From Bryocella elongata (lineage in GTDB: Bacteria; Acidobacteriota; Terriglobia; Terriglobales; Acidobacteriaceae): 64,000 nt of DNA. The notes under the pieces are model-generated. The model did not search any database. It was not told the origin of the DNA and saw only the letters and a program-made list of their open reading frames with translations. The stretch lies in the NCBI RefSeq assembly GCF_900108185.1, contig NZ_FNVA01000003.1, forward strand, positions 434,001-498,000. Reading direction: 5' to 3'. Positions within the stretch are counted from its first letter, which is position 1, and every line of letters starts with the position of its first letter. A program made the position numbers and the translations under genes. Below are positions 1 through 64,000 of this stretch, piece after piece.

Positions 1-879
1 GCCCGCCTGCCCAGGTTGGCCGAGGGCATCCGCTTAGGCTACATCTCTCCTACTGCCGAGCCAGAACGTGTAGCGTCTTTGGGCGCGATGGAGCGCTGGG
101 CCGGGCATCGGGGGGTGGGCAACCTGGCTGCCCACGCGGCGATGACCCGTGCCATAGAGTTGGCCGCCGAGTATGGCATCGGCGCGGTGGCGCTTGGCAA
201 CACCTCCCACTGGATGCGGGGTGGCGCCTTCGGTTGGCTGGCTGCGGAGCAGGGCTTCGCCGCGATGTGCTGGTCCAACACGCTGCCCAACCTGCCGCCA
301 TGGGGGGCGACGACCCCGGCGCTCGGAAACAACCCGCTGATTCTTGCGGTTCCGCATGTGGACGAGTCCGGCCAACAGGCGCCCATCGTGCTGGACATTG
401 CGATGAGCCAGTTCTCCTACGGCAGCCTGAGTTCCTACCGCCAGCGCGGCGTACCGCTCCCGGTCCCGGGCGGCTATGACGAGCACGGCGAGCTGACCAC
501 CGACGCGGGAGCGATCGAGGAGAGCAAACGGGCGCTGCCCATCGGCTTCTGGAAGGGCTCCGGCCTGGCGTTTGTGCTCGACACCATGGGCGCGATGCTC
601 TCCGGCGGCAAGGCGACCTGGCAGTTCGGCGCGGACCCGTTGCAGGAGGTCGGCCAGTCGCAGATCTTCCTCGCGATGAAGGCCGATGAGGCGGGAGCAC
701 GCGAGATGATTCAGGGGGCGATTGACAAGGTCCACGACGCCACACCGGTCACCGAAGGCAAGCCCGCCCGTTACCCCGGGGAAGGCACGATTGCCGTGCG
801 GGCCGAGAGCCTCCGCGAGGGCTGCGCCATCGAAGACGCTGCCTGGGAGGCGTTCTTGAAGCTGGAAGCGGGTGCGTAG
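1..879 (+). CDS. yiaK: 2,3-diketo-L-gulonate reductase family protein (Ldh2/YiaK), 5' truncated by window edge
   Basis: The frame is open to base 1, so the true start lies upstream; 292 residues are visible against roughly 330 in the family. The protein belongs to the malate/L-lactate dehydrogenase 2 family (Ldh_2), cytosolic NAD(P)H-dependent reductases. The sequence shows HWMRGGAFGW followed by a CW.N motif, then PPWGATTPALGNNPL, GYWKGSG-like GFWKGSGLAFVLD and a closing RYPGEG segment, all in the order of E. coli YiaK, which reduces 2,3-diketo-L-gulonate in L-ascorbate/L-xylulose catabolism. The exact substrate cannot be read from sequence. It converges on the gene at 953-1885, with a hairpin between them. 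Confidence 0.88.
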   Translation, partial: ARLPRLAEGIRLGYISPTAEPERVASLGAMERWAGHRGVGNLAAHAAMTRAIELAAEYGIGAVALGNTSHWMRGGAFGWLAAEQGFAAMCWSNTLPNLPPWGATTPALGNNPLILAVPHVDESGQQAPIVLDIAMSQFSYGSLSSYRQRGVPLPVPGGYDEHGELTTDAGAIEESKRALPIGFWKGSGLAFVLDTMGAMLSGGKATWQFGADPLQEVGQSQIFLAMKADEAGAREMIQGAIDKVHDATPVTEGKPARYPGEGTIAVRAESLREGCAIEDAAWEAFLKLEAGA

Positions 880-900
880 GAAGCCCACCGGCACAAGCAA

Positions 901-931
901 AACGCCCCACGCGAAACTCGCATGGGGCGTT
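901..931 (-). terminator. Intrinsic terminator for the 953-1885 gene
   Basis: A perfect 9-bp stem (AACGCCCCA at 901-909 with TGGGGCGTT at 923-931) is followed, on the minus strand, by TTTTGCTTG. The T run lies on the minus-strand side, so it serves the leftward gene. Confidence 0.7.
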
Positions 932-952
932 GGAGTCTGCAGCCGATACGGA

Positions 953-1885
953 CTACATGTTCGTGTTGCCGGCGCGCATGTCTTCGTTGAAGCTGGGCCG
1001 CGTAAAGCTCAGAGCTTCTTCCATCAGGCCGCGGAAGTACTCGCCGCGGTCGATCGTGGCCTGGGTTGCGGTCGCCCAGTCGCCGTCGGGAGAGAGCTTC
1101 AGCTTGCCTTCCGCCTGCAGGCCCTGAGCCAGCTTGCGGAGGTCCGCCGTGGTGGTGTTCAGGTACTGCGCATCGCGCGGGTCGGCGATCCAGATCGGCG
1201 TCGGCGTGCCACCGGTCAGCACATAGCTCAGCCAGTACGTCTTGATGTCCAGAAAGCGGCTGCGCAGCTCGGGGGAAGCGTCGTTGAAGATAAACTTCTT
1301 CTGCTTGGCCGAGTAGTAGCGCGTCGTGACGGGCACCGGCTGGCGGTTGCCGCTCTTGACCATCTCGAGCTGGCCCTGGTCGAGGACCTTGCGGACGGCG
1401 TTGTAGATAAAGCTCTCGGCGAACGGCTGCTCCAGCGCCGGAAGCACCTCGGCGAAGGTGCGCGTCAGGGAGCCCGAGACCTTTGCGTGCAGCGGCGAAT
1501 CCAGGCCATCGGCGAGCTTTACATCGCCGTGCACGATGAACGTGTCCGCGCCCGAGCTCGAGCCATGGAACGGCCACGCGAAGTTGGCGAAGGTCAGCGG
1601 CAGACCGTGGAAGGTCACCGTGGCGTCCGGATTTGGGTTCAGCAGGCGGACCGCGGCCTCAGCGAAGAACTCCGCAATGCCCGCAGCGAACTTGGGATTC
1701 GCGGCGTCGAAGCCCTGGCTCAGCTCCAGCGTCACCGACTTGCCCGGAGCCGCAGCAAGCGTCAGGCTCGCGCGAACCGTGGGCTCGCCGTGGAAGTCCT
1801 TGCCCGGCTCCAGCGGGGTGAGGACAAGGCCAGCGGCCTTGGCAGCGGTTTCAAGCGTAGCGGCGGGAGCGGAGAGCGTGGACAT
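953..1885 (-). CDS. Conserved protein of unknown function
   Basis: I do not recognise a family for this 310-residue protein. The start is the ATG at 1885, preceded by GAAGGAT at a suitable distance; an upstream in-frame extension is less likely. There is no signal peptide or membrane segment. The N-terminal 150 residues are rich in Ala/Leu/Pro and beta-like; the C-terminal half is more helical and charged, with Arg-Tyr-Tyr and Trp-Ile motifs, ending in Asn/Met-rich sequence. It sits 83 bases downstream of the S9 peptidase gene in the same direction and could be co-transcribed with it. The product is probably cytosolic. Confidence 0.7.
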   Translation of the reverse strand: MSTLSAPAATLETAAKAAGLVLTPLEPGKDFHGEPTVRASLTLAAAPGKSVTLELSQGFDAANPKFAAGIAEFFAEAAVRLLNPNPDATVTFHGLPLTFANFAWPFHGSSSGADTFIVHGDVKLADGLDSPLHAKVSGSLTRTFAEVLPALEQPFAESFIYNAVRKVLDQGQLEMVKSGNRQPVPVTTRYYSAKQKKFIFNDASPELRSRFLDIKTYWLSYVLTGGTPTPIWIADPRDAQYLNTTTADLRKLAQGLQAEGKLKLSPDGDWATATQATIDRGEYFRGLMEEALSFTRPSFNEDMRAGNTNM

Positions 1886-1968
1886 CGGGGATCCTTCGAA
1901 GAAAAATTGGCATCCCCATTTTACCGGTTTTGGCACGGTCTCACGGCTCCGAACCGCCAATCCACCAA

Positions 1969-4182
1969 CTACGGCTTGAACTTCTCCTCGAAGAACGCCG
2001 CGCCGCGTTTGTAGGCGGCGAGCCAGCTGGAATGCAGCAGGAAGCCGTGGATCTCGTCGGGGAAGATCAGCTCGTGGATCTCGATCTGTTCGTTGGCGGG
2101 CAGGGTTGTGTTGAGGATGCGCAGCTTGTCGGCGAGGATGGGCGTCTGAGCGTAGGCGACGTTGCCGTCATCGTCTCCGTGGATGAACAGCACGGGCGAG
2201 CGCCAGCGGCTGATGTCGGCCAGCGGCGACGCGGCGAGCCCGATCGCCGCCTGCTGGTCCTTCTCCGCATAGCTGCCGGAGAGCCAGTCGGCCGCGTTGT
2301 CCTCGAGGTTCCAGTCGTGGACGCCGTGGAAGTCGACGCCCGCGGCGAAGACGTTGGAGGCCCGCGCCAGTGCCATGCCCGTCAGGTAGCCGCCGTAGCT
2401 TCCGCCCCAGATGCCGAGCTGCTTCGGGTCGACGTCCTTGCGCGCGCGGAGATAGTTGGCCGCGGCCATCACGTCGCTGAACTCGTCGCCGCCCGCCGGG
2501 CCCCCGTGGAGGCACTGACGGAAGTCCATGCCATAGCCCACGCCGCAGTGGTAGTTCACGCTCAGCACGATGAAGCCGCGCGAGGCCAGGTACTGGTTCA
2601 TGGCGTACGCGTTGGAGTAATAGTCCATCGCGGGATAGCCCAGCAGCATCTGCCGGCGCGGGCCGCCGTGCACGAAGATCAGCGTGGGGTGTTTGCCTTC
2701 GCCGAGGTGCGCGGGGAGGAAGAGCTGGCCGTGGAGCATGAAGCCGTCCGCGGCCGGGAAGAGCGCCTGCTTCGGCGTCACGAACTCCTTGCCGGGATAG
2801 TCCGCCGGCATCGCCGTGGGGTCGAGGTCCGTCGAGCCGCCATGCGACTCCAGCAGGGCGGGATGCATGGGCACGCGCGTATCCGCGATGAGCGCGGCGA
2901 CGGCCCCGCTGGCGCTGATCGTCGGCCGCGTCTCGATGCCCGCGCCAAAGCTGTACTGCTGCGGATGCGCGGCGCCAAATGTCACCGACCAGATGTGACG
3001 CCGATCCACATCCAGCGGGTCTTTGGGCGCATCGTTCGACGCATAGAAGATCGCCTTGTGATCCGGCGTCAGCGTCGCATCTTCCACCTCGTACTCGCCG
3101 GGCGTCAGCAGCGTCGCTTCGGGCTTCGTGGCCTCGGGATTGATCGCGTACAGGTGCACGAAGCCATCGGCGTCGCTGAAGAAGGCCATGCGATCGTTGG
3201 CCGCATAGAAGAGCTTCGGAGAGCCAGTGGCGAGATGCGGCAGCACGCTGCCCGGCTGGTTGGGTGTTGCGCGGTAGATCGATCGGCTCGCGCCCGAGCT
3301 GTAGTCAGTGGCCGCCAACGGCATTGTCTCGATCGACCACACGGTCGGGCTCACGCGGCCTGCGTCCAGACGTCCCGGACGAAGGAACGGCGCGCGAATC
3401 CACGCCAGCGTCTTCCCGTCAGGAGAGAACGCCGGGGCCGAGTCCACACCCGTGGAAGGCGACGCATAGCGAATGGTGTGCGAGGCGAAGTCGAAGACAG
3501 CGATGAAGGCATGCCCCGGCTGGCCTTGCTCGCGGCGGCGGCTGACGAAGGCGAGCGCTCTGCCGTCGGGGGAGAGCGTCAGCGACCCCGCGCTGCCGTG
3601 GTCCCACACGATCTGCTTCGAGGCATCCTTCGAGGAGGGGTCCTTGGCGGTGAGGTCCGTCATCCACACCTGCCCGCCGCGCACGAAGAGCAGACCCTTG
3701 CCGTCGCGCGTGAAGGTAAGCCCGTGGCCTTCGCCGAGCTTCACCGCGGGAGCGCCAGCGGCAAGCGGCTGCACGTAGATCTCCGCTGCCACGTTGCGCT
3801 GCAGGTGCGCGGGGTTGGCGGGCTTGCCATCTGGGGTGGGATCGTCGTCATCCGGGCCGAAGGTGTAGGCCACAGCGCTCGCATCGGGAGCGAAGCTCAC
3901 CTCGAGGATGTCCATCGCGTCATCAGAGGTGTTGTGGGTCAGAGCGCGCGCCGCAGACCTGGGGCCGCCGACGTACAGGTTATTGCGGCCGGAGACGTGC
4001 TCGGCCCAGGCGAACAGATCGCCACTCGGAGCAGCGGTCAGGTTCGTGCAGTAGGGGCCACTCAGAGCCTGCTCCAGCGAGAAGGCAGGCTTCGCTGCCG
4101 TCGGATTCGCCTGCGCGGTCGCCGAAAGACACGTGAGAGAAGACAAGCCCGCTGCCGCCAGCCACAACCAGTTGTTTCGCAT
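1969..4182 (-). CDS. S9 family peptidase (prolyl oligopeptidase / dipeptidyl- or acylaminoacyl-peptidase type), exported
   Basis: A 737-residue serine peptidase. Residues 1-25 form a signal peptide (hydrophobic run, then ATAQA), so the enzyme is probably periplasmic. Residues about 40-460 carry repeated TFxPDG/FSPDG strands of a WD40-like beta-propeller, as in DPP-IV and acylaminoacyl peptidases. The C-terminal alpha/beta-hydrolase domain shows the nucleophile elbow GGSYGG (Ser595), an HGDDDGNV motif (Asp672) and DEIHGF (His712), completing a Ser-Asp-His triad. No good ribosome site precedes the ATG at 4182; an upstream ATG at 4239 exists but has GGAG touching the start codon, so I prefer the start that exposes the signal peptide. 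Likely role: peptide degradation in the cell envelope. Confidence 0.9.
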   Translation of the reverse strand: MRNNWLWLAAAGLSSLTCLSATAQANPTAAKPAFSLEQALSGPYCTNLTAAPSGDLFAWAEHVSGRNNLYVGGPRSAARALTHNTSDDAMDILEVSFAPDASAVAYTFGPDDDDPTPDGKPANPAHLQRNVAAEIYVQPLAAGAPAVKLGEGHGLTFTRDGKGLLFVRGGQVWMTDLTAKDPSSKDASKQIVWDHGSAGSLTLSPDGRALAFVSRRREQGQPGHAFIAVFDFASHTIRYASPSTGVDSAPAFSPDGKTLAWIRAPFLRPGRLDAGRVSPTVWSIETMPLAATDYSSGASRSIYRATPNQPGSVLPHLATGSPKLFYAANDRMAFFSDADGFVHLYAINPEATKPEATLLTPGEYEVEDATLTPDHKAIFYASNDAPKDPLDVDRRHIWSVTFGAAHPQQYSFGAGIETRPTISASGAVAALIADTRVPMHPALLESHGGSTDLDPTAMPADYPGKEFVTPKQALFPAADGFMLHGQLFLPAHLGEGKHPTLIFVHGGPRRQMLLGYPAMDYYSNAYAMNQYLASRGFIVLSVNYHCGVGYGMDFRQCLHGGPAGGDEFSDVMAAANYLRARKDVDPKQLGIWGGSYGGYLTGMALARASNVFAAGVDFHGVHDWNLEDNAADWLSGSYAEKDQQAAIGLAASPLADISRWRSPVLFIHGDDDGNVAYAQTPILADKLRILNTTLPANEQIEIHELIFPDEIHGFLLHSSWLAAYKRGAAFFEEKFKP

Positions 4183-4281
4183 GCGGAAAGGATAGCGGAA
4201 ACGGCAAGAGGCTGAGGAGTCAACCACGTTGCCGAACATCTCCTGCGCCGTGCAAGCCGTCTACCTCAGCAGGGAGAACCC

Positions 4282-4854
4282 ATGCCGCACGCGCACGTCC
4301 AGGAACATATCGAGCTCATCGCACGGCACGAGCAGGAGTTCCTTGCGCGGCGCACCCCGGCGGAACGCCGCATCGACGCTATCGCAGGGTTTATCGGCAG
4401 CATCCGCTTCGTGCTGATCCATCTCACCATCTTCACGGTGTGGATCGTATGGAATCTTCTGCCCGGTCTCCGGCGCTTCGACCCACCTCCCTTTTCTCTG
4501 CTGCAGACCGTCGTCGCCATGGAGTCCCTGCTGGCCGCGAGCTTTATTCTCATCCGGCAGACGCGCCTGGCTCGCCGGGCCGACGAGCGCGATCACCTCA
4601 TGCTGCAGATCCTTTTACTCAGCGAGAAGGAGATCACCACTGTGCTCAACCTGGAGCGCCAGATGGCTCGCCAGATGGGACTGGGAAGATTCGCGGACTC
4701 GCCGGAGGTAAGGGAGCTCTCCCGCGATACTCCTATCGAAGAGGTCGCGCAGAACATCCAGCAGACCATTACCGAAAGCGAGAACGGCGGCGACGGCCCG
4801 CAGCCTGTGATCGGACTCGGCCTCAGTGGGGAGCGTGGCGCCGATCTGGAATAA
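4282..4854 (+). CDS. DUF1003 family inner-membrane protein
   Basis: A 190-residue protein with the DUF1003 core: an acidic/basic N-terminus, ERRIDAIAGFIGS, then two membrane helices (about residues 36-58 and 72-93) around a short Pro-rich loop. It closes with a charged helix and a Gly-rich acidic tail. The start ATG has AGGGAG six bases upstream. Function of DUF1003 is not established; some relatives are called cyclic nucleotide-binding or small-conductance proteins without proof. It diverges from the S9 peptidase gene (99-base shared promoter region) and ends at a strong terminator. Confidence 0.85.
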   Translation: MPHAHVQEHIELIARHEQEFLARRTPAERRIDAIAGFIGSIRFVLIHLTIFTVWIVWNLLPGLRRFDPPPFSLLQTVVAMESLLAASFILIRQTRLARRADERDHLMLQILLLSEKEITTVLNLERQMARQMGLGRFADSPEVRELSRDTPIEEVAQNIQQTITESENGGDGPQPVIGLGLSGERGADLE

Positions 4855-4866
4855 GCTGCCTCAATG

Positions 4867-4899
4867 GCAAGAGGGCTGCCCGTTCGGCAACCCTCTTGC
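4867..4899 (+). terminator. Intrinsic terminator after the DUF1003 gene
   Basis: A perfect 9-bp stem, GCAAGAGGG (4867-4875) with CCCTCTTGC (4891-4899), is followed by TGTTTGCTCCT. It lies between two converging genes and may act in both directions. Confidence 0.75.
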
Positions 4900-4916
4900 T
4901 GTTTGCTCCTCGAGCT

Positions 4917-5321
4917 TTACTGGCGCCAGTGAGCGTGGTCGTGGTCCCAGCCCGAACCGGGGTGTTCCTTCATGTACACGCTGCGCAGCCGGGCGGCTTC
5001 ATAGCCGCGTGCGAAGGCCGCACGATACGCATCGCGAAGCTCCTTCGGTACGGGCGGGTGCTTGAACGCGGGCGATCCGCCCGGCTCCATGCGGCGGCCG
5101 CTCAGGAAGTCCGACTGGGCGGCATCGATGCCATCGTGGAAGGCGCGGCGATTCATGTCATCGAACTCCGCCGGTGGGGCATCCCAGGGGCGGTCCTGGC
5201 CGGCGCCTTCGGCGTACAGAGCATGCGGCGCAGGGGCAGCATGGGCGCGGGTAACACCGAGGCTCAACGCCACAGCGGGAATCACAGCAAACAAGGCCGA
5301 TTTCATTGCAAACTTCTTCAC
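4917..5321 (-). CDS. Small secreted protein with His/Asp/Trp tail, copy 1
   Basis: A 134-residue secreted protein of unknown function and paralog of the next gene (5548-5955). After a signal peptide ending in THAHA-like RAHA, both share PWDAPP..EFDDMNRRAFH.GIDAA, HPPVP, a RD.YR..FARGY.AA helix and a tail WDHDHAHW with four His/Asp residues that could bind metal. I choose the GTG at 5321: the leader AAGTGAGGAAC and the next 17 bases align exactly with the ATG start region of copy 2, whereas the internal ATG at 5306 would remove the conserved KKFA start of the signal peptide. The first copy lacks an obvious terminator of its own. Confidence 0.75.
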   Translation of the reverse strand: MKKFAMKSALFAVIPAVALSLGVTRAHAAPAPHALYAEGAGQDRPWDAPPAEFDDMNRRAFHDGIDAAQSDFLSGRRMEPGGSPAFKHPPVPKELRDAYRAAFARGYEAARLRSVYMKEHPGSGWDHDHAHWRQ

Positions 5322-5481
5322 AACCAGTTCCTCACTTTCAGCCCGGATCTCCGGGGACAAATCAACTGCGGTCACCAGCATGAACTGATGAGTCGTAGGG
5401 CGCAAGGCCGCAGGGTGAAGATTCGATGAGCCTTGCCCCAAACGGTTCCGGCGATATTGGCCCGGTGTACCGCACGAGGAA

Positions 5482-5506
5482 AAGGCCCGCCGGGGTGGCG
5501 GGCCTT
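5482..5506 (-). terminator. Intrinsic terminator after copy 2
   Basis: A perfect 10-bp stem (AAGGCCCGCC at 5482-5491 with GGCGGGCCTT at 5497-5506, 5-nt loop) is followed on the minus strand by TTTTCCTCG. It separates the two paralogous genes, so copy 1 probably has its own promoter in 5322-5481. Confidence 0.8.
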
Positions 5507-5547
5507 CTGGCTGAAGCAGCGGACCATCCTGCTGGTCCAGGCAAATC

Positions 5548-5955
5548 CTAGTAGTGCCAGTGATCGTGGTCGTGATCCCAGTTCTGACCCGGGTGATCGC
5601 GCATGGACATCATGCGGTTCTGGGCTGCCTGGTAGCCCCGGGCAAACGAGTTGCGGTACTGGTCGCGGAACGGACGGGGCACCGGTGGATGGCGGAAGTT
5701 CTGCGAGCGGTCCACGGCCAGCATGCGGTGATTCTGGAAGTCCCAGCGCGCCGCGTCGATGCCTTCATGGAAGGCGCGGCGGTTCATGTCGTCGAACTCC
5801 CGCGGCGGAGCATCCCACGGGCCTTCCTGCCCGACGCCTACGCCGATGGAGATCTGGCCCGGCGCAGGAGCCGCATGGGCCTGCGTCGCGCTTACACCCA
5901 GCGCTACCGCAGGTATTACAGCCAACAGAGCAAATTTCTTCCAAAAGGTCTTCAT
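5548..5955 (-). CDS. Small secreted protein with His/Asp/Trp tail, copy 2
   Basis: A 135-residue paralog of the protein at 4917-5321. Residues 1-26 form a signal peptide (FWKKFALLAVIPAVAL, cleavage near HAHA/AQAHA). The mature part has PWDAPPREFDDMNRRAFHEG, an HPPVP motif, an amphipathic RDQYRNSFARGYQAAQ helix and an ending WDHDHDHWHY. The start ATG follows GTGAGGAACC. The mature domain is small (about 110 residues), soluble and periplasmic or secreted. Function unknown; the clustered His/Asp at the end suggests metal binding, which is inference only. Confidence 0.8.
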   Translation of the reverse strand: MKTFWKKFALLAVIPAVALGVSATQAHAAPAPGQISIGVGVGQEGPWDAPPREFDDMNRRAFHEGIDAARWDFQNHRMLAVDRSQNFRHPPVPRPFRDQYRNSFARGYQAAQNRMMSMRDHPGQNWDHDHDHWHY

Positions 5956-6124
5956 GGTTGGTTCCTCACTTTGAGCCGTCTTCGGCCCCTGGGTGTAGGA
6001 CACCAACCTGCGCCCCCGGGTTGTTGCACGCAACGCAAACATTCTTCGGAGGTTACACGATGTAATCTGTCCGGGGTTGCCTGGGTGGTTCAGGACGAGC
6101 CCACCCGGCTAACTCCCGGCACGA

Positions 6125-7189
6125 TCAAGCCTCGGCAGTAGCCTTCAGGCGCTCCGCGGTGTCGTGCGCGATCAGCGCGTCGACCGTCGGCTGGAGCAGT
6201 CCTTCCATCACCATCGCGAGCTGGTGGTTCGTCAGCCCGATGCGGTGGTCGGTGAGGCGGTTCTGCGGGAAGTTATAGGTCCGGATCTTCTCCGAGCGAT
6301 CGCCCGAGCCGATCTGCGCCTTACGATCCTGCGCCTGCAGCTGATGCACGCGCTCCGCCTCCACCTCATACAGCCGTGAGCGGAGCACGCGCATGGCCTT
6401 CTCGCGATTCTTGATCTGCGACTTCTCGTCCTGGCAGCTGACGACCGTGTTGGTCGGCAGGTGGGTGATGCGGATCGCGGAGTAGGTGGTGTTCACGCTC
6501 TGTCCGCCCGGCCCCGAGGAGCAGAACGTGTCGATGCGAAGGTCTTTCTGCTCGATCTTGATGTCGACCTCTTCGGCCTCCGGCAGCACGGCCACGGTGA
6601 TGGCGGAGGTGTGGACGCGGCCCTGGGTCTCGGTGGCCGGAACGCGCTGCACGCGATGGACGCCGCTCTCGTACTTCATCTGCGAATACACCTTGTCGCC
6701 TTCGAAGATCGCCGTGATGTCCTTCAGTCCGCCTACGTCGGAGTCGGTCTGGGAGAGGACTTCGACCTTCCAGTGATGCTGCTCGGCGAAGCGCAGGTAC
6801 ATGCGGAAGACCTCGGCCACGAACAGGGAGGCCTCGTCGCCGCCGGTGCCGGCACGGACTTCGATGACGATGTTCTTGTCGTCGTTGGGATCCTTGGGCA
6901 GCAGCAGGACCTTCAGCTCTTCCTCGACCGTAGGCAGCTTCGGCTCCAGCTCGGCGAGCTCCATCTCGGCCATCTCGCGCATGTCGGGGTCGGCCAGCAT
7001 GGCCTTCGCTTCGGCGATGCCGTCGCGCAGCTTGCGGAACTGGCGGAACTTCTCGACGGTCGGCTCCAGGTCGCGATGCTGCTTGGCGACGGCCTGGAAC
7101 TTCTTCTGGTCGCTCAGCAGCGCGGGATCGCCCAGCTGCTGGCCCAGCTCTTCGTATTTGGCTTCGAGTTGATCAAGCTTGTCGAACAT
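6125..7189 (-). CDS. prfA: Peptide chain release factor 1
   Basis: A 354-residue class I release factor acting on the ribosome at UAA/UAG. The catalytic GGQ is at residues 228-230 ([14 protein letters not shown]), and the codon-recognition tripeptide is PAT (184-186, PATETQG), the RF1 rather than RF2 form. Length and domain order (helical domain 1, codon-recognition domain 2/4, GGQ domain 3) are normal. The ATG at 7189 begins the conserved [15 protein letters not shown]. Its usual methyltransferase partner prmC is not adjacent here; it lies at 23289-24140. Confidence 0.98.
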
Positions 7190-7421
7190 GACTTTAGGTC
7201 TCCATCGCTCCAACCCGTAAGGGTGAGCGGAATCTGTTGCGGGAATCTTGTAGCGGAATTCATGGTGGATCGCGCGCAGGGTAGCGCAGCTGCTATTGGA
7301 AAGATCAGCAGGCCCGGCTAGGCAAAGTCGTGACGGTCGCACACCGCGGGAGCGGGGACGCGTCGAACGGCAACCGGAATTGCGCTGGAGGAAACCATCA
7401 CTACGTTTGATGGTACCGCGA

Positions 7422-7805
7422 TCACTGCGGATTCGCAGCTGGAGGAATGCCGACGCCCGTAACGTCGAAGCTACGGGTGGACCCATCCGGGAACAGCACG
7501 GAGTAGGAGGTGATCGCCTCGTACGCCTTCGGGTGCTTGTCCGCGTCGACCAGCTGGGCGACATAATCCCCCGGCGCGAGCAGAGCCAGCGCCGCGTTGG
7601 AGCTGGACAGCTCCTCGTACCTTCCGTCGACGTAGGCCTCGATCACCTCGTGCTCGAAGCCGTTGTAGAAGCGGAGCCGCGAGACCACCACATGCACCTT
7701 GACGGGGTAGTCGGCGGGATTGGGCTTCGGTTTCGACCTTCCCCACATCGGCAGGGCCAGCAGCAGCCCAGCAGCAAAGGTCGTGGCCAGTGTGAGTCGG
7801 CGCAT
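7422..7805 (-). CDS. Small exported protein of unknown function
   Basis: A 127-residue protein starting at ATG 7805, with AGAGGA eight bases upstream. Residues 1-22 form a signal peptide ([17 protein letters not shown]). The mature domain is beta-rich with VKVHVVVSR, an [21 protein letters not shown] motif and [12 protein letters not shown], then a C-terminal strand region ending in IPPAANPQ. This resembles short acidobacterial envelope proteins, but I cannot name a family. It follows the gene at 7868-8989 in the same direction (62 bases apart), and could be transcribed with it. The 232 bases between it and prfA hold nothing I can identify. Confidence 0.75.
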
Positions 7806-7867
7806 CGCGGAATCCTCTGTCGCTGGAGACGAGCCCATATCTCTCCAGGACGCCCTCCGGGGCGAAC

Positions 7868-8989
7868 TTATGGGGTGTCGGGATGCGTCTGCGCGGTGCG
7901 CCCGGTGGCATACGCGGGGACGTGGGTCGTCAGGTGCGGCCACAGGAACTCGCGCAGGAGCGCCTGGAAGGCGTTTGTGCCAATCCCGATGCCGACGTTG
8001 AGTCCCGCGAGGTAGCCTGCGCTGTCGGATCGCGGATGGTAGAGGCTCGAAACGGCCCCAGCCGAGGCGCTGCCCAGCAGGTGTGAGTAGTTCAGCTGCT
8101 GGTGGCCGTTGTCCCCGCGCGTGATGATGCCGGACTCCAGCGCATGCCAGATACGGGTGCTCGTCTTGTTCGTCGGCCCCATGTAGAAGTAGCGGGGGTC
8201 CTGGTGGAAGATCGAGGGATAGAGCGCGTTGCTGAAGGTGTGGCGCAGCAGCTCATCGCCCAGCGCTGCCCCAAAGCGCTTGCCGTAGGACTCGGCATCA
8301 TCGTTGCCCCAGCTCGGGAAGGTGTTCCTGTACTGCTCGGCACCAGCGGTGGCGGCGACTTCGAGAATGATCACCGGGTCGGTTACGCTGCGCAGGTTCA
8401 GCTTGAACTTCTGCCGCGTGTTCATCGGCGCAGCGTCGTAGACGAAGCTGGTGTAGAAGTTCGGCAGCAGTCCGATGATGCGCTGCTGGGACTCGATCTT
8501 CAGCTCCTGCTCGGCGACGGCGCTGGAGTTCGCCGATACCGTGATGGATTCGCTTTCAGCCGTGGGGACGAGCGTGACTGGCGGCACTTCGGAGTGCTCG
8601 CCGGCTCGCAGCTCCACCGATGGTGTGAGCAGGGTGCGAAACTGCGGTGCCGAGATCAGCAGGGTGTACGAGCCCGCATCCAGCCCCCGGAACCGGAAGC
8701 GGCCGGTGCTGTCCGAGGCCGTTTCGAGCAATCCGGCGTGGCCTTGCTCCGAAAGCGTCACCTTGGCTGCCGGTATCACGCCGCCGTGCCCGTCGGTGAC
8801 GACACCGCTGATGACACCGGCCTTGTTCGGCGCGGGTTCAGCCTCTTGCGCGGCCTGCAACAGGAAACCCGGCGAGTCGGAGAGCGAGTCGATGGAGGTG
8901 GAGACGAGGCGCTGGGCTGGACAGTCCAGGCAGCAGATCACAAGAGAAGTCAGCGCGAAGATCCGCGCCGGGCGAAGCAAGTGTTCCAT
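7868..8989 (-). CDS. Secreted protein with carboxypeptidase-regulatory-like domain
   Basis: A 373-residue protein with a signal peptide (residues 1-26). Residues about 58-140 form a carboxypeptidase regulatory-like (transthyretin-fold) domain: GVVTDGHGGVIPAAKVTL, TDSTGRFRF-like DSTGRFRFRGLDAGSYTL and a VTLVP strand. This fold commonly precedes TonB receptors in Acidobacteria, but here it is followed by about 200 residues of a different domain (FYTSFVYDAAPMNTRQKF, HQDPRYFYMG, and a helical tail) and no beta-barrel. The start ATG at 8989 has AAAGGGA upstream. Probably periplasmic or outer-membrane associated; role unknown. Confidence 0.8.
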   Translation of the reverse strand: MEHLLRPARIFALTSLVICCLDCPAQRLVSTSIDSLSDSPGFLLQAAQEAEPAPNKAGVISGVVTDGHGGVIPAAKVTLSEQGHAGLLETASDSTGRFRFRGLDAGSYTLLISAPQFRTLLTPSVELRAGEHSEVPPVTLVPTAESESITVSANSSAVAEQELKIESQQRIIGLLPNFYTSFVYDAAPMNTRQKFKLNLRSVTDPVIILEVAATAGAEQYRNTFPSWGNDDAESYGKRFGAALGDELLRHTFSNALYPSIFHQDPRYFYMGPTNKTSTRIWHALESGIITRGDNGHQQLNYSHLLGSASAGAVSSLYHPRSDSAGYLAGLNVGIGIGTNAFQALLREFLWPHLTTHVPAYATGRTAQTHPDTP

Positions 8990-9157
8990 GAGATGTCCCT
9001 TTGTTGGCGAGACGCACGCGCCTGCCGTACAGCGTTTGGACGCCGCAGCAGCCCAACCGTGCCATGACAATCAAGTCATTTCACACAGCTTAGCGGCCGG
9101 CTGGAGGCGCCACAGCCGGACGTTGCGACAGCCGCACAGTATTTTCGGGAAATTCGC

Positions 9158-10009
9158 TCAGGAGACCGAGGGGTAGCCGTACCGTTTGCCCAGCTCCAGA
9201 ATCCACTCGTCCTTGGGGCCCTTGTTCTTCTCCCGCCAGAGCCCGGCGTCCTGCGAATCGCCGATGTAGTCGAACTGCCGTTTGCCGCTCACCTTGCAGG
9301 GAATGAAGCCATTTCGCCGGGAGATCCAGTAGAGCCAGAGATCGTCGCCGAACCTCCGGCCTCCGATGGCCTCGAGGTCAGCCGCAGTGTGTTGCAGGCT
9401 TCCCGGGGGATACAGAACGCCGCCGATCCCGGTGGGGAAGAAGTCGAGCGACCTTCCGGTGGCTTCGACCTGATGAGGCCACGACCCGTAGGGAGCAAAC
9501 CCTTCGTTCTCGAGGAGGATACGGTGAGCACGATGGCAGACGGTAGCAGGCACGGACGTCCGCACTCCCGCCACCATCTCCTCCAGCCACGTTGGCCAGT
9601 AGTACACGTCGTCGTCGGCGATGCAGATGTAGGCTTCGGGGAACGCGTCCAGCGCGGGAAGGATCTTCGTATAGGTTCCGCGGTCCTCGGCTGGGCGGAT
9701 CTCGAGCCCATGGCGCTGAAGCCCGCGCACCTCGTCAGGAAGCTCTTCCATGTCGCCCCTCGCGATCCAGAGGATCGTCCGATCGGGCCGCACGGTCTGA
9801 GCCAGCAGCGACCGCAAGGCGGGCAGCAACGTGGGAAACCGGCGCCGGTGCGAGGTCAACGACAGGATCAGCGTCCCTGGAAGCCCATGGGGCCGGCGAT
9901 ACCTTGGAACCGCCCACCGCGCATAGGCCCGCACGCGAATCCAGCGGGGTTCGGCGTAAAACTCCCAGCGCCATAGCGCGGCGTGGCGGACCTTTGCAGC
10001 AAGAGGCAT
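9158..10009 (-). CDS. Glycosyltransferase (GT-A-like)
   Basis: A 283-residue protein. It opens its catalytic part with LILSLTSHRRRFPTLLPALR and a SLLAQTVRPDRTILWIA strand, typical of glycosyltransferases that begin ISLTSYP.R. A central CIADDDVYYW carries the DxD metal/sugar-nucleotide motif, and a later GRRFGDDLWLYW is typical of the acceptor side. The start is uncertain: ATG 10009 has no clear ribosome site, while a GTG at 10072 has AAGGAAG upstream. The neighbour at 10115-11059 is a TupA-like ATP-grasp protein, so the pair probably modifies a surface polysaccharide or teichuronic-type polymer. Confidence 0.8.
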   Translation of the reverse strand: MPLAAKVRHAALWRWEFYAEPRWIRVRAYARWAVPRYRRPHGLPGTLILSLTSHRRRFPTLLPALRSLLAQTVRPDRTILWIARGDMEELPDEVRGLQRHGLEIRPAEDRGTYTKILPALDAFPEAYICIADDDVYYWPTWLEEMVAGVRTSVPATVCHRAHRILLENEGFAPYGSWPHQVEATGRSLDFFPTGIGGVLYPPGSLQHTAADLEAIGGRRFGDDLWLYWISRRNGFIPCKVSGKRQFDYIGDSQDAGLWREKNKGPKDEWILELGKRYGYPSVS

Positions 10010-10114
10010 AGGTTGTGGCGTGTCGGCAAAGTATAGCAACGCCGGGAGATGGTCGCGTACGACCAGGTGCACAGCTTCCTTGCCCTGGCCAGGAGCTGGA
10101 GATCCCGACGTGTC

Positions 10115-11059
10115 CTAGAGCTCCAGCGGCGTCCGCGTATCGACCTTCCAGAAGCTGCCCAGGAACAGGTCGAACTCGAACGGCGGATAGGGCATCATCG
10201 CGCGGCTGGGCGTGTTGGTCAGCTCGCCCAGGTAGACCTTGCCTCCCACGTCGTACAGATCGACGCGCAGCATGTCCGTTCCACGCGAGAGTGTCGCGGC
10301 GAGCTCCAGCATCTCCGCGAGGTGCGGCGGTCGTGGAGGGGGTGCAAGCGCCGGCTTGAAGTACGGTGTCTGGTCTTCGAGGGGAACCCACTCCGGAGTG
10401 AGGAATATGTTCGTGACCTGGTCACTGAACCGGGCTTCGCAGGTCCGGATGTACCTCGGAATGCCGTCGAAGCAGAAGATCTTGTAGTCCACCGGGAGCT
10501 TGCCGTTCTCATCGAGCAGCAGCTCTTCGATGAGGACGACGTCTTCAGCATGTTCGTAGCACCACTCCAGCGTGCCCCGGGGGAACTGGTCCTTCAGCCA
10601 GAGGTCACAGAGCCGCTCGAGGTGGTGGATGTCCGGAGGAACTTCGCCGCGATGGATGTAGGTCATCTCGCTGCCGCGGCTGGCCTTCATCACGAACTTC
10701 TCCGGCAGCTCGACCTCACGCAACTCAGCTGGGTTGCGTATGCAGGCAACGAGCGGCACGAGACACTGGTCGCTGCCTGTGCGACGCTGTGCGAACCCAC
10801 GTGACTCCAGCTTGCCCGAGAGCACATGCAGGTGTTTGCGGCGGTCGAAGAGCATCCGGTGCAGCACCTTTTCACTCAGGGTGCGAGGCCGGAAGATGTG
10901 CGGAGCATAGCCGTGGTAGCGGCGGAAGTCTTTCACCAGCGGCCGGACGATCACCGGCCACCGGTGCCAGACCCGCGCGTTGCCCCAGCGCAGAAGCGCC
11001 TTCTTCCTGCGCCCAAACCAGGACAGGCCGGCCGGCGGGACTGGAGATGGTGGACTCAT
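10115..11059 (-). CDS. TupA-like ATP-grasp family protein
   Basis: A 314-residue member of the ATP-grasp family named after TupA (teichuronopeptide synthesis). Evidence: TLSEKVLHRMLFDRRK near residue 60, a LPEKFVMKASRGS nucleotide-binding segment (about 116-132), EELLLDENGKLPVDYKIFCF in the middle and RVDLYDVGGKVYLGELTNTP near the C-terminus with the metal-binding Glu/Asn. Such proteins occur in surface-polysaccharide clusters and are thought to ligate amino acids or act on sugar acids. The ATG at 11059 has AGAGGT upstream. It precedes the glycosyltransferase in the same direction (105 bases). Confidence 0.85.
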   Translation of the reverse strand: MSPPSPVPPAGLSWFGRRKKALLRWGNARVWHRWPVIVRPLVKDFRRYHGYAPHIFRPRTLSEKVLHRMLFDRRKHLHVLSGKLESRGFAQRRTGSDQCLVPLVACIRNPAELREVELPEKFVMKASRGSEMTYIHRGEVPPDIHHLERLCDLWLKDQFPRGTLEWCYEHAEDVVLIEELLLDENGKLPVDYKIFCFDGIPRYIRTCEARFSDQVTNIFLTPEWVPLEDQTPYFKPALAPPPRPPHLAEMLELAATLSRGTDMLRVDLYDVGGKVYLGELTNTPSRAMMPYPPFEFDLFLGSFWKVDTRTPLEL

Positions 11060-11225
11060 CGACCTCTGGGAGCCTCTCGGATAGCTTTAGGCAACATACC
11101 AGAGCCCGGGGCGCCGTCTGGCGGCGCAGGCGCACACCGTGAGGGCAAGACGCTAGAATCCCCAAAGCAACCAGCCGCGGCACTTCCGTCACGGCCACCC
11201 CACAGTTGCCGTGAGGACCCACCGG

Positions 11226-13322
11226 ATGGCCCTGTTTGCCGCACTGGCGCGGCTGGCTGAAGACCTGTCGCACCAGAGCAGCCGGTTGCAGAAGCGCGCC
11301 TTAATTGCACAGGCCGTCGCCGCGGTTGCTGGTGTCGCTCAGGTGCGCCCCGGTGAAGCTCCGCCGGTTCTCTCTGCGGAGGTGGAGGCTGACCTCGGAC
11401 GCTTTTGCATGTACCTCGCGGGCACGCCTTTTTCAGAGGCCGATCCCCGCAAGCTCAACACCGGCGGGGCACTGCTCTCGCGTGCGGTCAAGGCCGTCTC
11501 GGGATGTACGGACGCTGCCCTCACCGCGGCCTACCGCCGCCACGGCGACCTCGGCTCGGCGGCGCACGATCTGCTGATCCCGCCCTACGGCAACGCTCCT
11601 ACCGAGCCTATGCTCACCTTGTCCGCTGTGGGTGATGTGCTCACCGCGATGGCCTCTGCTCGAGAGTCCTCCTCGCGCACCGCGCTGGTGGAGGGCCTGC
11701 TGCGCCGCGCCACCGCGCTCGAGGCCAAGTACCTCATCAAGCTCATGCTCGGCGACATGCGCATCGGCGTAAAACAGAGCCTCATCGAAGAAGCCGTGGC
11801 CGTGGCTGCAGGCGCAGAGGCCGCCGAACTGCGACACGCCGTCATGCTGGAAGCAGACCTCGGCCGGGCCGCGGCACTGGCCTTTCGTGGCGCCCTGGAC
11901 CAGGCGCGCATGCGGCTATTCCATCCGCTGGGTTTCATGCTCGCTTCTCCGGTCGGCAGCCCGGAAGAGGCGATCGCCCGCTTCACCGAGAAGCCTGCGA
12001 AGGGGAAGGCTGCGGTCGACTCCGAACCAGCCAGGGACGAATCCTCGCCGGACGAAGAAGACTTCAAGGATCTCAACGGCCCCGAAGCGCTGACGATCTG
12101 CGATGAGGACGAACTCGCGGAGGACGTCGAGGCAGAGGCCGAGCAGGTCCTTCGCTCCGCTCAGGATGACAAATCAGGGGAAGGACAAGTGCCCAACCCA
12201 ACGCCCGACATCGAACACCCCACACCCGTCCTGCAGGCCTTCCTCGAAGACAAGTACGACGGCATGCGCGCGCAGATCCACCTCGGAGACCCCGCCGCGC
12301 CCGGTCGTGTCGTTCTGTATTCGCGGAATCGCGAAGACATCACGCTCAGCTATCCGGAGCTGGTCGAGGCCTTCCATGGGGTGATTGAAGATGCTCCGCC
12401 CGGCCTCAGCGGCGGGTTGATCCTCGATGGAGAGATCCTGGGCTGGGACATGGAAGCGGGCAGGGCGCTGCCCTTCGCGATCCTTGGTCAGCGCATCGGC
12501 CGCAAGAAGGTCGATAACGAGCTGCGTGCCCGCATCCCGGTGGTCTTTATGGCCTTCGACCTGCTTTACGAGCGCGGCGAGCTGTTGCTCGCCCGGCCCC
12601 TGCGCGAACGCCGGGAGCGACTGGAGCAGGTCGTCGCCCGGCTCGCTCCATTGGCGACGGCCCCGCTCGATCAGCACACGGCGTTCGCGCCGGGAGGTCT
12701 CTTCGCCGCGCTCGCCACCGATGAAGATCACGTGCCGCGCCTGATGCTCTCGCCCGCCAAGCTGGTCGAGAGCGCCGAGGCCATCGACCTGGCGTATGCC
12801 GAAGCCCGCGCCCGCGCCAATGAAGGCGTCATGATCAAGAGCGCGGCTTCGCTCTATCTCCCCGGACGGCGTGGCCTGGCGTGGGTGAAGCTCAAGCGCG
12901 AGCTTGCCACGCTGGATGTCGTGATCACGGGCGCGGAGTTCGGCCACGGCAGGCGGGCGGGTCTGCTCTCCGACTACACCTTCGCGGTGCAGGGCGCGGC
13001 TGGCCCCGATGGCGAGCCGCAGCTGCTCAACGTCGGCAAAGCCTACAGCGGGGTTACGGACCAGGAGATCGCAGAGCTCACCGGCTGGCTTAAAGCGCAC
13101 ACGCTCGAGGAGCACGGCCACTTCCGCACGGTCGAGCCGCTGCGCGTGCTGGAGGTCGCGTTCAACAACATCATGCGCTCGGACCGCCACGCCTCGGGCT
13201 ACGCCCTGCGCTTCCCGCGCATCCTGCGCGTGCGTGATGACAAGCCCGTCGGCGAGATCGATACGCTGGAGCGCGTCGAAGAGATTTACCTCTCGCAGCC
13301 CGATCGGCCGCAGGAGTCGTGA
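11226..13322 (+). CDS. ATP-dependent DNA ligase with acidic/repeat-derived insert
   Basis: A 698-residue ligase joining nicked DNA. Residues about 1-250 form the N-terminal DNA-binding domain (EAKYLIKLMLGDMRIGVK). The nucleotidyltransferase domain has motif I EDKYDGMR with catalytic Lys343, motif IV ANEGVMIKS and motif V WVKLKRE, followed by an OB-fold ending near VEEIYLSQ. It resembles bacterial LigB-type and archaeal/eukaryotic ligases rather than LigD. Residues 256-334 are an acidic, low-complexity linker between the two domains; its last part (LRSAQDDKSG) is encoded by a stretch that looks like a dispersed non-coding repeat. I use ATG 11226 (GAGGA eight bases upstream); GTG 11211 is possible. 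Confidence 0.93.
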   Translation: MALFAALARLAEDLSHQSSRLQKRALIAQAVAAVAGVAQVRPGEAPPVLSAEVEADLGRFCMYLAGTPFSEADPRKLNTGGALLSRAVKAVSGCTDAALTAAYRRHGDLGSAAHDLLIPPYGNAPTEPMLTLSAVGDVLTAMASARESSSRTALVEGLLRRATALEAKYLIKLMLGDMRIGVKQSLIEEAVAVAAGAEAAELRHAVMLEADLGRAAALAFRGALDQARMRLFHPLGFMLASPVGSPEEAIARFTEKPAKGKAAVDSEPARDESSPDEEDFKDLNGPEALTICDEDELAEDVEAEAEQVLRSAQDDKSGEGQVPNPTPDIEHPTPVLQAFLEDKYDGMRAQIHLGDPAAPGRVVLYSRNREDITLSYPELVEAFHGVIEDAPPGLSGGLILDGEILGWDMEAGRALPFAILGQRIGRKKVDNELRARIPVVFMAFDLLYERGELLLARPLRERRERLEQVVARLAPLATAPLDQHTAFAPGGLFAALATDEDHVPRLMLSPAKLVESAEAIDLAYAEARARANEGVMIKSAASLYLPGRRGLAWVKLKRELATLDVVITGAEFGHGRRAGLLSDYTFAVQGAAGPDGEPQLLNVGKAYSGVTDQEIAELTGWLKAHTLEEHGHFRTVEPLRVLEVAFNNIMRSDRHASGYALRFPRILRVRDDKPVGEIDTLERVEEIYLSQPDRPQES
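12148..12225 (+). repeat. Repeat-like sequence inside the DNA ligase gene
   Basis: The stretch beginning TCCTTCGCTCCGCTCAGGAT at 12148 resembles a phrase I recognise from intergenic DNA of many Acidobacteria-like genomes. It continues into a C-rich run with a loose 7-base rhythm (CCCAACG, CCCGACA) up to about 12225. It is in frame, encodes part of the interdomain linker of the ligase and lies just upstream of the catalytic motif I. Whether it is inserted DNA needs a cross-genome comparison. Confidence 0.45.
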
Positions 13323-13368
13323 AGAAGTCTCATTGGCCCGATACACGTCTGCCCTCCTGCAACTCACC

Positions 13369-13413
13369 CCCTCAAACCTCCACAGCGAAGTTGTTTCTGT
13401 AGAGGTTTGAGGG
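13369..13413. terminator. Long inverted repeat between convergent genes
   Basis: A perfect 12-bp inverted repeat, CCCTCAAACCTC (13369-13380) with GAGGTTTGAGGG (13402-13413), has a 21-nt loop and partial extension outward. It lies between the ligase gene and the converging 13464-15119 gene and probably acts as a bidirectional terminator, although no T run follows. Confidence 0.5.
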
Positions 13414-13463
13414 ATGAGGATTGGCGGGTATGAGGAAACGCGCCGCAGAGATGTGCCGGAGAG

Positions 13464-15119
13464 CTACTTCACCTCGGCATCGAACACGCCTGTCTCCACG
13501 GTGCCGGCATGCTTCATCTGGATGAAGATTCGATAGCGTCCCGGGGAAGGGAAGCCGTAGGGAAAGCTCACCATGGGCGAAAGCGCCGTGTGTGCCATGC
13601 CTGGCATCGAGCTCATGTCCGCACCCTTCATGACCATGCCTGGCATGTCGGGCATGCTCTGAGACGAACCCAGCGTCATGTCCGATCCGGTCTGGCCCGC
13701 GCTCGTGGAGGCGTTGGCGAGCATCATCGCGGGCATCGCCGCCGAGCCCTCCGGATGCGTATGCGCGAAAGCAGTCAGGTCGGTCTTGACGAAGGCGGCG
13801 TGGCCTGGCATGCCGAGATACGGCTCGACATCGGTGGCGGGTTTGCCGGTTTTATCCAGCAGGGTGAACTGGAAGGCGTAGCCCCGGTTCGCGTCGATGG
13901 TCGCAGGCTTGGCCCACACCATCGAGTAGCCGTCGGGAAGCTTGTAGCTCGTGCCGAGCTCACCTGCCGAGAGTGGCGGCGGTGCGGCGGAGGCATCGTC
14001 CACTGCGAGCGGCGCAGTAGACAAGCCGGCGGGGATGTTGAGGGTCGCTGTCTCGGTCTCCGGGAAGCCATTCCGGTAGACGATGTCGGCGAAGAGCTTG
14101 TAGGTGCCCGGAGGCATGGCGGGGAGGGATTCACTCAGGCCGCGCTGCAGCGCTCCGTTCTTTCCCGAGAGGGCGGTCATCGGCGGGCGACCCTGTGCGA
14201 TGGCGCGACGAACGGCCTCGGTCTGCTCTGGCGTGAGGATGATGGTGTTGTCAGGCTGCGGGTGCAGGTGGAAAGCGGCGTCCATCTCAGGTATGCGGAT
14301 GGCATAGAGGTGCATCAGCTTGCCGTGGTCTGGCAACAGGTCTTCGGCCTCGACGGCGCGCCAGCCGCCGCGGGCTTTCTTGTCGGGGTCTCCGATAGTG
14401 ACGGTAAGCAGGCTGCCGTGCAACACCGGGCGCATCTCGCTCGCATGCCAGATGCCGCTGGCGTAGTCGGCAGCTTCGACGTTCCACCACTTGCCGCCGA
14501 GCCAGACCGCACCCAGCATTAGCACCAGCGTGGTGATGCCTGCGCTGATCGCGAGCCGGTTGCGGTCCGGCGTGGGCTGCGTTCCAGGCTCCAGCCTTGC
14601 CTCACGCGTAGAGGCCATCACGATGCCCACCGCACCCACGATCAACAGGAGACCCAGCGCCGCGAGGATCGTGCCCATGCCCTTGTCCATGCGGAGCATG
14701 CTCAGCGCAGCCGCCGGAACAGGAACGCTGGCTGTCGCAGGGCCGGAAGCACCGTCTGCCGTGAGCCGCACCTGCCACGAGCCCGTGGCCATCAGCCACA
14801 CCGACCCCGAGAAGAAGCTCGGATCATCCGTCGAGCGTGTGAGGGTGTCTGCTGTCGGAGGATGCTTCGAGGCCTCGCCCGTCAGCATCATCGGCGCGAT
14901 GGTCAGGGAGCTGACGGCCGCGCCCGAGGTACGGACCTCGACGGTCGCCACGCCCGGAATCACCTGCGGTGTGCGGATCGTGACGAAGAGCGTGTAGGGG
15001 CCGGCCTGGACCTGCTCGAAGATGTCCTTGTTACCGACATGGGCGCGGGCTGGCGGCGTGAAGCTCAGAACGAGGAGTGCCAGCAGGAGCGCGAACGAGT
15101 TGCGAAGACGCTGGGACAT
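13464..15119 (-). CDS. Membrane-anchored, Met- and His-rich protein (metal handling suspected), partner of 15119-16330
   Basis: A 551-residue protein. Residues 1-26 form a signal peptide; 27-140 are a beta-sandwich-like periplasmic domain (YTLFVTIRTPQVIPG, WLMATGSWQVRLTADG) resembling FixH/YtkA-type folds. Two membrane helices follow (about 149-170 and 189-207), then a large C-terminal periplasmic part. That part holds two similar His motifs: DHGKLMH..HLHP (His265, 270, 284, 286) and PGH..AHTHP (His440, 453, 455). Residues 462-517 are a Met-rich stretch with MPDMPGM, MKGADM and SMPGMAH motifs like those that bind Cu(I). No cofactor can be proved from sequence. Its ATG overlaps the TAA of the upstream gene by one base (TAATG), so the two are translationally coupled. 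Confidence 0.8.
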   Translation of the reverse strand: MSQRLRNSFALLLALLVLSFTPPARAHVGNKDIFEQVQAGPYTLFVTIRTPQVIPGVATVEVRTSGAAVSSLTIAPMMLTGEASKHPPTADTLTRSTDDPSFFSGSVWLMATGSWQVRLTADGASGPATASVPVPAAALSMLRMDKGMGTILAALGLLLIVGAVGIVMASTREARLEPGTQPTPDRNRLAISAGITTLVLMLGAVWLGGKWWNVEAADYASGIWHASEMRPVLHGSLLTVTIGDPDKKARGGWRAVEAEDLLPDHGKLMHLYAIRIPEMDAAFHLHPQPDNTIILTPEQTEAVRRAIAQGRPPMTALSGKNGALQRGLSESLPAMPPGTYKLFADIVYRNGFPETETATLNIPAGLSTAPLAVDDASAAPPPLSAGELGTSYKLPDGYSMVWAKPATIDANRGYAFQFTLLDKTGKPATDVEPYLGMPGHAAFVKTDLTAFAHTHPEGSAAMPAMMLANASTSAGQTGSDMTLGSSQSMPDMPGMVMKGADMSSMPGMAHTALSPMVSFPYGFPSPGRYRIFIQMKHAGTVETGVFDAEVK

Positions 15120-16330
15120 TACCGCTGCACCCCGCGCATCCACCGGCCAAACGCCAGCCCCAGCCAGGACGAGATCATTGCGTAGACCGTCGCGAGGGTG
15201 AGGCTGATGGCCAGCTTCTCGCCCCACACCGGCTGGAAGAAACGGCGCGCGCGCTCGTAGCCGTTGGGGCGCGCGGTGTAGTCGAAGTACATCGAGCCGA
15301 AGAAGCGGTTGTCCGCGTGGTGCGAGAGCAGGAAGTTCGCGAAGTTCCACTCGATCGGCGCCAGGATCGCCATGAAGACGATGCCGGAGACGATGGCGAT
15401 CTGCCACAGCTTCCAGCTCTTTGTGCGCTGCCACAACAGGTCTAGCGCGAAGGCGGAAGGCAGCAGCAGTACGGGGAACTTGGCCGGAACCAGGTGCGTC
15501 ACGGGGAAGTACACCGGGCCCAGCTTCGGCTGCGCGGGGAAGAGCGGGAAGATCAGGATCTCGCCGATGACGAAGGCCATGTAGATGGTGCAGCACACCG
15601 TCGCGGCCCACTTGTATCGCGAGGCCTGCCAGAGCACCGCCAGGATCACGGGCACGGCGATGGCCAGCGCCACGTACGCCGATCCCTGGTGCAGCACGAT
15701 GTCCCACGTGTACTCCTGCACGAAGAACATCTGCCCCACCACGGCGATGCCGCCGAGGTAGAGGAAGAGCTTCTGGAGTTTGGGGAAGACTGCCGCATCG
15801 GAGTCCGCTGCACGATTCATCGCGGCCAGGATCAGGAACATCATGCCGAGGCTCACGGCACGGATGCCGAAGATCAGCAGCGTATGCGGCGGCGAGACGA
15901 TCTTCACGTCCAGCCCATAGGCGTTGTGCCACCAGTTGTCGAAGGGCGCGGAGGTGAGCATGGCGACGCCGCCCCAGCCGGCGAGGAAGACGCCCAGCGG
16001 AGCGCGCAGGCCGAACACACTAACGGATTCAGCGCGAAGCTCGGCGGCGCCCGCGCTGCGGCCAAAGGTGGCGCGCGTCACCAGCACCAAGCCCACGATT
16101 CCGGCCAGCACGCCGCACAGGTAGATCGCCATGTGGGCCGGGGTCCAGAAGGTATCCCGGCCGATCGAGCGGTGCCACGCGACATCCCACGACCCTCCGA
16201 TCGATGCTGAGGTGACGGCGACCACGCCCGTCCACAGGTACCAGGGCACCACCGCCGGTCGGGTTCGTACCGCCGGGGCTGCTGCGTGCGAGCCTGCCAG
16301 AACGCCTGTTGCTGCCGCTGTCGATGCCAT
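15119..16330 (-). CDS. Polytopic membrane protein with duplicated His/Asp motif, partner of 13464-15119
   Basis: A 403-residue integral membrane protein with about nine to ten hydrophobic helices. I do not recognise a named family. Two matching motifs stand out: D49-x2-WH53-x3-G-x-D59-x4-P-x-H66 and D131-x2-WH135-x3-G-x-D141-x5-P-x-H149, each at the end of a helix. They point to an internal duplication and a possible metal or haem site. Later polar membrane features include VQEYTWD and LLSHHADNRFF. The start ATG at 16330 has GGAGG eight bases upstream. It is the first gene of the pair; its stop overlaps the start of the Met-rich partner. Confidence 0.8.
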   Translation of the reverse strand: MASTAAATGVLAGSHAAAPAVRTRPAVVPWYLWTGVVAVTSASIGGSWDVAWHRSIGRDTFWTPAHMAIYLCGVLAGIVGLVLVTRATFGRSAGAAELRAESVSVFGLRAPLGVFLAGWGGVAMLTSAPFDNWWHNAYGLDVKIVSPPHTLLIFGIRAVSLGMMFLILAAMNRAADSDAAVFPKLQKLFLYLGGIAVVGQMFFVQEYTWDIVLHQGSAYVALAIAVPVILAVLWQASRYKWAATVCCTIYMAFVIGEILIFPLFPAQPKLGPVYFPVTHLVPAKFPVLLLPSAFALDLLWQRTKSWKLWQIAIVSGIVFMAILAPIEWNFANFLLSHHADNRFFGSMYFDYTARPNGYERARRFFQPVWGEKLAISLTLATVYAMISSWLGLAFGRWMRGVQR

Positions 16331-16648
16331 CCGCTTATCCTCCGTGCTGTTGAAAACGATCCTACCGGGCAAAATGCGCCCGTTTAGCTGACATTTGTCA
16401 GGAATCGTGACGGGCGGAGCGGCTTCTGCACCCCTTTCGGGGCCGAAACACCTCCAGAATCGGGTGCTCCCACTCCGGTGACAAACAGATTACCCGGATA
16501 GGCAATAGCGCAAGGCAACCCGGCGGATAGAATGAGTAGTAGGAAATGGCAATTGCGAATCCCGATTCGCTGTTCCGGTCCCAGAAGCCGCGCTGGACGT
16601 CTGCCGGCTATCTCCCTTATGCAGTTCCTCGATCAGGAGAATCCTTCG
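16331..16648. other. Divergent intergenic region before the M15 peptidase
   Basis: This stretch separates the leftward membrane cassette from the rightward peptidase gene and should hold both promoters. I see a CCCCTTTCGGGG palindrome near 16428 and a small GCGAAT/ATTCGC inverted repeat near 16555-16570. No convincing gene or RNA is present. An ATG at 16532 and another at 16619 extend the downstream frame but lack ribosome sites. Confidence 0.5.
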
Positions 16649-17305
16649 TTGACGTTCCTCCCGGCCCCGCTTTCCGCTCTTCGCCACACCGCCCGCCGCT
16701 TTGCGACGGCGTCTGCCACGCTCGCTCTGGGCGCTCTTATGCTTCTGCAGCCCGCTCGCGCGGCAGCTCCCACTTCGCCCGATCCCGCCGGCAATGCCTC
16801 CATCTCGCATGCGTCGCATCCGGGGGCCACGCGATATGAGCTTCATCTCCACCACCTCCACACCGGCGAGACGCTCGATGTCGTCTACCGCATCGGCGAT
16901 GAGTACATCCCCGAGGCCATGGACAAGCTCAACCACTTCCTCCGCGACCACCGCACGCAGGACACCGCCGACTACGACCCGAAGGAGTTCGATCTCCTGC
17001 ACAACCTGCTGGGCCGCCTGCACAAGCCCAACGGCGAGATCGATATCGTCTGCGGCTATCGCACACCGGAGTCGAACAGCTTCCTGCGCACGCTGGGCGG
17101 TAAGGCCTCGCCGGCGCAGACAGGTGTTGCCGAGCATTCTCAGCACATGCTCTCCAAGGCCATCGACATTCGCATCCCCGGCGTCAGAACGCGCGCCCTC
17201 CGCGACGCTGCCCTGAGCCTGCACGCGGGCGGCGTGGGCTACTACCCCGTCAGCCAGTTCGTCCACGTGGACGTTGGCCCGGTGCGGCAGTGGAGCTTTC
17301 GGTAG
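16649..17305 (+). CDS. DUF882/YcbK-type M15 peptidase (murein endopeptidase-like)
   Basis: A zinc peptidase of about 218 residues acting on peptidoglycan. The N-terminus carries Arg-Arg-Phe before a hydrophobic run and an ARA cleavage site, suggesting export, possibly by Tat. The catalytic domain shows HLHHLHTGE, GYRTPESN, SQHMLSKAIDIRI (zinc His and Asp) and QFVHVDVGPVR (zinc His), matching YcbK/MepK. I chose the TTG at 16649 since AGGAG lies nine bases upstream and it gives a compact signal peptide; ATG 16619 or 16532 are alternatives without ribosome sites. It is followed by repeat DNA and then alanine racemase, another cell-wall gene. Confidence 0.85.
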   Translation: MTFLPAPLSALRHTARRFATASATLALGALMLLQPARAAAPTSPDPAGNASISHASHPGATRYELHLHHLHTGETLDVVYRIGDEYIPEAMDKLNHFLRDHRTQDTADYDPKEFDLLHNLLGRLHKPNGEIDIVCGYRTPESNSFLRTLGGKASPAQTGVAEHSQHMLSKAIDIRIPGVRTRALRDAALSLHAGGVGYYPVSQFVHVDVGPVRQWSFR

Positions 17306-17306
17306 A

Positions 17307-17367
17307 GCAGTGAAGAGTGAGTAGAGGACAGTGAGCAGTGAGTAGAGTTCTCTCTACTCAACTCACT
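17307..17367 (+). repeat. Degenerate 7-nt-period repeat, site A
   Basis: From 17307 to 17348 six consecutive heptads fit the pattern N-N-AG-N-G-A (for example GCAGTGA, AGAGTGA, ACAGTGA). The last units form an inverted repeat with CTCTACTCAACTCACT at 17352-17367, so the element ends in a potential hairpin. It fills most of the gap between the peptidase and alanine racemase genes. Confidence 0.75.
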
Positions 17368-17418
17368 TCGCACGGGTGCCTCCTCACTTCGTTCCTCGAT
17401 AATGGAATCGAGGAACCC

Positions 17419-18612
17419 ATGAAGTCCTGGACTGAGATCTCTGCTGCGCGTCTGCGCTCCAACTACCTTGCGCTCAAGGCCGCAGCGGGAGAAGGTGTCG
17501 CCGCACTCGGCGTCATCAAGGCCAATGCTTACGGGCATGATGCTGTGCTCTGCGGCCGCGTGCTGGTTGAGGCCGGCGCAGCGATGCTGGGCGTCGCTGA
17601 TGTGGAGGAAGCTGCGCGGCTGCGTGAAGAAGGCGGCCTTACCGAGCCCGCCATCCTTATCATGAGCGGCATCGAGGCAGCGGACGCGCGGGCCGTGCTG
17701 GCGCATCGGCTTACGCCCATCGTGTGGACTGCGGCGCAGCTCTCTGCGCTCGAAGAAGCTGCCGCAGCAGCGAAGCAGCCCATCAGCATTCACCTCGAGA
17801 TCGACACCGGCATGGCCCGCCAGGGTGCGGCCCCGGGCGCTGAACTCGCTGCGATCCTCGCTCAGCTCACCGCCTCGCGCTGGCTCGTGCTCGAAGGCCT
17901 GATGACGCATCTCGCCAACTCGCAGGTCGAGCGGGGGCGCTTCACGGCAAAGCAGGTCGCGGCCTTCGAAGCAGCGCTGCAGCAGGTCCTCGCCGCAGGA
18001 CTGCACCCGGAGTATCTGCACCTGGCCAACAGCAACGCCATCGACGAAGGGTCGACTCTGCGCTGGCTGCGCGAGACCTGCGCGCAGTATGGCATTCAGC
18101 CCATGGTGCGGCCCGGCATCGCGCTCTACGGCTACATCCTGCCCATCGAGAATCAGCGCGACGAGCAAGGGGATGAGCTTCCTATCGAGGGCGCGGTCGC
18201 GGCGAAGCTGCAGCCCGTGCTCACGTGGAAGACCCGCATCATGGCTCTGCGCGAGCTCACTGCCGGGCAGCATGTGGGGTATAACTCGTCCTTCACGGCG
18301 CATCTTCCGATGCGCACGGCGCTGCTGCCCATTGGCTACTCGGATGGTTTTCGCCGCTCGGCTTCGTCTGCTGCGCCGCCCGACTGGCAGCGGGGCTGGG
18401 TGATGATCGCAGGCAGGCGGGCCTACGTGCTGGGGCGGGTGTCGATGAACCTGACGGTGGTGGACGTCACCGACATCCCCGAGGCCATCGTCGGAGCCGA
18501 GGTTACGCTGCTGGGCGAAGGTGTCACGGCGGACGACCACGCGGCGTGGGCGGGGACGATCAGCTACGAGATTCTTTGCGGCATTCGCGCGGAGCATGTG
18601 TTGCGGGCGTAG
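17419..18612 (+). CDS. alr: Alanine racemase
   Basis: A 397-residue PLP enzyme that interconverts L- and D-alanine for peptidoglycan. The PLP lysine is K34 in GVIKANAYGH; the second catalytic base is Y288 in HVGYNSSF; RPGIALYG (231-238) is the conserved active-site strand. The N-terminal TIM barrel and C-terminal beta domain are complete, ending in YEILCGI. The ATG at 17419 has GAGGAA upstream; an upstream extension would run into the heptad repeat and is rejected. Confidence 0.96.
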   Translation: MKSWTEISAARLRSNYLALKAAAGEGVAALGVIKANAYGHDAVLCGRVLVEAGAAMLGVADVEEAARLREEGGLTEPAILIMSGIEAADARAVLAHRLTPIVWTAAQLSALEEAAAAAKQPISIHLEIDTGMARQGAAPGAELAAILAQLTASRWLVLEGLMTHLANSQVERGRFTAKQVAAFEAALQQVLAAGLHPEYLHLANSNAIDEGSTLRWLRETCAQYGIQPMVRPGIALYGYILPIENQRDEQGDELPIEGAVAAKLQPVLTWKTRIMALRELTAGQHVGYNSSFTAHLPMRTALLPIGYSDGFRRSASSAAPPDWQRGWVMIAGRRAYVLGRVSMNLTVVDVTDIPEAIVGAEVTLLGEGVTADDHAAWAGTISYEILCGIRAEHVLRA

Positions 18613-18630
18613 AGCGGGAAAAGACAATGA

Positions 18631-18665
18631 TCGAGTTGCGAGTCTTGAGCTGCGAGCTACGAGTT
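18631..18665 (+). repeat. Degenerate 7-nt-period repeat, site B
   Basis: Five heptads of the form N-N-GAG-N-T (TCGAGTT, GCGAGTC, TTGAGCT, GCGAGCT, ACGAGTT) run from 18631 to 18665, directly after alanine racemase. The period equals that of site A but the unit sequence differs. Confidence 0.75.
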
Positions 18666-18746
18666 AACGGGAAGAGCCGCCGCAGCGTTGTGCTGCAATC
18701 GGCCGCTGCAACCTCACCGTCACCCTTCGGGCGATAGACTAAGTCA

Positions 18747-19997
18747 ATGAGTATGGGGCTTTACGCCAGGTGGATGTTTGCCTGGGAGACCGCGCTGACG
18801 ACGCGCGATGAGAACCGCATCGAGCGTCCGCTCGAGTGGGGATTCGATCATCTGGCCGACTTCGGTGGCCTGGAGCTCGCGCAGCGCGTCGAACGTGGCG
18901 AGCTGACAAGCTTCGACGCCATGGTCGAGCTGAACCAGCGCATCGTGGCCAATCCGCACAGCTTCTTTGACTACGTCACGCCCACCGACTTTCGCGTCGA
19001 GATGCGGCACCCGGAGCTGTTCCCGACCAACGTGCGTCCCGAGACCCTGGAGGCCGAGCGCGAGTGGCATCGCCGGGCCGAGGCTGGTGAGCTGCGCCGC
19101 GAACCGTTCCTGCGCTTCACCTCGCCCGTGCGCACACCGTATCCGGAGAATGACCTCGTCAACGCCCGCTGGTACCCGGAGAACCCGCCCAAACCCGGCA
19201 GCGCGAAGAAGCCGAAGCAGGCGATGATCGTGATGCCCCAGTGGAACGCGGACGCCTTCTCACACAACGCGCTCTGCGAGATCTTCCAGAAGTTCGGCGT
19301 GGCATCGCTGCGATTGTCGAAGCCGTACCACGACATCCGCCGCCCCGAAGAGCTGGAGCGTTCCGACTACGCGGTGAGCGCCAACATCGGCCGCACCATC
19401 GCTGCGTGCCGCCAGGCTGTCGCGGACATTCGCGCCTGTATCGACTGGCTCTCTGCGCAGGGGTACGAGCAGTTCGGCGTGCTGGGCACCAGCCTGGGCA
19501 GCTGTTATGGCTTTGTTGCCGCGGCCATGGACCCACGCATCCGCGTGTGCACGTTCAATCACGCTTCGACATGGTTCGGCGACGTGGTTTACACCGGCCA
19601 GAGCACGCGGCATATCCGGGCCGCGCTGGATCATGCGGGTCTCACGCAGGACACCACGCGCGAGCTCTTTACGGGCATCAGCCCCATGAGCTACATGACG
19701 GAGTTTGCCGCGGCGAAGCGGCGCACGCTGATCATTCATGCGACGTACGACCTCACCTTCCTGCACGAGTTCTCGCTGGACGTGCTGCGCAACTTCGACG
19801 CGCACCACGTCAGCTACGAACACAAGGAGCTTCCCTGCGGCCACTACGTGACCGGGGAGTTCCCCTACAAGTACATGGATGGCTGGTGGATGGGCTCGTT
19901 CGTGTGGCGGGAGTTCCGGAAGCTCACGCGCGAGGCGCTGGAAGCGGCGGAGACAGCGCCTGCTGCGCCTGTTACCTCGAGGATGACCAGGAGCTGA
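18747..19997 (+). CDS. Alpha/beta hydrolase family protein
   Basis: A 416-residue hydrolase. After about 155 residues of a charged, helical N-terminal region, the hydrolase core begins (MIVMPQWNADA). The nucleophile elbow is GTSLGSC with Ser249, the acid is probably Asp335 in HATYDLTF, and the base is His366 in LPCGHYVTGEF. The protein has no signal peptide. The N-terminal region is longer than in ordinary esterases, similar to the acidobacterial/proteobacterial RcgR-like lineage. Substrate unknown. The ATG at 18747 lies downstream of repeat site B; no clear Shine-Dalgarno is seen. Confidence 0.85.
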   Translation: MSMGLYARWMFAWETALTTRDENRIERPLEWGFDHLADFGGLELAQRVERGELTSFDAMVELNQRIVANPHSFFDYVTPTDFRVEMRHPELFPTNVRPETLEAEREWHRRAEAGELRREPFLRFTSPVRTPYPENDLVNARWYPENPPKPGSAKKPKQAMIVMPQWNADAFSHNALCEIFQKFGVASLRLSKPYHDIRRPEELERSDYAVSANIGRTIAACRQAVADIRACIDWLSAQGYEQFGVLGTSLGSCYGFVAAAMDPRIRVCTFNHASTWFGDVVYTGQSTRHIRAALDHAGLTQDTTRELFTGISPMSYMTEFAAAKRRTLIIHATYDLTFLHEFSLDVLRNFDAHHVSYEHKELPCGHYVTGEFPYKYMDGWWMGSFVWREFRKLTREALEAAETAPAAPVTSRMTRS

Positions 19998-20035
19998 CGC
20001 TCACCGCAGCAAACGGCACTGTGCGCGGGAAGTTC

Positions 20036-20119
20036 CTACCGGTCGCCCTGGGAAAAGATCACGACGCATGGCGCCAGGATCATCGCCACGAAGGTTGTGC
20101 AGAGAAAAAGGTTATACAT
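20036..20119 (-). CDS. Possible 27-residue single-helix membrane peptide
   Basis: ATG at 20119 is preceded by GGGAG about nine bases away and opens a frame of 27 residues: a short N-terminus, one hydrophobic segment (LCTTFVAMILAPCVVIF) and a polar end. Such single-helix peptides occur in Acidobacteria but are rarely annotated. The evidence is composition plus ribosome site only. Confidence 0.35.
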   Translation of the reverse strand: MYNLFLCTTFVAMILAPCVVIFSQGDR

Positions 20120-20320
20120 CGCTATGACTCCCGAGGGCCCCGCGAACAGCATCTTCCGCGTGGGGCCCGGCAGGACAAAGCATCCTGCAATCGGGACGCT
20201 GCCGCCATTACACCTTGGCCAGCGGAGGAGATCCGAGGGGGGTACCAACGTCATGCCACGGAGGTGGGAGCTGCGCGTTGTGCTGACGTCGATCAGCCGC
20301 CGGACGTTGCTGCGCGGCTG

Positions 20321-20704
20321 TTACGAGCGGTCCAGCGAGCGCAGGAGGCGAGCCACGACGGCCCAGGGCGTATCGCGCCGCAGCTCTCGTCTGCTCGAGT
20401 CTGCTCCGGGCATCGGATGGACGCGGCCGAAGCGCTCCGCCTGTCGCCTGGCGGCAAGGTTCGCAATCTCCTGCTCGACCTGAGCCACGATCATCCGGGT
20501 CTGGGAGACTCGCGAACTCCGGCCCGTCACGGGTGCTGTGCCTGCCGCGGGACGGTTTCCCTTGACCAGGAAGAGACCGCGGTAGCGGCAGGCCTGGTCG
20601 CCGGAGGAGGTTTCGGGCGGCATCACTTCCTCGGGGGCGGCGTCGAGCTTCGGCTCCACGGCAGACGACGATCGCGACGGGAATTGCAGCATCTGGTCAG
20701 CCAA
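20321..20704 (-). CDS. Hypothetical protein of 127 residues
   Basis: TTG at 20704 follows a GGGGGGAG ribosome site six bases upstream and starts ADQMLQFPSRSS; an in-frame ATG lies three codons later. The product has an acidic N-terminal third, a CRYRGLFLVKGNRP segment, then a helical QVEQEIANLAARRQAE and a basic end. No signal peptide or membrane helix. I recognise no family. The strong ribosome site and protein-like composition argue for a gene; the absence of a known relative keeps the call tentative. Confidence 0.5.
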   Translation of the reverse strand: MADQMLQFPSRSSSAVEPKLDAAPEEVMPPETSSGDQACRYRGLFLVKGNRPAAGTAPVTGRSSRVSQTRMIVAQVEQEIANLAARRQAERFGRVHPMPGADSSRRELRRDTPWAVVARLLRSLDRS

Positions 20705-20914
20705 TGTCGTCTCCCCCCTGGTCCTGGCGCATCCTGCGAGTGCGAATTCGCGGATGCAGCCTCCCGGAACCAGCATCGGCAATAGCACCTCCGCTGGAAA
20801 TCCCACCAAGGCGGCAGAGGGTTCGCGGCGACCCTGACGGGCTGTCCGAAACGACCGCAGTGCTCAAACTCCGCGCGAGGAGAACGGCGCCCCGGACGAG
20901 TAGAATCAGCCTGT

Positions 20915-22177
20915 ATGCCTATCGATCTGAACGCCACACTCGCAGTTGAGGACCCGGAGATCTTCTCCCTCGTCGAGAAGGAAGTCCTGCGCCAGCACGA
21001 AGGTCTGGAGATGATCGCCAGCGAGAACTTCGTCTCGCGCGCGGTGCTTGAGGCCGCAGGAACGGTCTTTACCAACAAGTACGCCGAGGGTTATCCCGCC
21101 AAGCGCTACTACGGCGGCTGCGAGGTCACCGACGTGGTCGAGAACCTGGCCCGCGATCGCGCCAAGCTGATCTTCGGCGCGGAGCACGCCAACGTGCAGC
21201 CGCACTCCGGCTCCCAGGCCAACGCCGCGGCGTACATGACGCTGCTGCAGCCGGGAGACACGCTCCTCGGGCTGGATCTCGCGCATGGCGGGCATCTTAC
21301 GCACGGCCACAAGCTCAACTTCTCGGGCAAGCTCTACAAGATCGCCGGTTACCAGGTCCGCAAGGACACCGAGACCATCGACTACGACGCGCTCGAGGCG
21401 CAGGCGATTGAGGTGAAGCCCAAGATTATCGTCGGCGGAGGCTCGGCCTATCCGCGCATCTTCGACTTCGCCCGCATGCGCGCGATCGCCGACAAGGTGG
21501 GCGCGTACTTCATGGTGGACATGGCGCACTTCGCGGGCCTCGTGGCTGGTGGAGCGCATCCTTCGCCCGTTCCGCACGCGCACATGGTCACCACCACCAC
21601 GCACAAGACCCTGCGTGGACCCCGCTCCGGCCTCATCCTCTGCAACCAGGAGTTTGCGGCTGGCGTGGACCGCTCGGTCTTTCCCGGCCAGCAGGGCGGC
21701 CCGCTGGTACACATCATCGCGGCCAAGGCCGTGGCCTTTGGCGAGGCGCTGCAGCCGGAGTTCAAGACCTACGCCGCGCAGGTGGTGGCGAACGCCAAGA
21801 CCCTGGCAGCGGAGCTGCAGGAGCTGGGCTACCGCATCGTCTCGGGCGGCACAGACACGCACGTCCTGCTCGTCGACGTGTTCCAGAAGGGCATGCTGGG
21901 TTCTGAGGCGGAGTTCGCTCTCGGCGAGGCCGGCATCACGGTCAACAAGAACGCGATTCCGTTCGATGTGAACCCGCCGTTGCGGCCCTCGGGCATCCGC
22001 CTGGGTACGCCAGCGCTGACCACGCGCGGCATGAAGGAAGCGGAGATGAAGACCATCGCCTCGTGGATCGCCGAGGCGCTGGAGAACCGCACCGACGCCG
22101 GCAAGCTCGCCGAGATTCGTGGTCGCGTTGCCGAGCTTGCCGAGCAGTTCCCGCTCTACGGCTTCCTGCGCGGCTAG
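20915..22177 (+). CDS. glyA: Serine hydroxymethyltransferase
   Basis: A 420-residue cytosolic PLP enzyme converting serine and tetrahydrofolate to glycine and 5,10-methylene-THF. The PLP lysine is K231 in [31 protein letters not shown] and RYYGGCE mark the substrate and tetramer regions, and HVQPHSGS-like [11 protein letters not shown] binds PLP phosphate. Length is normal. It ends in RG, followed by a strong terminator. Confidence 0.98.
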
Positions 22178-22194
22178 CTGCTTCACGCACCAAC

Positions 22195-22218
22195 GGGGCG
22201 GAGCTTCGGCTCCGCCCC
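22195..22218 (+). terminator. Intrinsic terminator of glyA
   Basis: A perfect 10-bp stem, GGGGCGGAGC with GCTCCGCCCC, is closed by a stable TTCG tetraloop and followed by TTCGGCATTT, 17 bases after the stop codon. Confidence 0.8.
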
Positions 22219-22358
22219 TTCGGCATTTGGCCCTTCGGAATTGAGCCATGCGCCGGCGGCCTTTCGGGACGTGATAGCGCCACAAAGGTGGGATCGCCCC
22301 GTATCGCCACTGGCGGTATTCTCGGCTCGTATCTGCGGTTCGGAGAGGAGTAGTCCGC

Positions 22359-22589
22359 ATGGCTGACGACAAGGCAAAGGTTCTCGCCCGTTGTTTTGGT
22401 TACATCGCCCTCGGAGTGCTCGCAGGCTTCGTCCTGCCAATCGTGCTCTTCTTTGCGATCTACCACAACGCCACCGGCGGAGCCCTGTGGCGGATCAGCC
22501 TGATCTCGATCTGTATGCCTTCGGGCGCGATCGTGGGTCTGGCCAAAGCCCTCAAGGACTGGCGCGCCTTCGCGGCAGCGCACTCCTAG
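22359..22589 (+). CDS. Small two-helix membrane protein
   Basis: A 76-residue protein starting at ATG 22359, with GAGAGGAG about nine bases upstream. Two membrane helices are visible (about residues 13-35 and 42-62), joined by a short YHNATGG loop, with a cytosolic Lys/Arg-containing tail. I recognise no family; similar short membrane proteins are common and usually of unknown function. It stands alone between glyA and the DUF4126 gene, both on the same strand. Confidence 0.7.
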   Translation: MADDKAKVLARCFGYIALGVLAGFVLPIVLFFAIYHNATGGALWRISLISICMPSGAIVGLAKALKDWRAFAAAHS

Positions 22590-22803
22590 GACCGCGCCAG
22601 CTCCCGTCGAGCGGAATTCTTCCGCGATTCAGCGAAGACCAAGCGCGTGCCGCTCAGTCATGCCTCCGCAAACTATCGAATTTGCATGACTTCCCATGCT
22701 GCGTGGTAGCGTCCAAAGGTACGGCTGCCGCGCGGACCGCATAGCGTCGGGCAGTCTGGTTGCGCTGCGATGTTCTTCGCGGTTGCCTCGAGGGAAGAGT
22801 TGC

Positions 22804-23331
22804 ATGCTGGTAGTGTTGCTGCTTGGTTTCGCGAATGGTCTGCGGACCATGACCCCAATTGCTGTGGTCTGTTGGGCTGCGTGGCTCGGTTATCTTCCGC
22901 TGGACGGGTGGGCCTCATGGGCCGGTACGCTCCCCGCGGTCATTGTCTTTACACTCTGCGCGGCCGGAGAGTGGGTCGCGGATGTGCTTCCCATGACTCC
23001 GAGCCGCAAGGCGCCCGGCCCCTTCGGGGCAAGGATCGTCTTTGGCGCCCTCAGCGTGGCGATGGCCTGGCACGCGCTCGGGGAACCGGTCGCCGGGGGA
23101 GTCGTCGCAGGTGCTGTGGGAGCTACGATCGGTACACTCGCCGGCTACAAGGGCCGGATGTGGGGAGCGCGCAAAATCGGCAGGGACTGGCCTGTGGGCG
23201 TCCTGGAGTCGGCCCTCACGGTCGGCCTCGCAGTGTTCGTCGTCTGGAACCTGCATCACGCGCTCGTCGATCCGCCGTCCACCATGCTTCAGATCCGCTC
23301 GGCCAGCACCACGCGCGGTATCCCGGCGTAG
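22804..23331 (+). CDS. DUF4126-like membrane protein
   Basis: A 175-residue hydrophobic protein with four to five helices. The opening LLLGFANGLRTMTPIAVV and later LPMTPSRKAPGPFGAR..FGALS, then GATIGTLAGYKGR, follow the pattern of the DUF4126 family, which has no settled function. The ATG at 22804 has GAGGGAAGAG upstream. Its last 43 bases overlap the end of the converging prmC gene. Confidence 0.7.
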   Translation: MLVVLLLGFANGLRTMTPIAVVCWAAWLGYLPLDGWASWAGTLPAVIVFTLCAAGEWVADVLPMTPSRKAPGPFGARIVFGALSVAMAWHALGEPVAGGVVAGAVGATIGTLAGYKGRMWGARKIGRDWPVGVLESALTVGLAVFVVWNLHHALVDPPSTMLQIRSASTTRGIPA

Positions 23332-24140
23332 TCGTCGAGAAACTTCGGCTCGCTCCACAACGCGTCACCCGCGGGACTCGTCTGCGCCGCGAAGAGCTCT
23401 CGCAGGGCTTCGCGCTGGCCGAAGCCGAACTCCATCGCGAGCAGGCCGTGACGCCGCAGCGCGTGATGAGCCTGCGGAATCAGCCGCCGATAGACCTCCA
23501 GCCCGTCGTCGCCGGCGAAGAGCGCGAGATGTGGCTCATGCGCCAGGACCTCGTGAGCCAGCGTCGGCTTATCGCTGAGCGGAATGTACGGCGGGTTGGA
23601 AGCGATGATGTCAAAGCCGTCCGGCTCCGGTCCCAGCGCAGCGAGCAGGTTGGACTCCAGCCAGCGGACGCCCGCACCCAGTTGCTCCCCATTCCGCCGG
23701 GCCACTCGCAGCGCGGCCGGCGAGAGATCCACAGCGGTGACGTGTGCCTGTGGAAGCTCGAGCGCCAGGGTCACGGCGATGGCTCCGGACCCTGCGCCAA
23801 CGTCAAGAATCTGAGGGCTCGCCAAGGAGCGGCCCCGCACCCACGCCAGAACCGCTTCCACCAGCTGCTCGGTCTCGGGGCGGGGAATCAGTACATCGGC
23901 GCTCACCTCGAAGGGGCGACCAAAGAACTCCTGCACGCCGGTCAGATACTGGAGCGGCTCTTCGGCGGCTCGCCTCGTGACGAGCGCGCGCAGCCGTATA
24001 AGGTCCGGCTCCTCCAGCGCAGCGTCCGGATGCGCCATCAGCCAGGCGCGATCCCGCGCGAGCACATGCTGCGCCAGCACTTCGGCGTCGCGCCGGGTGA
24101 TCGTTCTGGCTGCTTCGTCTAGAGTCTCGCGAAGGTTCAT
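23289..24140 (-). CDS. prmC: Release factor glutamine methyltransferase
   Basis: A 283-residue SAM-dependent enzyme that methylates the Gln of the GGQ motif in release factors RF1/RF2. The SAM site is ILDVGAGSGAIAVTLA (111-126) and the catalytic NPPY is at 182-185 (SNPPYIPLSD). The N-terminal helical domain carries EPLQYLTGVQEFFGR, typical of PrmC/HemK. In many genomes prmC follows prfA; here the two are 16 kb apart. The 3' end overlaps the converging DUF4126 gene. Confidence 0.95.
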   Translation of the reverse strand: MNLRETLDEAARTITRRDAEVLAQHVLARDRAWLMAHPDAALEEPDLIRLRALVTRRAAEEPLQYLTGVQEFFGRPFEVSADVLIPRPETEQLVEAVLAWVRGRSLASPQILDVGAGSGAIAVTLALELPQAHVTAVDLSPAALRVARRNGEQLGAGVRWLESNLLAALGPEPDGFDIIASNPPYIPLSDKPTLAHEVLAHEPHLALFAGDDGLEVYRRLIPQAHHALRRHGLLAMEFGFGQREALRELFAAQTSPAGDALWSEPKFLDDYAGIPRVVLAERI

Positions 24141-24214
24141 CGCTCTCGGTCGTTCTCCACGTCACATCAGGACGCCACGTTTGGGCCGGGGGCAGCGTCA
24201 TCTATGCTGCAAGG

Positions 24215-24874
24215 ATGCGGGCACCCCGACTTCCATTCTCTCTGCTCCTGCCCGCGCTGGATCTCGCCCTGTGGGTCTTTCTGTCCCTGATCCCTGTGAC
24301 CCTCTATTACTTCGGCTTCCTGGCCGACGCGCAGGAAGACCATCGCCCCGTCGCCGTCGCGCAGCACGAGCAGCTCCATGTGCAGCCGCAGGAGGTCGCA
24401 GCCCAGCAGCTGGAGGTTGCCATGGACTGGCGCAGCCGTACGCTGATGGACATCAACCCACCTGCACTGGGGATGGAGACTCTGGTCTCCATCGGTCCGC
24501 GCTGGCCGGAGATCTGGCACCCCGACGCCATTGCTCTCGCGACCTGGCGGGCTCTGGTCTATCCGCTCTACGCGCTGCCGGCGTGGTGGCTTGCCGGCAT
24601 TGCGCTGGATGCCCTGTTTGGCCGCAGGCGGCTGCACTGGCTCCTCTTTGCGGGCGACATCGTCCTGTTCCTCTTCTGCGGACTCATGGCGGTCGCCGGC
24701 TCCATGATCAGTCTGCAAGGCGACGCGGCCGACATCTCGAGGACCATCGGCTGCATCGTCTGGTCTCTGCTGTTTGCCGTTGCCCCGGTCGCATGGTGGA
24801 GACAGCGCCGGCGGGATGCGCGCCGTGACCCTCTATCGGGGGAGGCGGAACCCGCGCTCGACCGTCTATCCTGA
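24215..24874 (+). CDS. Membrane protein of unknown function
   Basis: A 219-residue protein with four membrane segments: one near the N-terminus (residues 8-33), then an outside loop rich in Gln/Glu/Pro (40-105) and three further helices between about 110 and 195, closing in a basic, Arg-rich tail. No motif lets me name a family. It diverges from prmC across 74 bases. No strong ribosome site is seen before the ATG (AAGG adjoins it), so the start is moderately uncertain. Confidence 0.65.
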   Translation: MRAPRLPFSLLLPALDLALWVFLSLIPVTLYYFGFLADAQEDHRPVAVAQHEQLHVQPQEVAAQQLEVAMDWRSRTLMDINPPALGMETLVSIGPRWPEIWHPDAIALATWRALVYPLYALPAWWLAGIALDALFGRRRLHWLLFAGDIVLFLFCGLMAVAGSMISLQGDAADISRTIGCIVWSLLFAVAPVAWWRQRRRDARRDPLSGEAEPALDRLS

Positions 24875-24948
24875 AGAAACTCCGGCTGCATGCAGCGGAA
24901 CTCCAGACAATTTGCATCGCACAGGTAGAAGCAGGAGCGGGATTGCGC

Positions 24949-25830
24949 ATGGTTCAGGGCGGTACAGGTCGGGTTGTGACAGGTCGAGTCGTGGCAGGCA
25001 GGGTCCTGCGGACGGCGGTCGTCGGACTGGCGGCGCTGGCCGGGATGGCCGCACTCACCGCCGGGCCGCGCCTTGCAGTCCATGCCGACGAGACCACCTC
25101 CCCGCAGAATCCGCAGCAGCTCCTGCACGACATGCTGCAGCATGAAAGCCTCCCGCACACCGATCTCTACGAGTACACCAGCGATGAACGCTCCGACCGC
25201 ACGGGCGGCCATCTCTGGACCGAGCGCGTGGTTGAGACGGGTAAGGGCAAGATCCGGCGGCTGTTGTCCGAAGACGGTCAGCCGCTCAGCCCGGAGCGTG
25301 TTGCGACCGAACGGCGTCGTCTCGACGCCATCGCCGGTGACCCCGCCGCCTTTGAACGCGCCGAGGCCGCCCAGAAGAACGACGAGCAGCACGCCCGCCA
25401 GATGCTCGATAGCCTGCCGCGCGGCTTCCTGCTTGAAAACGTGACACTGAACAACGGCGTCTGGCGCATGGATTACCGGCCGAACCCGGATTATTCGCCC
25501 TCAGGCATCGAAGAGCACGTCCTGCACGGCATGAGCGGGTGGCTCACCATCGACGCGCACGACATGCGCCTGCTGCACATCGAAGGCAAGCTCGCGCAGG
25601 ATGTCACGATGGGCCTGGGGCTCATCAACATCCGCGCCGGCAGCAACTTCGCCAGCGATCGCGCCGACCAGGATGGCCGCTGGCGCACCGTGATGGTGCA
25701 TACGGATATTCGCGGCCACGCGCTGATCTTCAAGACGATCAGCAAGAGCACGGACCTGACCCGCCGGGACTTCCACTACCTCGAGTCGAACCTGACGATC
25801 CCGGAAGCCGTGGCGCTGCTGGAGAAGTAG
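24949..25830 (+). CDS. Secreted protein of unknown function
   Basis: A 293-residue exported protein. A basic N-terminus (several Arg) precedes a hydrophobic run (TAVVGLAALAGMAALTAG) and a signal cleavage near VHA. The mature protein mixes helices (PQQLLHDMLQHES, AAFERAEAAQKNDEQ) with beta strands including NVTLNNGVWRMDYRPNP, GWLTIDAHDMRLLHIEG and GRWRTVMVHTDIRG, a lipoprotein-outer-membrane-like pattern seen in several acidobacterial unknowns. I use ATG 24949; a TTG six bases earlier has AGGAG at five bases and is equally possible. It is closed by a strong terminator. Confidence 0.75.
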   Translation: MVQGGTGRVVTGRVVAGRVLRTAVVGLAALAGMAALTAGPRLAVHADETTSPQNPQQLLHDMLQHESLPHTDLYEYTSDERSDRTGGHLWTERVVETGKGKIRRLLSEDGQPLSPERVATERRRLDAIAGDPAAFERAEAAQKNDEQHARQMLDSLPRGFLLENVTLNNGVWRMDYRPNPDYSPSGIEEHVLHGMSGWLTIDAHDMRLLHIEGKLAQDVTMGLGLINIRAGSNFASDRADQDGRWRTVMVHTDIRGHALIFKTISKSTDLTRRDFHYLESNLTIPEAVALLEK

Positions 25831-25839
25831 GGTTGGTTG

Positions 25840-25867
25840 GTTCTTCGTTCTGAGTTGTCAGTTTGGG
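25840..25867 (+). repeat. Degenerate 7-nt-period repeat, site C
   Basis: GTT recurs at 25840, 25847, 25854 and 25861, giving four heptads (GTTCTTC, GTTCTGA, GTTGTCA, GTTTGGG). The element directly precedes the terminator stem. Confidence 0.6.
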
Positions 25868-25870
25868 TGC

Positions 25871-25896
25871 CCCGGGTCCGGATCTTCGGACCCGGG
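25871..25896 (+). terminator. Intrinsic terminator after 24949-25830
   Basis: A perfect 10-bp stem, CCCGGGTCCG (25871-25880) with CGGACCCGGG (25887-25896), 6-nt loop, followed by TTTCGTTTGC. Confidence 0.85.
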
Positions 25897-25979
25897 TTTC
25901 GTTTGCATCACTGCGCCCGACCGTCCGGGATCCCGAGTCCCCACGCCAGAATTCCACCCCCGAAAACTTTCTGCATTCG

Positions 25980-25997
25980 CGACCGCCCTCGCGGTCG
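25980..25997 (+). promoter_or_regulatory. Hairpin in the promoter/leader of the sigma factor operon
   Basis: CGACCGC and GCGGTCG pair around a CCTC loop, 22 bases before the sigma factor start codon. GAAAACTTT about 15 bases upstream and GTATA just after the hairpin could be the -35 and -10 of an autoregulated ECF promoter; this assignment is a guess. Confidence 0.35.
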
Positions 25998-26019
25998 TAT
26001 AGGAAGATGAGCGGGCAGA

Positions 26020-26544
26020 ATGACCATCGAGAGTGGCGAGTTTCGAAGACTGGTGGAAGCGCACCAGCGCATGGTGTTCTCCCTTGCGTTGCGCGTCACC
26101 GGCGAATACGGCACGGCCGAAGAGGTCGCGCAGGACGTTTTTCTGGAGTTGTACCGCGGCAGCGAGCGGATTACCGGCGAAGATCACGCCCGGTTCTGGC
26201 TGCGCAGGGTCACCGTGCATCGGGCGACGGACGCGCTCCGGCGGCAGAAACGCCAGCCGGAGGCGGACGCCGACGAGTGGATGGATGAGGTGCATAGCCC
26301 GTCGGCCAGTGCTGGAAGTGCCAGCGTGGGCCCCGAGGTGGAAGCGCGGCTCGAAGAGCTGCTGCGGACCCTGCCGGAGAATTTGCGTGTGGCTGTTGTC
26401 CTTCGTTACCAGGAGGACATGATGCCGGAAGAGATTGCGTCGCTGCTGGGTCAGCCCCTGGCGACGGTGAAGAGCCATCTGCAGCGCGGCTTGCAATTGC
26501 TGCGCCGCAAAGCGGCCGTGACGATGAAGGAGTACGTGCGATGA
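26020..26544 (+). CDS. ECF-type RNA polymerase sigma factor
   Basis: A 174-residue sigma-70 family factor. Region 2 is at about 14-80 (MVFSLALRVTGEYGTAEEVAQDVFLELYR, the -10 reading helix), and region 4 at about 110-165 (LPENLRVAVVLRYQEDMMPEEIASLLGQPLATVKSHLQRG), the helix-turn-helix for the -35 element. A Glu/Asp/Ser-rich linker joins them. No region 1 or 3 is present. Its TGA overlaps the ATG of the next gene (ATGA), the usual layout of an ECF sigma and its anti-sigma factor. Confidence 0.92.
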   Translation: MTIESGEFRRLVEAHQRMVFSLALRVTGEYGTAEEVAQDVFLELYRGSERITGEDHARFWLRRVTVHRATDALRRQKRQPEADADEWMDEVHSPSASAGSASVGPEVEARLEELLRTLPENLRVAVVLRYQEDMMPEEIASLLGQPLATVKSHLQRGLQLLRRKAAVTMKEYVR

Positions 26545-27035
26545 ACGGGCCTGAAGACAACAGGAAGTTTGAAGTGATTCAAGGAGCCGGGGACAGGTTA
26601 GAGAACGATTCGACGCCCGAACTGGAATTTGAGCAGCAGTTGGCGCGCGCGCTGCGGCGTGTGGACGCGCCGGAAGGCTTCGCAGCCCGCCTCATGGACC
26701 GGGCGGCGAAGGGGGACACGGCGCCTGTCGTCAACGTGCCAGTCGTCGAGGTCCCAGCGGTGGAGGTCCCGGGCCGCTCCCCGGGACCCTCACCAAAATC
26801 CGGCTTCGGCCGCATGTTCGTCATACCTCGCCGCCAGTGGCTGGGCTGGGCCTCGGGAGCCATCGCGGCGACGCTCGTCGCGGGTATCTTCACGGGTCAG
26901 CATCTGCACGAGCAGCATGAGCGCCGCGCCGCCGCCGAACGCGAGTTCGACACCTCGATGCGCATTCGGAATGAAGCTCTCGAGCACGTCCGCCAGCAGC
27001 TGGCAGAGCAGGGAATCACGCTCGGCAACGAATAG
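26541..27035 (+). CDS. Probable membrane-anchored anti-sigma factor
   Basis: A 164-residue protein translationally coupled to the sigma factor. It has a charged cytosolic N-terminal half (FEQQLARALRRVDAPEGFAARLMDRA), a Val/Pro linker repeating VPVVEVPAVEVPG, one membrane helix at about residues 100-117 and a short periplasmic helix rich in Glu/Arg. No zinc-binding anti-sigma motif (HxxxCxxC) is seen, so it is not a classical ZAS protein. The role is inferred from position and topology. Confidence 0.7.
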   Translation: MNGPEDNRKFEVIQGAGDRLENDSTPELEFEQQLARALRRVDAPEGFAARLMDRAAKGDTAPVVNVPVVEVPAVEVPGRSPGPSPKSGFGRMFVIPRRQWLGWASGAIAATLVAGIFTGQHLHEQHERRAAAEREFDTSMRIRNEALEHVRQQLAEQGITLGNE

Positions 27036-27125
27036 CTGCCGGCACGCAACACCCCAGCCAGCAAGGCCTGGCACATGAGATCCAGCAGCACCAGATCCAG
27101 CAGCAGCAGACGAAGGACAAAGACG

Positions 27126-28328
27126 ATGAAGAACACGACCCACAGCTTCTCAACCAGGACCCTGTCCACCGCAGCTCTCGCTGCTGCCCTCACCCTTTCC
27201 GCCACCCTGGCTTCGGCCCAGGTCGAGCCCGTAGCCCCTGCCGCTCCCCCGGCACCGGCCACGGCGACCGTTCCTGCAGTTCCTGCCGCCCCCGCATCCC
27301 CCGCGACTGCGAAGTCCCATGTGGCCTACACCTACGCCTACACCTACGCCCGGAGCGGTGTTCCCGCCGTCTTCGTTCGCGCCTCGGCAGCATCGCCCGA
27401 GCCTTCGCCCGAGCCCATGCCCGCTCCTCCTGAGCCGCCCGCGGGCATCTTTGAAGGCCAGCCCGGCGCCATGGGGCAGTCCAATGACGTCAAGGACGAC
27501 CTCTTCCAGGGCACCGAGGTCTTCGCGAAGAACGCCACCGACGTGACCGAAATCAACATGGATCCCTCGTCGCTGGATATGGTCAACGGCCGGCACAGCG
27601 CCCGCAGCATGGTGCTCAACGTGGTGCGCACCTACACCTACGACAAGCCTGGCATGTACGACATGGCCGAGGTCGAGAAGTTCCGGGCCAAGCTCAACAG
27701 CGGCGACTGGTTCTGCTCCGTGCACACCCGCAACTTCAAGACCGGCAGCTCCAGCGACGTCTGCAACAAGCGCCGCACGGACGGCATGCGCGAGAGCGCC
27801 ATCATCACGGTCGAGCCCCGCTCGCTGACTTTCATCCACAACATCCGCCGCCAGAGCGCCGACGGTGGATCGAGCGAGATGGCTTTCCCAAGTGGCCCGG
27901 CCTTGATCGCTCCGATGCTCGCCATGGTCGACCGCGAGCGCCTGGCTGGGCTGAATGTGCAGCTGGCCCATCTCGACAGCCTCGACGGCGTCAATCTGCG
28001 CCTGGAAAGCCTGGGTCCCGGCAACTTTGGAGTGGAGGTCGACGGCCAGCAGATGGCGGAGCGCATGGCCGCCGAGCAGAAGCGCATGGCCGAAGGGGAA
28101 GCGCGGATGGCGGAAAGCGAAGCCCGCATGGCCGAGGGCGTCAGCCGGATCAACTCCCCAGAGCTTCTGGAGCGCATGAACCGCATGCAGACCGACATGC
28201 AGCGCAGCATGGATCGCCTCAACTCCTCCGAGATCAAGGACAAGGTGAAGCAGAAGGACGAGCAGCAGAAGGACGAGAAGTTGAAGGATAAGCAGGAAAA
28301 CGAGCAGCGCGAACAGTCCCGCAACTAG
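27126..28328 (+). CDS. Secreted coiled-coil protein of the sigma operon
   Basis: A 400-residue exported protein, third gene of the sigma/anti-sigma operon. The signal peptide (about 1-30) is followed by an Ala/Pro-rich segment (40-80), a Pro/Glu-rich stretch (SPEPSPEPMPAPPEP) and a central globular part with one Cys pair (WFCSVHTRNF, SDVCNKRR). The last third has short repeats (RMAEGEARMAESEARMAEG) and a long Lys/Glu/Gln-rich helix, likely a coiled coil. The ATG at 27126 has AAGGA eight bases upstream. I recognise no family. It may be an envelope stress sensor or output of the sigma factor, which is inference. Confidence 0.7.
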   Translation: MKNTTHSFSTRTLSTAALAAALTLSATLASAQVEPVAPAAPPAPATATVPAVPAAPASPATAKSHVAYTYAYTYARSGVPAVFVRASAASPEPSPEPMPAPPEPPAGIFEGQPGAMGQSNDVKDDLFQGTEVFAKNATDVTEINMDPSSLDMVNGRHSARSMVLNVVRTYTYDKPGMYDMAEVEKFRAKLNSGDWFCSVHTRNFKTGSSSDVCNKRRTDGMRESAIITVEPRSLTFIHNIRRQSADGGSSEMAFPSGPALIAPMLAMVDRERLAGLNVQLAHLDSLDGVNLRLESLGPGNFGVEVDGQQMAERMAAEQKRMAEGEARMAESEARMAEGVSRINSPELLERMNRMQTDMQRSMDRLNSSEIKDKVKQKDEQQKDEKLKDKQENEQREQSRN

Positions 28329-28374
28329 ACGGCACAAGCAACGCTGAGAAGCACGGCCGCACCTCCATTGAGAG

Positions 28375-28405
28375 CCCCGGAAGGCCCACCCTTCCGGGGA
28401 ATCTT
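28375..28405 (+). terminator. Intrinsic terminator of the sigma factor operon
   Basis: A perfect 10-bp stem CCCCGGAAGG (28375-28384) with CCTTCCGGGG (28390-28399) is followed by AATCTTTTTC, one of the clearest terminators in the window. Confidence 0.92.
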
Positions 28406-28412
28406 TTTCAGC

Positions 28413-29717
<1,305 letters not shown>

Positions 29718-29722
29718 GGCCT

Positions 29723-30550
29723 GTGGCCACTTGGCTCAAGCCGCGCCCCTCGCATTATCCTTCGCTGGCCGCGGCGCTCAGGGCGCACTGGCCGCTCTAT
29801 CTCTATGAGGCCGCGGAGCTGGCGGCCTTCATGCTTTCGGCGTGCCTGTGTACGGCCCTGCTCTTCGATCCGCATTCTCCTCTGGCTGGGCTGCCTTCTA
29901 CGCTTCGCCGGTTCCTGATGGGACTTTCGATGGGGCTGACCGCTGTGGTGATCATCAAGTCGCCATGGGGCAGGCGTTCGGGCGCGCACTTCAATCCGGC
30001 CATCTCGCTCACGTTCTACCGGCTCGGCAAGATCGGTCCCCGGGATACGGTGTTGTACGTCCTCGCGCACTTTGCGGGTGCGCCACTCGGAGTGCTGCTC
30101 GCCGCCCTGCTCCTTGGGCCCATCATCCGGCTTCCCCAGGTGAACTATGCCGTCACCGTCCCCGGAATCGGCGGGCCATCCGCAGCATTCGCTGCGGAGA
30201 CCTTCATGGCCGCGCTGCTCATGGCGACCGTCCTCGTCACCTCCAATAACAGGCGGCTGGCGGCGTACACGACATGGCTGATGGGCCTTCTGATCACGAG
30301 CTACGTCTTTGTCTTTGCTCCGGTCTCCGGCTTCAGCATCAATCCTGCGCGGACCTTCGGCTCAGCGCTTGAGGCGCACCTGTGGACTGCGGTATGGATT
30401 TATTTCACCGCGCCGCTGCTGGGCATGTTCGCTGCGGCGGAGGCCTACGTCCAGCTTGCGCAGCCTGACCCTACACGCCATCTCTACTTCAGCCACCGCC
30501 GCCTCACCCACGAGCCGGCGGAGCTGACCGCAGTCGAACCAACTTCCTGA
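29723..30550 (+). CDS. Aquaporin family (MIP) channel
   Basis: A 275-residue inner-membrane channel with six helices. Both half-helix NPA boxes are present: SGAHFNPAISL (NPA at 91-93) and SGFSINPARTF (NPA at 207-209, followed by the conserved Arg). Whether it passes water or glycerol cannot be told without a model of the ar/R filter. The GTG at 29723 lies five bases after tgt's stop, with GAGG upstream, so it is probably co-transcribed with tgt. Confidence 0.9.
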   Translation: MATWLKPRPSHYPSLAAALRAHWPLYLYEAAELAAFMLSACLCTALLFDPHSPLAGLPSTLRRFLMGLSMGLTAVVIIKSPWGRRSGAHFNPAISLTFYRLGKIGPRDTVLYVLAHFAGAPLGVLLAALLLGPIIRLPQVNYAVTVPGIGGPSAAFAAETFMAALLMATVLVTSNNRRLAAYTTWLMGLLITSYVFVFAPVSGFSINPARTFGSALEAHLWTAVWIYFTAPLLGMFAAAEAYVQLAQPDPTRHLYFSHRRLTHEPAELTAVEPTS

Positions 30551-30681
30551 GCCTCGAAATCGATGGATCCCGGGCGCATGCGGCCCGCGTCGAGATCCCG
30601 CCGCCCCCCGTCGAGCGAGCCGCCGAAAGATATCGTCCCCAATTCATTGTTCCCGCCGGAATGCTCCGCCATACTTCAGGC

Positions 30682-31962
30682 ATGCGACCACGGCCCCTCA
30701 TCCTAGCGCTTTCTCTTCTGGCGCTGGCAGCATCTGCGCAGCAGCCCAGTTCGCGGCAAGGGACCGGCACGGTGACCGGTCACGTCACCGCCGGGGATAC
30801 GCAGCTGCCCGCGCGGTTCGCGCATGTGACGCTCTTCGGTATACCTGCCAAGGTCACGGCCTACAAGGCTCCCGATCCCAACGCCAGTGAGGATGCGCAG
30901 ATCAAGGCCGTCACTTCCGCGTTCGCCAGCCTTGGCAAGATGAACCTCATCAACACGCAGACCGACACTGACGGCAACTATGCCGCGACGGACGTTCCAC
31001 CGGGCGACTACTACGTCTTCGCGACGGCCACCGGCTACGTCGCTCCGCTCTCGCAGGTGCAGGCCGCCATCGATGCCGGCGCGGACCTCAGCAAGCCTCT
31101 GCCGGGTATCCAGACGCTGCACGTCACCTCCGACCACAGCTTCACTGCCGATGCCACGATGACCCGCGGCGGCGCGATCTCGGGCACGGTCCTGTGGGAC
31201 GACGGCAGCCCGGTCTCCGGCGCGATCATCACCGTGCAGCCCAAGGCCGGCAAGGCGCATCCGCCGGCGGAGTTCAACCTGCTCGGCATCGCCAACGTGC
31301 TGGGCTCTCTCTCCATCGCCGACGACCTCGGCCACTACCGCGTCGCAGGCCTCATCCCGGGCGACTACGTGGTGCTTGCCACCATCCAGTCCAATGGCCA
31401 AACAGGCTTTGGCGCGTCGGCCAACCTCAAGAAGCTCGCGTCGGTCTCGCCCCTTCTGGTCTATGCACCGGAGGCCGTGCATCGCGCGGACGCGAAGGCT
31501 ATCTCGGTGACGCAGGGCGATGACCACCGCGATGTGACCATCACGCTGCGCCTCGGTGGACTGCACACGATCACCGGCCGCGTCGCTTCGCTCGAGGACC
31601 ATCACGGCATCAACTCTGCCACCGTTCGTCTTACTGACGAGAAGGACCCTGAGTTTGCACGTTCGGCTGCGGTCGATGCGATGGGGAACTACAAGCTGAA
31701 CTTCGTGCCGCCCGGGACCTACACGCTCAACGTCGGCGACGCCGAAGACACCGAGCCCGGCAAGCCGACGGCCAAGCCCAACATCTTTGGGCCGCCGGAG
31801 AAGACGCTGCGCAGCTACGTCGACGCCAAACGCCAGATCATCGTCACGGACACGAACGTCACGGGCCAGGACTTTGAGATGGCGATCGACACCAATCCCT
31901 CCAGGGGCGACGACGCTCTGAAGAAGGCGATGGAGTCTCTCGGCGCGGACACGCCCAAGTAG
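30682..31962 (+). CDS. Secreted carboxypeptidase-regulatory-like repeat protein, copy 1
   Basis: A 426-residue exported protein, paralog of 32984-34297. A signal peptide (ILALSLLALAASAQ) is followed by three transthyretin-like domains: GHVTAGDTQLPARFAHVTLFG with TDTDGNYAATDVPPGDYYV, then GTVLWDDGSPVSGAIITVQP with DLGHYRVAGLIPGDYVV, then GRVASLEDHHGINSATVRL with AMGNYKLNFVPPGTYTL. No enzyme domain follows. Such proteins in Acidobacteria are taken to bind polysaccharide or act as surface modules. The start is either ATG 30682 or 30661; neither has a strong ribosome site. Confidence 0.8.
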   Translation: MRPRPLILALSLLALAASAQQPSSRQGTGTVTGHVTAGDTQLPARFAHVTLFGIPAKVTAYKAPDPNASEDAQIKAVTSAFASLGKMNLINTQTDTDGNYAATDVPPGDYYVFATATGYVAPLSQVQAAIDAGADLSKPLPGIQTLHVTSDHSFTADATMTRGGAISGTVLWDDGSPVSGAIITVQPKAGKAHPPAEFNLLGIANVLGSLSIADDLGHYRVAGLIPGDYVVLATIQSNGQTGFGASANLKKLASVSPLLVYAPEAVHRADAKAISVTQGDDHRDVTITLRLGGLHTITGRVASLEDHHGINSATVRLTDEKDPEFARSAAVDAMGNYKLNFVPPGTYTLNVGDAEDTEPGKPTAKPNIFGPPEKTLRSYVDAKRQIIVTDTNVTGQDFEMAIDTNPSRGDDALKKAMESLGADTPK

Positions 31963-31968
31963 GCCGGG

Positions 31969-32799
31969 CTACTTCTTTCTTGCCGTCACCTTCAGGTACT
32001 CGTTCTTCACAAGGGTCCGGTTGGGATCGCCGCTCACGTTGGCTTCGGTCCAGAGGTGGGTCAGGTCGCCGGTGAAGGCCACCTGTCCGGCCGTCGTCAG
32101 CCGGGAAAACGCAACCTGCGTCGGCCCGAAGTACTTGCGAAAGAACTCGACCGCGCCGCTGGGTGGCGTCGGCATATCGAAGTCGATGGGGATCACCTCG
32201 AACTCGATCGATTCGAAGCCCGCACCGAGCCGTTCCCGCACGGTCGCGGGATCTCCCCAGCGCACCGGCGGATCGATGCCGGGAGGCGGGGGAACATGGC
32301 CTGCCCCGAGCCGGAACATCCTCCCGGTAAAGCCGCCGGGCGTCCAGTTGGCCATCGCCAGCAGGCCGCCGGGCTTCAGCACGCGGGCGCACTCGGCAGC
32401 GACGAGCGCGGGCCGGGGAGCGAACATCGCGCCAAACATGCTCACCACCACGTCGAAGCTCTCGTCCGCGTAGGGCATCGCTTCGGCGTCTCCCTCGTCG
32501 AACTGGATCGTCAGACCGGCTGCTGCAGCGCGTTCGCGGGCCTGCTCCAGCAGGTTCGGCGCGATGTCCACACCGGTGACGTCATAGCCCAGTGCGGCAA
32601 GAGGCACGGCCAGGTTGCCGGTCCCGGTAGCGATGTCGAGGACCTTCGCGGGAGCCGGTGGCAGCTGCAGCGCGGCGACGAACTCCTCGCCGCCACGCGC
32701 GATGGTCCTGGCTACCATGCCGAAATCACCGGCCATCCACGTGGCTCGCATGCCCTCCTTGATCTTCTCGATCGGAGGCGGTAAAGGGTTGGACGACAT
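31969..32799 (-). CDS. Class I SAM-dependent methyltransferase
   Basis: A 276-residue methyltransferase of the UbiE/Methyltransf_11 type. The SAM site is KVLDIATGTGNLAVPLA (52-68), with VTGVDIAPNLLEQA, and the motif FDEGDAEAMPYADESFDVVVS that follows. The C-terminal third, with a Pro-rich GHVPPPPGIDPP loop, should bind the substrate, which I cannot name. The ATG at 32799 has GGGGAT upstream. It lies between, and opposite to, the two carboxypeptidase-fold paralogs. Confidence 0.88.
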   Translation of the reverse strand: MSSNPLPPPIEKIKEGMRATWMAGDFGMVARTIARGGEEFVAALQLPPAPAKVLDIATGTGNLAVPLAALGYDVTGVDIAPNLLEQARERAAAAGLTIQFDEGDAEAMPYADESFDVVVSMFGAMFAPRPALVAAECARVLKPGGLLAMANWTPGGFTGRMFRLGAGHVPPPPGIDPPVRWGDPATVRERLGAGFESIEFEVIPIDFDMPTPPSGAVEFFRKYFGPTQVAFSRLTTAGQVAFTGDLTHLWTEANVSGDPNRTLVKNEYLKVTARKK

Positions 32800-32983
32800 A
32801 AGCCGATCCCCCTATCTCATTGAAATTTGTTTGCGTGCTCTGAAGATTGCGCCCCCGCCGGGCCCTGCGTCAAGAAAGACATATCACGCACAACGACGAT
32901 TCCGCATGACGAATGGCCCCCCTCCTTCGTCTCTCATCGCAGCGCAAGTGTCCAACCGCCGGCCGGTATGGCATCCTTGCGCC

Positions 32984-34297
32984 ATGGAGTTCGCCGTGAT
33001 GCACCCGCAGGGCCGTTGGTGGAAGTCGCTCGTCGTGCCGTCTGCAGCCCTTTGCCTGCTGGCGCCCCTTGGAGCCTGGGCTACCGGCCAGCTTCCGCCC
33101 GCGCCGGAGGGGCAGCAGGCAGTCCAGGGCCAGCTGAGTGGACAGGCGGGGCAAGCCGGACAGACTGGCGGCGCCGGAGCGTACGCGCGGTCCTCTGCGG
33201 AGCTCACCGGCTCGGTCTCCGGCCGTGTGGTCTTCGGCGACACCCAGCAACCCGCGCGCTTCTCCCAGGTGGTTCTCATTCCCGTGCAGAACGTGCAGAC
33301 GGACAGCTCGCGTCCCGGCATCGTGCGCGGCTTCGTCGGCTTCGGAGGCTCGGGAGGCAATGCCCGGACAGACCTCGACGGCAACTTCGTCATGACCAAC
33401 GTGACGACCGGAGACTATTACGTAGCCGGGCAGGCCGCCGGATACATCAGCGAGACCATGGTGCTGCAGGCCCGCGTCGCCGACGGGGCCGATGCGCAGG
33501 CGCTGCTGGCCAGCCTTCCCACCGTCCATGTCACGGCGGGCTCCATGGCGACCGCCAATGTGTCGCTTACCCGCGGCGGCACCGTCGCCGGACGAATTCA
33601 GTGGGAGGACGGCTCCCCGGCCGCCGGCGTGCAGGTGAGCGGTCTCATGATGACCGCCGGAACCAGCACCACTGCCGCTGTGAATCAGTCCGGGGGGCGG
33701 GCGATCAACATCGCCGGGGCCGCCAACGCCATGTCGGACGACCGTGGCATGTTCCGCATCACCGGCCTCGCGCCGGGGACCTACGTAGTGCGCGCCACGC
33801 TGATGGCTCCCTCGGTCGGCGGCAACACCAACTTCATGCAGCGCACCCAGGCACTCACGATCTATGCCCCCGGCAAGCTGCGCCGCAGCGATGCGCAGAG
33901 CATCACCCTCCACCAGGGCGAGGAGCGCGACGACCTGCAATGGGTCATCGACCTGCATGCGCTGCACACGGTGACGGGCCGCGTCGGTGCGACCTCCGGC
34001 CCGGAGCCGGAGTCGGGCAGCGTTCGCCTCGTCGACACCACGGACAGCACGCTGAACCGCACCGCCGCCATCGCTTCGGACGGAACCTTCACCCTCAGCT
34101 ATGTGCCCTCCGGCAACTACACGCTCTCGGTCAACGGCGCCAGCAGCAACCCGATGAGTGGCAACGGTGGACGCCGCGGCGGGCAGGCCTCGACGACTCC
34201 GGGCACGACCTACCAGCAGTACTCCGGCTCGCTCAGCGTGGCCGATACGGATGTCAGCGGCGTGTCGATCAACCTCACGCCGAACAGCAGCCAGTAG
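32984..34297 (+). CDS. Secreted carboxypeptidase-regulatory-like repeat protein, copy 2
   Basis: A 437-residue exported paralog of 30682-31962. After the signal peptide comes a Gln/Gly-rich linker, then GRVVFGDTQQPARFSQVVLIP with RTDLDGNFVMTNVTTGDYYV, a second domain GRIQWEDGSPAAGVQVSG with DRGMFRITGLAPGTYVV and a third GRVGATSGPEPESGSVRL with SDGTFTLSYVPSGNYTL. It shares order and spacing with copy 1 but is only moderately similar, so the duplication is old. The start is ATG 32984 or 32999. Likely an envelope or surface protein; function unknown. Confidence 0.8.
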   Translation: MEFAVMHPQGRWWKSLVVPSAALCLLAPLGAWATGQLPPAPEGQQAVQGQLSGQAGQAGQTGGAGAYARSSAELTGSVSGRVVFGDTQQPARFSQVVLIPVQNVQTDSSRPGIVRGFVGFGGSGGNARTDLDGNFVMTNVTTGDYYVAGQAAGYISETMVLQARVADGADAQALLASLPTVHVTAGSMATANVSLTRGGTVAGRIQWEDGSPAAGVQVSGLMMTAGTSTTAAVNQSGGRAINIAGAANAMSDDRGMFRITGLAPGTYVVRATLMAPSVGGNTNFMQRTQALTIYAPGKLRRSDAQSITLHQGEERDDLQWVIDLHALHTVTGRVGATSGPEPESGSVRLVDTTDSTLNRTAAIASDGTFTLSYVPSGNYTLSVNGASSNPMSGNGGRRGGQASTTPGTTYQQYSGSLSVADTDVSGVSINLTPNSSQ

Positions 34298-34335
34298 CGC
34301 CGCCTTCACCTCCGCCGGATGCTACCCTCATCGAC

Positions 34336-35019
34336 GTGCCCGACATAAACACCGACCGCGAATGGCAACGTCTGCTCGCCCTCTACGCAGATAAAGCCGA
34401 CGAAGAACTCCATGAGCTGCACGACCGCCGCCACGACCTCACCGAGCTCGCGCAGCAGGCGCTGGACAGGACGATCCAGCAGCGCGGGCTCGAGCCGGTT
34501 CCGGCCGACGGGGCCGAAGCGAACTCCGTTTCCCGTGGCGATCTCGCCATTGGCGAGGCGAAGGAGCTGGAGCCGGGAGAGCAGTCCCTCATTACTTTCC
34601 GAGACGGCCTGGAGGCCTCGCAGGCTATCGCTGCGCTACGCGATGCTGAGGTGCCCCACCGCATCACCGAGCGCATGATGCGGTACATTGGCGGCGACTC
34701 GCGCACGCTCCTCGAACTGATCGTCGAGCGCACCGACGCCGATGCTGCACGCGACGTTCTGCAGCGCGCTCTGGGGCTTTTTCCGCCTGCCGAAGGCGAC
34801 GACGACATGGGCGACGGCCAGGACTACGCTCCGCTGGGTGAGTTCACGCCCGCGCAGGCTGTGATCGTGAAGGCTGCCCTGGAAGGACATGGACTGCCCT
34901 ATGTCGTCGATCAGGACGAGGAAGATGCCGCAGCTCCCATCCGGTTCAACGTAGCTGCGGACCGAGTTGACGAGGCCTTCGACGTGATGGAGCAGATCGC
35001 GGAGGCGCTGCCCGAGTAG
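34336..35019 (+). CDS. Hypothetical protein with DUF2007-like region
   Basis: A 227-residue acidic, soluble protein starting at GTG 34336 with no strong ribosome site. The N-terminal 60 residues are helical (EWQRLLALYADKADEEL), followed by LITFRDGLEASQAIAALRDAE and ELIVERTDADAARDVLQRAL, which resembles the DUF2007 signal-transducing-like fold, and a second copy-like region near the C-terminus (FTPAQAVIVKAALEGHGLPYVV..AADRVDEAFDVMEQ). Two DUF2007-like halves in tandem are therefore possible. Downstream of carboxypeptidase-fold copy 2 by 38 bases, so likely in one operon with it. Confidence 0.7.
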   Translation: MPDINTDREWQRLLALYADKADEELHELHDRRHDLTELAQQALDRTIQQRGLEPVPADGAEANSVSRGDLAIGEAKELEPGEQSLITFRDGLEASQAIAALRDAEVPHRITERMMRYIGGDSRTLLELIVERTDADAARDVLQRALGLFPPAEGDDDMGDGQDYAPLGEFTPAQAVIVKAALEGHGLPYVVDQDEEDAAAPIRFNVAADRVDEAFDVMEQIAEALPE

Positions 35020-35065
35020 CGGGAAAGAGACGGTTGCTCCATGGCCGCGTCTTCAGACCGGGGCC

Positions 35066-36466
35066 TTACGCCGGTTCTGCCAGCCGCTTTGTCGTCTTCC
35101 ACCACACGTAGGTCATCACCACGGCGGCCCCGGCCAGTGCGATCGCCAGCCCCATCCAGACGCCAGCGGCTCCCAGCTTGAAGTGGAAGGCCAGCAGCGC
35201 GCCCAGCGGCATCGCGACCACCCAGAAGCAGATGAGCTGCGTGAGGAAAGGCGCGGTCGTGTTGCCAGCGCCGCGCAGGGCGCCGGTCAGCGTGGTCTGC
35301 AGGCCGTCGAAGAACTGGAAGCACGCGGCGATGGCGAGCAGCGGGACCGCAGCGCCGATTACCCCTGGGTCCGGGGTGAAGAACCGCGCAATCTGCGTCG
35401 GAATCGTGAAGAAGGCGACCGCGCACAGCAGCATGAAGCCTCCGCCTGCGATGACGCCTGCCCAGCCGGCTGCGGCAGGAGCGTCCTTCGGCGCGACATC
35501 CGGCTGCGCCCGCAGGCGCCCGATGCCATGGCCCACCCGCACCGCGGTCGCTGCGGAGATGGCAAACGGCACCATGAACGTCGTTGCCGAGCACTGCAGC
35601 GCGACCTCGTGTCCCGCCAGCGGCAGGGGGCCAAAGCTGGCAATCGCGGAGCTCGCAAAGCCGAAGATCCCCACCTCGATGAAGACCTGTGCCGCTGCCG
35701 GGGCTCCCAGCTTTACCAGGGCGCGCATGTGCTGGCCTTCGATCCGAATCCGCGTGGCGGTCAGGCCGTAGCCGTGGCGGCGGTCGGCCCAAAGCACCGC
35801 GATCACCAGGCACAGGAAGAGGTACAGGCGTGCGAAGCTGGTCGACCAGCTGGAGCCCGTTACGCCGAAACCCTGCAGGATCAACGCGTGGCTGCCCACC
35901 CGCCATGCGTGGGGGAAGATCAGCAGCCAGTCGCCGGCCGCATTCACCAGGTTCGCCGAGACCAGCGCAAACGCAATGGGCTTCGCGTGATGCCCCGCCT
36001 GCAGGTAGCGCCGCAGCGTGAAGTAGAGCAGCAGCGGAAGCGCTCCCCAGCTGAGGCCCTGCATCGCGGGGACGGCCTGGCGACGGACCTCGGCGTCCAT
36101 GGGGATGAGGACCAGCAGGTGCGGCCCGGCAAGAAACAGCGCGGTCAGCCCGGCAGCGACGATCCCCGCGAGGACCAGTCCGTGCAGCAGCCAGCGGTTG
36201 GCCTCAGCGATCTCACGCGCGCCAAAGGCCTGTGAAATCAGCGTATCGAGACCCAGCAGCACGCCACCCGCGCCAAAGGTGCAGACGTTGAACATCACCT
36301 GCGCGATCGCAGCCGCGCCCATGGGCACGGAGGAGTGCGGCAACCGGCCCACCAGCACGGTGTCGACAACGCTCATCGCGTTCCAGCCCAGCTCGGCCAG
36401 GATCAGCGGAGCCGCCAGCGTCAACAGGGGCTTGAGTTCACGGCGGATGCTTGTCATTCCGGGCAT
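35066..36466 (-). CDS. MATE-family multidrug/cation exporter
   Basis: A 466-residue inner-membrane transporter with twelve helices in two six-helix halves, the MATE layout. Signature segments are LGWNAMSVVDTVLVGRL (helix 1), LGLDTLISQAFGARE (after helix 2) and, in the second half, PLAGHEVALQCSATTFMVPFAISAATAVRVGHGIG and TGALRGAGNTTAPF. MATE proteins expel drugs or metabolites using Na+ or H+; which one is used here is not clear. It converges on the DUF2007-like gene. Confidence 0.92.
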   Translation of the reverse strand: MPGMTSIRRELKPLLTLAAPLILAELGWNAMSVVDTVLVGRLPHSSVPMGAAAIAQVMFNVCTFGAGGVLLGLDTLISQAFGAREIAEANRWLLHGLVLAGIVAAGLTALFLAGPHLLVLIPMDAEVRRQAVPAMQGLSWGALPLLLYFTLRRYLQAGHHAKPIAFALVSANLVNAAGDWLLIFPHAWRVGSHALILQGFGVTGSSWSTSFARLYLFLCLVIAVLWADRRHGYGLTATRIRIEGQHMRALVKLGAPAAAQVFIEVGIFGFASSAIASFGPLPLAGHEVALQCSATTFMVPFAISAATAVRVGHGIGRLRAQPDVAPKDAPAAAGWAGVIAGGGFMLLCAVAFFTIPTQIARFFTPDPGVIGAAVPLLAIAACFQFFDGLQTTLTGALRGAGNTTAPFLTQLICFWVVAMPLGALLAFHFKLGAAGVWMGLAIALAGAAVVMTYVWWKTTKRLAEPA

Positions 36467-36869
36467 GGGTCAGGGTAGCAGCGCCAGGAGTGGGAAGTGA
36501 TAAGTGGCAAGTGAGAAGTGCAAATAGGGGGATCGAGTCGCGAGCGGGGAGTCTGGAGCGATGAGCGCCCCTGGCGAGGGCAAGGGACTGCTCCACAATG
36601 TGCTCCACAGCGCGAAACCCTGCGATTTTCTTGACACCGCAACGCCCTTCCCTGATGCTTAACGCTCAGGTGCGATTGAGCCAGCGTTGTACGTGCGTCC
36701 TGGGCGAAAACCCCGGCTGCAGACCTTCGCTGGTGTCCGGACGCCGCGTAAGCAGGCGCACTGGCTAAAGCAGTCACCCGAAATCTTCATGAAGGACGCC
36801 GCGGAACTCCCTCCACAGCGGGAGCCGGGAAGCAGGGCGCGCACAGCGTCGGCGGCGAGGAAATAAGCG
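36467..36869. other. Divergent intergenic region upstream of yajC-secDF
   Basis: Apart from repeat site F (36486-36527), this stretch holds a TTGACA at 36631-36636 with a weak -10 about 17 bases later (TGCTTAA region), a possible promoter for yajC-secD-secF. Bases 36660-36860 would then be a 200-nt leader, but I find no known RNA motif or hairpin strong enough to name. No gene is supported. Confidence 0.45.
36486..36527 (+). repeat. 7-nt-period repeat, site F
   Basis: Six heptads of the form N-N-N-AGTG (AGGAGTG, GGAAGTG, ATAAGTG, GCAAGTG, AGAAGTG, then CAAATAG) run from 36486 to 36527, immediately beyond the start codon of the MATE gene. It is the cleanest non-coding member of the family in this window. 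Confidence 0.85.
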
Positions 36870-37187
36870 TTGAACGGTTTGGCGATGGCGTTGTTGGCGG
36901 CGGGATCCCTCGGGTCCTATGGCAGCCTGATTTACCTGGTGCCCATTGTGGCGCTGTACTTCCTGATGATCGTCCCCAACCAGCGCAAGCAGAAGGCATG
37001 GAACCAGATGCTCTCCGCGATCAAGGCCGGGGACAAGGTCACCACCAACGCCGGCATCAAGGGCACCATCGTCCAGGTCAAGGACGATTCCCTGATCATC
37101 CGCACCTCTCCCGACGGCATCAAGCTGGAGTTCGTCAAGAGCGCCATCGCGGCCGTCACCACCGACGAGCCCGTGGAAAAGAAGTAG
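36870..37187 (+). CDS. yajC: Preprotein translocase subunit YajC
   Basis: A 105-residue accessory subunit of the Sec translocase. One membrane helix (about 17-38, IYLVPIVALYFLMIVPNQ) is followed by the conserved QRKQKAWNQMLSAIKAGDKV and a beta-rich end with TNAGIKGTIVQVKDDSL. The start is TTG 36870 with AGGA upstream; an in-frame ATG is five codons on. First gene of yajC-secD-secF. Confidence 0.95.
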   Translation: MNGLAMALLAAGSLGSYGSLIYLVPIVALYFLMIVPNQRKQKAWNQMLSAIKAGDKVTTNAGIKGTIVQVKDDSLIIRTSPDGIKLEFVKSAIAAVTTDEPVEKK

Positions 37188-37203
37188 ACAGTAAACAGTC
37201 CGT
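37183..37203 (+). repeat. Short 7-nt-period repeat at the yajC stop, site G
   Basis: AGT recurs at 37183, 37190 and 37197 (AGTAGAC, AGTAAAC, AGTCCGT), three heptads that start within the yajC stop codon. A weak but regularly spaced member of the family. Confidence 0.4.
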
Positions 37204-37303
37204 AGACGCATTAGCAGTTGGGAAATCGCGAGCGTACGCATTTATACGCAGAGTTGGCGCAGAGGCCTTAAGGCCCGCGCGAAGTTGAAGGAAGTCAGGA
37301 TCG

Positions 37304-38932
37304 ATGGGTAAGAATCTGGGCACAAGGCTCGCGATCATCATCGGCGTACTGCTGGTGTTCGCATATGGCATCGTGGGTATTCCTCACGGCGGTCTCAAGC
37401 AGTCAATCGCCGACCGCATCCACCTCGGTCTGGACCTGCAGGGTGGTATCCACCTCGTGCTCAAGGTCCACGTCACGGAGGCGGTGAACGCCGAGACGGA
37501 CCGCGATGTACAGCGGCTCAACACGGAGCTTGCGACCTACACCGCAACCGCCACGAAGCCGAACGCTGCCGATGCCGCCGACAGCGAGAAGTCCTCGCAG
37601 CAGGGCTTTGACGTCGCCAAGGCGAACATGATCCAGATCGCCGGTGGCAGCGCCAACCAGCAGTCGGATATCCGCGGTGTCCTGAACGGCCAGGAGTACG
37701 CGAACTACGACGTCAACTCCACCGGCTCCGGCTACACGATGGTCCTCAAGCAGCAGGCCATCCGCGACACCGAGTCGCGCACGCTGGACGTCTCGATCGA
37801 GACCATTCGCGAGCGCATCGACAAGCTTGGCACGCTCGAGCCTGTCGTCGAGAAGTACGGCCTGGGCGACGACCAGATTCTGCTCGAACTCCCCGGCGTC
37901 TTCGACCCGGCCAAGGTCGAGCAGATCATCGAGACCACTCCGAAGCTCGCAATCCACGAGGTCATCGGCAACCCCTATCCCGACCCCACGCAGGCCCTCG
38001 CGGCCATCGGCGGCGTCCTTCCTCCGGATGAGGAGATCGTCACGGGCGGCAACGGCATGGGTGGTCCCGACCAGTCCTGGGTGCTCAAGCGCGCTTCGGT
38101 CGTCGAAGGCACGGACTTCCGCGATGCGCAGCCCTCCACCGATGAGAATGGCCGCCCCGACATCCGCTTCTCGCTGACCACCGATGCCGGCGAGCGGTTC
38201 TACAAGTACACGTCCAGCAACGTGGGCAACGCCATGGCGGTGGTCCTCGACAACCGCGTGCGCGAGGTGGCGACCATCAACTCCGCCATCCGCGACGACG
38301 GCCAGATCACCGGCGGCTTCACGCAGGAGCAGGCCGAGAGCCTTTCGCAGGCGCTTCGCTCGGGCTCCATCCCGGCGACGATCACCCAGATCGAGACCCG
38401 CGTCGTCGGCCCCAGTCTCGGCTCGCAATCGATCCACGATGGCGTCATGGCCTCGGTCATCGGCATGCTCGTCGTGATGGTGTTCATGCTCGTGTACTAC
38501 AAGGGCGCGGGCATCAACGCCGATCTCGCGCTGATGTTGAACCTGCTGATCCTGCTGGGCTTCATGGGCTACACGCACTCGACGCTCACGCTGCCCGGCA
38601 TCGCCGGCGTCATCCTCACCATCGGTATGGGTGTCGACTCCAACGTGCTGATCTTCGAACGCATCCGTGAAGAGCTTCGCAGCGGCAAGAACTCGGCCGC
38701 AGCGCTTCAGGACGGCTTCAACCACGCCTGGATCACCATCGTCGATACGCACGTCACGACCGTCGTCTCGGCCGGCATCCTGTTCCTCTTTGGTACGGGG
38801 CCGGTGAAGGGTTTTGCGGTCACGCTGACGCTCGGTCTGCTGGCCAACATCTTTACCGCGGTGTTTGTCTCGCGCACCATCTTCGACTGGTTGCTCAGCA
38901 AGAAGGAACGCGGCGCCGCGCTGTCGATCTAA
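37304..38932 (+). CDS. secD: Protein translocase subunit SecD
   Basis: A 542-residue RND-family subunit that uses the proton motive force to finish export through SecYEG. A membrane helix at the N-terminus precedes IHLGLDLQGGIHLVL, the conserved start of the first periplasmic domain; a second periplasmic (P1/P4) region follows with EQAESLSQALRSGSIPA, and then five C-terminal helices with GMGVDSNVLIFERIREEL. The ATG at 37304 has AGGAAGTCAGGA upstream. Normal length for a separate SecD. Confidence 0.97.
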   Translation: MGKNLGTRLAIIIGVLLVFAYGIVGIPHGGLKQSIADRIHLGLDLQGGIHLVLKVHVTEAVNAETDRDVQRLNTELATYTATATKPNAADAADSEKSSQQGFDVAKANMIQIAGGSANQQSDIRGVLNGQEYANYDVNSTGSGYTMVLKQQAIRDTESRTLDVSIETIRERIDKLGTLEPVVEKYGLGDDQILLELPGVFDPAKVEQIIETTPKLAIHEVIGNPYPDPTQALAAIGGVLPPDEEIVTGGNGMGGPDQSWVLKRASVVEGTDFRDAQPSTDENGRPDIRFSLTTDAGERFYKYTSSNVGNAMAVVLDNRVREVATINSAIRDDGQITGGFTQEQAESLSQALRSGSIPATITQIETRVVGPSLGSQSIHDGVMASVIGMLVVMVFMLVYYKGAGINADLALMLNLLILLGFMGYTHSTLTLPGIAGVILTIGMGVDSNVLIFERIREELRSGKNSAAALQDGFNHAWITIVDTHVTTVVSAGILFLFGTGPVKGFAVTLTLGLLANIFTAVFVSRTIFDWLLSKKERGAALSI

Positions 38933-38936
38933 AGAA

Positions 38937-39028
38937 GATTCGAGAGGCGAGATGCGAGATGCGAGCGCACCGCCCTGGGCTTCGGCCTGAATCAACCGTA
39001 TCTCGCATCTCGTATTTCGTATCTGAGG
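38937..39028 (+). repeat. Opposed 7-nt-period arrays between secD and secF, site H
   Basis: Left arm 38937-38964 has four heptads of GAT/GCGA type (GATTCGA, GAGGCGA, GATGCGA twice). Right arm 39001-39028 has four heptads of TCTCGCA/TCTCGTA type. The arms are reverse complements in part (GAGATGCGAG with CTCGCATCTC) and flank a 36-base spacer. The last bases of the right arm supply the GAGG ribosome site of secF. Confidence 0.85.
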
Positions 39029-39034
39029 TTCAAC

Positions 39035-39988
39035 GTGGAATTCTTTCGGAGCTCTAACATCGACTGGCTGGGGAAGAAGTGGTATTTCCTTGGCTTTTCG
39101 TTGATCTTTTCGGTCGCTGGCGTCTTCAGCATGCTTCTCTGGCACGGCGTTCCTCGTGGCGTCGACTTCAAGGGTGGCACGCGCATCACGGTCGAGTTCG
39201 CCTCTGCGCCGCATGAGGATCACATTCGCGCGGCCCTCTCGGCCGCCGGTCTCTCCAGCGCAGGGGTCCAGCGCATCTCCGGCGCCAACGGGAAGGCTGC
39301 CAATGACGTGGAGATCGCGCTGCCGGAGACCTCGGATGCGGCCCACGATGCTGGCCGCGCCCAGGTAGAGAACGCTCTCCAGGCCAACTATCACGACTCG
39401 ACCTTCACCGTGCAGCAGGTGGACATCGTCGGCCCGACTGCGGGCAAGCAGCTCACTCGCCAGGCCGGCTTCGCGGTCCTCTATTCGCTCATCGGCATGT
39501 TGATCTACCTGTGGTTCCGGTTCGAGCTGATCTATGGTGTCGCCGCCGTCGTGGCCGTCTTCCACGACACGCTGATCACAGTGGGAGCGTTCTCGCTCAC
39601 CAACCAGGAGATCACGCTGACGGTCATCGCAGCCATCCTGACGCTGGTCGGCTATTCGATGAACGATACGATCGTGGTCTTCGACCGCATCCGCGAGAAC
39701 CTGGCCCTGAGCCGCCGCGAGACGCTGAGTTCGGTGGTGAACCGCTCGATCAACCAGACACTGAGCCGAACGGTCCTTACCTCGGGCCTGACGTTCCTTA
39801 CCGTGCTCTGCCTCTACCTCTTTGGCGGCGAGGTGCTGCACGGCTTCTCGTTCGCGCTGGTCATCGGCATTCTGATCGGCACGTACTCGTCGATCGCCGT
39901 AGCGGCGCCGATGCTGGTCGCCTACCAGGACTGGCGCCAGGCCCGCGGCAAGCGCGTCTCGCTGCCCGCAGCCAAGGGCGCCCGATAA
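39035..39988 (+). CDS. secF: Protein translocase subunit SecF
   Basis: A 317-residue partner of SecD. The RND core is intact: GVPRGVDFKGGTRI at the start of the periplasmic domain and GYSMNDTIVVFDRIRENL after the central helices, then LSRTVLTSGLTFLTVL near the end. Six membrane helices. The GTG at 39035 follows GAGG of the repeat arm by six bases. A strong terminator follows. Confidence 0.96.
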   Translation: MEFFRSSNIDWLGKKWYFLGFSLIFSVAGVFSMLLWHGVPRGVDFKGGTRITVEFASAPHEDHIRAALSAAGLSSAGVQRISGANGKAANDVEIALPETSDAAHDAGRAQVENALQANYHDSTFTVQQVDIVGPTAGKQLTRQAGFAVLYSLIGMLIYLWFRFELIYGVAAVVAVFHDTLITVGAFSLTNQEITLTVIAAILTLVGYSMNDTIVVFDRIRENLALSRRETLSSVVNRSINQTLSRTVLTSGLTFLTVLCLYLFGGEVLHGFSFALVIGILIGTYSSIAVAAPMLVAYQDWRQARGKRVSLPAAKGAR

Positions 39989-40012
39989 CTCTCTCTATCC
40001 GCACCAATCACT

Positions 40013-40046
40013 CGCAGAGGACGGGCCCGGGGGCCCGTCCTCTGCG
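40013..40046 (+). terminator. Intrinsic terminator after secF
   Basis: A perfect 16-bp stem, beginning CGCAGAGGACGGGCCC, closes on a 2-nt-apart mirror half ending GGGCCCGTCCTCTGCG, followed by TTTCC. Very stable. Confidence 0.85.
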
Positions 40047-40386
40047 TTTCCGGCCCTCACAGATGCGTTGGCGAGGCGTGACATCGCAGGTGGGCGCTGG
40101 GCCGCTCCGCGGACCCAGGACGCCCGGCAGGGCCGATTGCACCGGGAAGAGTGCAGGCAGCGCGATCCCGGTCTCCAGTGCTATTGCCAGGCCCCCTCGC
40201 TGTGCGATTTTCCGCCAGCCCCTCTCCACAAAGCTGGCCTGTCGCGTGTAGGATTAGCGCAACGCACCGACCACCTGACAAATAATCCTCTGCCAATCTG
40301 GGAACAATTTGGCAGGGCGTGGTGTCTAAAGGTCGCAGCGAAGCCAGGACCTTGAACCAAAGGCCGCTGGCACTGAGGGGTTGACC
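40047..40386. other. Intergenic region upstream of tonB
   Basis: 340 bases without a supportable gene. The only structure is the inverted repeat at 40290-40315. An AATAAT at 40281 may be a -10 element, but no convincing -35 partner is seen. Confidence 0.4.
40290..40315. promoter_or_regulatory. Candidate operator upstream of tonB
   Basis: CTGCCAA (40290-40296) and TTGGCAG (40309-40315) form a 7-bp inverted repeat with a 12-nt spacer, 72 bases before the tonB start. Spacing and dyad symmetry suit a dimeric repressor; the regulator is unknown, and no Fur-box match is evident. Confidence 0.4.
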
Positions 40387-41133
40387 ATGTTCGAAGATTC
40401 CATGATGGAATCAGCGGGAAAGATCAAGACATCATCCAGGTACTGGATGATTGGCACCTTCGCCCTGAATGGGACGATCGTTGTCGCGCTTGCGATCGTT
40501 CCGCTGTTGTTCCCGGAGGCGCTGCCGAAGAACTCGCTCGCAGCGTCGATCGCGGCCCCGCCGCCACCTCCTCCTCCCCCCCCGCCGCCACCACCTCCGG
40601 CGGAGATCAAGCCGATGCCGAAGATGACGTCGGAGATCGATCAGGGCCTCCACGCGCCCACCAAGATTCCCAAGAACATCAACATGGTGAAGGATGAGGC
40701 TCCGCCTCCTCCGTCCAGCGGTATGGGTGTTGCCGGCATGAGCGGTATGGCTGGCGGCGCACCGGGTGGCATTCTGGGCGGTATGCCCGGCGGCACCGGA
40801 GCTGGCCCGGCAATCGTTGTGGCGAAGCCCAAGCCCACGGGTCCGGCTCGTATCTCGGGCGGCGTCATGGCCGGCCAGATCCTGAGCAAGGTACAGCCTG
40901 TGTACCCGCCGATCGCGAAGGCTGCACACGTCAGCGGCACGGTCGTTCTGCACGCTGTGATCTCCAAGACCGGAGCGATCGAGAATCTCACCGCGATCTC
41001 CGGCCCCGACATGCTCAAGGCTGCGGCCATCGACGCCGTGAAGCAGTGGCGTTACAAGCCGTATCTTCTCAATGGAGATCCGACCGAGGTCGATACCACG
41101 ATCACGGTGAACTTCAACATGAACGGTGGTTGA
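40387..41133 (+). CDS. tonB: TonB energy-transducing protein
   Basis: A 248-residue inner-membrane protein that transmits force from ExbB/ExbD to outer-membrane receptors. One membrane helix (about residues 20-44) precedes about 14 consecutive prolines (58-71), a Lys/Met-rich linker with Gly/Met-rich GMAGGAPGGILGGMPGGT, and a C-terminal TonB domain (AKAAHVSGTVVLHAVISKTG, AIDAVKQWRYKPYLLNG). The ATG at 40387 has GAGGGG six bases upstream. It opens the tonB-exbB-exbD cluster. Confidence 0.93.
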   Translation: MFEDSMMESAGKIKTSSRYWMIGTFALNGTIVVALAIVPLLFPEALPKNSLAASIAAPPPPPPPPPPPPPPAEIKPMPKMTSEIDQGLHAPTKIPKNINMVKDEAPPPPSSGMGVAGMSGMAGGAPGGILGGMPGGTGAGPAIVVAKPKPTGPARISGGVMAGQILSKVQPVYPPIAKAAHVSGTVVLHAVISKTGAIENLTAISGPDMLKAAAIDAVKQWRYKPYLLNGDPTEVDTTITVNFNMNGG

Positions 41134-41485
41134 TCTCCGCGGGACGTTTGAGGCGGGCGGTTGGCTCGATTCTCAGGCAAGCCCGATCACGGTAACCGCT
41201 TTTCGATAATCTACGTCCCTTTGGAAGAGCAGGTAGCTCACCCGTGAGCTACCTGCGCCTCCGCAAGACCTGGAAGCCAGACTCAGCGGTCTTCAACGAC
41301 CTCGAACCTGGCTTCGGATGATCCTGAGCCTCAATGCCACGGAGATACGCGGCAGCGGGCAGAGCCCCACAGGGCACCTGCTCCGTCCGCCTCCAACGCG
41401 CTGCTCGCAACGGATCTCTACGCAAGATCAACCTTTCAACCGCTCGAACCCAATAGCTTTACCCCAGCCAGGAGGAACGAATTCC
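41134..41485. other. Intergenic region between tonB and exbB
   Basis: 352 bases without a supported gene. A perfect 12-bp hairpin at 41229-41256 lies in the middle. The rest shows no further repeat or RNA that I can support, so exbB may have its own promoter here. Confidence 0.45.
41229..41256 (+). terminator. Hairpin between tonB and exbB
   Basis: GCAGGTAGCTCA and TGAGCTACCTGC pair perfectly over 12 bp around a CCCG loop. It is not followed by T residues, so it may be a transcript-stabilising or attenuating hairpin rather than a full terminator. Confidence 0.55.
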
Positions 41486-42235
41486 GTGATTCTCGCTCAT
41501 CTCTCCACCGTCTCGCATCAGGCTCTCTCCGCACTCGCCATGTTCCAGGACGACGCTGCCCCGCAGGTCGGCTTCAGCCCCATGCAGATGTGGGCTTCGA
41601 TGAACTGGCCCGCTCGCGCGATCGTCATCATCCTGTTCATCATGTCGATCTGGTCGCTGGCCGTCATGATTGACCGCGCGCTCTACTTCTCGGCTGCCCG
41701 CAGCCAGTCGCGTGAGTTCGCTCCCAAGGTTGCCGGCGCGCTGAAGGAAGGCCGTCTGGACGAGGCGATCAAGGTTGCCGATCGCTCCAAGAAGTCGCAT
41801 CTCGCTGAGGTTGTTACCGCTGGTCTCACTGAGTTCCGTTCGTTCGGTTCGGGTGGCGCGATTACGGAAGAGCAGATCGAGAGCTCGCAGCGCGCACTCG
41901 AGCGCACCGAGTCGATCGTTCACGCCAAGCTGAAGAAGGGCCTCGGCGGTCTCGCCACCATCGGTTCGACGGCACCGTTCATCGGTCTGCTCGGCACCGT
42001 TATGGGCATCCTCCGCGCCTTCCAGCAGATCGCTACGGCCAAGAGCCAGGGTATCGCGACCGTCGCCGGTGGTATTTCGGAAGCGCTCGTCACGACCGCT
42101 CTCGGTCTGTTCGTCGCTATCCCTGCCGTTATGGCGTTCAACTACTTCACCCAGAAGGTGGAAGCGTTCGACGTCGAGATGGACAACAGCTCCTCCGAGC
42201 TCGTCGACTACTTCATCAAGCAGTCGCACCGCTAG
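41486..42235 (+). CDS. exbB: ExbB/TolQ/MotA family proton channel subunit
   Basis: A 249-residue inner-membrane protein that, with ExbD, uses the proton motive force to drive TonB. Three membrane helices are visible (about 45-65, 155-175 and 203-225). GLGGLATIGSTAPFIGLLGTVMGIL and ISEALVTTALGLFVAIPAVMAFNYF are family hallmarks. Start: GTG 41486, with AGGAGG ten bases upstream, a stronger ribosome site than the ATG starts further up the frame. Confidence 0.93.
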   Translation: MILAHLSTVSHQALSALAMFQDDAAPQVGFSPMQMWASMNWPARAIVIILFIMSIWSLAVMIDRALYFSAARSQSREFAPKVAGALKEGRLDEAIKVADRSKKSHLAEVVTAGLTEFRSFGSGGAITEEQIESSQRALERTESIVHAKLKKGLGGLATIGSTAPFIGLLGTVMGILRAFQQIATAKSQGIATVAGGISEALVTTALGLFVAIPAVMAFNYFTQKVEAFDVEMDNSSSELVDYFIKQSHR

Positions 42236-42445
42236 GCTGAATCGGGGCGCGGGGCCGTCACAGGCTCTGCGCTACCGACCAGGTTTGTAACGAACGCGAG
42301 AATCCTCTTTCCTGCAAAATCCGGAAGCCCGGTTGGCCGAGTGAGCGGACAGCCGGGCGCCGAGCCAGGAAGCCAGAGACCGCTCGCCGGCAAGCATTTC
42401 GATTCAGCACGGGGACTCGCAACCCTGCATTTGGAGCAAACGCTT

Positions 42446-42880
42446 ATGGCACAGGCAATCAGGGCAGAGGGCAAGAAGGTCAACTCGAACATCAATGTGA
42501 CGCCGATGGTGGACGTCATGCTGGTGCTCCTGATCATCTTCATGGTCATCACTCCCATGTTGAATGACAAGGTCAGCGTCGACCTGCCCCAGGTCAATGC
42601 GGCGATTCTTATGGACAACGCCAGCAAGGATGACGCGATCTCCGTCTCGGTCAATCGCGACGGCTTCACCTTCCTCGGTGGCGACAAGGTAGCCTTGTCC
42701 GATCTCGGAACCAAGGTCGCTGACCTGGAATCGAAGAAGACCAATCCGGGCGATGACAAGAGCGTATACCTGCGCGCCGACCAACGGTCGAACTACGGCA
42801 AGGTGATGGATACCATCGACGCCATCCGCACGGCTGGTGTGAGCCAGATCAATCTGCTCACGGCCATGACGACCAACTAA
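42446..42880 (+). CDS. exbD: ExbD/TolR family protein, first copy
   Basis: A 144-residue protein with one membrane helix (about 22-41) carrying the proton-binding Asp23 in NVTPMVDVMLVLLIIF, then a periplasmic domain (KVSVDLPQVN, VYLRADQRSNYGKVMDTIDAIRTAG). It lacks the Pro-rich segment of the second copy. ATG 42446, with GGAG about ten bases upstream. Follows exbB by 210 bases. Confidence 0.92.
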   Translation: MAQAIRAEGKKVNSNINVTPMVDVMLVLLIIFMVITPMLNDKVSVDLPQVNAAILMDNASKDDAISVSVNRDGFTFLGGDKVALSDLGTKVADLESKKTNPGDDKSVYLRADQRSNYGKVMDTIDAIRTAGVSQINLLTAMTTN

Positions 42881-42943
42881 CACCGGCTCGGATGACGCGC
42901 GCAACGCGCTCTACGGAACAACCTCGAAGAGGAGGAACGTCTT

Positions 42944-43378
42944 ATGGCAATGGGTGGTGGAAGTACAGGAGGATCGGTCTCGGAGATCAACGTGACTCCG
43001 CTGATCGACGTGCTGCTGGTGTTGCTGATCATCTTCATGGTGATCGTGCCGACCACGCCGAAGGGCCTTGAGGCCCTGGTGCCGCAGCCGCCAAAGAACA
43101 ACACGCCTCCGCCTCCGGATAATAACCGTACCATCGTGCTTCAGATTGAAGGCGGCACGGGGCTTCCGGTGTGGAAGATCAACGATCAGCAGTTCGACAA
43201 GAACGACGTCGCCAACGAGCTGACCAAGATCTTCGCGACCCGGTCGGAGAAGGTCATGTTCATCAAGGGCGATGCCAAGCTGGACTACGGCACTGTCGCT
43301 CAGGGCATCGGGTTCGGCAAGCAGGCTGACGTGACCAACGTCGGCATCATCACGCCGCAGATCGAAGCCGGACACTAA
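42944..43378 (+). CDS. exbD: ExbD/TolR family protein, second copy
   Basis: A 144-residue paralog of the previous protein. Proton-binding Asp22 lies in NVTPLIDVLLVLLIIFMV; the periplasmic part has a Pro-rich linker (QPPKNNTPPPPDNNR), LPVWKINDQQFDKNDV and EKVMFIKGDAKLDYGTVAQGI. The ATG at 42944 has AGGAGG upstream. 63 bases after the first copy, so co-transcribed. Confidence 0.92.
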   Translation: MAMGGGSTGGSVSEINVTPLIDVLLVLLIIFMVIVPTTPKGLEALVPQPPKNNTPPPPDNNRTIVLQIEGGTGLPVWKINDQQFDKNDVANELTKIFATRSEKVMFIKGDAKLDYGTVAQGIGFGKQADVTNVGIITPQIEAGH

Positions 43379-43664
43379 GGAACGGCCTGGCAACAGGCCG
43401 GCGAAGGCTATCCCAACGGGGCGTTCCAGCGCGGAACGGTCATAACGACCGGACCTGCAGCGGGAGCGCCTTGTTGCGTCTGCGGCCAGAACGATCTACT
43501 TTGCGCTCGTTCGCACAACCGCCGGATTTGAATCCGGCGCAGGGAACACTTCGAAGCTCCGCGGTGTCTGTGAAGGAAGCAGTACGTCCACTCGCCAACC
43601 TCAGACGACAACGGGAACATCGCTGTAGCCCCTCGCAGGGCGGCTGCGGCGTCGGAGGTGCGAA

Positions 43665-44102
43665 ATGGCAATGTCAGCTGGAGGCGCTCATGGAAGCGTC
43701 GCAGAGATCAACGTAACGCCGCTCATCGATGTCCTGCTGGTGCTGCTGATCATCTTCATGGTGATCGTCCCGACCATACCGCATGGCCTGGAGAGCTCCG
43801 TTGCGAAGCCCGACAACGCTCCAGCTGAGGCCAGCCAGGGGCCGGTGATGCTGGAAGTTCATTCGATATCGCCAGGCGTCGCGACGGTTTCGTATCGCGT
43901 CGACGGCCAAAGCGTGGATGCGTCGGATCTCGGTCAGTTCCTTCGCGACCGGCTCGCGGTACGGCAGCAGCGAAGCTTGATGGTCGCCGCGGACCGCAGC
44001 CTCACCTACGCCGTGGTGGCTCAAGCGGTCTCTACGGCCAGGGACGCGGGAGCGGCGCCCATAGGCATCGCAGGGAGCAGGGAACTCGCCGGAATCCGAT
44101 AG
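43665..44102 (+). CDS. exbD: ExbD/TolR family protein, third copy
   Basis: A 145-residue third ExbD-type protein. Its helix is almost identical to copy 2 (Asp22 in NVTPLIDVLLVLLIIFMV), but the periplasmic domain differs (ATVSYRVDGQSVDASDL, RSLMVAADRSLTYAVVAQAVSTARDAG). The start ATG follows GGAGGTGCGAA. A 286-base gap, including a CCGGATT/AATCCGG palindrome near 43526, precedes it, so it may be separately controlled. A terminator follows. Which receptors each copy serves is unknown. Confidence 0.9.
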   Translation: MAMSAGGAHGSVAEINVTPLIDVLLVLLIIFMVIVPTIPHGLESSVAKPDNAPAEASQGPVMLEVHSISPGVATVSYRVDGQSVDASDLGQFLRDRLAVRQQRSLMVAADRSLTYAVVAQAVSTARDAGAAPIGIAGSRELAGIR

Positions 44103-44159
44103 CGGCCGCTCTACGTTCTGCGATGTTGAGCCGCCGAAGAACCTGGTTCGCTGACAAAC

Positions 44160-44189
44160 GAAGAGGCCTCCCGGTTGGGAGGCCTCTTC
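44160..44189. terminator. Terminator between third exbD and the TPR lipoprotein
   Basis: A perfect 13-bp stem, GAAGAGGCCTCCC with GGGAGGCCTCTTC, around a GGTT loop; serves converging genes on both strands. Confidence 0.8.
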
Positions 44190-44221
44190 AAGCGATTCCG
44201 GCATCTCTGCCTTGGGCGGTC

Positions 44222-45043
44222 CTACTGAGCGGTGATGCCACCGTGCGAAGCAGCCTCTTCCTTCTTGGCTTCGTTCGCCTTGCGGGCTCCGATCGACTTC
44301 TGCACCCAGGCATCGGCCTGTGCGAGATCAGCCTTGCGGGCAGCATCGTCACCACAATCCAAATCAGCCTTGCGACGGTAGTTGAGGTTCATGTAGCTCA
44401 TCGCATCGTCATAGTTCGGCTTCAGGTCGATTGCCTGCTGCAGATACTTCTGGGCTTCGTCGACCAGCGGCGCGTTCAGCGTCTTGATCTTCGCGCAGAC
44501 GTCCTTGGACATCTTCACGTTGCCGGCGCCGTCATCCTGCATGCCAGCAGCCGCCAGAGCGGTGGTGGCGTTCTTGTAGGCCTCGGTCCAGTCGATGACG
44601 CCGATGGTGTACGCAGCCTCGGCATCCTTCGGCTCCAGCGAGATGACCTTCATCTCGATCGCCTTCGCCTTGTCGAACTCCTTGATGTTCCGGTAGATCG
44701 AAGCTTCCTGGCGAAGCGCACCCATATCGTTCGGGTTATGCGCGAGGACCTCATCGAAGCCGGAGAGCGCCTTGTGCGCAATCTTCAGGTTGTCCGCGCT
44801 ATCCAGGTTTGGAACGACCTGGTAGCTGTAAGCGGTGGCGAGATACAGCTTGGCGACATCGTAGTTCGGGTCAAGCTCAATCGACTTCTCGAAGTGACCC
44901 GTGGCCTGCTCATACTGCCCGGACTTGAAGGATTGAACGCCCTTCACGAGCTGGTCGCGTGCCTGCAGCTTGGCACAACCGACAGTGCTCCCCAGGATCA
45001 CGAGCAGCGCTGCCGCTGCCGAAATGCGCGCACACAATTTCAT
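44222..45043 (-). CDS. TPR-repeat lipoprotein
   Basis: A 273-residue lipoprotein. Signal peptide with lipobox-like STVGC (Cys23), then tetratricopeptide repeats: QLVKGVQSFKSGQYEQATGHFEKSIELDP, LAHNPNDMGALRQEASI-type and EAQKYLQQAIDLKPNYDDAM, each a paired helix. The C-terminus is Lys/Glu-rich. TPR proteins form protein-protein scaffolds in the periplasm; its target is unknown, though its position beside the exbB/exbD genes invites a link. ATG 45043; stop TAG at 44222. Confidence 0.88.
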   Translation of the reverse strand: MKLCARISAAAALLVILGSTVGCAKLQARDQLVKGVQSFKSGQYEQATGHFEKSIELDPNYDVAKLYLATAYSYQVVPNLDSADNLKIAHKALSGFDEVLAHNPNDMGALRQEASIYRNIKEFDKAKAIEMKVISLEPKDAEAAYTIGVIDWTEAYKNATTALAAAGMQDDGAGNVKMSKDVCAKIKTLNAPLVDEAQKYLQQAIDLKPNYDDAMSYMNLNYRRKADLDCGDDAARKADLAQADAWVQKSIGARKANEAKKEEAASHGGITAQ

Positions 45044-45417
45044 CGGAAAACCTTCCTATTGGACAGAATCGCCTTCGGCCCCGCACCTGGAGGCAAATCT
45101 CGGTGTGTGAATGAGGGCCTTTCGCTGTGATTGTAAAGGGAGAGAACGGCCATTGACCAGCGGTGCCATGTCAATTTGGGCTGCCTTCCCTCTTCCTGCT
45201 GACCTTCGGCACGCAACATCATGCCTCGGCAGGAGGAAATTGTATGATGCCGAAGCCTAATACAGAAGAGGCTCCAGCTCAATTTGCAAGTGGTGTCGAA
45301 ACAACTAGACGCGGTGCAGGAAAGAAAAGACGCACCGGGCGGATATCGGGCACTTGGTACCATCGACCCAGCAATCGGTACCTCAGCACAGATTGATTCG
45401 ACCATAAGGGAGACAGC
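45044..45417. other. Intergenic region between the TPR lipoprotein and the SDR
   Basis: 374 bases between diverging genes. The only supportable content is a short frame at 45244-45396 with a very strong ribosome site. A short leftward frame and two alternative rightward frames overlap it and look weaker. Confidence 0.45.
45244..45396 (+). CDS. Possible 50-residue basic protein
   Basis: AGGAGG lies seven bases before ATG 45244, the best-spaced ribosome site in the window. The product is basic and polar (RRGAGKKRRTGRISGTWYHRPSNR), without signal peptide or helix. I recognise no relative. The ribosome site is the main evidence; it could also be chance in GC-rich DNA. Its stop is 21 bases before the SDR start. 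Confidence 0.45.
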   Translation: MMPKPNTEEAPAQFASGVETTRRGAGKKRRTGRISGTWYHRPSNRYLSTD

Positions 45418-46344
45418 GTGGCGCAGAAGTGGACCGCAGCACAGATGCCATCACAGGCCGGCAAGACGGCGATCGTCACCGGGGCCAACAGCGGCATCGG
45501 CTTTCAGGCCGCTGCGGAGCTTGCAGCGCACGGGGCGCATGTACTTCTCGCAGTGCGGAGCCTGCCCAAGGGAGAAGAGGCCGCAGCCCGTATCCGCGCG
45601 GCAACGCCGACGGCCAGCGTCGAGGTCGTCAGCCTGGATGTGGCATCGCTCGCTTCGGTGCGCGCCTTCGCGGAAAGCTTCCTGGCCAGCGACCGCGGGC
45701 TCGATCTGCTGATCAACAACGCGGGCGTGATGGCGCTGGCCAAGCGGGAGCTGACGGCCGATGGCTTCGAGCGCCAGTTTGCCACCAACCATCTGGGCCA
45801 CTTCGCGCTTACGGGTCTGCTGCTGCCCGCGCTGGAGAAGGCCACGGCGGCGCGCGTCGTCACCGTCGCCTCTCTCGCGCATCGCAACGGCAAGTTTGAG
45901 CTCGACAACCTTCAGGGCGAAAAGAAGTATGTGCCTTGGGATGTCTACGGGATGACCAAGCTGGCCAATGTGCTCTTCGCGTCGGAGCTGGAGCGGCGGG
46001 CTCGCAAGTCGGGCCTCACGTTGCGGAGCCTCGCGGTACATCCTGGCATCGCACGCACGCAGATCTTCCAGAACGGCCCCGGCATGGGCGACATCAAGGG
46101 CATCATCACCCGGCTGTTCGCGCCGCTGATGACGCAGGACGACGCCCGCGGTGCGCTGCCTACGCTCTATGCCGCGACCAACCCCGCCGCGCTCGGCGGC
46201 CAGTACATCGGCCCGGACGGCATGGGAGAGCTCAAGGGCTGGCCCAAGGTCGTTGAGCCTCGCGAGAACGGCAAGGATCCTGTTGCCGCGAAGCAGCTCT
46301 GGGAAGCCAGCGAGAAGCTCACCGGGGTGCATTACCTCGATTAG
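45418..46344 (+). CDS. Short-chain dehydrogenase/reductase
   Basis: A 308-residue NAD(P)-dependent SDR. The cofactor motif TGANSGIG is at 21-28, NNAG at 100-103, the catalytic Ser152 in ASLAHRNG, and YxxxK at Tyr177/Lys181 (DVYGMTKLANVLF). The C-terminal extension resembles retinol-dehydrogenase-type SDRs (IARTQIF, ITRLFAPLM). Substrate unknown. The GTG at 45418 has GGGAG upstream. Confidence 0.93.
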   Translation: MAQKWTAAQMPSQAGKTAIVTGANSGIGFQAAAELAAHGAHVLLAVRSLPKGEEAAARIRAATPTASVEVVSLDVASLASVRAFAESFLASDRGLDLLINNAGVMALAKRELTADGFERQFATNHLGHFALTGLLLPALEKATAARVVTVASLAHRNGKFELDNLQGEKKYVPWDVYGMTKLANVLFASELERRARKSGLTLRSLAVHPGIARTQIFQNGPGMGDIKGIITRLFAPLMTQDDARGALPTLYAATNPAALGGQYIGPDGMGELKGWPKVVEPRENGKDPVAAKQLWEASEKLTGVHYLD

Positions 46345-46391
46345 GATCGCCGCTTCAGCGCCGATGACTTGGGTGAAGGGATGAGGTCACC

Positions 46392-47618
46392 ATGCAGAGC
46401 TTACTCATCGTGGGATGGTTGTCTCTGCTGGGGACGGGAGCGTGTTTCGCCGCGCCGCCTCCCAGCATCGTAACGCTGCCACCGGCGTCAGGGTTTCGCG
46501 TGACCCTGGAAGATGCGGCGGGTACGTTGACGCCAACCGGGCCATCCTGCGGTAGCGAAGCCGAGGGCACGCTAACGTGCCGAGGGTTCCGCGTGACGCT
46601 AACGAATGTGAGCCGGCAGACCGTGTGGCTCAGCGGGTGCAGCGCCGGAGAGCCGAGCGTCGATCTTGAGGAGCGGGATCGCAAGAGTGGGGAGTGGTCG
46701 CGGATCGGCGGTACTCGCGAAACGTGCGATACGCGCAGGCGTCCGCCATCCTACCGTCCGGTGCAGAACGCATGGCGTGATCTCCGTCTTCAGCCGGGCG
46801 AGACAACCAGCTTCAGCGGCAGACTGCTGCGCCCGGATGACACGCAGGGACCGTACACGAACTGGGGTACGAGCTACGCGCCGGGCCGGCATACGTTGCG
46901 GGCCGTCTGGTCGTTGCGCGGATGCACGGAGATCGTTGCCGGGAAGAACTGCCTTGAGGCAGAAGAGACAGGAGCCGCAGTGACCGAGGTTGGCTGTGGC
47001 GAAAGCTGTGCGCCGGATGGCGATCCGCTCGCGGTGAGGTCCAGAGGCGAGAGTGTGACAGCCCCTCCGCTGCTCCCTTTCACTCAGCCCAAGCTGAAGC
47101 TGGAGCTAACAGCGCGGCTGATGTCACCGGATGATCCGCTGATTGCCGGAAACAGGCTTCTGAGTAGTTGCAGGGCTGACAGGGCTGGGACAATCTTATG
47201 CGTGCTGCTCCACGTGAGCCTCCGCAACGTGGGTGACCATGCGATTCAGTTCCAAGGCACGACGTGTCCTGACTTCCCGGGGGGGCTCGAATACCAGACG
47301 GAGGCAGGCGAGTGGAAGTCGCTTGAGTTTGTGACGCTGGTGTGCAGCATGACCATGGACATCGACACCCCGCTCCCAGCGGGCGCGTCGATCGAAGAGG
47401 ACCTGACCCCGGCATCGGTTGCGGAAGGGTCCAGCTTCAACCCGATCCGTGAGAGCGGGGCGCATGCGCTGCGCGTTGCCTATTTCCCCTACGGTTGCCT
47501 GGCATCCGGCGATGGCAGCTTCTGCCTTTCCGAATCGCGAACGACGGAGACTCTTCTCTCGCCAGCCGTGACCGTGACGACGACAACTGCGCTGCCCTGG
47601 AAGAAGCTATCTCCCTGA
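46392..47618 (+). CDS. Secreted Cys-rich protein with two related domains
   Basis: A 408-residue exported protein. Signal peptide at 1-20. Two similar halves follow: residues about 33-200 (GFRVTLEDAAG, CRGFRVTLTNVSRQTVWLSGC, ERDRKSGEWSRI, FSGRLLRPDD) and about 225-390 (LKLELTARLMSPDD, CVLLHVSLRNVGDHAIQFQG, QTEAGEWKSLEF, IEEDLTPASVAEGSS). Each has several Cys and an immunoglobulin-like beta pattern, so it is an internal duplication probably held by disulphides. Family not recognised. ATG has GAGGT upstream. Confidence 0.75.
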   Translation: MQSLLIVGWLSLLGTGACFAAPPPSIVTLPPASGFRVTLEDAAGTLTPTGPSCGSEAEGTLTCRGFRVTLTNVSRQTVWLSGCSAGEPSVDLEERDRKSGEWSRIGGTRETCDTRRRPPSYRPVQNAWRDLRLQPGETTSFSGRLLRPDDTQGPYTNWGTSYAPGRHTLRAVWSLRGCTEIVAGKNCLEAEETGAAVTEVGCGESCAPDGDPLAVRSRGESVTAPPLLPFTQPKLKLELTARLMSPDDPLIAGNRLLSSCRADRAGTILCVLLHVSLRNVGDHAIQFQGTTCPDFPGGLEYQTEAGEWKSLEFVTLVCSMTMDIDTPLPAGASIEEDLTPASVAEGSSFNPIRESGAHALRVAYFPYGCLASGDGSFCLSESRTTETLLSPAVTVTTTTALPWKKLSP

Positions 47619-47636
47619 GATGTCCTTTCGCTAACG

Positions 47637-49043
47637 TCAGGCCGCCAGCTTTTCTGCGGGCGCCAGGGCTTCGTGCTCGATCTCCTCGAGGCTCTTGCCC
47701 TTGGTTTCTGGCAGCATCGTCGCGGTGACCAGCAGGCCGAGCACGCTCGCTGCCGCAGCGGTGGATTCTGCTGCGCGCAGGCCTCCCGAATGCAGCAGGA
47801 ACGGGAAGACGAAGACTCCGAAGAAACCTCCGAGTTTGCCCATCGCGGCGGCGATCCCGTGGCCCGTCGTGCGCACACGTACCGGAAAGATCTCGGACGG
47901 GTAGACGAAGGTCGTCGAGTTGGGGCCGAATTCGGTGAAGAAGAAGCTGAGCCCGTAGATCACCAGGAACGGCGTCACCTGCTGCTGCAGGCCTGGCCAG
48001 AACGCCAGCAGAAGGAACGCCACGGTCATCATCCCGAAGCCAAGGCACTGAATCGTCTTGCGGCCCAGCCGGTCCATGGTGAGCGCGGCAATGGCATATC
48101 CGGGTGCCGCGAAGATCACAAAGATGCCGAGCTGCGTCAGGGTCTTCTGCAGCAGCGTGTGATCGCTGTTCAGGGCGCTCAGCACCATGGGGCTGGAGAC
48201 CGTGTTGCCGTAGTACGCGGCGTCCATCAGGAACCACGCGGCTGAAGCCCCGATGAGCCTCATCAGCAGGCGGTTCTCGCTCGCCAGCGGATGGAATCCG
48301 TCCCAGAAGCTTACGGAGTGGTGTTCCGGGTCAAAGTGGCCGGCGCGCTTCAGCTCGCCATTGTCGCTTTCTTCCATGCCGGAGGCGGCAAGGTAGCGGG
48401 GCGTTTCCTTCAGGTGCCGTCGCGACCAGTACACGGCCAACGCGGGCACGGCGCCAAAGCCTACGAGGATGCGCCAGATGAGATCGTGCGCGAGGTTTGT
48501 CGCCAGCAGCGCAGAGGCGAACAGCGGCCCCAGGATCAGGCCCGCGGCCTGCATCGCGAAGACCAGAGTCACCAGCATGCCGCGCGACGCTTTGCCTGCA
48601 TATTCGGCCATGATGGTTGCGCTGACTGGGTAGTCGCCGCCAATGCCGATGCCGAGGATGAAACGGAAGCCGATGAGCCACCAGATGCTGGGAGAGAACG
48701 AGCAGGCGATGGCCCCGGCCGCGAGCACCAGCACCTCCACGCCATAGATGCGCTTGCGCCCCAGCATGTCCGCCACGCGCCCGAAGAGCAATGCACCGAT
48801 GGCCGAAGCGAGCAGCGCCGTCGAATCGACCAGGGCCTCTTCGATCTTGCCCGTGTGCCACAGCGGCTTCACGAGGCTCATCACCACGCCGATGATGAAC
48901 AGATCGTAGGCATCGGTGAAGAAGCCCATGCCGGAGATGAACATGATCTTCCAGTGCTGGGAGGTGATCTTCGAGTCGTCGAGTTCGGAGAAGTCGGAGT
49001 TTGCGGGGGGATTGTTACGGGACGGTACGGGAATCGGCGGCAT
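47637..49043 (-). CDS. MFS transporter, phosphate:H+ symporter (PHS) type
   Basis: A 468-residue twelve-helix carrier. GMGFFTDAYDLFIIG (helix 1), DMLGRKRIYGVE (loop 2-3) and GIGIGGDYPVSATIMAEYA (helix 4) match the fungal Pho84-like PHS family more than sugar porters, suggesting inorganic phosphate or phosphate-like anions as substrate. The central loop is acidic and the end has SAAAASVLGLLVTATMLPETKGKSLEEIE, a common MFS ending. ATG 49043, with GAGGG upstream. Confidence 0.88.
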   Translation of the reverse strand: MPPIPVPSRNNPPANSDFSELDDSKITSQHWKIMFISGMGFFTDAYDLFIIGVVMSLVKPLWHTGKIEEALVDSTALLASAIGALLFGRVADMLGRKRIYGVEVLVLAAGAIACSFSPSIWWLIGFRFILGIGIGGDYPVSATIMAEYAGKASRGMLVTLVFAMQAAGLILGPLFASALLATNLAHDLIWRILVGFGAVPALAVYWSRRHLKETPRYLAASGMEESDNGELKRAGHFDPEHHSVSFWDGFHPLASENRLLMRLIGASAAWFLMDAAYYGNTVSSPMVLSALNSDHTLLQKTLTQLGIFVIFAAPGYAIAALTMDRLGRKTIQCLGFGMMTVAFLLLAFWPGLQQQVTPFLVIYGLSFFFTEFGPNSTTFVYPSEIFPVRVRTTGHGIAAAMGKLGGFFGVFVFPFLLHSGGLRAAESTAAAASVLGLLVTATMLPETKGKSLEEIEHEALAPAEKLAA

Positions 49044-49157
49044 GACTGGGGCCCTCACTACTGCTGAGGATGGATGCCCCCGTTTGTTACCGGCCTGTGA
49101 ACCCGACGCCCCCGGCAGCCATCTCGGGCGCGTGATATCGACAGGCTTTTGCGCACA

Positions 49158-50078
49158 TCAATCGTGACGCGAAGCTGCACGGACGCGGAGTTCGAAGACG
49201 TCCGGCCGGTCGTAGTGGCCTGCGACGTCGAGGTCGAACTTGCCGCGTGCGATCTCATCCATATCGAGGTCGGCAAAGGCCAGCGTGGCTCCTTCGGCGG
49301 GCCCCGCGAGCAACTCACCGCGCGGTGAGACGATCAGGCTGCGGCCGGCGATCTCTCCGCCAGCATCACGCAGCTCCTCGGGCCAGTCCGATTTGGCCAG
49401 CTCCTGGCAGGCACTGAGCACAAAGCAGCGGCCTTCGTAGGCGATGTGCCGCATGCTCGTCTGCCAGATCTCGCGCATGTCGACGGTTGGCGCGCACCAT
49501 ATCTGCACGCCCTGGCGATAGAGGTGCTGCCGGTACAGGGGCATGTAGTTCTCCCAGCAGATGGCCATGCCAATGCGCCCGAGGCTGGTGTCGGCGACCT
49601 GCATCGTCGAGCCATCGCCCATGCCCCAAAGCAGCCGCTCGCTGGCGGTGGGCATCAGCTTGCGGTGCCTGGTGTGCAGGCCGCGCTCCGGCGTGAAGAG
49701 CAGCCCAGTGCAGTACAGCGTGCCGCCATCGCGCTCGATGACGCCGAGAACGATGTGCAGCTCAAGCTCACGGGAGAGTGCTGCAAGCGCTTGGATCTCG
49801 GGGCCGGGGACGGTGATGGCGGAGTCGAAGTAGCGGCGGAAGAGCTCGCGGCCTTCGTCGCTGCGCGAACCGACGACCGCACCGAAGCTGAGGCCTTTGG
49901 GGTAGCCACCAAGCAACGCTTCCGGGAGTACGATCAGCTGCGCTCCACCTGCGCGGGCGCGGCGGCAACAATCTTCCACGCGGGCCAGCGTCGCGGGTGT
50001 GTCGAACAGGGGGCCCGGTGCGCTGTCTGTAGAAGACAACGCACTTCCCACCTGGGTGACGGCCGCGCGGACGATCAA
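49158..50078 (-). CDS. Nitrilase family hydrolase
   Basis: A 306-residue enzyme of the carbon-nitrogen hydrolase superfamily. The Glu-Lys-Cys triad is Glu53 in LPEALLGGYPKG, Lys140 in HRKLMPT and Cys174 in AICWENYMP. The RKLMPTASERLLWG and CWENYMPLYR signatures match true nitrilases (branch 1) more than amidases. Start is TTG 50078, one base after the stop of the upstream response regulator, so the two are probably translationally coupled. Confidence 0.92.
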   Translation of the reverse strand: MIVRAAVTQVGSALSSTDSAPGPLFDTPATLARVEDCCRRARAGGAQLIVLPEALLGGYPKGLSFGAVVGSRSDEGRELFRRYFDSAITVPGPEIQALAALSRELELHIVLGVIERDGGTLYCTGLLFTPERGLHTRHRKLMPTASERLLWGMGDGSTMQVADTSLGRIGMAICWENYMPLYRQHLYRQGVQIWCAPTVDMREIWQTSMRHIAYEGRCFVLSACQELAKSDWPEELRDAGGEIAGRSLIVSPRGELLAGPAEGATLAFADLDMDEIARGKFDLDVAGHYDRPDVFELRVRAASRHD

Positions 50079-50079
50079 C

Positions 50080-50679
50080 TTAGCGGGACCGCTTCTTCGA
50101 GGTCGGCTTCTTCACCACGGTGCGCTTGGCCGGGAGCTTGCGCGCGACAACCTTCTTGCTCGCTGCTGCTTCCTTCTTGCTCGCTGTCTTCTTGGCAGCT
50201 TTCTTTGCGGCGGCCTTTGCCGGGGCCTTCGCGGACTTCACGCTGGTCTTGACCGTGGTCTTGGTCGCAGGCGCCTTCGGCGCGGCAGCAGCGGAGATGC
50301 GGGCCAGCTTGGCAGCATGGGTCTCCAGCAGCTTTTCGATCTGCTTCAGCAGCAGGGCGGTCTGCATGGGCTTCACCAGCATCTTGTCCGCGCCCATGTC
50401 CTGCCAGTCTTCATCGCTGAGGGGATAGGCGGTGAGCAGCGCGACGGCGGGATGGTAGGACGCGGTGCGGGCGGCATGGATCACCTCGCGACCGGCGGCG
50501 TCGGACTCCATCCGCATGTCGGTGATGATCATCTCGTACTCGTGGGCGCGCAGCTTCATCTTGGCTTCGCGAGCGCTCGCGGCGGTCTCCACATCGAAGC
50601 CGGAGATCTCGAGCACGGCCTTCATGGTGAGCAGAACAGTTACTTCGTCATCGACGAGCAGAACGCGGCGCTTCGGCAC
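50080..50679 (-). CDS. Response regulator with Lys/Ala-rich (histone H1-like) C-terminal tail
   Basis: A 199-residue protein: a receiver domain (residues 1-120) with acidic pocket Asp10/Asp11, phospho-acceptor Asp54 (IITDMRM), Thr83 and Lys103, followed by a tail of about 70 residues dominated by Ala and Lys (AKAAAKKAAKKTASKK). No output domain of a known type is present; the tail resembles eukaryotic H1 and bacterial Hc1/AlgP repeats, which bind DNA without sequence specificity. Start: GTG 50679, with GGAG upstream. Coupled to nitrilase. Confidence 0.88.
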   Translation of the reverse strand: MPKRRVLLVDDEVTVLLTMKAVLEISGFDVETAASAREAKMKLRAHEYEMIITDMRMESDAAGREVIHAARTASYHPAVALLTAYPLSDEDWQDMGADKMLVKPMQTALLLKQIEKLLETHAAKLARISAAAAPKAPATKTTVKTSVKSAKAPAKAAAKKAAKKTASKKEAAASKKVVARKLPAKRTVVKKPTSKKRSR

Positions 50680-50866
50680 AGGTGGTTTTCTCCTTGAAAC
50701 ATTCTGGAGACTTTAGACGCAGGGTGCAACCGGATGACTGCCTGTGACGACACACACTTGCAGGACTTCCGCCAAAGCGCAAGATGAATCGTTCCCCAGG
50801 GGTATCGTGGGCAATGGAAGTTGAGCATCGATACCGCGGAAGTGATCGGCTCGCGGAGGAGCACGC

Positions 50867-53002
50867 TTGAGGTACTGGAAGATCGCGATACTGGCCGGGA
50901 TAGCCCTGCAGGCCCCATGGCAAGGGGTTGCCCCGGTGATGGCGCAGGCACCGGCTGGGCCTGCGGCAGAGGCCCCGCCGCCGGTCGGTCCACAACAGCT
51001 CCCTCGCGTCACCCATACGGAGTCCGTAACGGTCACGGCGAGCACGGAGAAGGTCGATGTTCTCGCTCCGAATCCGAGCGAGCAGGTCTATCTGAGCGAA
51101 GACCTGCTGGAGGCCAATCCGGGCCGTCCGGGAGTGCCGGTCTCGATCCCCGGGTATCCCGCCGAAACGGCCTCCGGCGGCATCAAGGCCCCGCAGTACT
51201 TTGCGCCGGGAGTCGCGGGCGACCATGGCGAGCCGATCGCGCAGTACATCGCTGTGGGAGCTTACCTGCTGCCCAATAATCTCTCCGCCAACGCGCACGG
51301 CAATGGCTACGCCGATCCCAACATCCTGATCCCGTCCACGCTGGAGAGCGTTGCCGTCGACGCGGGCGCCTTCAATGTGCTGGAGGGCAACCATGCCGTG
51401 GATCTGGCAGCGACCTACGCCGTGCAGCCGCGCCTCGCGCCGCACGCTCTGCTGCTCGCGGATCTCCATGATGCTGATCTCTCTGCAGGCTTCTCTCCAA
51501 GGCCGGAGGCCTGGCTTGCGCTGGAGGTTGCCGCCGGCAATGGCCTGCTGCGTCGGCTCGAGCACCGCCAGCAGTACAAGCTCAACGGTCAGCGGATCTG
51601 GCGGGTCAGCACGCACACCCTGACGCTGCTGGGCATAGCGTACTTCGGGCAGTCGTATGTGCCTGGGCTGGTGCCGCTGTACAGCGTGTCCACTTCGGCC
51701 TCGACAGCAGCGTTTCGGGCCGCGGATACCGTTGACCCGCGCCAGCACGACCAGACCCACACAGCGATCCTCGCCGCCGCGGACACCTGGCAGCTCACAG
51801 CTCGGCAGCAGATCAACCTCGGTGGTTTCTTCCGCACCTACAATCTGTCGCTGTTCTCCAACTTCGGCGCCGGGCTTATAAGGCAGAGCGAGTTCCGTAC
51901 GGCACAGGGCACGACAGCGAACTGGCGCGAGCAGCTCACCCCCTCCCTTGAACTGATGGGTGGCATGGACTTCCATCGCGAGGCGCCCCGCCGCGACAAC
52001 CTCGATAGCTACGGTGCTTACACCGGTTCGGCAGCGCTGGGGTCGTTCACCAAGGTGGACTCGAGCGATATTACGATCACCACGCTTGCGCCATATGGAG
52101 CCGCAGCGGGCTCGCTGGGTCAGCATGTGCGCTACTATGCGGGCTGGCGGCGCGACCAGATCGACATCACGAACGACGATCTAATGCATGCCACGAACAG
52201 TTTCTCGCGCTGGGTGGGCGTGAACTCTCCGAAGGCTACCGTCGCGGTCCTGCCGCCTCGCTACGGCCCCCTGCGGTGGCTTCCGGAGCTGGCTGCGTCG
52301 GGTGGAGAAGCTTTCTTCACCGAAGATCCCCGCGTGGGCATGGGGACTACCCCGGGATCAGGGCAGGGGACAGCGCGGAGCCCGAATCCCGCCACGCTGG
52401 TTGCGCGCTCGCACTCCTACCAGCTTGTCGCGAGCAAGGGCTTCGCCAAGACGGAGCTGCGGCTGGTTCTGGGGCACACGACGAACGCCACGGAGCTCGC
52501 CAAGATTGACCCCGACACCGGCCTGCAGGAGGACCAGGGGCCCTCGCGGCTGCGCTTCCTCACGGCGACGGTGCGGCAGGGCTTCCGAACCGGCTGGCTG
52601 CTGCTGACCTTCTCCAAGGCCGATGCCCGCACTACCGACGATGGCCTGCCTGTCCCCGAAGCTCCACGCACCATCGCCGATGCCACCGGCGCGTTGGATC
52701 GCCTGCCGCTGGGGCTGCGTCTGCAGGCGGAGTTCGAGTATGTCGGCGCCAAGCCGCTCGGTACAGGCTGCTCCAGCAGTACGACCGTCGAGTGTGTTGG
52801 CGTTCCGGTGACAGAATTTCGCCTGGGCCTCGCGCGCAGCTTCCTTGCGGAACGTCTGCTCCTGGGGATCAACGCAATGGTCGCGAACGGGTACACCGGC
52901 CAGACCACGGAAGCCATCACGCCATCCCCCTTCCAGCAGATCGTGGGCGTGCGCATGCCTTCGTATGTCAGCGCGGACGTGCGCTGGCGGCTGGGCCGCT
53001 AG
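50867..53002 (+). CDS. TonB-dependent outer-membrane receptor
   Basis: A 711-residue receptor. TTG start with AGGAG five bases upstream; signal peptide to about residue 26. A TonB-box-like SVTVTAS begins at about 51, the plug domain occupies about 60-190 and the remainder alternates beta strands, ending in SYVSADVRWRLGR, whose final aromatic/Arg strand fits an outer-membrane barrel. No carboxypeptidase-regulatory domain precedes the plug. Ligand unknown. The nearest TonB/ExbBD set lies at 40-44 kb. It diverges from the response regulator. Confidence 0.87.
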   Translation: MRYWKIAILAGIALQAPWQGVAPVMAQAPAGPAAEAPPPVGPQQLPRVTHTESVTVTASTEKVDVLAPNPSEQVYLSEDLLEANPGRPGVPVSIPGYPAETASGGIKAPQYFAPGVAGDHGEPIAQYIAVGAYLLPNNLSANAHGNGYADPNILIPSTLESVAVDAGAFNVLEGNHAVDLAATYAVQPRLAPHALLLADLHDADLSAGFSPRPEAWLALEVAAGNGLLRRLEHRQQYKLNGQRIWRVSTHTLTLLGIAYFGQSYVPGLVPLYSVSTSASTAAFRAADTVDPRQHDQTHTAILAAADTWQLTARQQINLGGFFRTYNLSLFSNFGAGLIRQSEFRTAQGTTANWREQLTPSLELMGGMDFHREAPRRDNLDSYGAYTGSAALGSFTKVDSSDITITTLAPYGAAAGSLGQHVRYYAGWRRDQIDITNDDLMHATNSFSRWVGVNSPKATVAVLPPRYGPLRWLPELAASGGEAFFTEDPRVGMGTTPGSGQGTARSPNPATLVARSHSYQLVASKGFAKTELRLVLGHTTNATELAKIDPDTGLQEDQGPSRLRFLTATVRQGFRTGWLLLTFSKADARTTDDGLPVPEAPRTIADATGALDRLPLGLRLQAEFEYVGAKPLGTGCSSSTTVECVGVPVTEFRLGLARSFLAERLLLGINAMVANGYTGQTTEAITPSPFQQIVGVRMPSYVSADVRWRLGR

Positions 53003-53010
53003 ACGAAATC

Positions 53011-53029
53011 ACCGGCCATTGCGGCCGGT
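53011..53029. terminator. Hairpin between convergent receptor and phosphoketolase genes
   Basis: ACCGGCC and GGCCGGT pair around a 5-nt loop; flanking AGACGA and TCGTCT extend the symmetry. Likely a bidirectional terminator. Confidence 0.6.
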
Positions 53030-53063
53030 GGTCTCGTCTGGTGTCCTGCAACTCTTCGCGGAG

Positions 53064-55514
53064 CTACTTGCCGCAAAGCTCCAGCGGCCACGTCCAGTCG
53101 CGGTTCTCCGGAGCGTCGATGCCATTCTCGTGCGCGTAGTTCACGGCTTCGATGATCTGGTCCTTCAGCCATTCCTTGGTGTGCGAGGCGTTGGCCTGCA
53201 GCTTGGGCACGCGGTCGATGATGTCGATCGCGAGGTCGAAGCGGTCCACCTGGTTGAGGATGGCGAGCTCCAGCGGGGTGTTGATGTTGCCCTTTTCCTT
53301 GTAGCCGCGCACGTGGATGTTGGCGTGGTTGGCGCGCCTGTAGGTGAACTTGTGGATGAGCGACGCGTACGCGTGGAAGTTGAAGATCACCGGCTTATCC
53401 AGCGTGAAGAGCGAATCGAACTCGCGCGCTGACATGCCGTGCGGATGCTCTTCTTCAGGCATCAGTCGGAAGAGATCGACAACGTTGATGAAGCGGATCT
53501 TCACCTCGGGGCACTTGGAGCGCAGGATGGCGACTGCAGCGAGCGCCTCGGCCGTCGGGATATCGCCCGCGCAGGCCAGTACCACGTCAGGCTCATGGCC
53601 CTGGTCGTTGGAGGCGAAGTCCCAGATGCCGATGCCCTTGGTGCAGTGCTTGATGGCCTGGTCCATGGTGAGGTACTGCAGGTGCTCGGCCTTGTCCGCG
53701 ACGATGACGTTGACGTAGTTCGAGGACTTCAGGCAGTGATCGGCGACCGAGAGCAGGCAGTTGGCATCTGGCGGAAGGTAGATGCGTGTGACCTCCGGGC
53801 TCTTGTTGGTGACCACGTCGAGGAAGCCGGGGTCCTGGTGTGTGAAGCCGTTGTGGTCCTGCCGCCACACCAGCGAGCTGATGAGGATGTTCAGCGAACT
53901 GATGGGAGCGCGCCAGCGCAGCTCCATCTTCGACTTCTCCAGCCACTTGGCGTGCTGGTTGAACATCGAGTCGATGATGTGGACGAAGGCCTCGTAGGTG
54001 TTGAAGAGCCCATGCCGTCCGGTCAGCACGTAGCCTTCCAGCCAGCCTTCGAGGGTGTGCTCGCTGAGCATCTCCATCACGCGGCCTGAGGGCGAGAGGT
54101 AGCCGCCGTCGAGGTCCTCGGGCAGGTATTCGGCCATCCAGGCCTTACCGCTGGCCTGGTACATCTGCTGCAGCTTGTTGCTGGCCGTCTCGTCGGGTCC
54201 AAAGACGCGGAAGCGGTCCATGTTGCGCTTGATGACATCGCGCAGGAACGCGCCCAGCACGAAGGTGGAGCTGACACTCAGCTGTCCTGGCAGCTTTACA
54301 TCGACGGCGTAGTCTGCGAAGCAGGGCAGGTCCAGCGGCTTCCGCAGCAGCCCGCCGTTGGCATGGGGATTCGCAGTGATGCGCCGCTTGCCTTTGGGCG
54401 CCAGCTCCTTCAGCTCGGGGATCAGCTTGCCACTTTCGTCAAACAGCTCTTCAGGCTTGTAGCTCCGCATCCATTGCTCGAGCAGCGCGAGGTGCGGCGC
54501 GCTGGTCTGCGGATCGAGGATTGGCACCTGGTGCGCGCGCCAGAAGCCTTCCACCTTGTGTCCGTCGATCTCCTTCGGGCAGGTCCAGCCCTTGGGCGTG
54601 CGCAGGATGATCATGGGCCAGCGCGGACGATCCGGGCAGGTCTTCCCGGCGGCCGCCGCATCGCGGGCATTCTTCTGGATCTCACGGATGCGGAGCACTA
54701 CATGCTCCAGCGTCTCCGCCATCTGCTGGTGGATGGGCTCGGTATCCTGATCGGGACCCGGTCCTTCGACGACGTAGGGATCCCAGCCGTAGCCGCGGAA
54801 GAGCTGCTCCAGCTCCTCGCGCGTGATGCGCGCCAATATCGTCGGGTTGGCGATCTTGTAGCCGTTGAGGTGCAGCACCGGCAGCACCGCGCCGTCGGTC
54901 ACCGGATCGAGGAATTTGTTGGAGTGCCAGCTGGTGGCCAGCGGTCCGGTCTCGGCTTCGCCATCGCCCACGACGACCGTGGCGATCAGGTCGGGATTGT
55001 CGAAGACCGCGCCAAAGCCGTGGGATAGCGAATAGCCCAGCTCGCCACCCTCGTGGATGGAACCGGGAGTCTCCGGTGTACAGTGGCTGCCGATGCCGCC
55101 GGGGAAGCTGAACTGCTTCTGGAACCTCTGCATGCCCGCGATGTCTTCCGACATCTGCGGGTAGACCTCCGAGTAAACGCCCTCGAGATAGCTGTTGGAC
55201 AGTGTTGCGGGCGCCCCATGCCCGGGGCCGGAGAGGAAGATCAGGTTCAGGTCGTACTTGTTGATCAGCCGGTTCAGGTGCACCCACGTAAAGCTCTGGC
55301 CGGGGTCCGAACCCCAGTGGCCCAGCAGGCGATTCTTGATGTGCTCTGGCTTCAGCGGCTCCCGCAGCAGGGGATTCTGCCGCAGGTACAACATGCTTAC
55401 GCTGAGGTAGTTGCAGGCGCGCCAGTAGGCGTCGATCTTCCGCAGCTCTTCAGGACTGAGTGGCAAAGGGTGCGTTCCGTTGAGGGTTGCTGCCTGGGTG
55501 CCTTCGAAGCTCAT
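53064..55514 (-). CDS. xfp: Phosphoketolase (xylulose-5-P/fructose-6-P)
   Basis: An 816-residue thiamine-diphosphate enzyme that splits xylulose-5-phosphate or fructose-6-phosphate with phosphate to give acetyl-phosphate. Recognisable are [12 protein letters not shown]-like [15 protein letters not shown] (about 92-105), [18 protein letters not shown], the thiamine-binding GDGEAETG (183-190) and [17 protein letters not shown]. Full length for the family. The ATG at 55514 has GGAG upstream. It follows ackA by 56 bases in the same direction, so acetyl-phosphate is turned into acetate plus ATP. Confidence 0.96.
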
Positions 55515-55570
55515 CTGGGATCTCCTTACGCCAAGGACGGGATCTCCTAGCGCGACTTGTGGGGTTGAGT

Positions 55571-56806
55571 CTACGTTGCCTCGTGCAACATACGGTCAAC
55601 ATGACGAGCGATCACCCAGTCCTCCTGCGCGGGCAGGACCAACATGGACGCCGCTCCAGCGATAGTTTTGCCGGTTGCTCCATTGGATGCCGTGATGTCG
55701 CGCACCGTACCCCCCTGGCCGGTTTCCGGGGCCTCATTCTTCTGGGAATCCAGAGCGATGCCCAGAGCCCCCAGCCCTGCCACCACCTCCGCCCTGGTCG
55801 CGGCATCGTGCTCGCCGATGCCCCCGGTGAAGACGAGCGCGTCCAGCCCGCCCAGCACAAAGCAGGCCGCACCGACGGCCTTCTTTACCGAGTGCACAAA
55901 GACGGCCAGCGCCAGCTGCGCCTTCGCGTCGCCACCGGCCGCGGCCCAGCGCACCTTGCGCAAGTCGTTCGGCTGGCCGCTCAGGGCTACGATGCCCGCA
56001 TTGTGGTTGAGCATGTACTCCACGGCACTCGCCGGGTCGGTCTCGTGGTCCTCCACGGCATGGCGCTCGAGGTAGAGCATCAGCCCGGGGTCGACATCGC
56101 CCGGTCTAGTCCCCATCACGACGCCGCCCGTCGGCGTCAGCCCCATCGTCGTGTCGATGGACTTCCCGTCGAGCACCGTGGTCACGCTGCAGCCTGAGCC
56201 AAGGTGCGCAATCACCATGCGCTTCGGGACACCGCCGTAGACCTCCAGCTGCGCCACGATCGACTCGCAGCTCAAGCCGTGGAACCCGTAACGTCGTACC
56301 CCCTGCGCCCGCACCGCTTCGGGAAGGGCGTAGGTAGAGGCCTCGGGCGGCATCGTCTGGTGGAAGACCGTATCGAAGCAGGCAAACTGGGGCACCCGCG
56401 CGTAGCGTTGCATACCCAGCTGGATCAGCTGCCGCGCCGGAGGATCGTGCAGCGGAGCGAAGGGCGTCGCCGCTTCGAGTTCCTTCAGCACACTGGCCGT
56501 AATCCGCTGATGGCCCTGGAGATGCGGGCCCGGATGCACCACGCGGTAGCCGATTGCTTCGATCTCGGGAACCATTGGCCCGGAGAGGTGGTCGAAGACC
56601 AGCGCCAGCGCGTCGTAGAGCGACCCGGCCTTCGCAGGCTCGCGCCGCATGCCCAGTCCGCTGCCGCCGCGGGCGAGGATTTCTATGGTGGCGTCGCCGC
56701 CCACCCCGGACACCTCTCCCTCCAGGATGAACTCCAGCGCCGGGAGCCGATCGTAGAGGGAAAACTTCAACGACGAAGATCCACTGTTCAGCACAAGTAT
56801 TGGCAT
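55571..56806 (-). CDS. ackA: Acetate kinase
   Basis: A 411-residue enzyme converting acetyl-phosphate and ADP to acetate and ATP. The ASKHA fold starts [23 protein letters not shown] holds a catalytic/binding segment; [25 protein letters not shown] is the nucleotide motif; [14 protein letters not shown] closes the site. ATG 56806 is used; the upstream frame extension lacks conservation and the motif begins directly after it. First gene of ackA-xfp. No pta is seen here. Confidence 0.95.
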
Positions 56807-57199
56807 ATGTTCCCAGGTGCAGCGAAGTTGGTGACGGTGAATGGGTTGCGGCGGATCGTCGGTGTGCCTGTTTTCTCCGAGGCTATCGCGTTTCACGGCC
56901 TGCTGCTACCGGCGCGGCTCCTCTGGAGTCTCAGGATGTAACAGTGCCCGATCCCGGACCCCCATTTCCGGTGGACGGGGCTTGTGACGTCCGGGGTTAG
57001 CTTGCTCCGCGATGTTTCCCGGTTTCCCGGGTCGCCTCGTTGTGTCCACAGTTACCTGGCGATACCTGCTATACTCGCGTGTGCAGTGGCTCGCCGTCCG
57101 TGAGCCCCAGTCGCCGTGGATGCTCCGCTGCCGGAGCCGGTCGCGACGAACCCTTAAAACCCAAACGGGCCGCCCAAACGGCGTGCCGGAGACTCTTCT
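56807..57199. other. Divergent intergenic region between ackA and infC
   Basis: 393 bases with promoters for both sides. An extended -10 for infC lies at 57068-57075. The rest (including an ACCCCCATTTCCGGTGG stretch near 56960) has no gene I can support. Confidence 0.45.
57068..57075 (+). promoter_or_regulatory. Extended -10 promoter element of infC
   Basis: TGCTATACT matches the extended -10 consensus TGnTATAAT at five of six hexamer positions. No clear -35 is seen, which extended -10 promoters do not need. It lies about 125 bases before the infC start and would give a leader of about 115 nt. Confidence 0.5.
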
Positions 57200-57823
57200 A
57201 TCCCACCTCTCGATAAACGCGCGCAAAAGTCCTTCATCCGAACCAACGAACGCATTCGCGCCCGCGAAGTGCGTGTGATCGACGAGACCGGAGCCCAGCT
57301 CGGCGTCATGCCTCCTTTCGAGGCCCTCAAGATCGCCCGCGAGCGTTCGCTCGACCTGGTGGAGATCTCCCCCAACGCTGTTCCCCCGGTCTGCAAGATC
57401 CAGGACTACGGCAAGTTCCTCTACGAGAAGGACAAGAGCGAGCGCGCGGCCCGAAAGACCCAGAAGGTCATCGTCATCAAGGAAGTCAAGTTCTCGGTCA
57501 CCGTCGACGAGCATGATTACCAGACGAAGAAGAACCAGGCCGTCCGCTTCCTCGGCGATGGGGATAAGGTTAAGGCCAGCCTCCGCTTCAAGGGCCGCCA
57601 GATGGCGCACCGCGACCTCGGCTACAAGATCATCAACCGCCTCATCCAGGATGTGAACGAGGTCGGTGTGGTGGAGTTCATGCCGCGCATGGAAGGCACG
57701 ACGCTGCACGCCATCCTGGCCCCCAACAAGGCCAAGCAGGTGCAGGCGCCGCCCAAGGCGAAGCCGGAAGCTTCGGCCGCCGCTGCCCCGGCGGATGCAG
57801 TCCCGGAGACGACCACCGCCTAA
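57200..57823 (+). CDS. infC: Translation initiation factor IF-3, with a probable ATC start codon
   Basis: IF-3 selects the initiator tRNA and keeps the 30S subunit free. The C-terminal part is unmistakable (VPPVCKIQDYGKFLYEKDKSERAARK, GKQ/KASLRFKGRQMAHRDLG, MPRMEGTTLHAILAPNK). The conserved N-terminal segment SFIRTNERIRAREVRVID is coded upstream of the first standard start (GTG 57269), and this frame is open from 57158 with no ATG, GTG or TTG before 57269. ATC 57200 has GGAG eight bases upstream and begins PPLDKRAQKS, giving 207 residues. Non-AUG infC starts (AUU/AUC) are known and autoregulate IF-3. The tail is Lys/Pro/Ala-rich. rpmI and rplT do not follow here. Confidence 0.92.
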   Translation: MPPLDKRAQKSFIRTNERIRAREVRVIDETGAQLGVMPPFEALKIARERSLDLVEISPNAVPPVCKIQDYGKFLYEKDKSERAARKTQKVIVIKEVKFSVTVDEHDYQTKKNQAVRFLGDGDKVKASLRFKGRQMAHRDLGYKIINRLIQDVNEVGVVEFMPRMEGTTLHAILAPNKAKQVQAPPKAKPEASAAAAPADAVPETTTA

Positions 57824-57846
57824 ACGATTCTCTGACGACGCAAAGC

Positions 57847-57884
57847 CGCCCGTTGGCCCACAAGGCCTGCGGGCGTTTCGCGTT
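57847..57884 (+). terminator. Intrinsic terminator of infC
   Basis: CGCCCG pairs with CGGGCG, and inner GGCC with GGCC, forming a bulged stem followed by TTTCGCGTTTT. It follows the infC stop by 23 bases. Confidence 0.75.
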
Positions 57885-57891
57885 TTGGGCT

Positions 57892-59238
57892 CTAGCGCTC
57901 CAGTCCCCACTCGTTGACCAGGTGGAACCCGCGCGTCTCCAGCGGGTAACTCGCCGGCAGCGGCATCCGCGTCAGGTTCAGCACGCTCTCCGTCTTCGCA
58001 GCGTCGCCGGTCGGCGTCAGCACGAGGTGGTTGGCATCGGACTGCGCGATGGTGTAGTCCACGCCGCCATGCCCCACCGAAAACACGAAGAGGGCGTGCT
58101 TCTTCGTATCGAGCTTCCAGCCGCCGCGCCAGAGCGCGTTGTCGCTGGCCCGAGCCATCACGCGGCCCGTGGGCTCCAGGGAAAGCGCCGTCATCGGCAG
58201 GCCATCTCCGGTCAGGTAGGGCTTTGGCTGACCTTTCAACGTGGCCTGATCCAGTCGCCATATCCCCGCGTACGGCGAGGGGTGCGCCAGACCTTCGCGG
58301 GAGCGCTTCAGCGACTGCGCGAACTCGTAGCCATTCACACCGCAGGTAAGCAGCAGCACTACGACGATCACGCAGGTTTCGATGCGCAGGATGCGCTTCT
58401 TCTCGGGAAGCATCCAGCTGCCCGTCGGAACCGCCGGCTGGTGCAGGAAGAAGAACCGAAGCAGCGCTGGAACGTCCGGCGCGATGACGACGATCGCGAG
58501 CAGGAGCAGGTGGCTGGCGAAGATCTTCACCGGCACGTCGAAGAAGAAGTTGTACAGCACGACGTTGGAGATGACGAACGCAGTCAGCAGCGCGCCCGCG
58601 AGCGCTGTGCGGCGGAACAGGATCATTACCCCGGCCGCGACCTCGGCCAGACCGCACACCATCTCGTACACGGGATTCAGCCCGATCAACGTCCACAGCA
58701 GCGTCATGGGAGATGTGTTGCCCAGAGGCTCGTTGAGCACAGCCAGCGAGGGCGGAGGCATCTGCAGCGGGAAGACCTTCACCAGCCCGTAGCTCAACAT
58801 CGCGTAGCCCAGCGAGACTCGCAGGATGAACCGCATCCATCCGAAGAGTCTGCGATAGTGCGTGCGCTTGTGGTCGAGCCCCGTCCACACCAGCGTGGCC
58901 ACGATCGCTGTCAGCGCAAAGATCCCAAGCTGGATCCAGTCGATCGCCGTATCGCCTGAGCCGGTGTCGTGCAGCTTGGCTCCGACGCCCTGCACGTGGA
59001 TCCAATGCTGCGCGAGCCACTGTGCCGCATGAGCGAACGGCCAGTGCAGCCACTCTTCCATGTGCTCGCCCACATGAAAAGGAATCAGCTCCCAGATCGT
59101 CGCGTTGCCGCAGCAAAGCGCGTAGAGCATGCAGTAGCAGAAGACCAGACGGAAGATCAGCCGCTGCAGGAGCGACCAGGAGATGGGATCAGCAGGGATC
59201 GGTGCAGCCACGTTGGGCTGTGTGGATGAGTCGGCCAA
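57892..59238 (-). CDS. DoxX-like / DoxX-family membrane protein
   Basis: A 448-residue protein with about eight helices. The middle (LGYAMLSYGLVKVFPLQMP, NPVYEMVCGLAEVAAGVMILF, RTALAGALLTAFVISNVVLYN) matches the DoxX/DoxX-like layout (four helices). Conserved polar residues are embedded in each. The 130 residues at the C-terminus form a beta-rich exoplasmic domain (GIWRLDQATL, GGWKLDTKKHALFVFSVG). Start: TTG 59238, with GAGGA seven bases upstream. Function unknown; DoxX relatives include thiosulphate:quinone oxidoreductase subunits. Confidence 0.8.
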   Translation of the reverse strand: MADSSTQPNVAAPIPADPISWSLLQRLIFRLVFCYCMLYALCCGNATIWELIPFHVGEHMEEWLHWPFAHAAQWLAQHWIHVQGVGAKLHDTGSGDTAIDWIQLGIFALTAIVATLVWTGLDHKRTHYRRLFGWMRFILRVSLGYAMLSYGLVKVFPLQMPPPSLAVLNEPLGNTSPMTLLWTLIGLNPVYEMVCGLAEVAAGVMILFRRTALAGALLTAFVISNVVLYNFFFDVPVKIFASHLLLLAIVVIAPDVPALLRFFFLHQPAVPTGSWMLPEKKRILRIETCVIVVVLLLTCGVNGYEFAQSLKRSREGLAHPSPYAGIWRLDQATLKGQPKPYLTGDGLPMTALSLEPTGRVMARASDNALWRGGWKLDTKKHALFVFSVGHGGVDYTIAQSDANHLVLTPTGDAAKTESVLNLTRMPLPASYPLETRGFHLVNEWGLER

Positions 59239-59304
59239 AGCGCGGTCCTCGAAGCGATTCAGTACGACATCGTGATACGAATGTTGCCGGGGAATGTTCC
59301 GTTG

Positions 59305-60735
59305 TCAGCTTAGATTCTTGAGCGCGGCGAGCGCGGCCAGGTAGCCGCACATGCCGTGCACGCCGCCACCGGGAGGCGTCGAGGCGCTGCACAGGTACAG
59401 CTTCGGGTTGGAGGTCTCGTACAGATGCGCTGTCGGCCGGTTCACCAGCTGCGACAGCGTCATCGCTCCACCGGCCACATCGCCGCCGATCAGGTTCGGG
59501 TTCCAGCCTTCGAGGCCCTGTGGCGTGTGCACGTGGCGAGCGAGGATCGTCTCCCGGAAGCCCGGCGCAAAGCGCTCCACCTGCGCCTCGATGTGCTCGG
59601 TGTAGTCCTCTCCAGGAGCAGGTCCGGCGGCGTTCGGCACATGGCAGTACGCCCAGGCCGTGTGCTTGCCTTCAGGGGCCCGCGTCGGGTCAAAGAGGCT
59701 CGGCTGAACCAGCAGAACAAACGGCTTGTCGCAGCTCTTTGAGCGGAAGGCCGCGGACTCCGACCTGGCGATCTCCGACTGCGGTCCGCCAAGGTGCACC
59801 GTGGCCGCGCGGTCCACACCCTTCGCGGCCCAGGGAATCGGCGCCGAGAGAGCCCAGTCGAGCTTGTACGCTCCGGGACCGTAGGAGTAATGCCGCATCC
59901 TCGTCCGGAAGCTCGAGGTCAGCTGGATGCCCGCGACGCGGTCCAGCGTCCGTGGGCTGGTGTCGAAGAGCGTGACGTCGGCTTCGTCCATCTGCTCCAG
60001 GCTGGTGATGTCAGCGTTCAGCTCGATGCGCCCGCCCAACGAGACGAAGTAGTCGGCCATCGCCTGCCCGAGCCGCCCGGCTCCGCCTTCCACCAGCGGC
60101 CAGCCCACAGCGTGGGCCGCTGCAGCGAGGACCAGCCCCGCCGCGGAGCTCGCGGGACGGTCCAGCGGCAGCACCGAGTGCGCTGCATTGCCCGCAAACA
60201 GCGCGCGCGAGCGCTGGCTGCGAAACAGCAGCCGCGTCAGCATTGTCGCCGGCATCATCGCGTTGATGCCGAAGGCCGCCATGTTCAGCGGATGCTTGGG
60301 AAGGCTGCGCAACGGGCGCAGCACCTGGTCGATGAAGGAGGTCCAGTCATCCACGAGCGGCGAGAGCAGCCCCAGCCACGCCAGCCGGTCATGATCATTG
60401 AACTGTGCAGCGGTCGCTGCCAGGTCCCGCTCCAGAAATACGGCGGTGCCATCATCCAGCGGGTGCGCCAGCGGCGCAGGCGAATGCACCCACTTCAGCC
60501 CGAACTTCTCGAGGGGCAGTGTTGTGAGGAACGGACTGCCGACAGCCATGGGGAAGGAAGTCGCGCCCATGTCGTGCTTGAATCCGGGCAGCGTCAGCTC
60601 GGCGGTGCAGCAGGCGCCACCGGGCTGCGCCATGCGCTCGTACACGGTCACCTTCACCCCGCGCTGCGCGAGAGTGATCGCAGCCGCGAGGCCGTTCGGT
60701 CCGGAGCCGACGATATTGGCAGAGCGCAGGGGCAT
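59305..60735 (-). CDS. FAD-dependent oxidoreductase, phytoene dehydrogenase/NAD(P)-binding family
   Basis: A 476-residue flavoprotein. The FAD motif GSGPNGLAAA begins at residue 10 (GxGxxG), with a second FAD/glutamate site VYERMAQPGGACCT; the centre (GPGAYKLDWALSAPIPWAA) and end (LYLCSASTPPGGGVHGMCGYLAA) match the phytoene-dehydrogenase family, which includes carotenoid desaturases and many uncharacterised amine-oxidase-like enzymes. Substrate unknown. ATG 60735 has no strong ribosome site. The next gene on the strand, DoxX-like, starts 66 bases on. Confidence 0.88.
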   Translation of the reverse strand: MPLRSANIVGSGPNGLAAAITLAQRGVKVTVYERMAQPGGACCTAELTLPGFKHDMGATSFPMAVGSPFLTTLPLEKFGLKWVHSPAPLAHPLDDGTAVFLERDLAATAAQFNDHDRLAWLGLLSPLVDDWTSFIDQVLRPLRSLPKHPLNMAAFGINAMMPATMLTRLLFRSQRSRALFAGNAAHSVLPLDRPASSAAGLVLAAAAHAVGWPLVEGGAGRLGQAMADYFVSLGGRIELNADITSLEQMDEADVTLFDTSPRTLDRVAGIQLTSSFRTRMRHYSYGPGAYKLDWALSAPIPWAAKGVDRAATVHLGGPQSEIARSESAAFRSKSCDKPFVLLVQPSLFDPTRAPEGKHTAWAYCHVPNAAGPAPGEDYTEHIEAQVERFAPGFRETILARHVHTPQGLEGWNPNLIGGDVAGGAMTLSQLVNRPTAHLYETSNPKLYLCSASTPPGGGVHGMCGYLAALAALKNLS

Positions 60736-60867
60736 ATGCGATGAGATGCAGCCGCATCGGGAGCAGAGGCAAGGACTTTCGCGCAACGCTCCTGTGCCTA
60801 TGTTGAACGCGAAGGCTATCCAGTGGCAAATCCAACAGCTTATGCGCGGGGGCGTTGGTGTCTACTG

Positions 60868-61614
60868 TCAGCTTCTCATGCCGCGCAGGTCCGCGACGAT
60901 GGGAGGCAGCGTGGGCGCGGCCAGCAACAAGGCCAAAGGAATGAACGCCGCAAAGCCGAAGCGCGGGAACACGAGTGCCGCGACGAGTCCGCCCGCAAAG
61001 AAGGCCCCCACCAGCAACACCAGCGTGCCGAGACGATCGCGATGCACGTGGATCGGTTCGTGCGCGGGGTTGCGGCTCATGTACAGCGCACGGCCCAGCT
61101 CAATGCCAATGTCCGTCACCATGCCTGTGACGTGCGTGGTGCGGATCTCCGCGTCGGAGATCTTGGTGATGATCGCGTTCTGCAGACCCATCGCGAAGGC
61201 CAGCACACCAAGCAGCAGGAACCCGTGCGTCATGCCGTGGACGAGTACTCCGACGGCGGCCAGTAGAACGGCTTCCAGAAACAGCGGTAGCGCGAAGAGG
61301 CTTTCGCGCTCGCGGCGGCGGGAGAAGTTGACCAGCAGCGCGCATACCGCCGCACCCGCAAGAAAGCTCATGAAGATGACGGCGCTGCGCTCGAGCAGGC
61401 CCGGCTGGTCCGTGCCAAGCCCGGCAGCCAGCTCCGCGGTAATGCCGGTCATGTGCGAGGTGAATTGCTTGAGGCCAAGAAAGCCGGAGACATCCACCAG
61501 CCCCGCTGCGAAGGCCAGCATCGCAGCCAACCGCACGTTGGCGATCCGCGACCGGATCCGGCTTGTGAGGTGGAGAAGCGGCATGGCCTGCGTTAAGTAT
61601 CGCAGGCTGCCCAT
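60868..61614 (-). CDS. YoaK/DUF1275 membrane protein
   Basis: A 248-residue protein with six helices, the DUF1275 (YoaK) layout. Signature is LAAMLAFAAGLVDVSGFLGLKQFTSHMTGITAELAAGL (helices 1-2), then AMGLQNAIITKISDAEIRTTHVTGMVTDIG and the closing helix pair. Function of DUF1275 is not established. ATG 61614 is used; ATG 61584 (with CAGG upstream) is an alternative. The gene stands between the oxidoreductase and REP transposase units. Confidence 0.83.
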   Translation of the reverse strand: MGSLRYLTQAMPLLHLTSRIRSRIANVRLAAMLAFAAGLVDVSGFLGLKQFTSHMTGITAELAAGLGTDQPGLLERSAVIFMSFLAGAAVCALLVNFSRRRERESLFALPLFLEAVLLAAVGVLVHGMTHGFLLLGVLAFAMGLQNAIITKISDAEIRTTHVTGMVTDIGIELGRALYMSRNPAHEPIHVHRDRLGTLVLLVGAFFAGGLVAALVFPRFGFAAFIPLALLLAAPTLPPIVADLRGMRS

Positions 61615-61685
61615 GGGGATGGATGCAGATGGGAGACAGTGTCTCGAACGGCGATGGAATATGAGGCACGCAACCTGTGGCATGA

Positions 61686-61720
61686 GGGCTCAAGCAACAA
61701 GGGAATGCCTGGTTGAGCCC
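61686..61720. repeat. Inverted repeat upstream of the REP transposase unit
   Basis: GGGCTCAA (61686-61693) and TTGAGCCC (61713-61720) can pair around a 19-nt loop, just outside the left REP element. It may be part of the mobile unit or a terminator for an upstream transcript. Confidence 0.4.
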
Positions 61721-61730
61721 AGCTTTGTCA

Positions 61731-61790
61731 GGGCGGGCTTCAGCCCCGCCATCCAAGGTCCTAAGATGAGAGGGGCTTCAGCCCCTGAGG
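61731..61790 (+). repeat. REP element pair, left (BIME-like)
   Basis: Two palindromes each hold the core GGGGCTTCAGCCCC (or close to it): an outer one beginning GGGCGGGCTTCAGCC and an inner one ending GCCCCTGAGG. The whole 60 bases are nearly the reverse complement of 62229-62288. Confidence 0.9.
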
Positions 61791-61796
61791 GACCGC

Positions 61797-62255
61797 ATGC
61801 CGCCGCGCAGAGAACCTTTCCGGCAAGCCGGGCAGACGTACTTTCTAACCTTCGTGACCGCTGATCGGCAGTGGTTCTTTCGCAACGAGCGCTGGGCCAT
61901 TCTCCTGCTCAACCAGATGGAGCGCCATCGAGCGGAGTTTGACCTGCATGATTTCGTGATCATGCCCGATCATGTGTATCTGCTGCTGAGTCCTCATGTC
62001 GCCCTGGAGAGAGTTGTGCAACTCATGAAGGGCGGGTTTTCCTTCAATGCGAAGCGAGCCTTCGAGTGGAAGGGCGATATCTGGCAGCCGGGGTTTTCCG
62101 ATCACCGCATCCGTGACCACGACGACTACTTGACCCACGTCGCATATATCCGCAAGAATGCGGCCAGCCTGGGCGAGGGCAAGAGGCGCTTCGACGGGGC
62201 GAGCTGCACGCTGGAGTTGGCCCCGGAACCTCAGGGGCTGAAGCCCCTTGGATGA
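61797..62255 (+). CDS. REP-associated tyrosine transposase (RAYT), Y1_Tnp family
   Basis: A 152-residue transposase-type protein, catalytic for single-strand REP DNA in its relatives. TYFLTFVTADR..FF opens the fold; VIMPDHVYLLLSP (56-68) sits at the HUH site but reads His59-Val-Tyr61 where most relatives have His-Hyd-His; the catalytic Tyr is probably Tyr117 in HVAYIRKNA. The ATG is six bases after the left REP element, and the last codons and stop lie inside the right REP element, so protein and REPs form one unit. The altered HUH site may impair activity. Confidence 0.9.
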   Translation: MPPRREPFRQAGQTYFLTFVTADRQWFFRNERWAILLLNQMERHRAEFDLHDFVIMPDHVYLLLSPHVALERVVQLMKGGFSFNAKRAFEWKGDIWQPGFSDHRIRDHDDYLTHVAYIRKNAASLGEGKRRFDGASCTLELAPEPQGLKPLG

Positions 62256-62288
62256 GGTGTCGGGTATGGCGGGGCTGAAGCCCCGCCC
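62229..62288 (+). repeat. REP element pair, right (BIME-like)
   Basis: Starts CCTCAGGGGCTGAAGCCCC and ends with GGGGCTGAAGCCCCGCCC. It is the reverse complement of the left element apart from a few changes and a spacer difference. It contains the stop of the transposase gene. Confidence 0.9.
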
Positions 62289-62338
62289 CTTCAAAGCCAG
62301 AAACAAAGGCAAGAAGAGCCTGAGGACACGGCCGCTGT

Positions 62339-63646
62339 CTACTCCCAACGCACGCGGACGGAGCGCTTACCTAGACGCAGCACCGGAGCTTCCCCCAAGG
62401 CGGCGCGCAGAATCGTCTTGCCCGCAAACTTCTCGCCGTTGATCGACACGGCGTTCTCTGCGATCTTGCGCGTTGCTTCGCCCGCCGACGCTGCGAGACC
62501 AGAAAGCTGCAGCAGCTTCGCCACGCGCAGCTCATCGGAGCCCTCTGCGACGAACAGGCCTTCCGTCGTGAGCGCCACACCCACCTCGGGCACATCCTCG
62601 CTCACGGCACGCTGCTGGAACATCTTCGTCCAGCCTTCCGCTGCGGCCTCCGCCTCTTCCGCGGAGTGGAAGTCCTGCGTGATCGTCCGCGCGAGATTCT
62701 TCTTTGCCTGCATCGGATGCAGCGTGCCTGCGGCTACCTCGGCCTTCATCGCCTCGATCTCGCTCTGCTTCAGGTCGGTGAGGTAGACCCAGTACTTCCA
62801 CATCAGCTCATCGTTGATGCTCATGAGCTTGCCGTACATCTCATTCGCGGGCTCGGCGACTCCAATGGCGTTGCCGAGGGACTTTGACATCTTCTGCACG
62901 CCGTCCAGGCCCTCGATGATGGGCATCATCAGGACGATCTGCGGTTTCTGGCCGGCGTCGCGCTGCAGGTCGCGGCCGCGCATCAGGTTGAACTTCTGGT
63001 CGGTGCCGCCCAGTTCCACATCGCACTCCAGCGCGACAGAGTCATAGCCCTGCACCATCGGGTAGAGCAGCTCGTGGATGTGGATCGGCTGCTCTTCCTG
63101 GAAGCGCTTGTGGAAGTCCTCACGCTCCAGCATCTGCGAGACGGTGAACTTTGCGGCCAGCTGGATCATGCCGGCCGCGCCCAGCTTGCTGAACCATTCC
63201 GAGTTGTAGCGGACCTCGGTCTTCTGCGGGTCGAGGATCTTGAAGACCTGCTCCTTGTAGGTGACCGCGTTGGCGTCGAGCTCTTCCTGGGTCAGCAGCT
63301 TGCGCGTCTGGCTCTTGCCCGTCGGGTCGCCGATGAGGCCGGTGAAATCGCCGATGAGGAAGATGACGGTGTGGCCCAGCTGCTGGAAGTGCCGCAGTTT
63401 GCGCATCAGCACGGTGTGCCCCAGGTGCAGGTCCGGCGCGGTGGGGTCGAAGCCCGCCTTGATGCGCAGCGGCACGCCCGTCTTGCGTGAGGCCTCAAGC
63501 CGTGCGGCCAGGGCATCGGGCGCCTTGGAGTCGAAGGCAGGGATCAGCTCCGCCGTGCCCTTGGCGATCAGGTCGAGCTGCTCCTCTACTGAAGCAAACT
63601 GGACGGGTGCGAACGGTTGTGGGATGGTATTGACGCTATCGGACAT
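62339..63646 (-). CDS. tyrS: Tyrosyl-tRNA synthetase
   Basis: A 435-residue class I aminoacyl-tRNA synthetase. The HIGH motif is HLGH (74-77) and KMSKS is at 252-256 ([13 protein letters not shown]). The catalytic fold carries [15 protein letters not shown] and [18 protein letters not shown] for tyrosine; an S4 RNA-binding domain ends the protein ([20 protein letters not shown]). ATG 63646 is used. The type is TyrS-2. It diverges from the DUF3253 gene over 61 bases. Confidence 0.97.
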
Positions 63647-63707
63647 GGTTCCATCCAAAAGTATAGAGAACCGGGCGTCTCAAGTCCCGGTCCGAAGAGA
63701 ACAAGGC

Positions 63708-63968
63708 GTGAACGATCCCAGGTTGAAGCTGAAGAATGCGATCCGGACGCTGCTGGACGAACGCGGCGACGGCAAGACGATCTGTCCCAGCGAAGCTGCC
63801 CGGGCCGCCGCGGGCTCGGACAAACGCGGCGACTGGGAACCCCTGATGCCCACCGTCCGCGAGGCCGCGGTGGCCCTTGCGGCTTCGGGAGAGATCGTCA
63901 TTACCCAGCAGGGCGAGCCCGTAGATGGCCGCACGGCAAGGGGTCCCATCCGCCTGCGACGCAGCTGA
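63708..63968 (+). CDS. DUF3253 family protein
   Basis: An 86-residue cytosolic protein. The DUF3253 pattern is clear: a helical start (LKLKNAIRTLLDERGDGK), ICPSEAARAAAG, then WEPLMPTVREAAVALAASGEIVITQQGEPVD and ARGPIRLRRS at the end, a winged-helix-like fold. Function unknown. The start is GTG 63708 with AAGAGA upstream; an upstream in-frame extension runs through the tyrS promoter region and has no conserved content. Confidence 0.85.
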   Translation: MNDPRLKLKNAIRTLLDERGDGKTICPSEAARAAAGSDKRGDWEPLMPTVREAAVALAASGEIVITQQGEPVDGRTARGPIRLRRS

Positions 63969-64000
63969 GACACGCGCTCCGGCGATCCCTCCTCTGGGAG

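Follow-up and report, generated by a model that had tools for sequence, protein, structure and literature searches.

What kind of system is encoded by two overlapping genes of a soil acidobacterium, both overlooked by standard annotation, whose products each carry pairs of histidine motifs? The window, that is, the whole stretch of 64,000 nucleotides that was analysed, belongs to a genome of 5.67 Mb, and among the matches listed, Granulicella and Terriglobus are the closest named ones. On the minus strand, on which all features described here lie, gene A (15119–16330, an ORF of 403 aa for a polytopic membrane protein) is followed by gene B (13464–15119, an ORF of 551 aa for a secreted and membrane-anchored partner), and the two share a TAATG. 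An earlier note on this DNA had delimited both reading frames and their junction exactly, and had concluded from the overlap that A and B are produced in equal amounts; the overlap is compatible with translational coupling, but equal production does not follow from it. The note had also described two related motifs in gene A, D49-x2-W-H-x3-G-x-D-x4-P-x-H66 and D131-x2-W-H-x3-G-x-D-x5-P-x-H149. Both are present, and the observation on the A/B pair is confirmed as real and conserved: residues D49, H53, H66, D131, H135, and H149 are unchanged in 96/96 aligned gene A sequences, and the motif pair is therefore not due to chance. What has to be abandoned is the view that no family is recognizable, as the analyses below relate gene A to the C and A subunits of copper membrane monooxygenases and its motifs to the CuC and CuD sites.

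Gene A as a fusion of PmoC-like and PmoA-like halves

The known copper membrane monooxygenases oxidize methane and ammonia and are composed of three subunits. A search of all PDB chains with the single gene A sequence gave PmoC of particulate methane monooxygenase as the sole match (E 0.0066), and a profile of 15 gene A sequences gave AmoC as the sole match (E 0.0023); in the profile-to-PDB alignment, the gene A family consensus 'WDVSWHRSIGRDTFWTPAH' is paired with AmoC 'QDASWHQVIIRDTSFTPSH'. AmoC was found independently with a profile of actinobacterial relatives, and all of these searches returned PmoC/AmoC exclusively from 177,635 sequences at E values up to 10. The similarity covers residues 23–180 (15791–16264), and the hhalign comparison with 39 C subunits reached 37.8, as compared with a maximum of 21.7 for column-shuffled controls (n = 60) and 16.0 for the reversed control.

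The ligands of the CuC site are Asp156, His160, and His173, and those of the CuD site Asn227, His231, and His245 (PMC12576850); CuD is considered to be the active site and CuC to be non-catalytic (PMC11194816). When the profiles of gene A and of six canonical C subunits were compared without guidance, both gene A motifs landed on both copper sites: the first (D49 to H66, 16133–16186) on CuC and the second (D131 to H149, 15884–15940) on CuD. The ligand positions 49/53/66 and 131/135/149 are spaced exactly as in the published sites (4/13 and 4/14), and the six positions map one-to-one onto the copper sites of the solved structures. D49, H53, and H66 reproduce the CuC pattern Asp-x3-His-x12-His in register and without variation, and H135 and H149 are the equally invariant counterparts of His231 and His245, whereas the position of Asn227 is Asn in 39/39 canonical sequences and Asp in 96/96 sequences of the new group. 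In an alignment of 19 canonical, 4 acidobacterial, and 14 actinobacterial sequences, the four histidines, Asp49, Arg58, and Asp59 are universal; Asp131 in place of Asn sets the new group apart from the canonical sequences, and of the pocket residues, Phe177 is replaced by Tyr or Gln and Phe240 mostly by Ile, Val, or Leu. Arg58 aligns with Arg165 of the C subunit, which hydrogen-bonds near the copper site. The exchange of Asn for Asp at CuD would alter the copper chemistry. The metal-dependent membrane system that had been proposed is probable.

The second half of gene A (residues 176–403, 15122–15805) resembles PmoA/AmoA. With the AlphaFold model of gene A (mean pLDDT 77.5, pTM 0.81), pMMO/AMO chains alone reached a Foldseek probability near 1, though with E values of 0.01–0.08, and VIA placed PmoA/AmoA chains, which we take to be PmoA by the usual chain naming in those entries, on residues ~176–403 (Z 13.0–13.8) and PmoC (7s4m_C) on residues 26–178 (Z 7.3). 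PmoC and PmoA from one complex thus fall on consecutive halves of gene A. A profile comparison with four PmoA sequences aligned residues 191–399 with PmoA 39–246 (E 0.0017) in a register near the structural one. For a helical protein, VIA Z values of this size do not suffice alone, and neither does the PmoA sequence match; the half is assigned as PmoA-like because sequence, structure, and subunit order agree. A PmoA-type second membrane subunit is thus indicated by fold and profile, fused and not as a separate chain. As sequence profiles, the AlphaFold model, and structure searches concur, we regard it as very likely that gene A is a natural fusion and a distant homologue of PmoC/AmoC and PmoA/AmoA.

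It could be argued that gene A is an unrelated enzyme with convergent Asp/His motifs, its likeness to pMMO being a coincidence of a helical bundle and a motif, as identity is low, at 19–27% within short aligned segments, and all curated models score below their thresholds. However, the two motifs align in register with the two copper sites, with the exact spacings and with matching arginine and acidic residues, the other half of the protein matches PmoA from the same complex, scores drop sharply in the shuffled and reversed controls, and the known bacterial and archaeal C subunits are themselves only ~16.5% identical (PMC9038741). We therefore consider convergence highly improbable. Scans of A and B with Pfam and NCBIfam gave nothing at threshold, including the curated AmoC, PmoA, and PmoB models, and the pair thus has no curated family; the earlier note had named a hit to a characterized family as grounds for giving up its view of a novel system, and the link to a characterized superfamily partly provides these grounds.

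A membrane-anchored partner with two HxHP domains

The AlphaFold model of gene B (pLDDT 87.8) consists of a signal-peptide-like helix, a beta domain (residues 30–136), two transmembrane helices, and two further beta domains. Because the pair Ala26-His27 is invariant in 49 sequences, a set that had been chosen for this pair, cleavage of the predicted signal peptide (residues 1–26, 15042–15119) likely exposes His27 as the N-terminal residue of the mature protein, comparable to His33 of PmoB. Four further B loci read xHVG or xHIG at this position and also retain the histidine. Judged by the one CuB pattern of an N-terminal His with an HxH motif, the site is nonetheless incomplete, since HxH is absent from residues 27–140. 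The beta domain itself (residues 27–140, 14700–15041) matched CrdA with a VIA Z of 10.5 (2.8 Å over 101 residues) and CopC with 8.6, but other beta domains score nearly as high, and the likeness to CrdA/CopC is therefore one of fold only; the sequence match to CrdA is weak (E 0.15). While the fold of residues 30–136 is common to these proteins, the domain in B differs in being membrane-anchored, by two helices predicted in the AlphaFold model (residues 146–173 and 184–221, 14457–14684), and in being followed by the HxHP domains.

AlphaFold, hhalign, and conservation together delimit a first HxHP domain at residues 228–365 (14025–14438), with H265, M269, H270, H284, and H286, and a second at residues 376–551 (13467–13994), with M437, H440, H453, H455, and M462. 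The two H...HxHP motifs that had been pointed out in B are real: in 81 sequences, H265, H270, H284, and H286 as well as H440, H453, and H455 are 99–100% conserved, and so are M269, M437, and M462. The two domains match each other (hhalign P 8e-4) and look like a tandem duplication, and together with the two gene A motifs this bears out an internal duplication in both proteins. The Met-rich stretch is present too, but it is not a tail; it is a variable internal loop of the second HxHP domain (residues ~465–513, 13581–13727) that is modelled with low confidence (pLDDT <50 at 479–502) and contains 1–12 methionines (median 6, 81 sequences).

In layout, B is like PmoB: it is a periplasmic partner that probably starts with a His and whose beta domains are separated by an anchor of two helices. 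It differs from PmoB by the two HxHP domains that replace the C-terminal domain of PmoB. No homology was detected when every sub-domain of B was compared with PmoB on sequence level, and there is no PmoB among the Foldseek and VIA matches listed for the B model. The first HxHP domain gave P values of 0.012–0.027 with PmoB, which reflect mainly the superposition of HxHP on HxHP and are not claimed as homology, and profile comparison gave no support for equating 'GSWQVR' of B with 'GTWHVH' of PmoB.

The HxHP part, which no Pfam or NCBIfam model describes, also occurs in stand-alone, periplasmic-type proteins homologous to B residues 265–543 (blastp E 1e-13 and 2e-10). Those at L219 (4040–5323), L221 (4495–5595), L222 (4046–5305), and L224 (4401–5456) differ from B in having cupredoxin or HMBD domains and no pMMO-like partner, and the L219 gene lies between a CusA-type pump gene and a cupredoxin-like gene. 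The genome containing the window also encodes such a stand-alone protein (L220, 3731–4849).

Distribution, gene context, and possible function

A genome scan with gene A confirmed at least 541 relatives, and the best 80 of these are nearly all labelled Acidobacteriota, isolates included; a few carry the labels Rhodanobacteraceae, Nevskia, Myxococcales, or Acidimicrobiia, which may be wrong labels of bins. Of 297 genomes sampled evenly across Acidobacteriota, 16 have a gene A match. The co-occurrence of A and B, which had been proposed for examination, is strict: a full-length B adjoins the full-length A in 14/14 sampled genomes, the remaining two genomes containing fragments, and the distance matrices of A and B correlate with r 0.91 (permutation maximum 0.20). 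The C and A halves form one ORF in every complete relative, in place of a layout with three genes for C, A, and B. Viral contigs contained no gene A relative and no PmoA, although PmoC sequences were obtained there. A PmoA search in 399 genomes around a 'Nevskia' MAG gave 0 matches, but the controls were equally silent, and this result therefore shows nothing.

With the exact CuC/CuD spacings, an equivalent of Arg165, the PmoA-like second half, and the order C-A-B, the pair resembles PmoCAB/AmoCAB, whereas the fusion of C and A in one chain, the Asp at CuD, the changes at pocket positions Phe177 and Phe240, and scores far below the curated thresholds set it apart. A-B belongs to the wider copper membrane monooxygenase superfamily as a deep, homologous branch and is not pMMO or AMO proper; it should not be classed with these because it lacks the CuD Asn, the HxH of CuB, the three-gene layout, and scores at the curated thresholds. 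In the open-access literature searched, we found no description of A-B, though one may exist elsewhere.

The best explanation, to which we give about equal weight for and against, is that A and B form a two-subunit membrane copper complex, from a deep and unannotated branch of the pMMO/AMO superfamily, in which the CuD-equivalent site activates O2. Gene A would unite the C and A subunits in one chain, with two 2-His/1-Asp sites held by its first four membrane helices and with its second half as PmoA-like scaffold. Gene B would take the place of PmoB, with a periplasmic copper-type domain, a probably exposed N-terminal His, and two membrane anchors, and its HxHP domains would probably bind copper and hand it on. 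We infer copper binding and the assembly of A with B, and the CuD-equivalent site may then activate O2 and oxidize some small substrate at the membrane by a chemistry that would differ from methane oxidation, given the changes from Asn to Asp at CuD, from Phe177 to Tyr, and from Phe240 to Ile. The enzyme is favoured because the complete ligand sets and the PmoA scaffold are retained; taken for itself, the oxygen-activating function stays slightly on the doubtful side, judging from sequences and models.

The main competing explanation is a copper-handling complex on a pMMO scaffold that is not an oxygenase. The HxHP domains and the Met loop of B would take up copper in the periplasm and transfer it to the two His2Asp sites of A, where it would be transported, stored, sensed, or handed to another cuproprotein. 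We consider this reading a realistic possibility although hardly a probable one; the HxHP domains, the Asp ligand, the actinobacterial context, and the fact that pathway genes are lacking speak for it. Stand-alone HxHP homologues of B exist, some beside CusA efflux pumps and cupredoxins, the N-terminal domain of B is similar to CrdA and CopC, which are copper-resistance proteins, and with Asp in place of Asn the CuD-equivalent site, too, becomes a carboxylate site of the CuC kind, CuC being considered non-catalytic (PMC11194816). Clustering of the neighbourhoods of 80 loci revealed no third conserved gene and no conserved metabolic pathway gene beside A-B; the commonest neighbour, present at 25/80 loci, is a long protein whose distance and strand vary.

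The actinobacterial context is that of plasmid-encoded proteins (L117, 4944–6371; L118, 4917–6362; L119, 4902–6371; L121, 4944–6377) that share with gene A the PmoC-like core, in which the two Asp-type sites are invariant. They are homologous to gene A over about the PmoC half and little more, up to residue ~260 (E 8e-22), and differ as single chains of 475–489 aa with a C-terminal periplasmic domain that starts at AHDPGQG after a membrane helix; no gene B was found beside them. The relatives of Streptomyces F2, Streptomyces mirabilis, and Mycolicibacterium aubagnense are located near copper-related or CopY/BlaI-type genes, and the M. chubuense relative has CcdA/TlpA genes and a regulator of the CopY/BlaI type in its vicinity; across the group, the neighbours include multicopper oxidase, cupredoxin, heavy-metal P-type ATPase, and CcsB/ResB genes. 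In Acidobacteriota, however, the pair is almost never found near copper genes, as a copper ATPase was within reach at only 1/80 loci with a limited probe set, and the conservation of both ligand sets, Arg58, and the whole PmoA-like scaffold exceeds what copper binding would appear to need. An internal signal-peptidase cut that exposes the His of AHDPGQG in the actinobacterial chain is conceivable. A plasmid of Rubrobacter marinus contains an unannotated gene A relative with both motifs that is apparently split by a frameshift (L120, about 4900–6016).

Returning to the oxygen-activating complex, we tentatively suggest that A-B could represent a new class of oxygen-activating copper membrane enzyme that is widespread in cultivated soil Acidobacteria and, with the actinobacterial forms, a side branch or relic of the copper-handling ancestors of methane and ammonia monooxygenases. 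The pair may stand for a pathway of oxidation or of copper in soil that is invisible to curated models. The fused C-A chain, the changed active-site ligand, the copper-chaperone-like partner, and the culturable hosts, including Terriglobus roseus, Granulicella mallensis, Edaphobacter lichenicola, and Acidipila rosea, would make it a tractable outgroup for questions about the workings of the CuC and CuD sites and the origin of the enzyme.

Some Acidobacteriota have only fragments of A and B (L021–L023 and L215–L218, genomes G206 and G252), and one gene A copy contains an in-frame TAG (L014, G194), which suggests decay and loss in some lineages. Three gene A copies are present in the MAG Acidobacteriales bacterium 59-55 (L027, L060, and L061).
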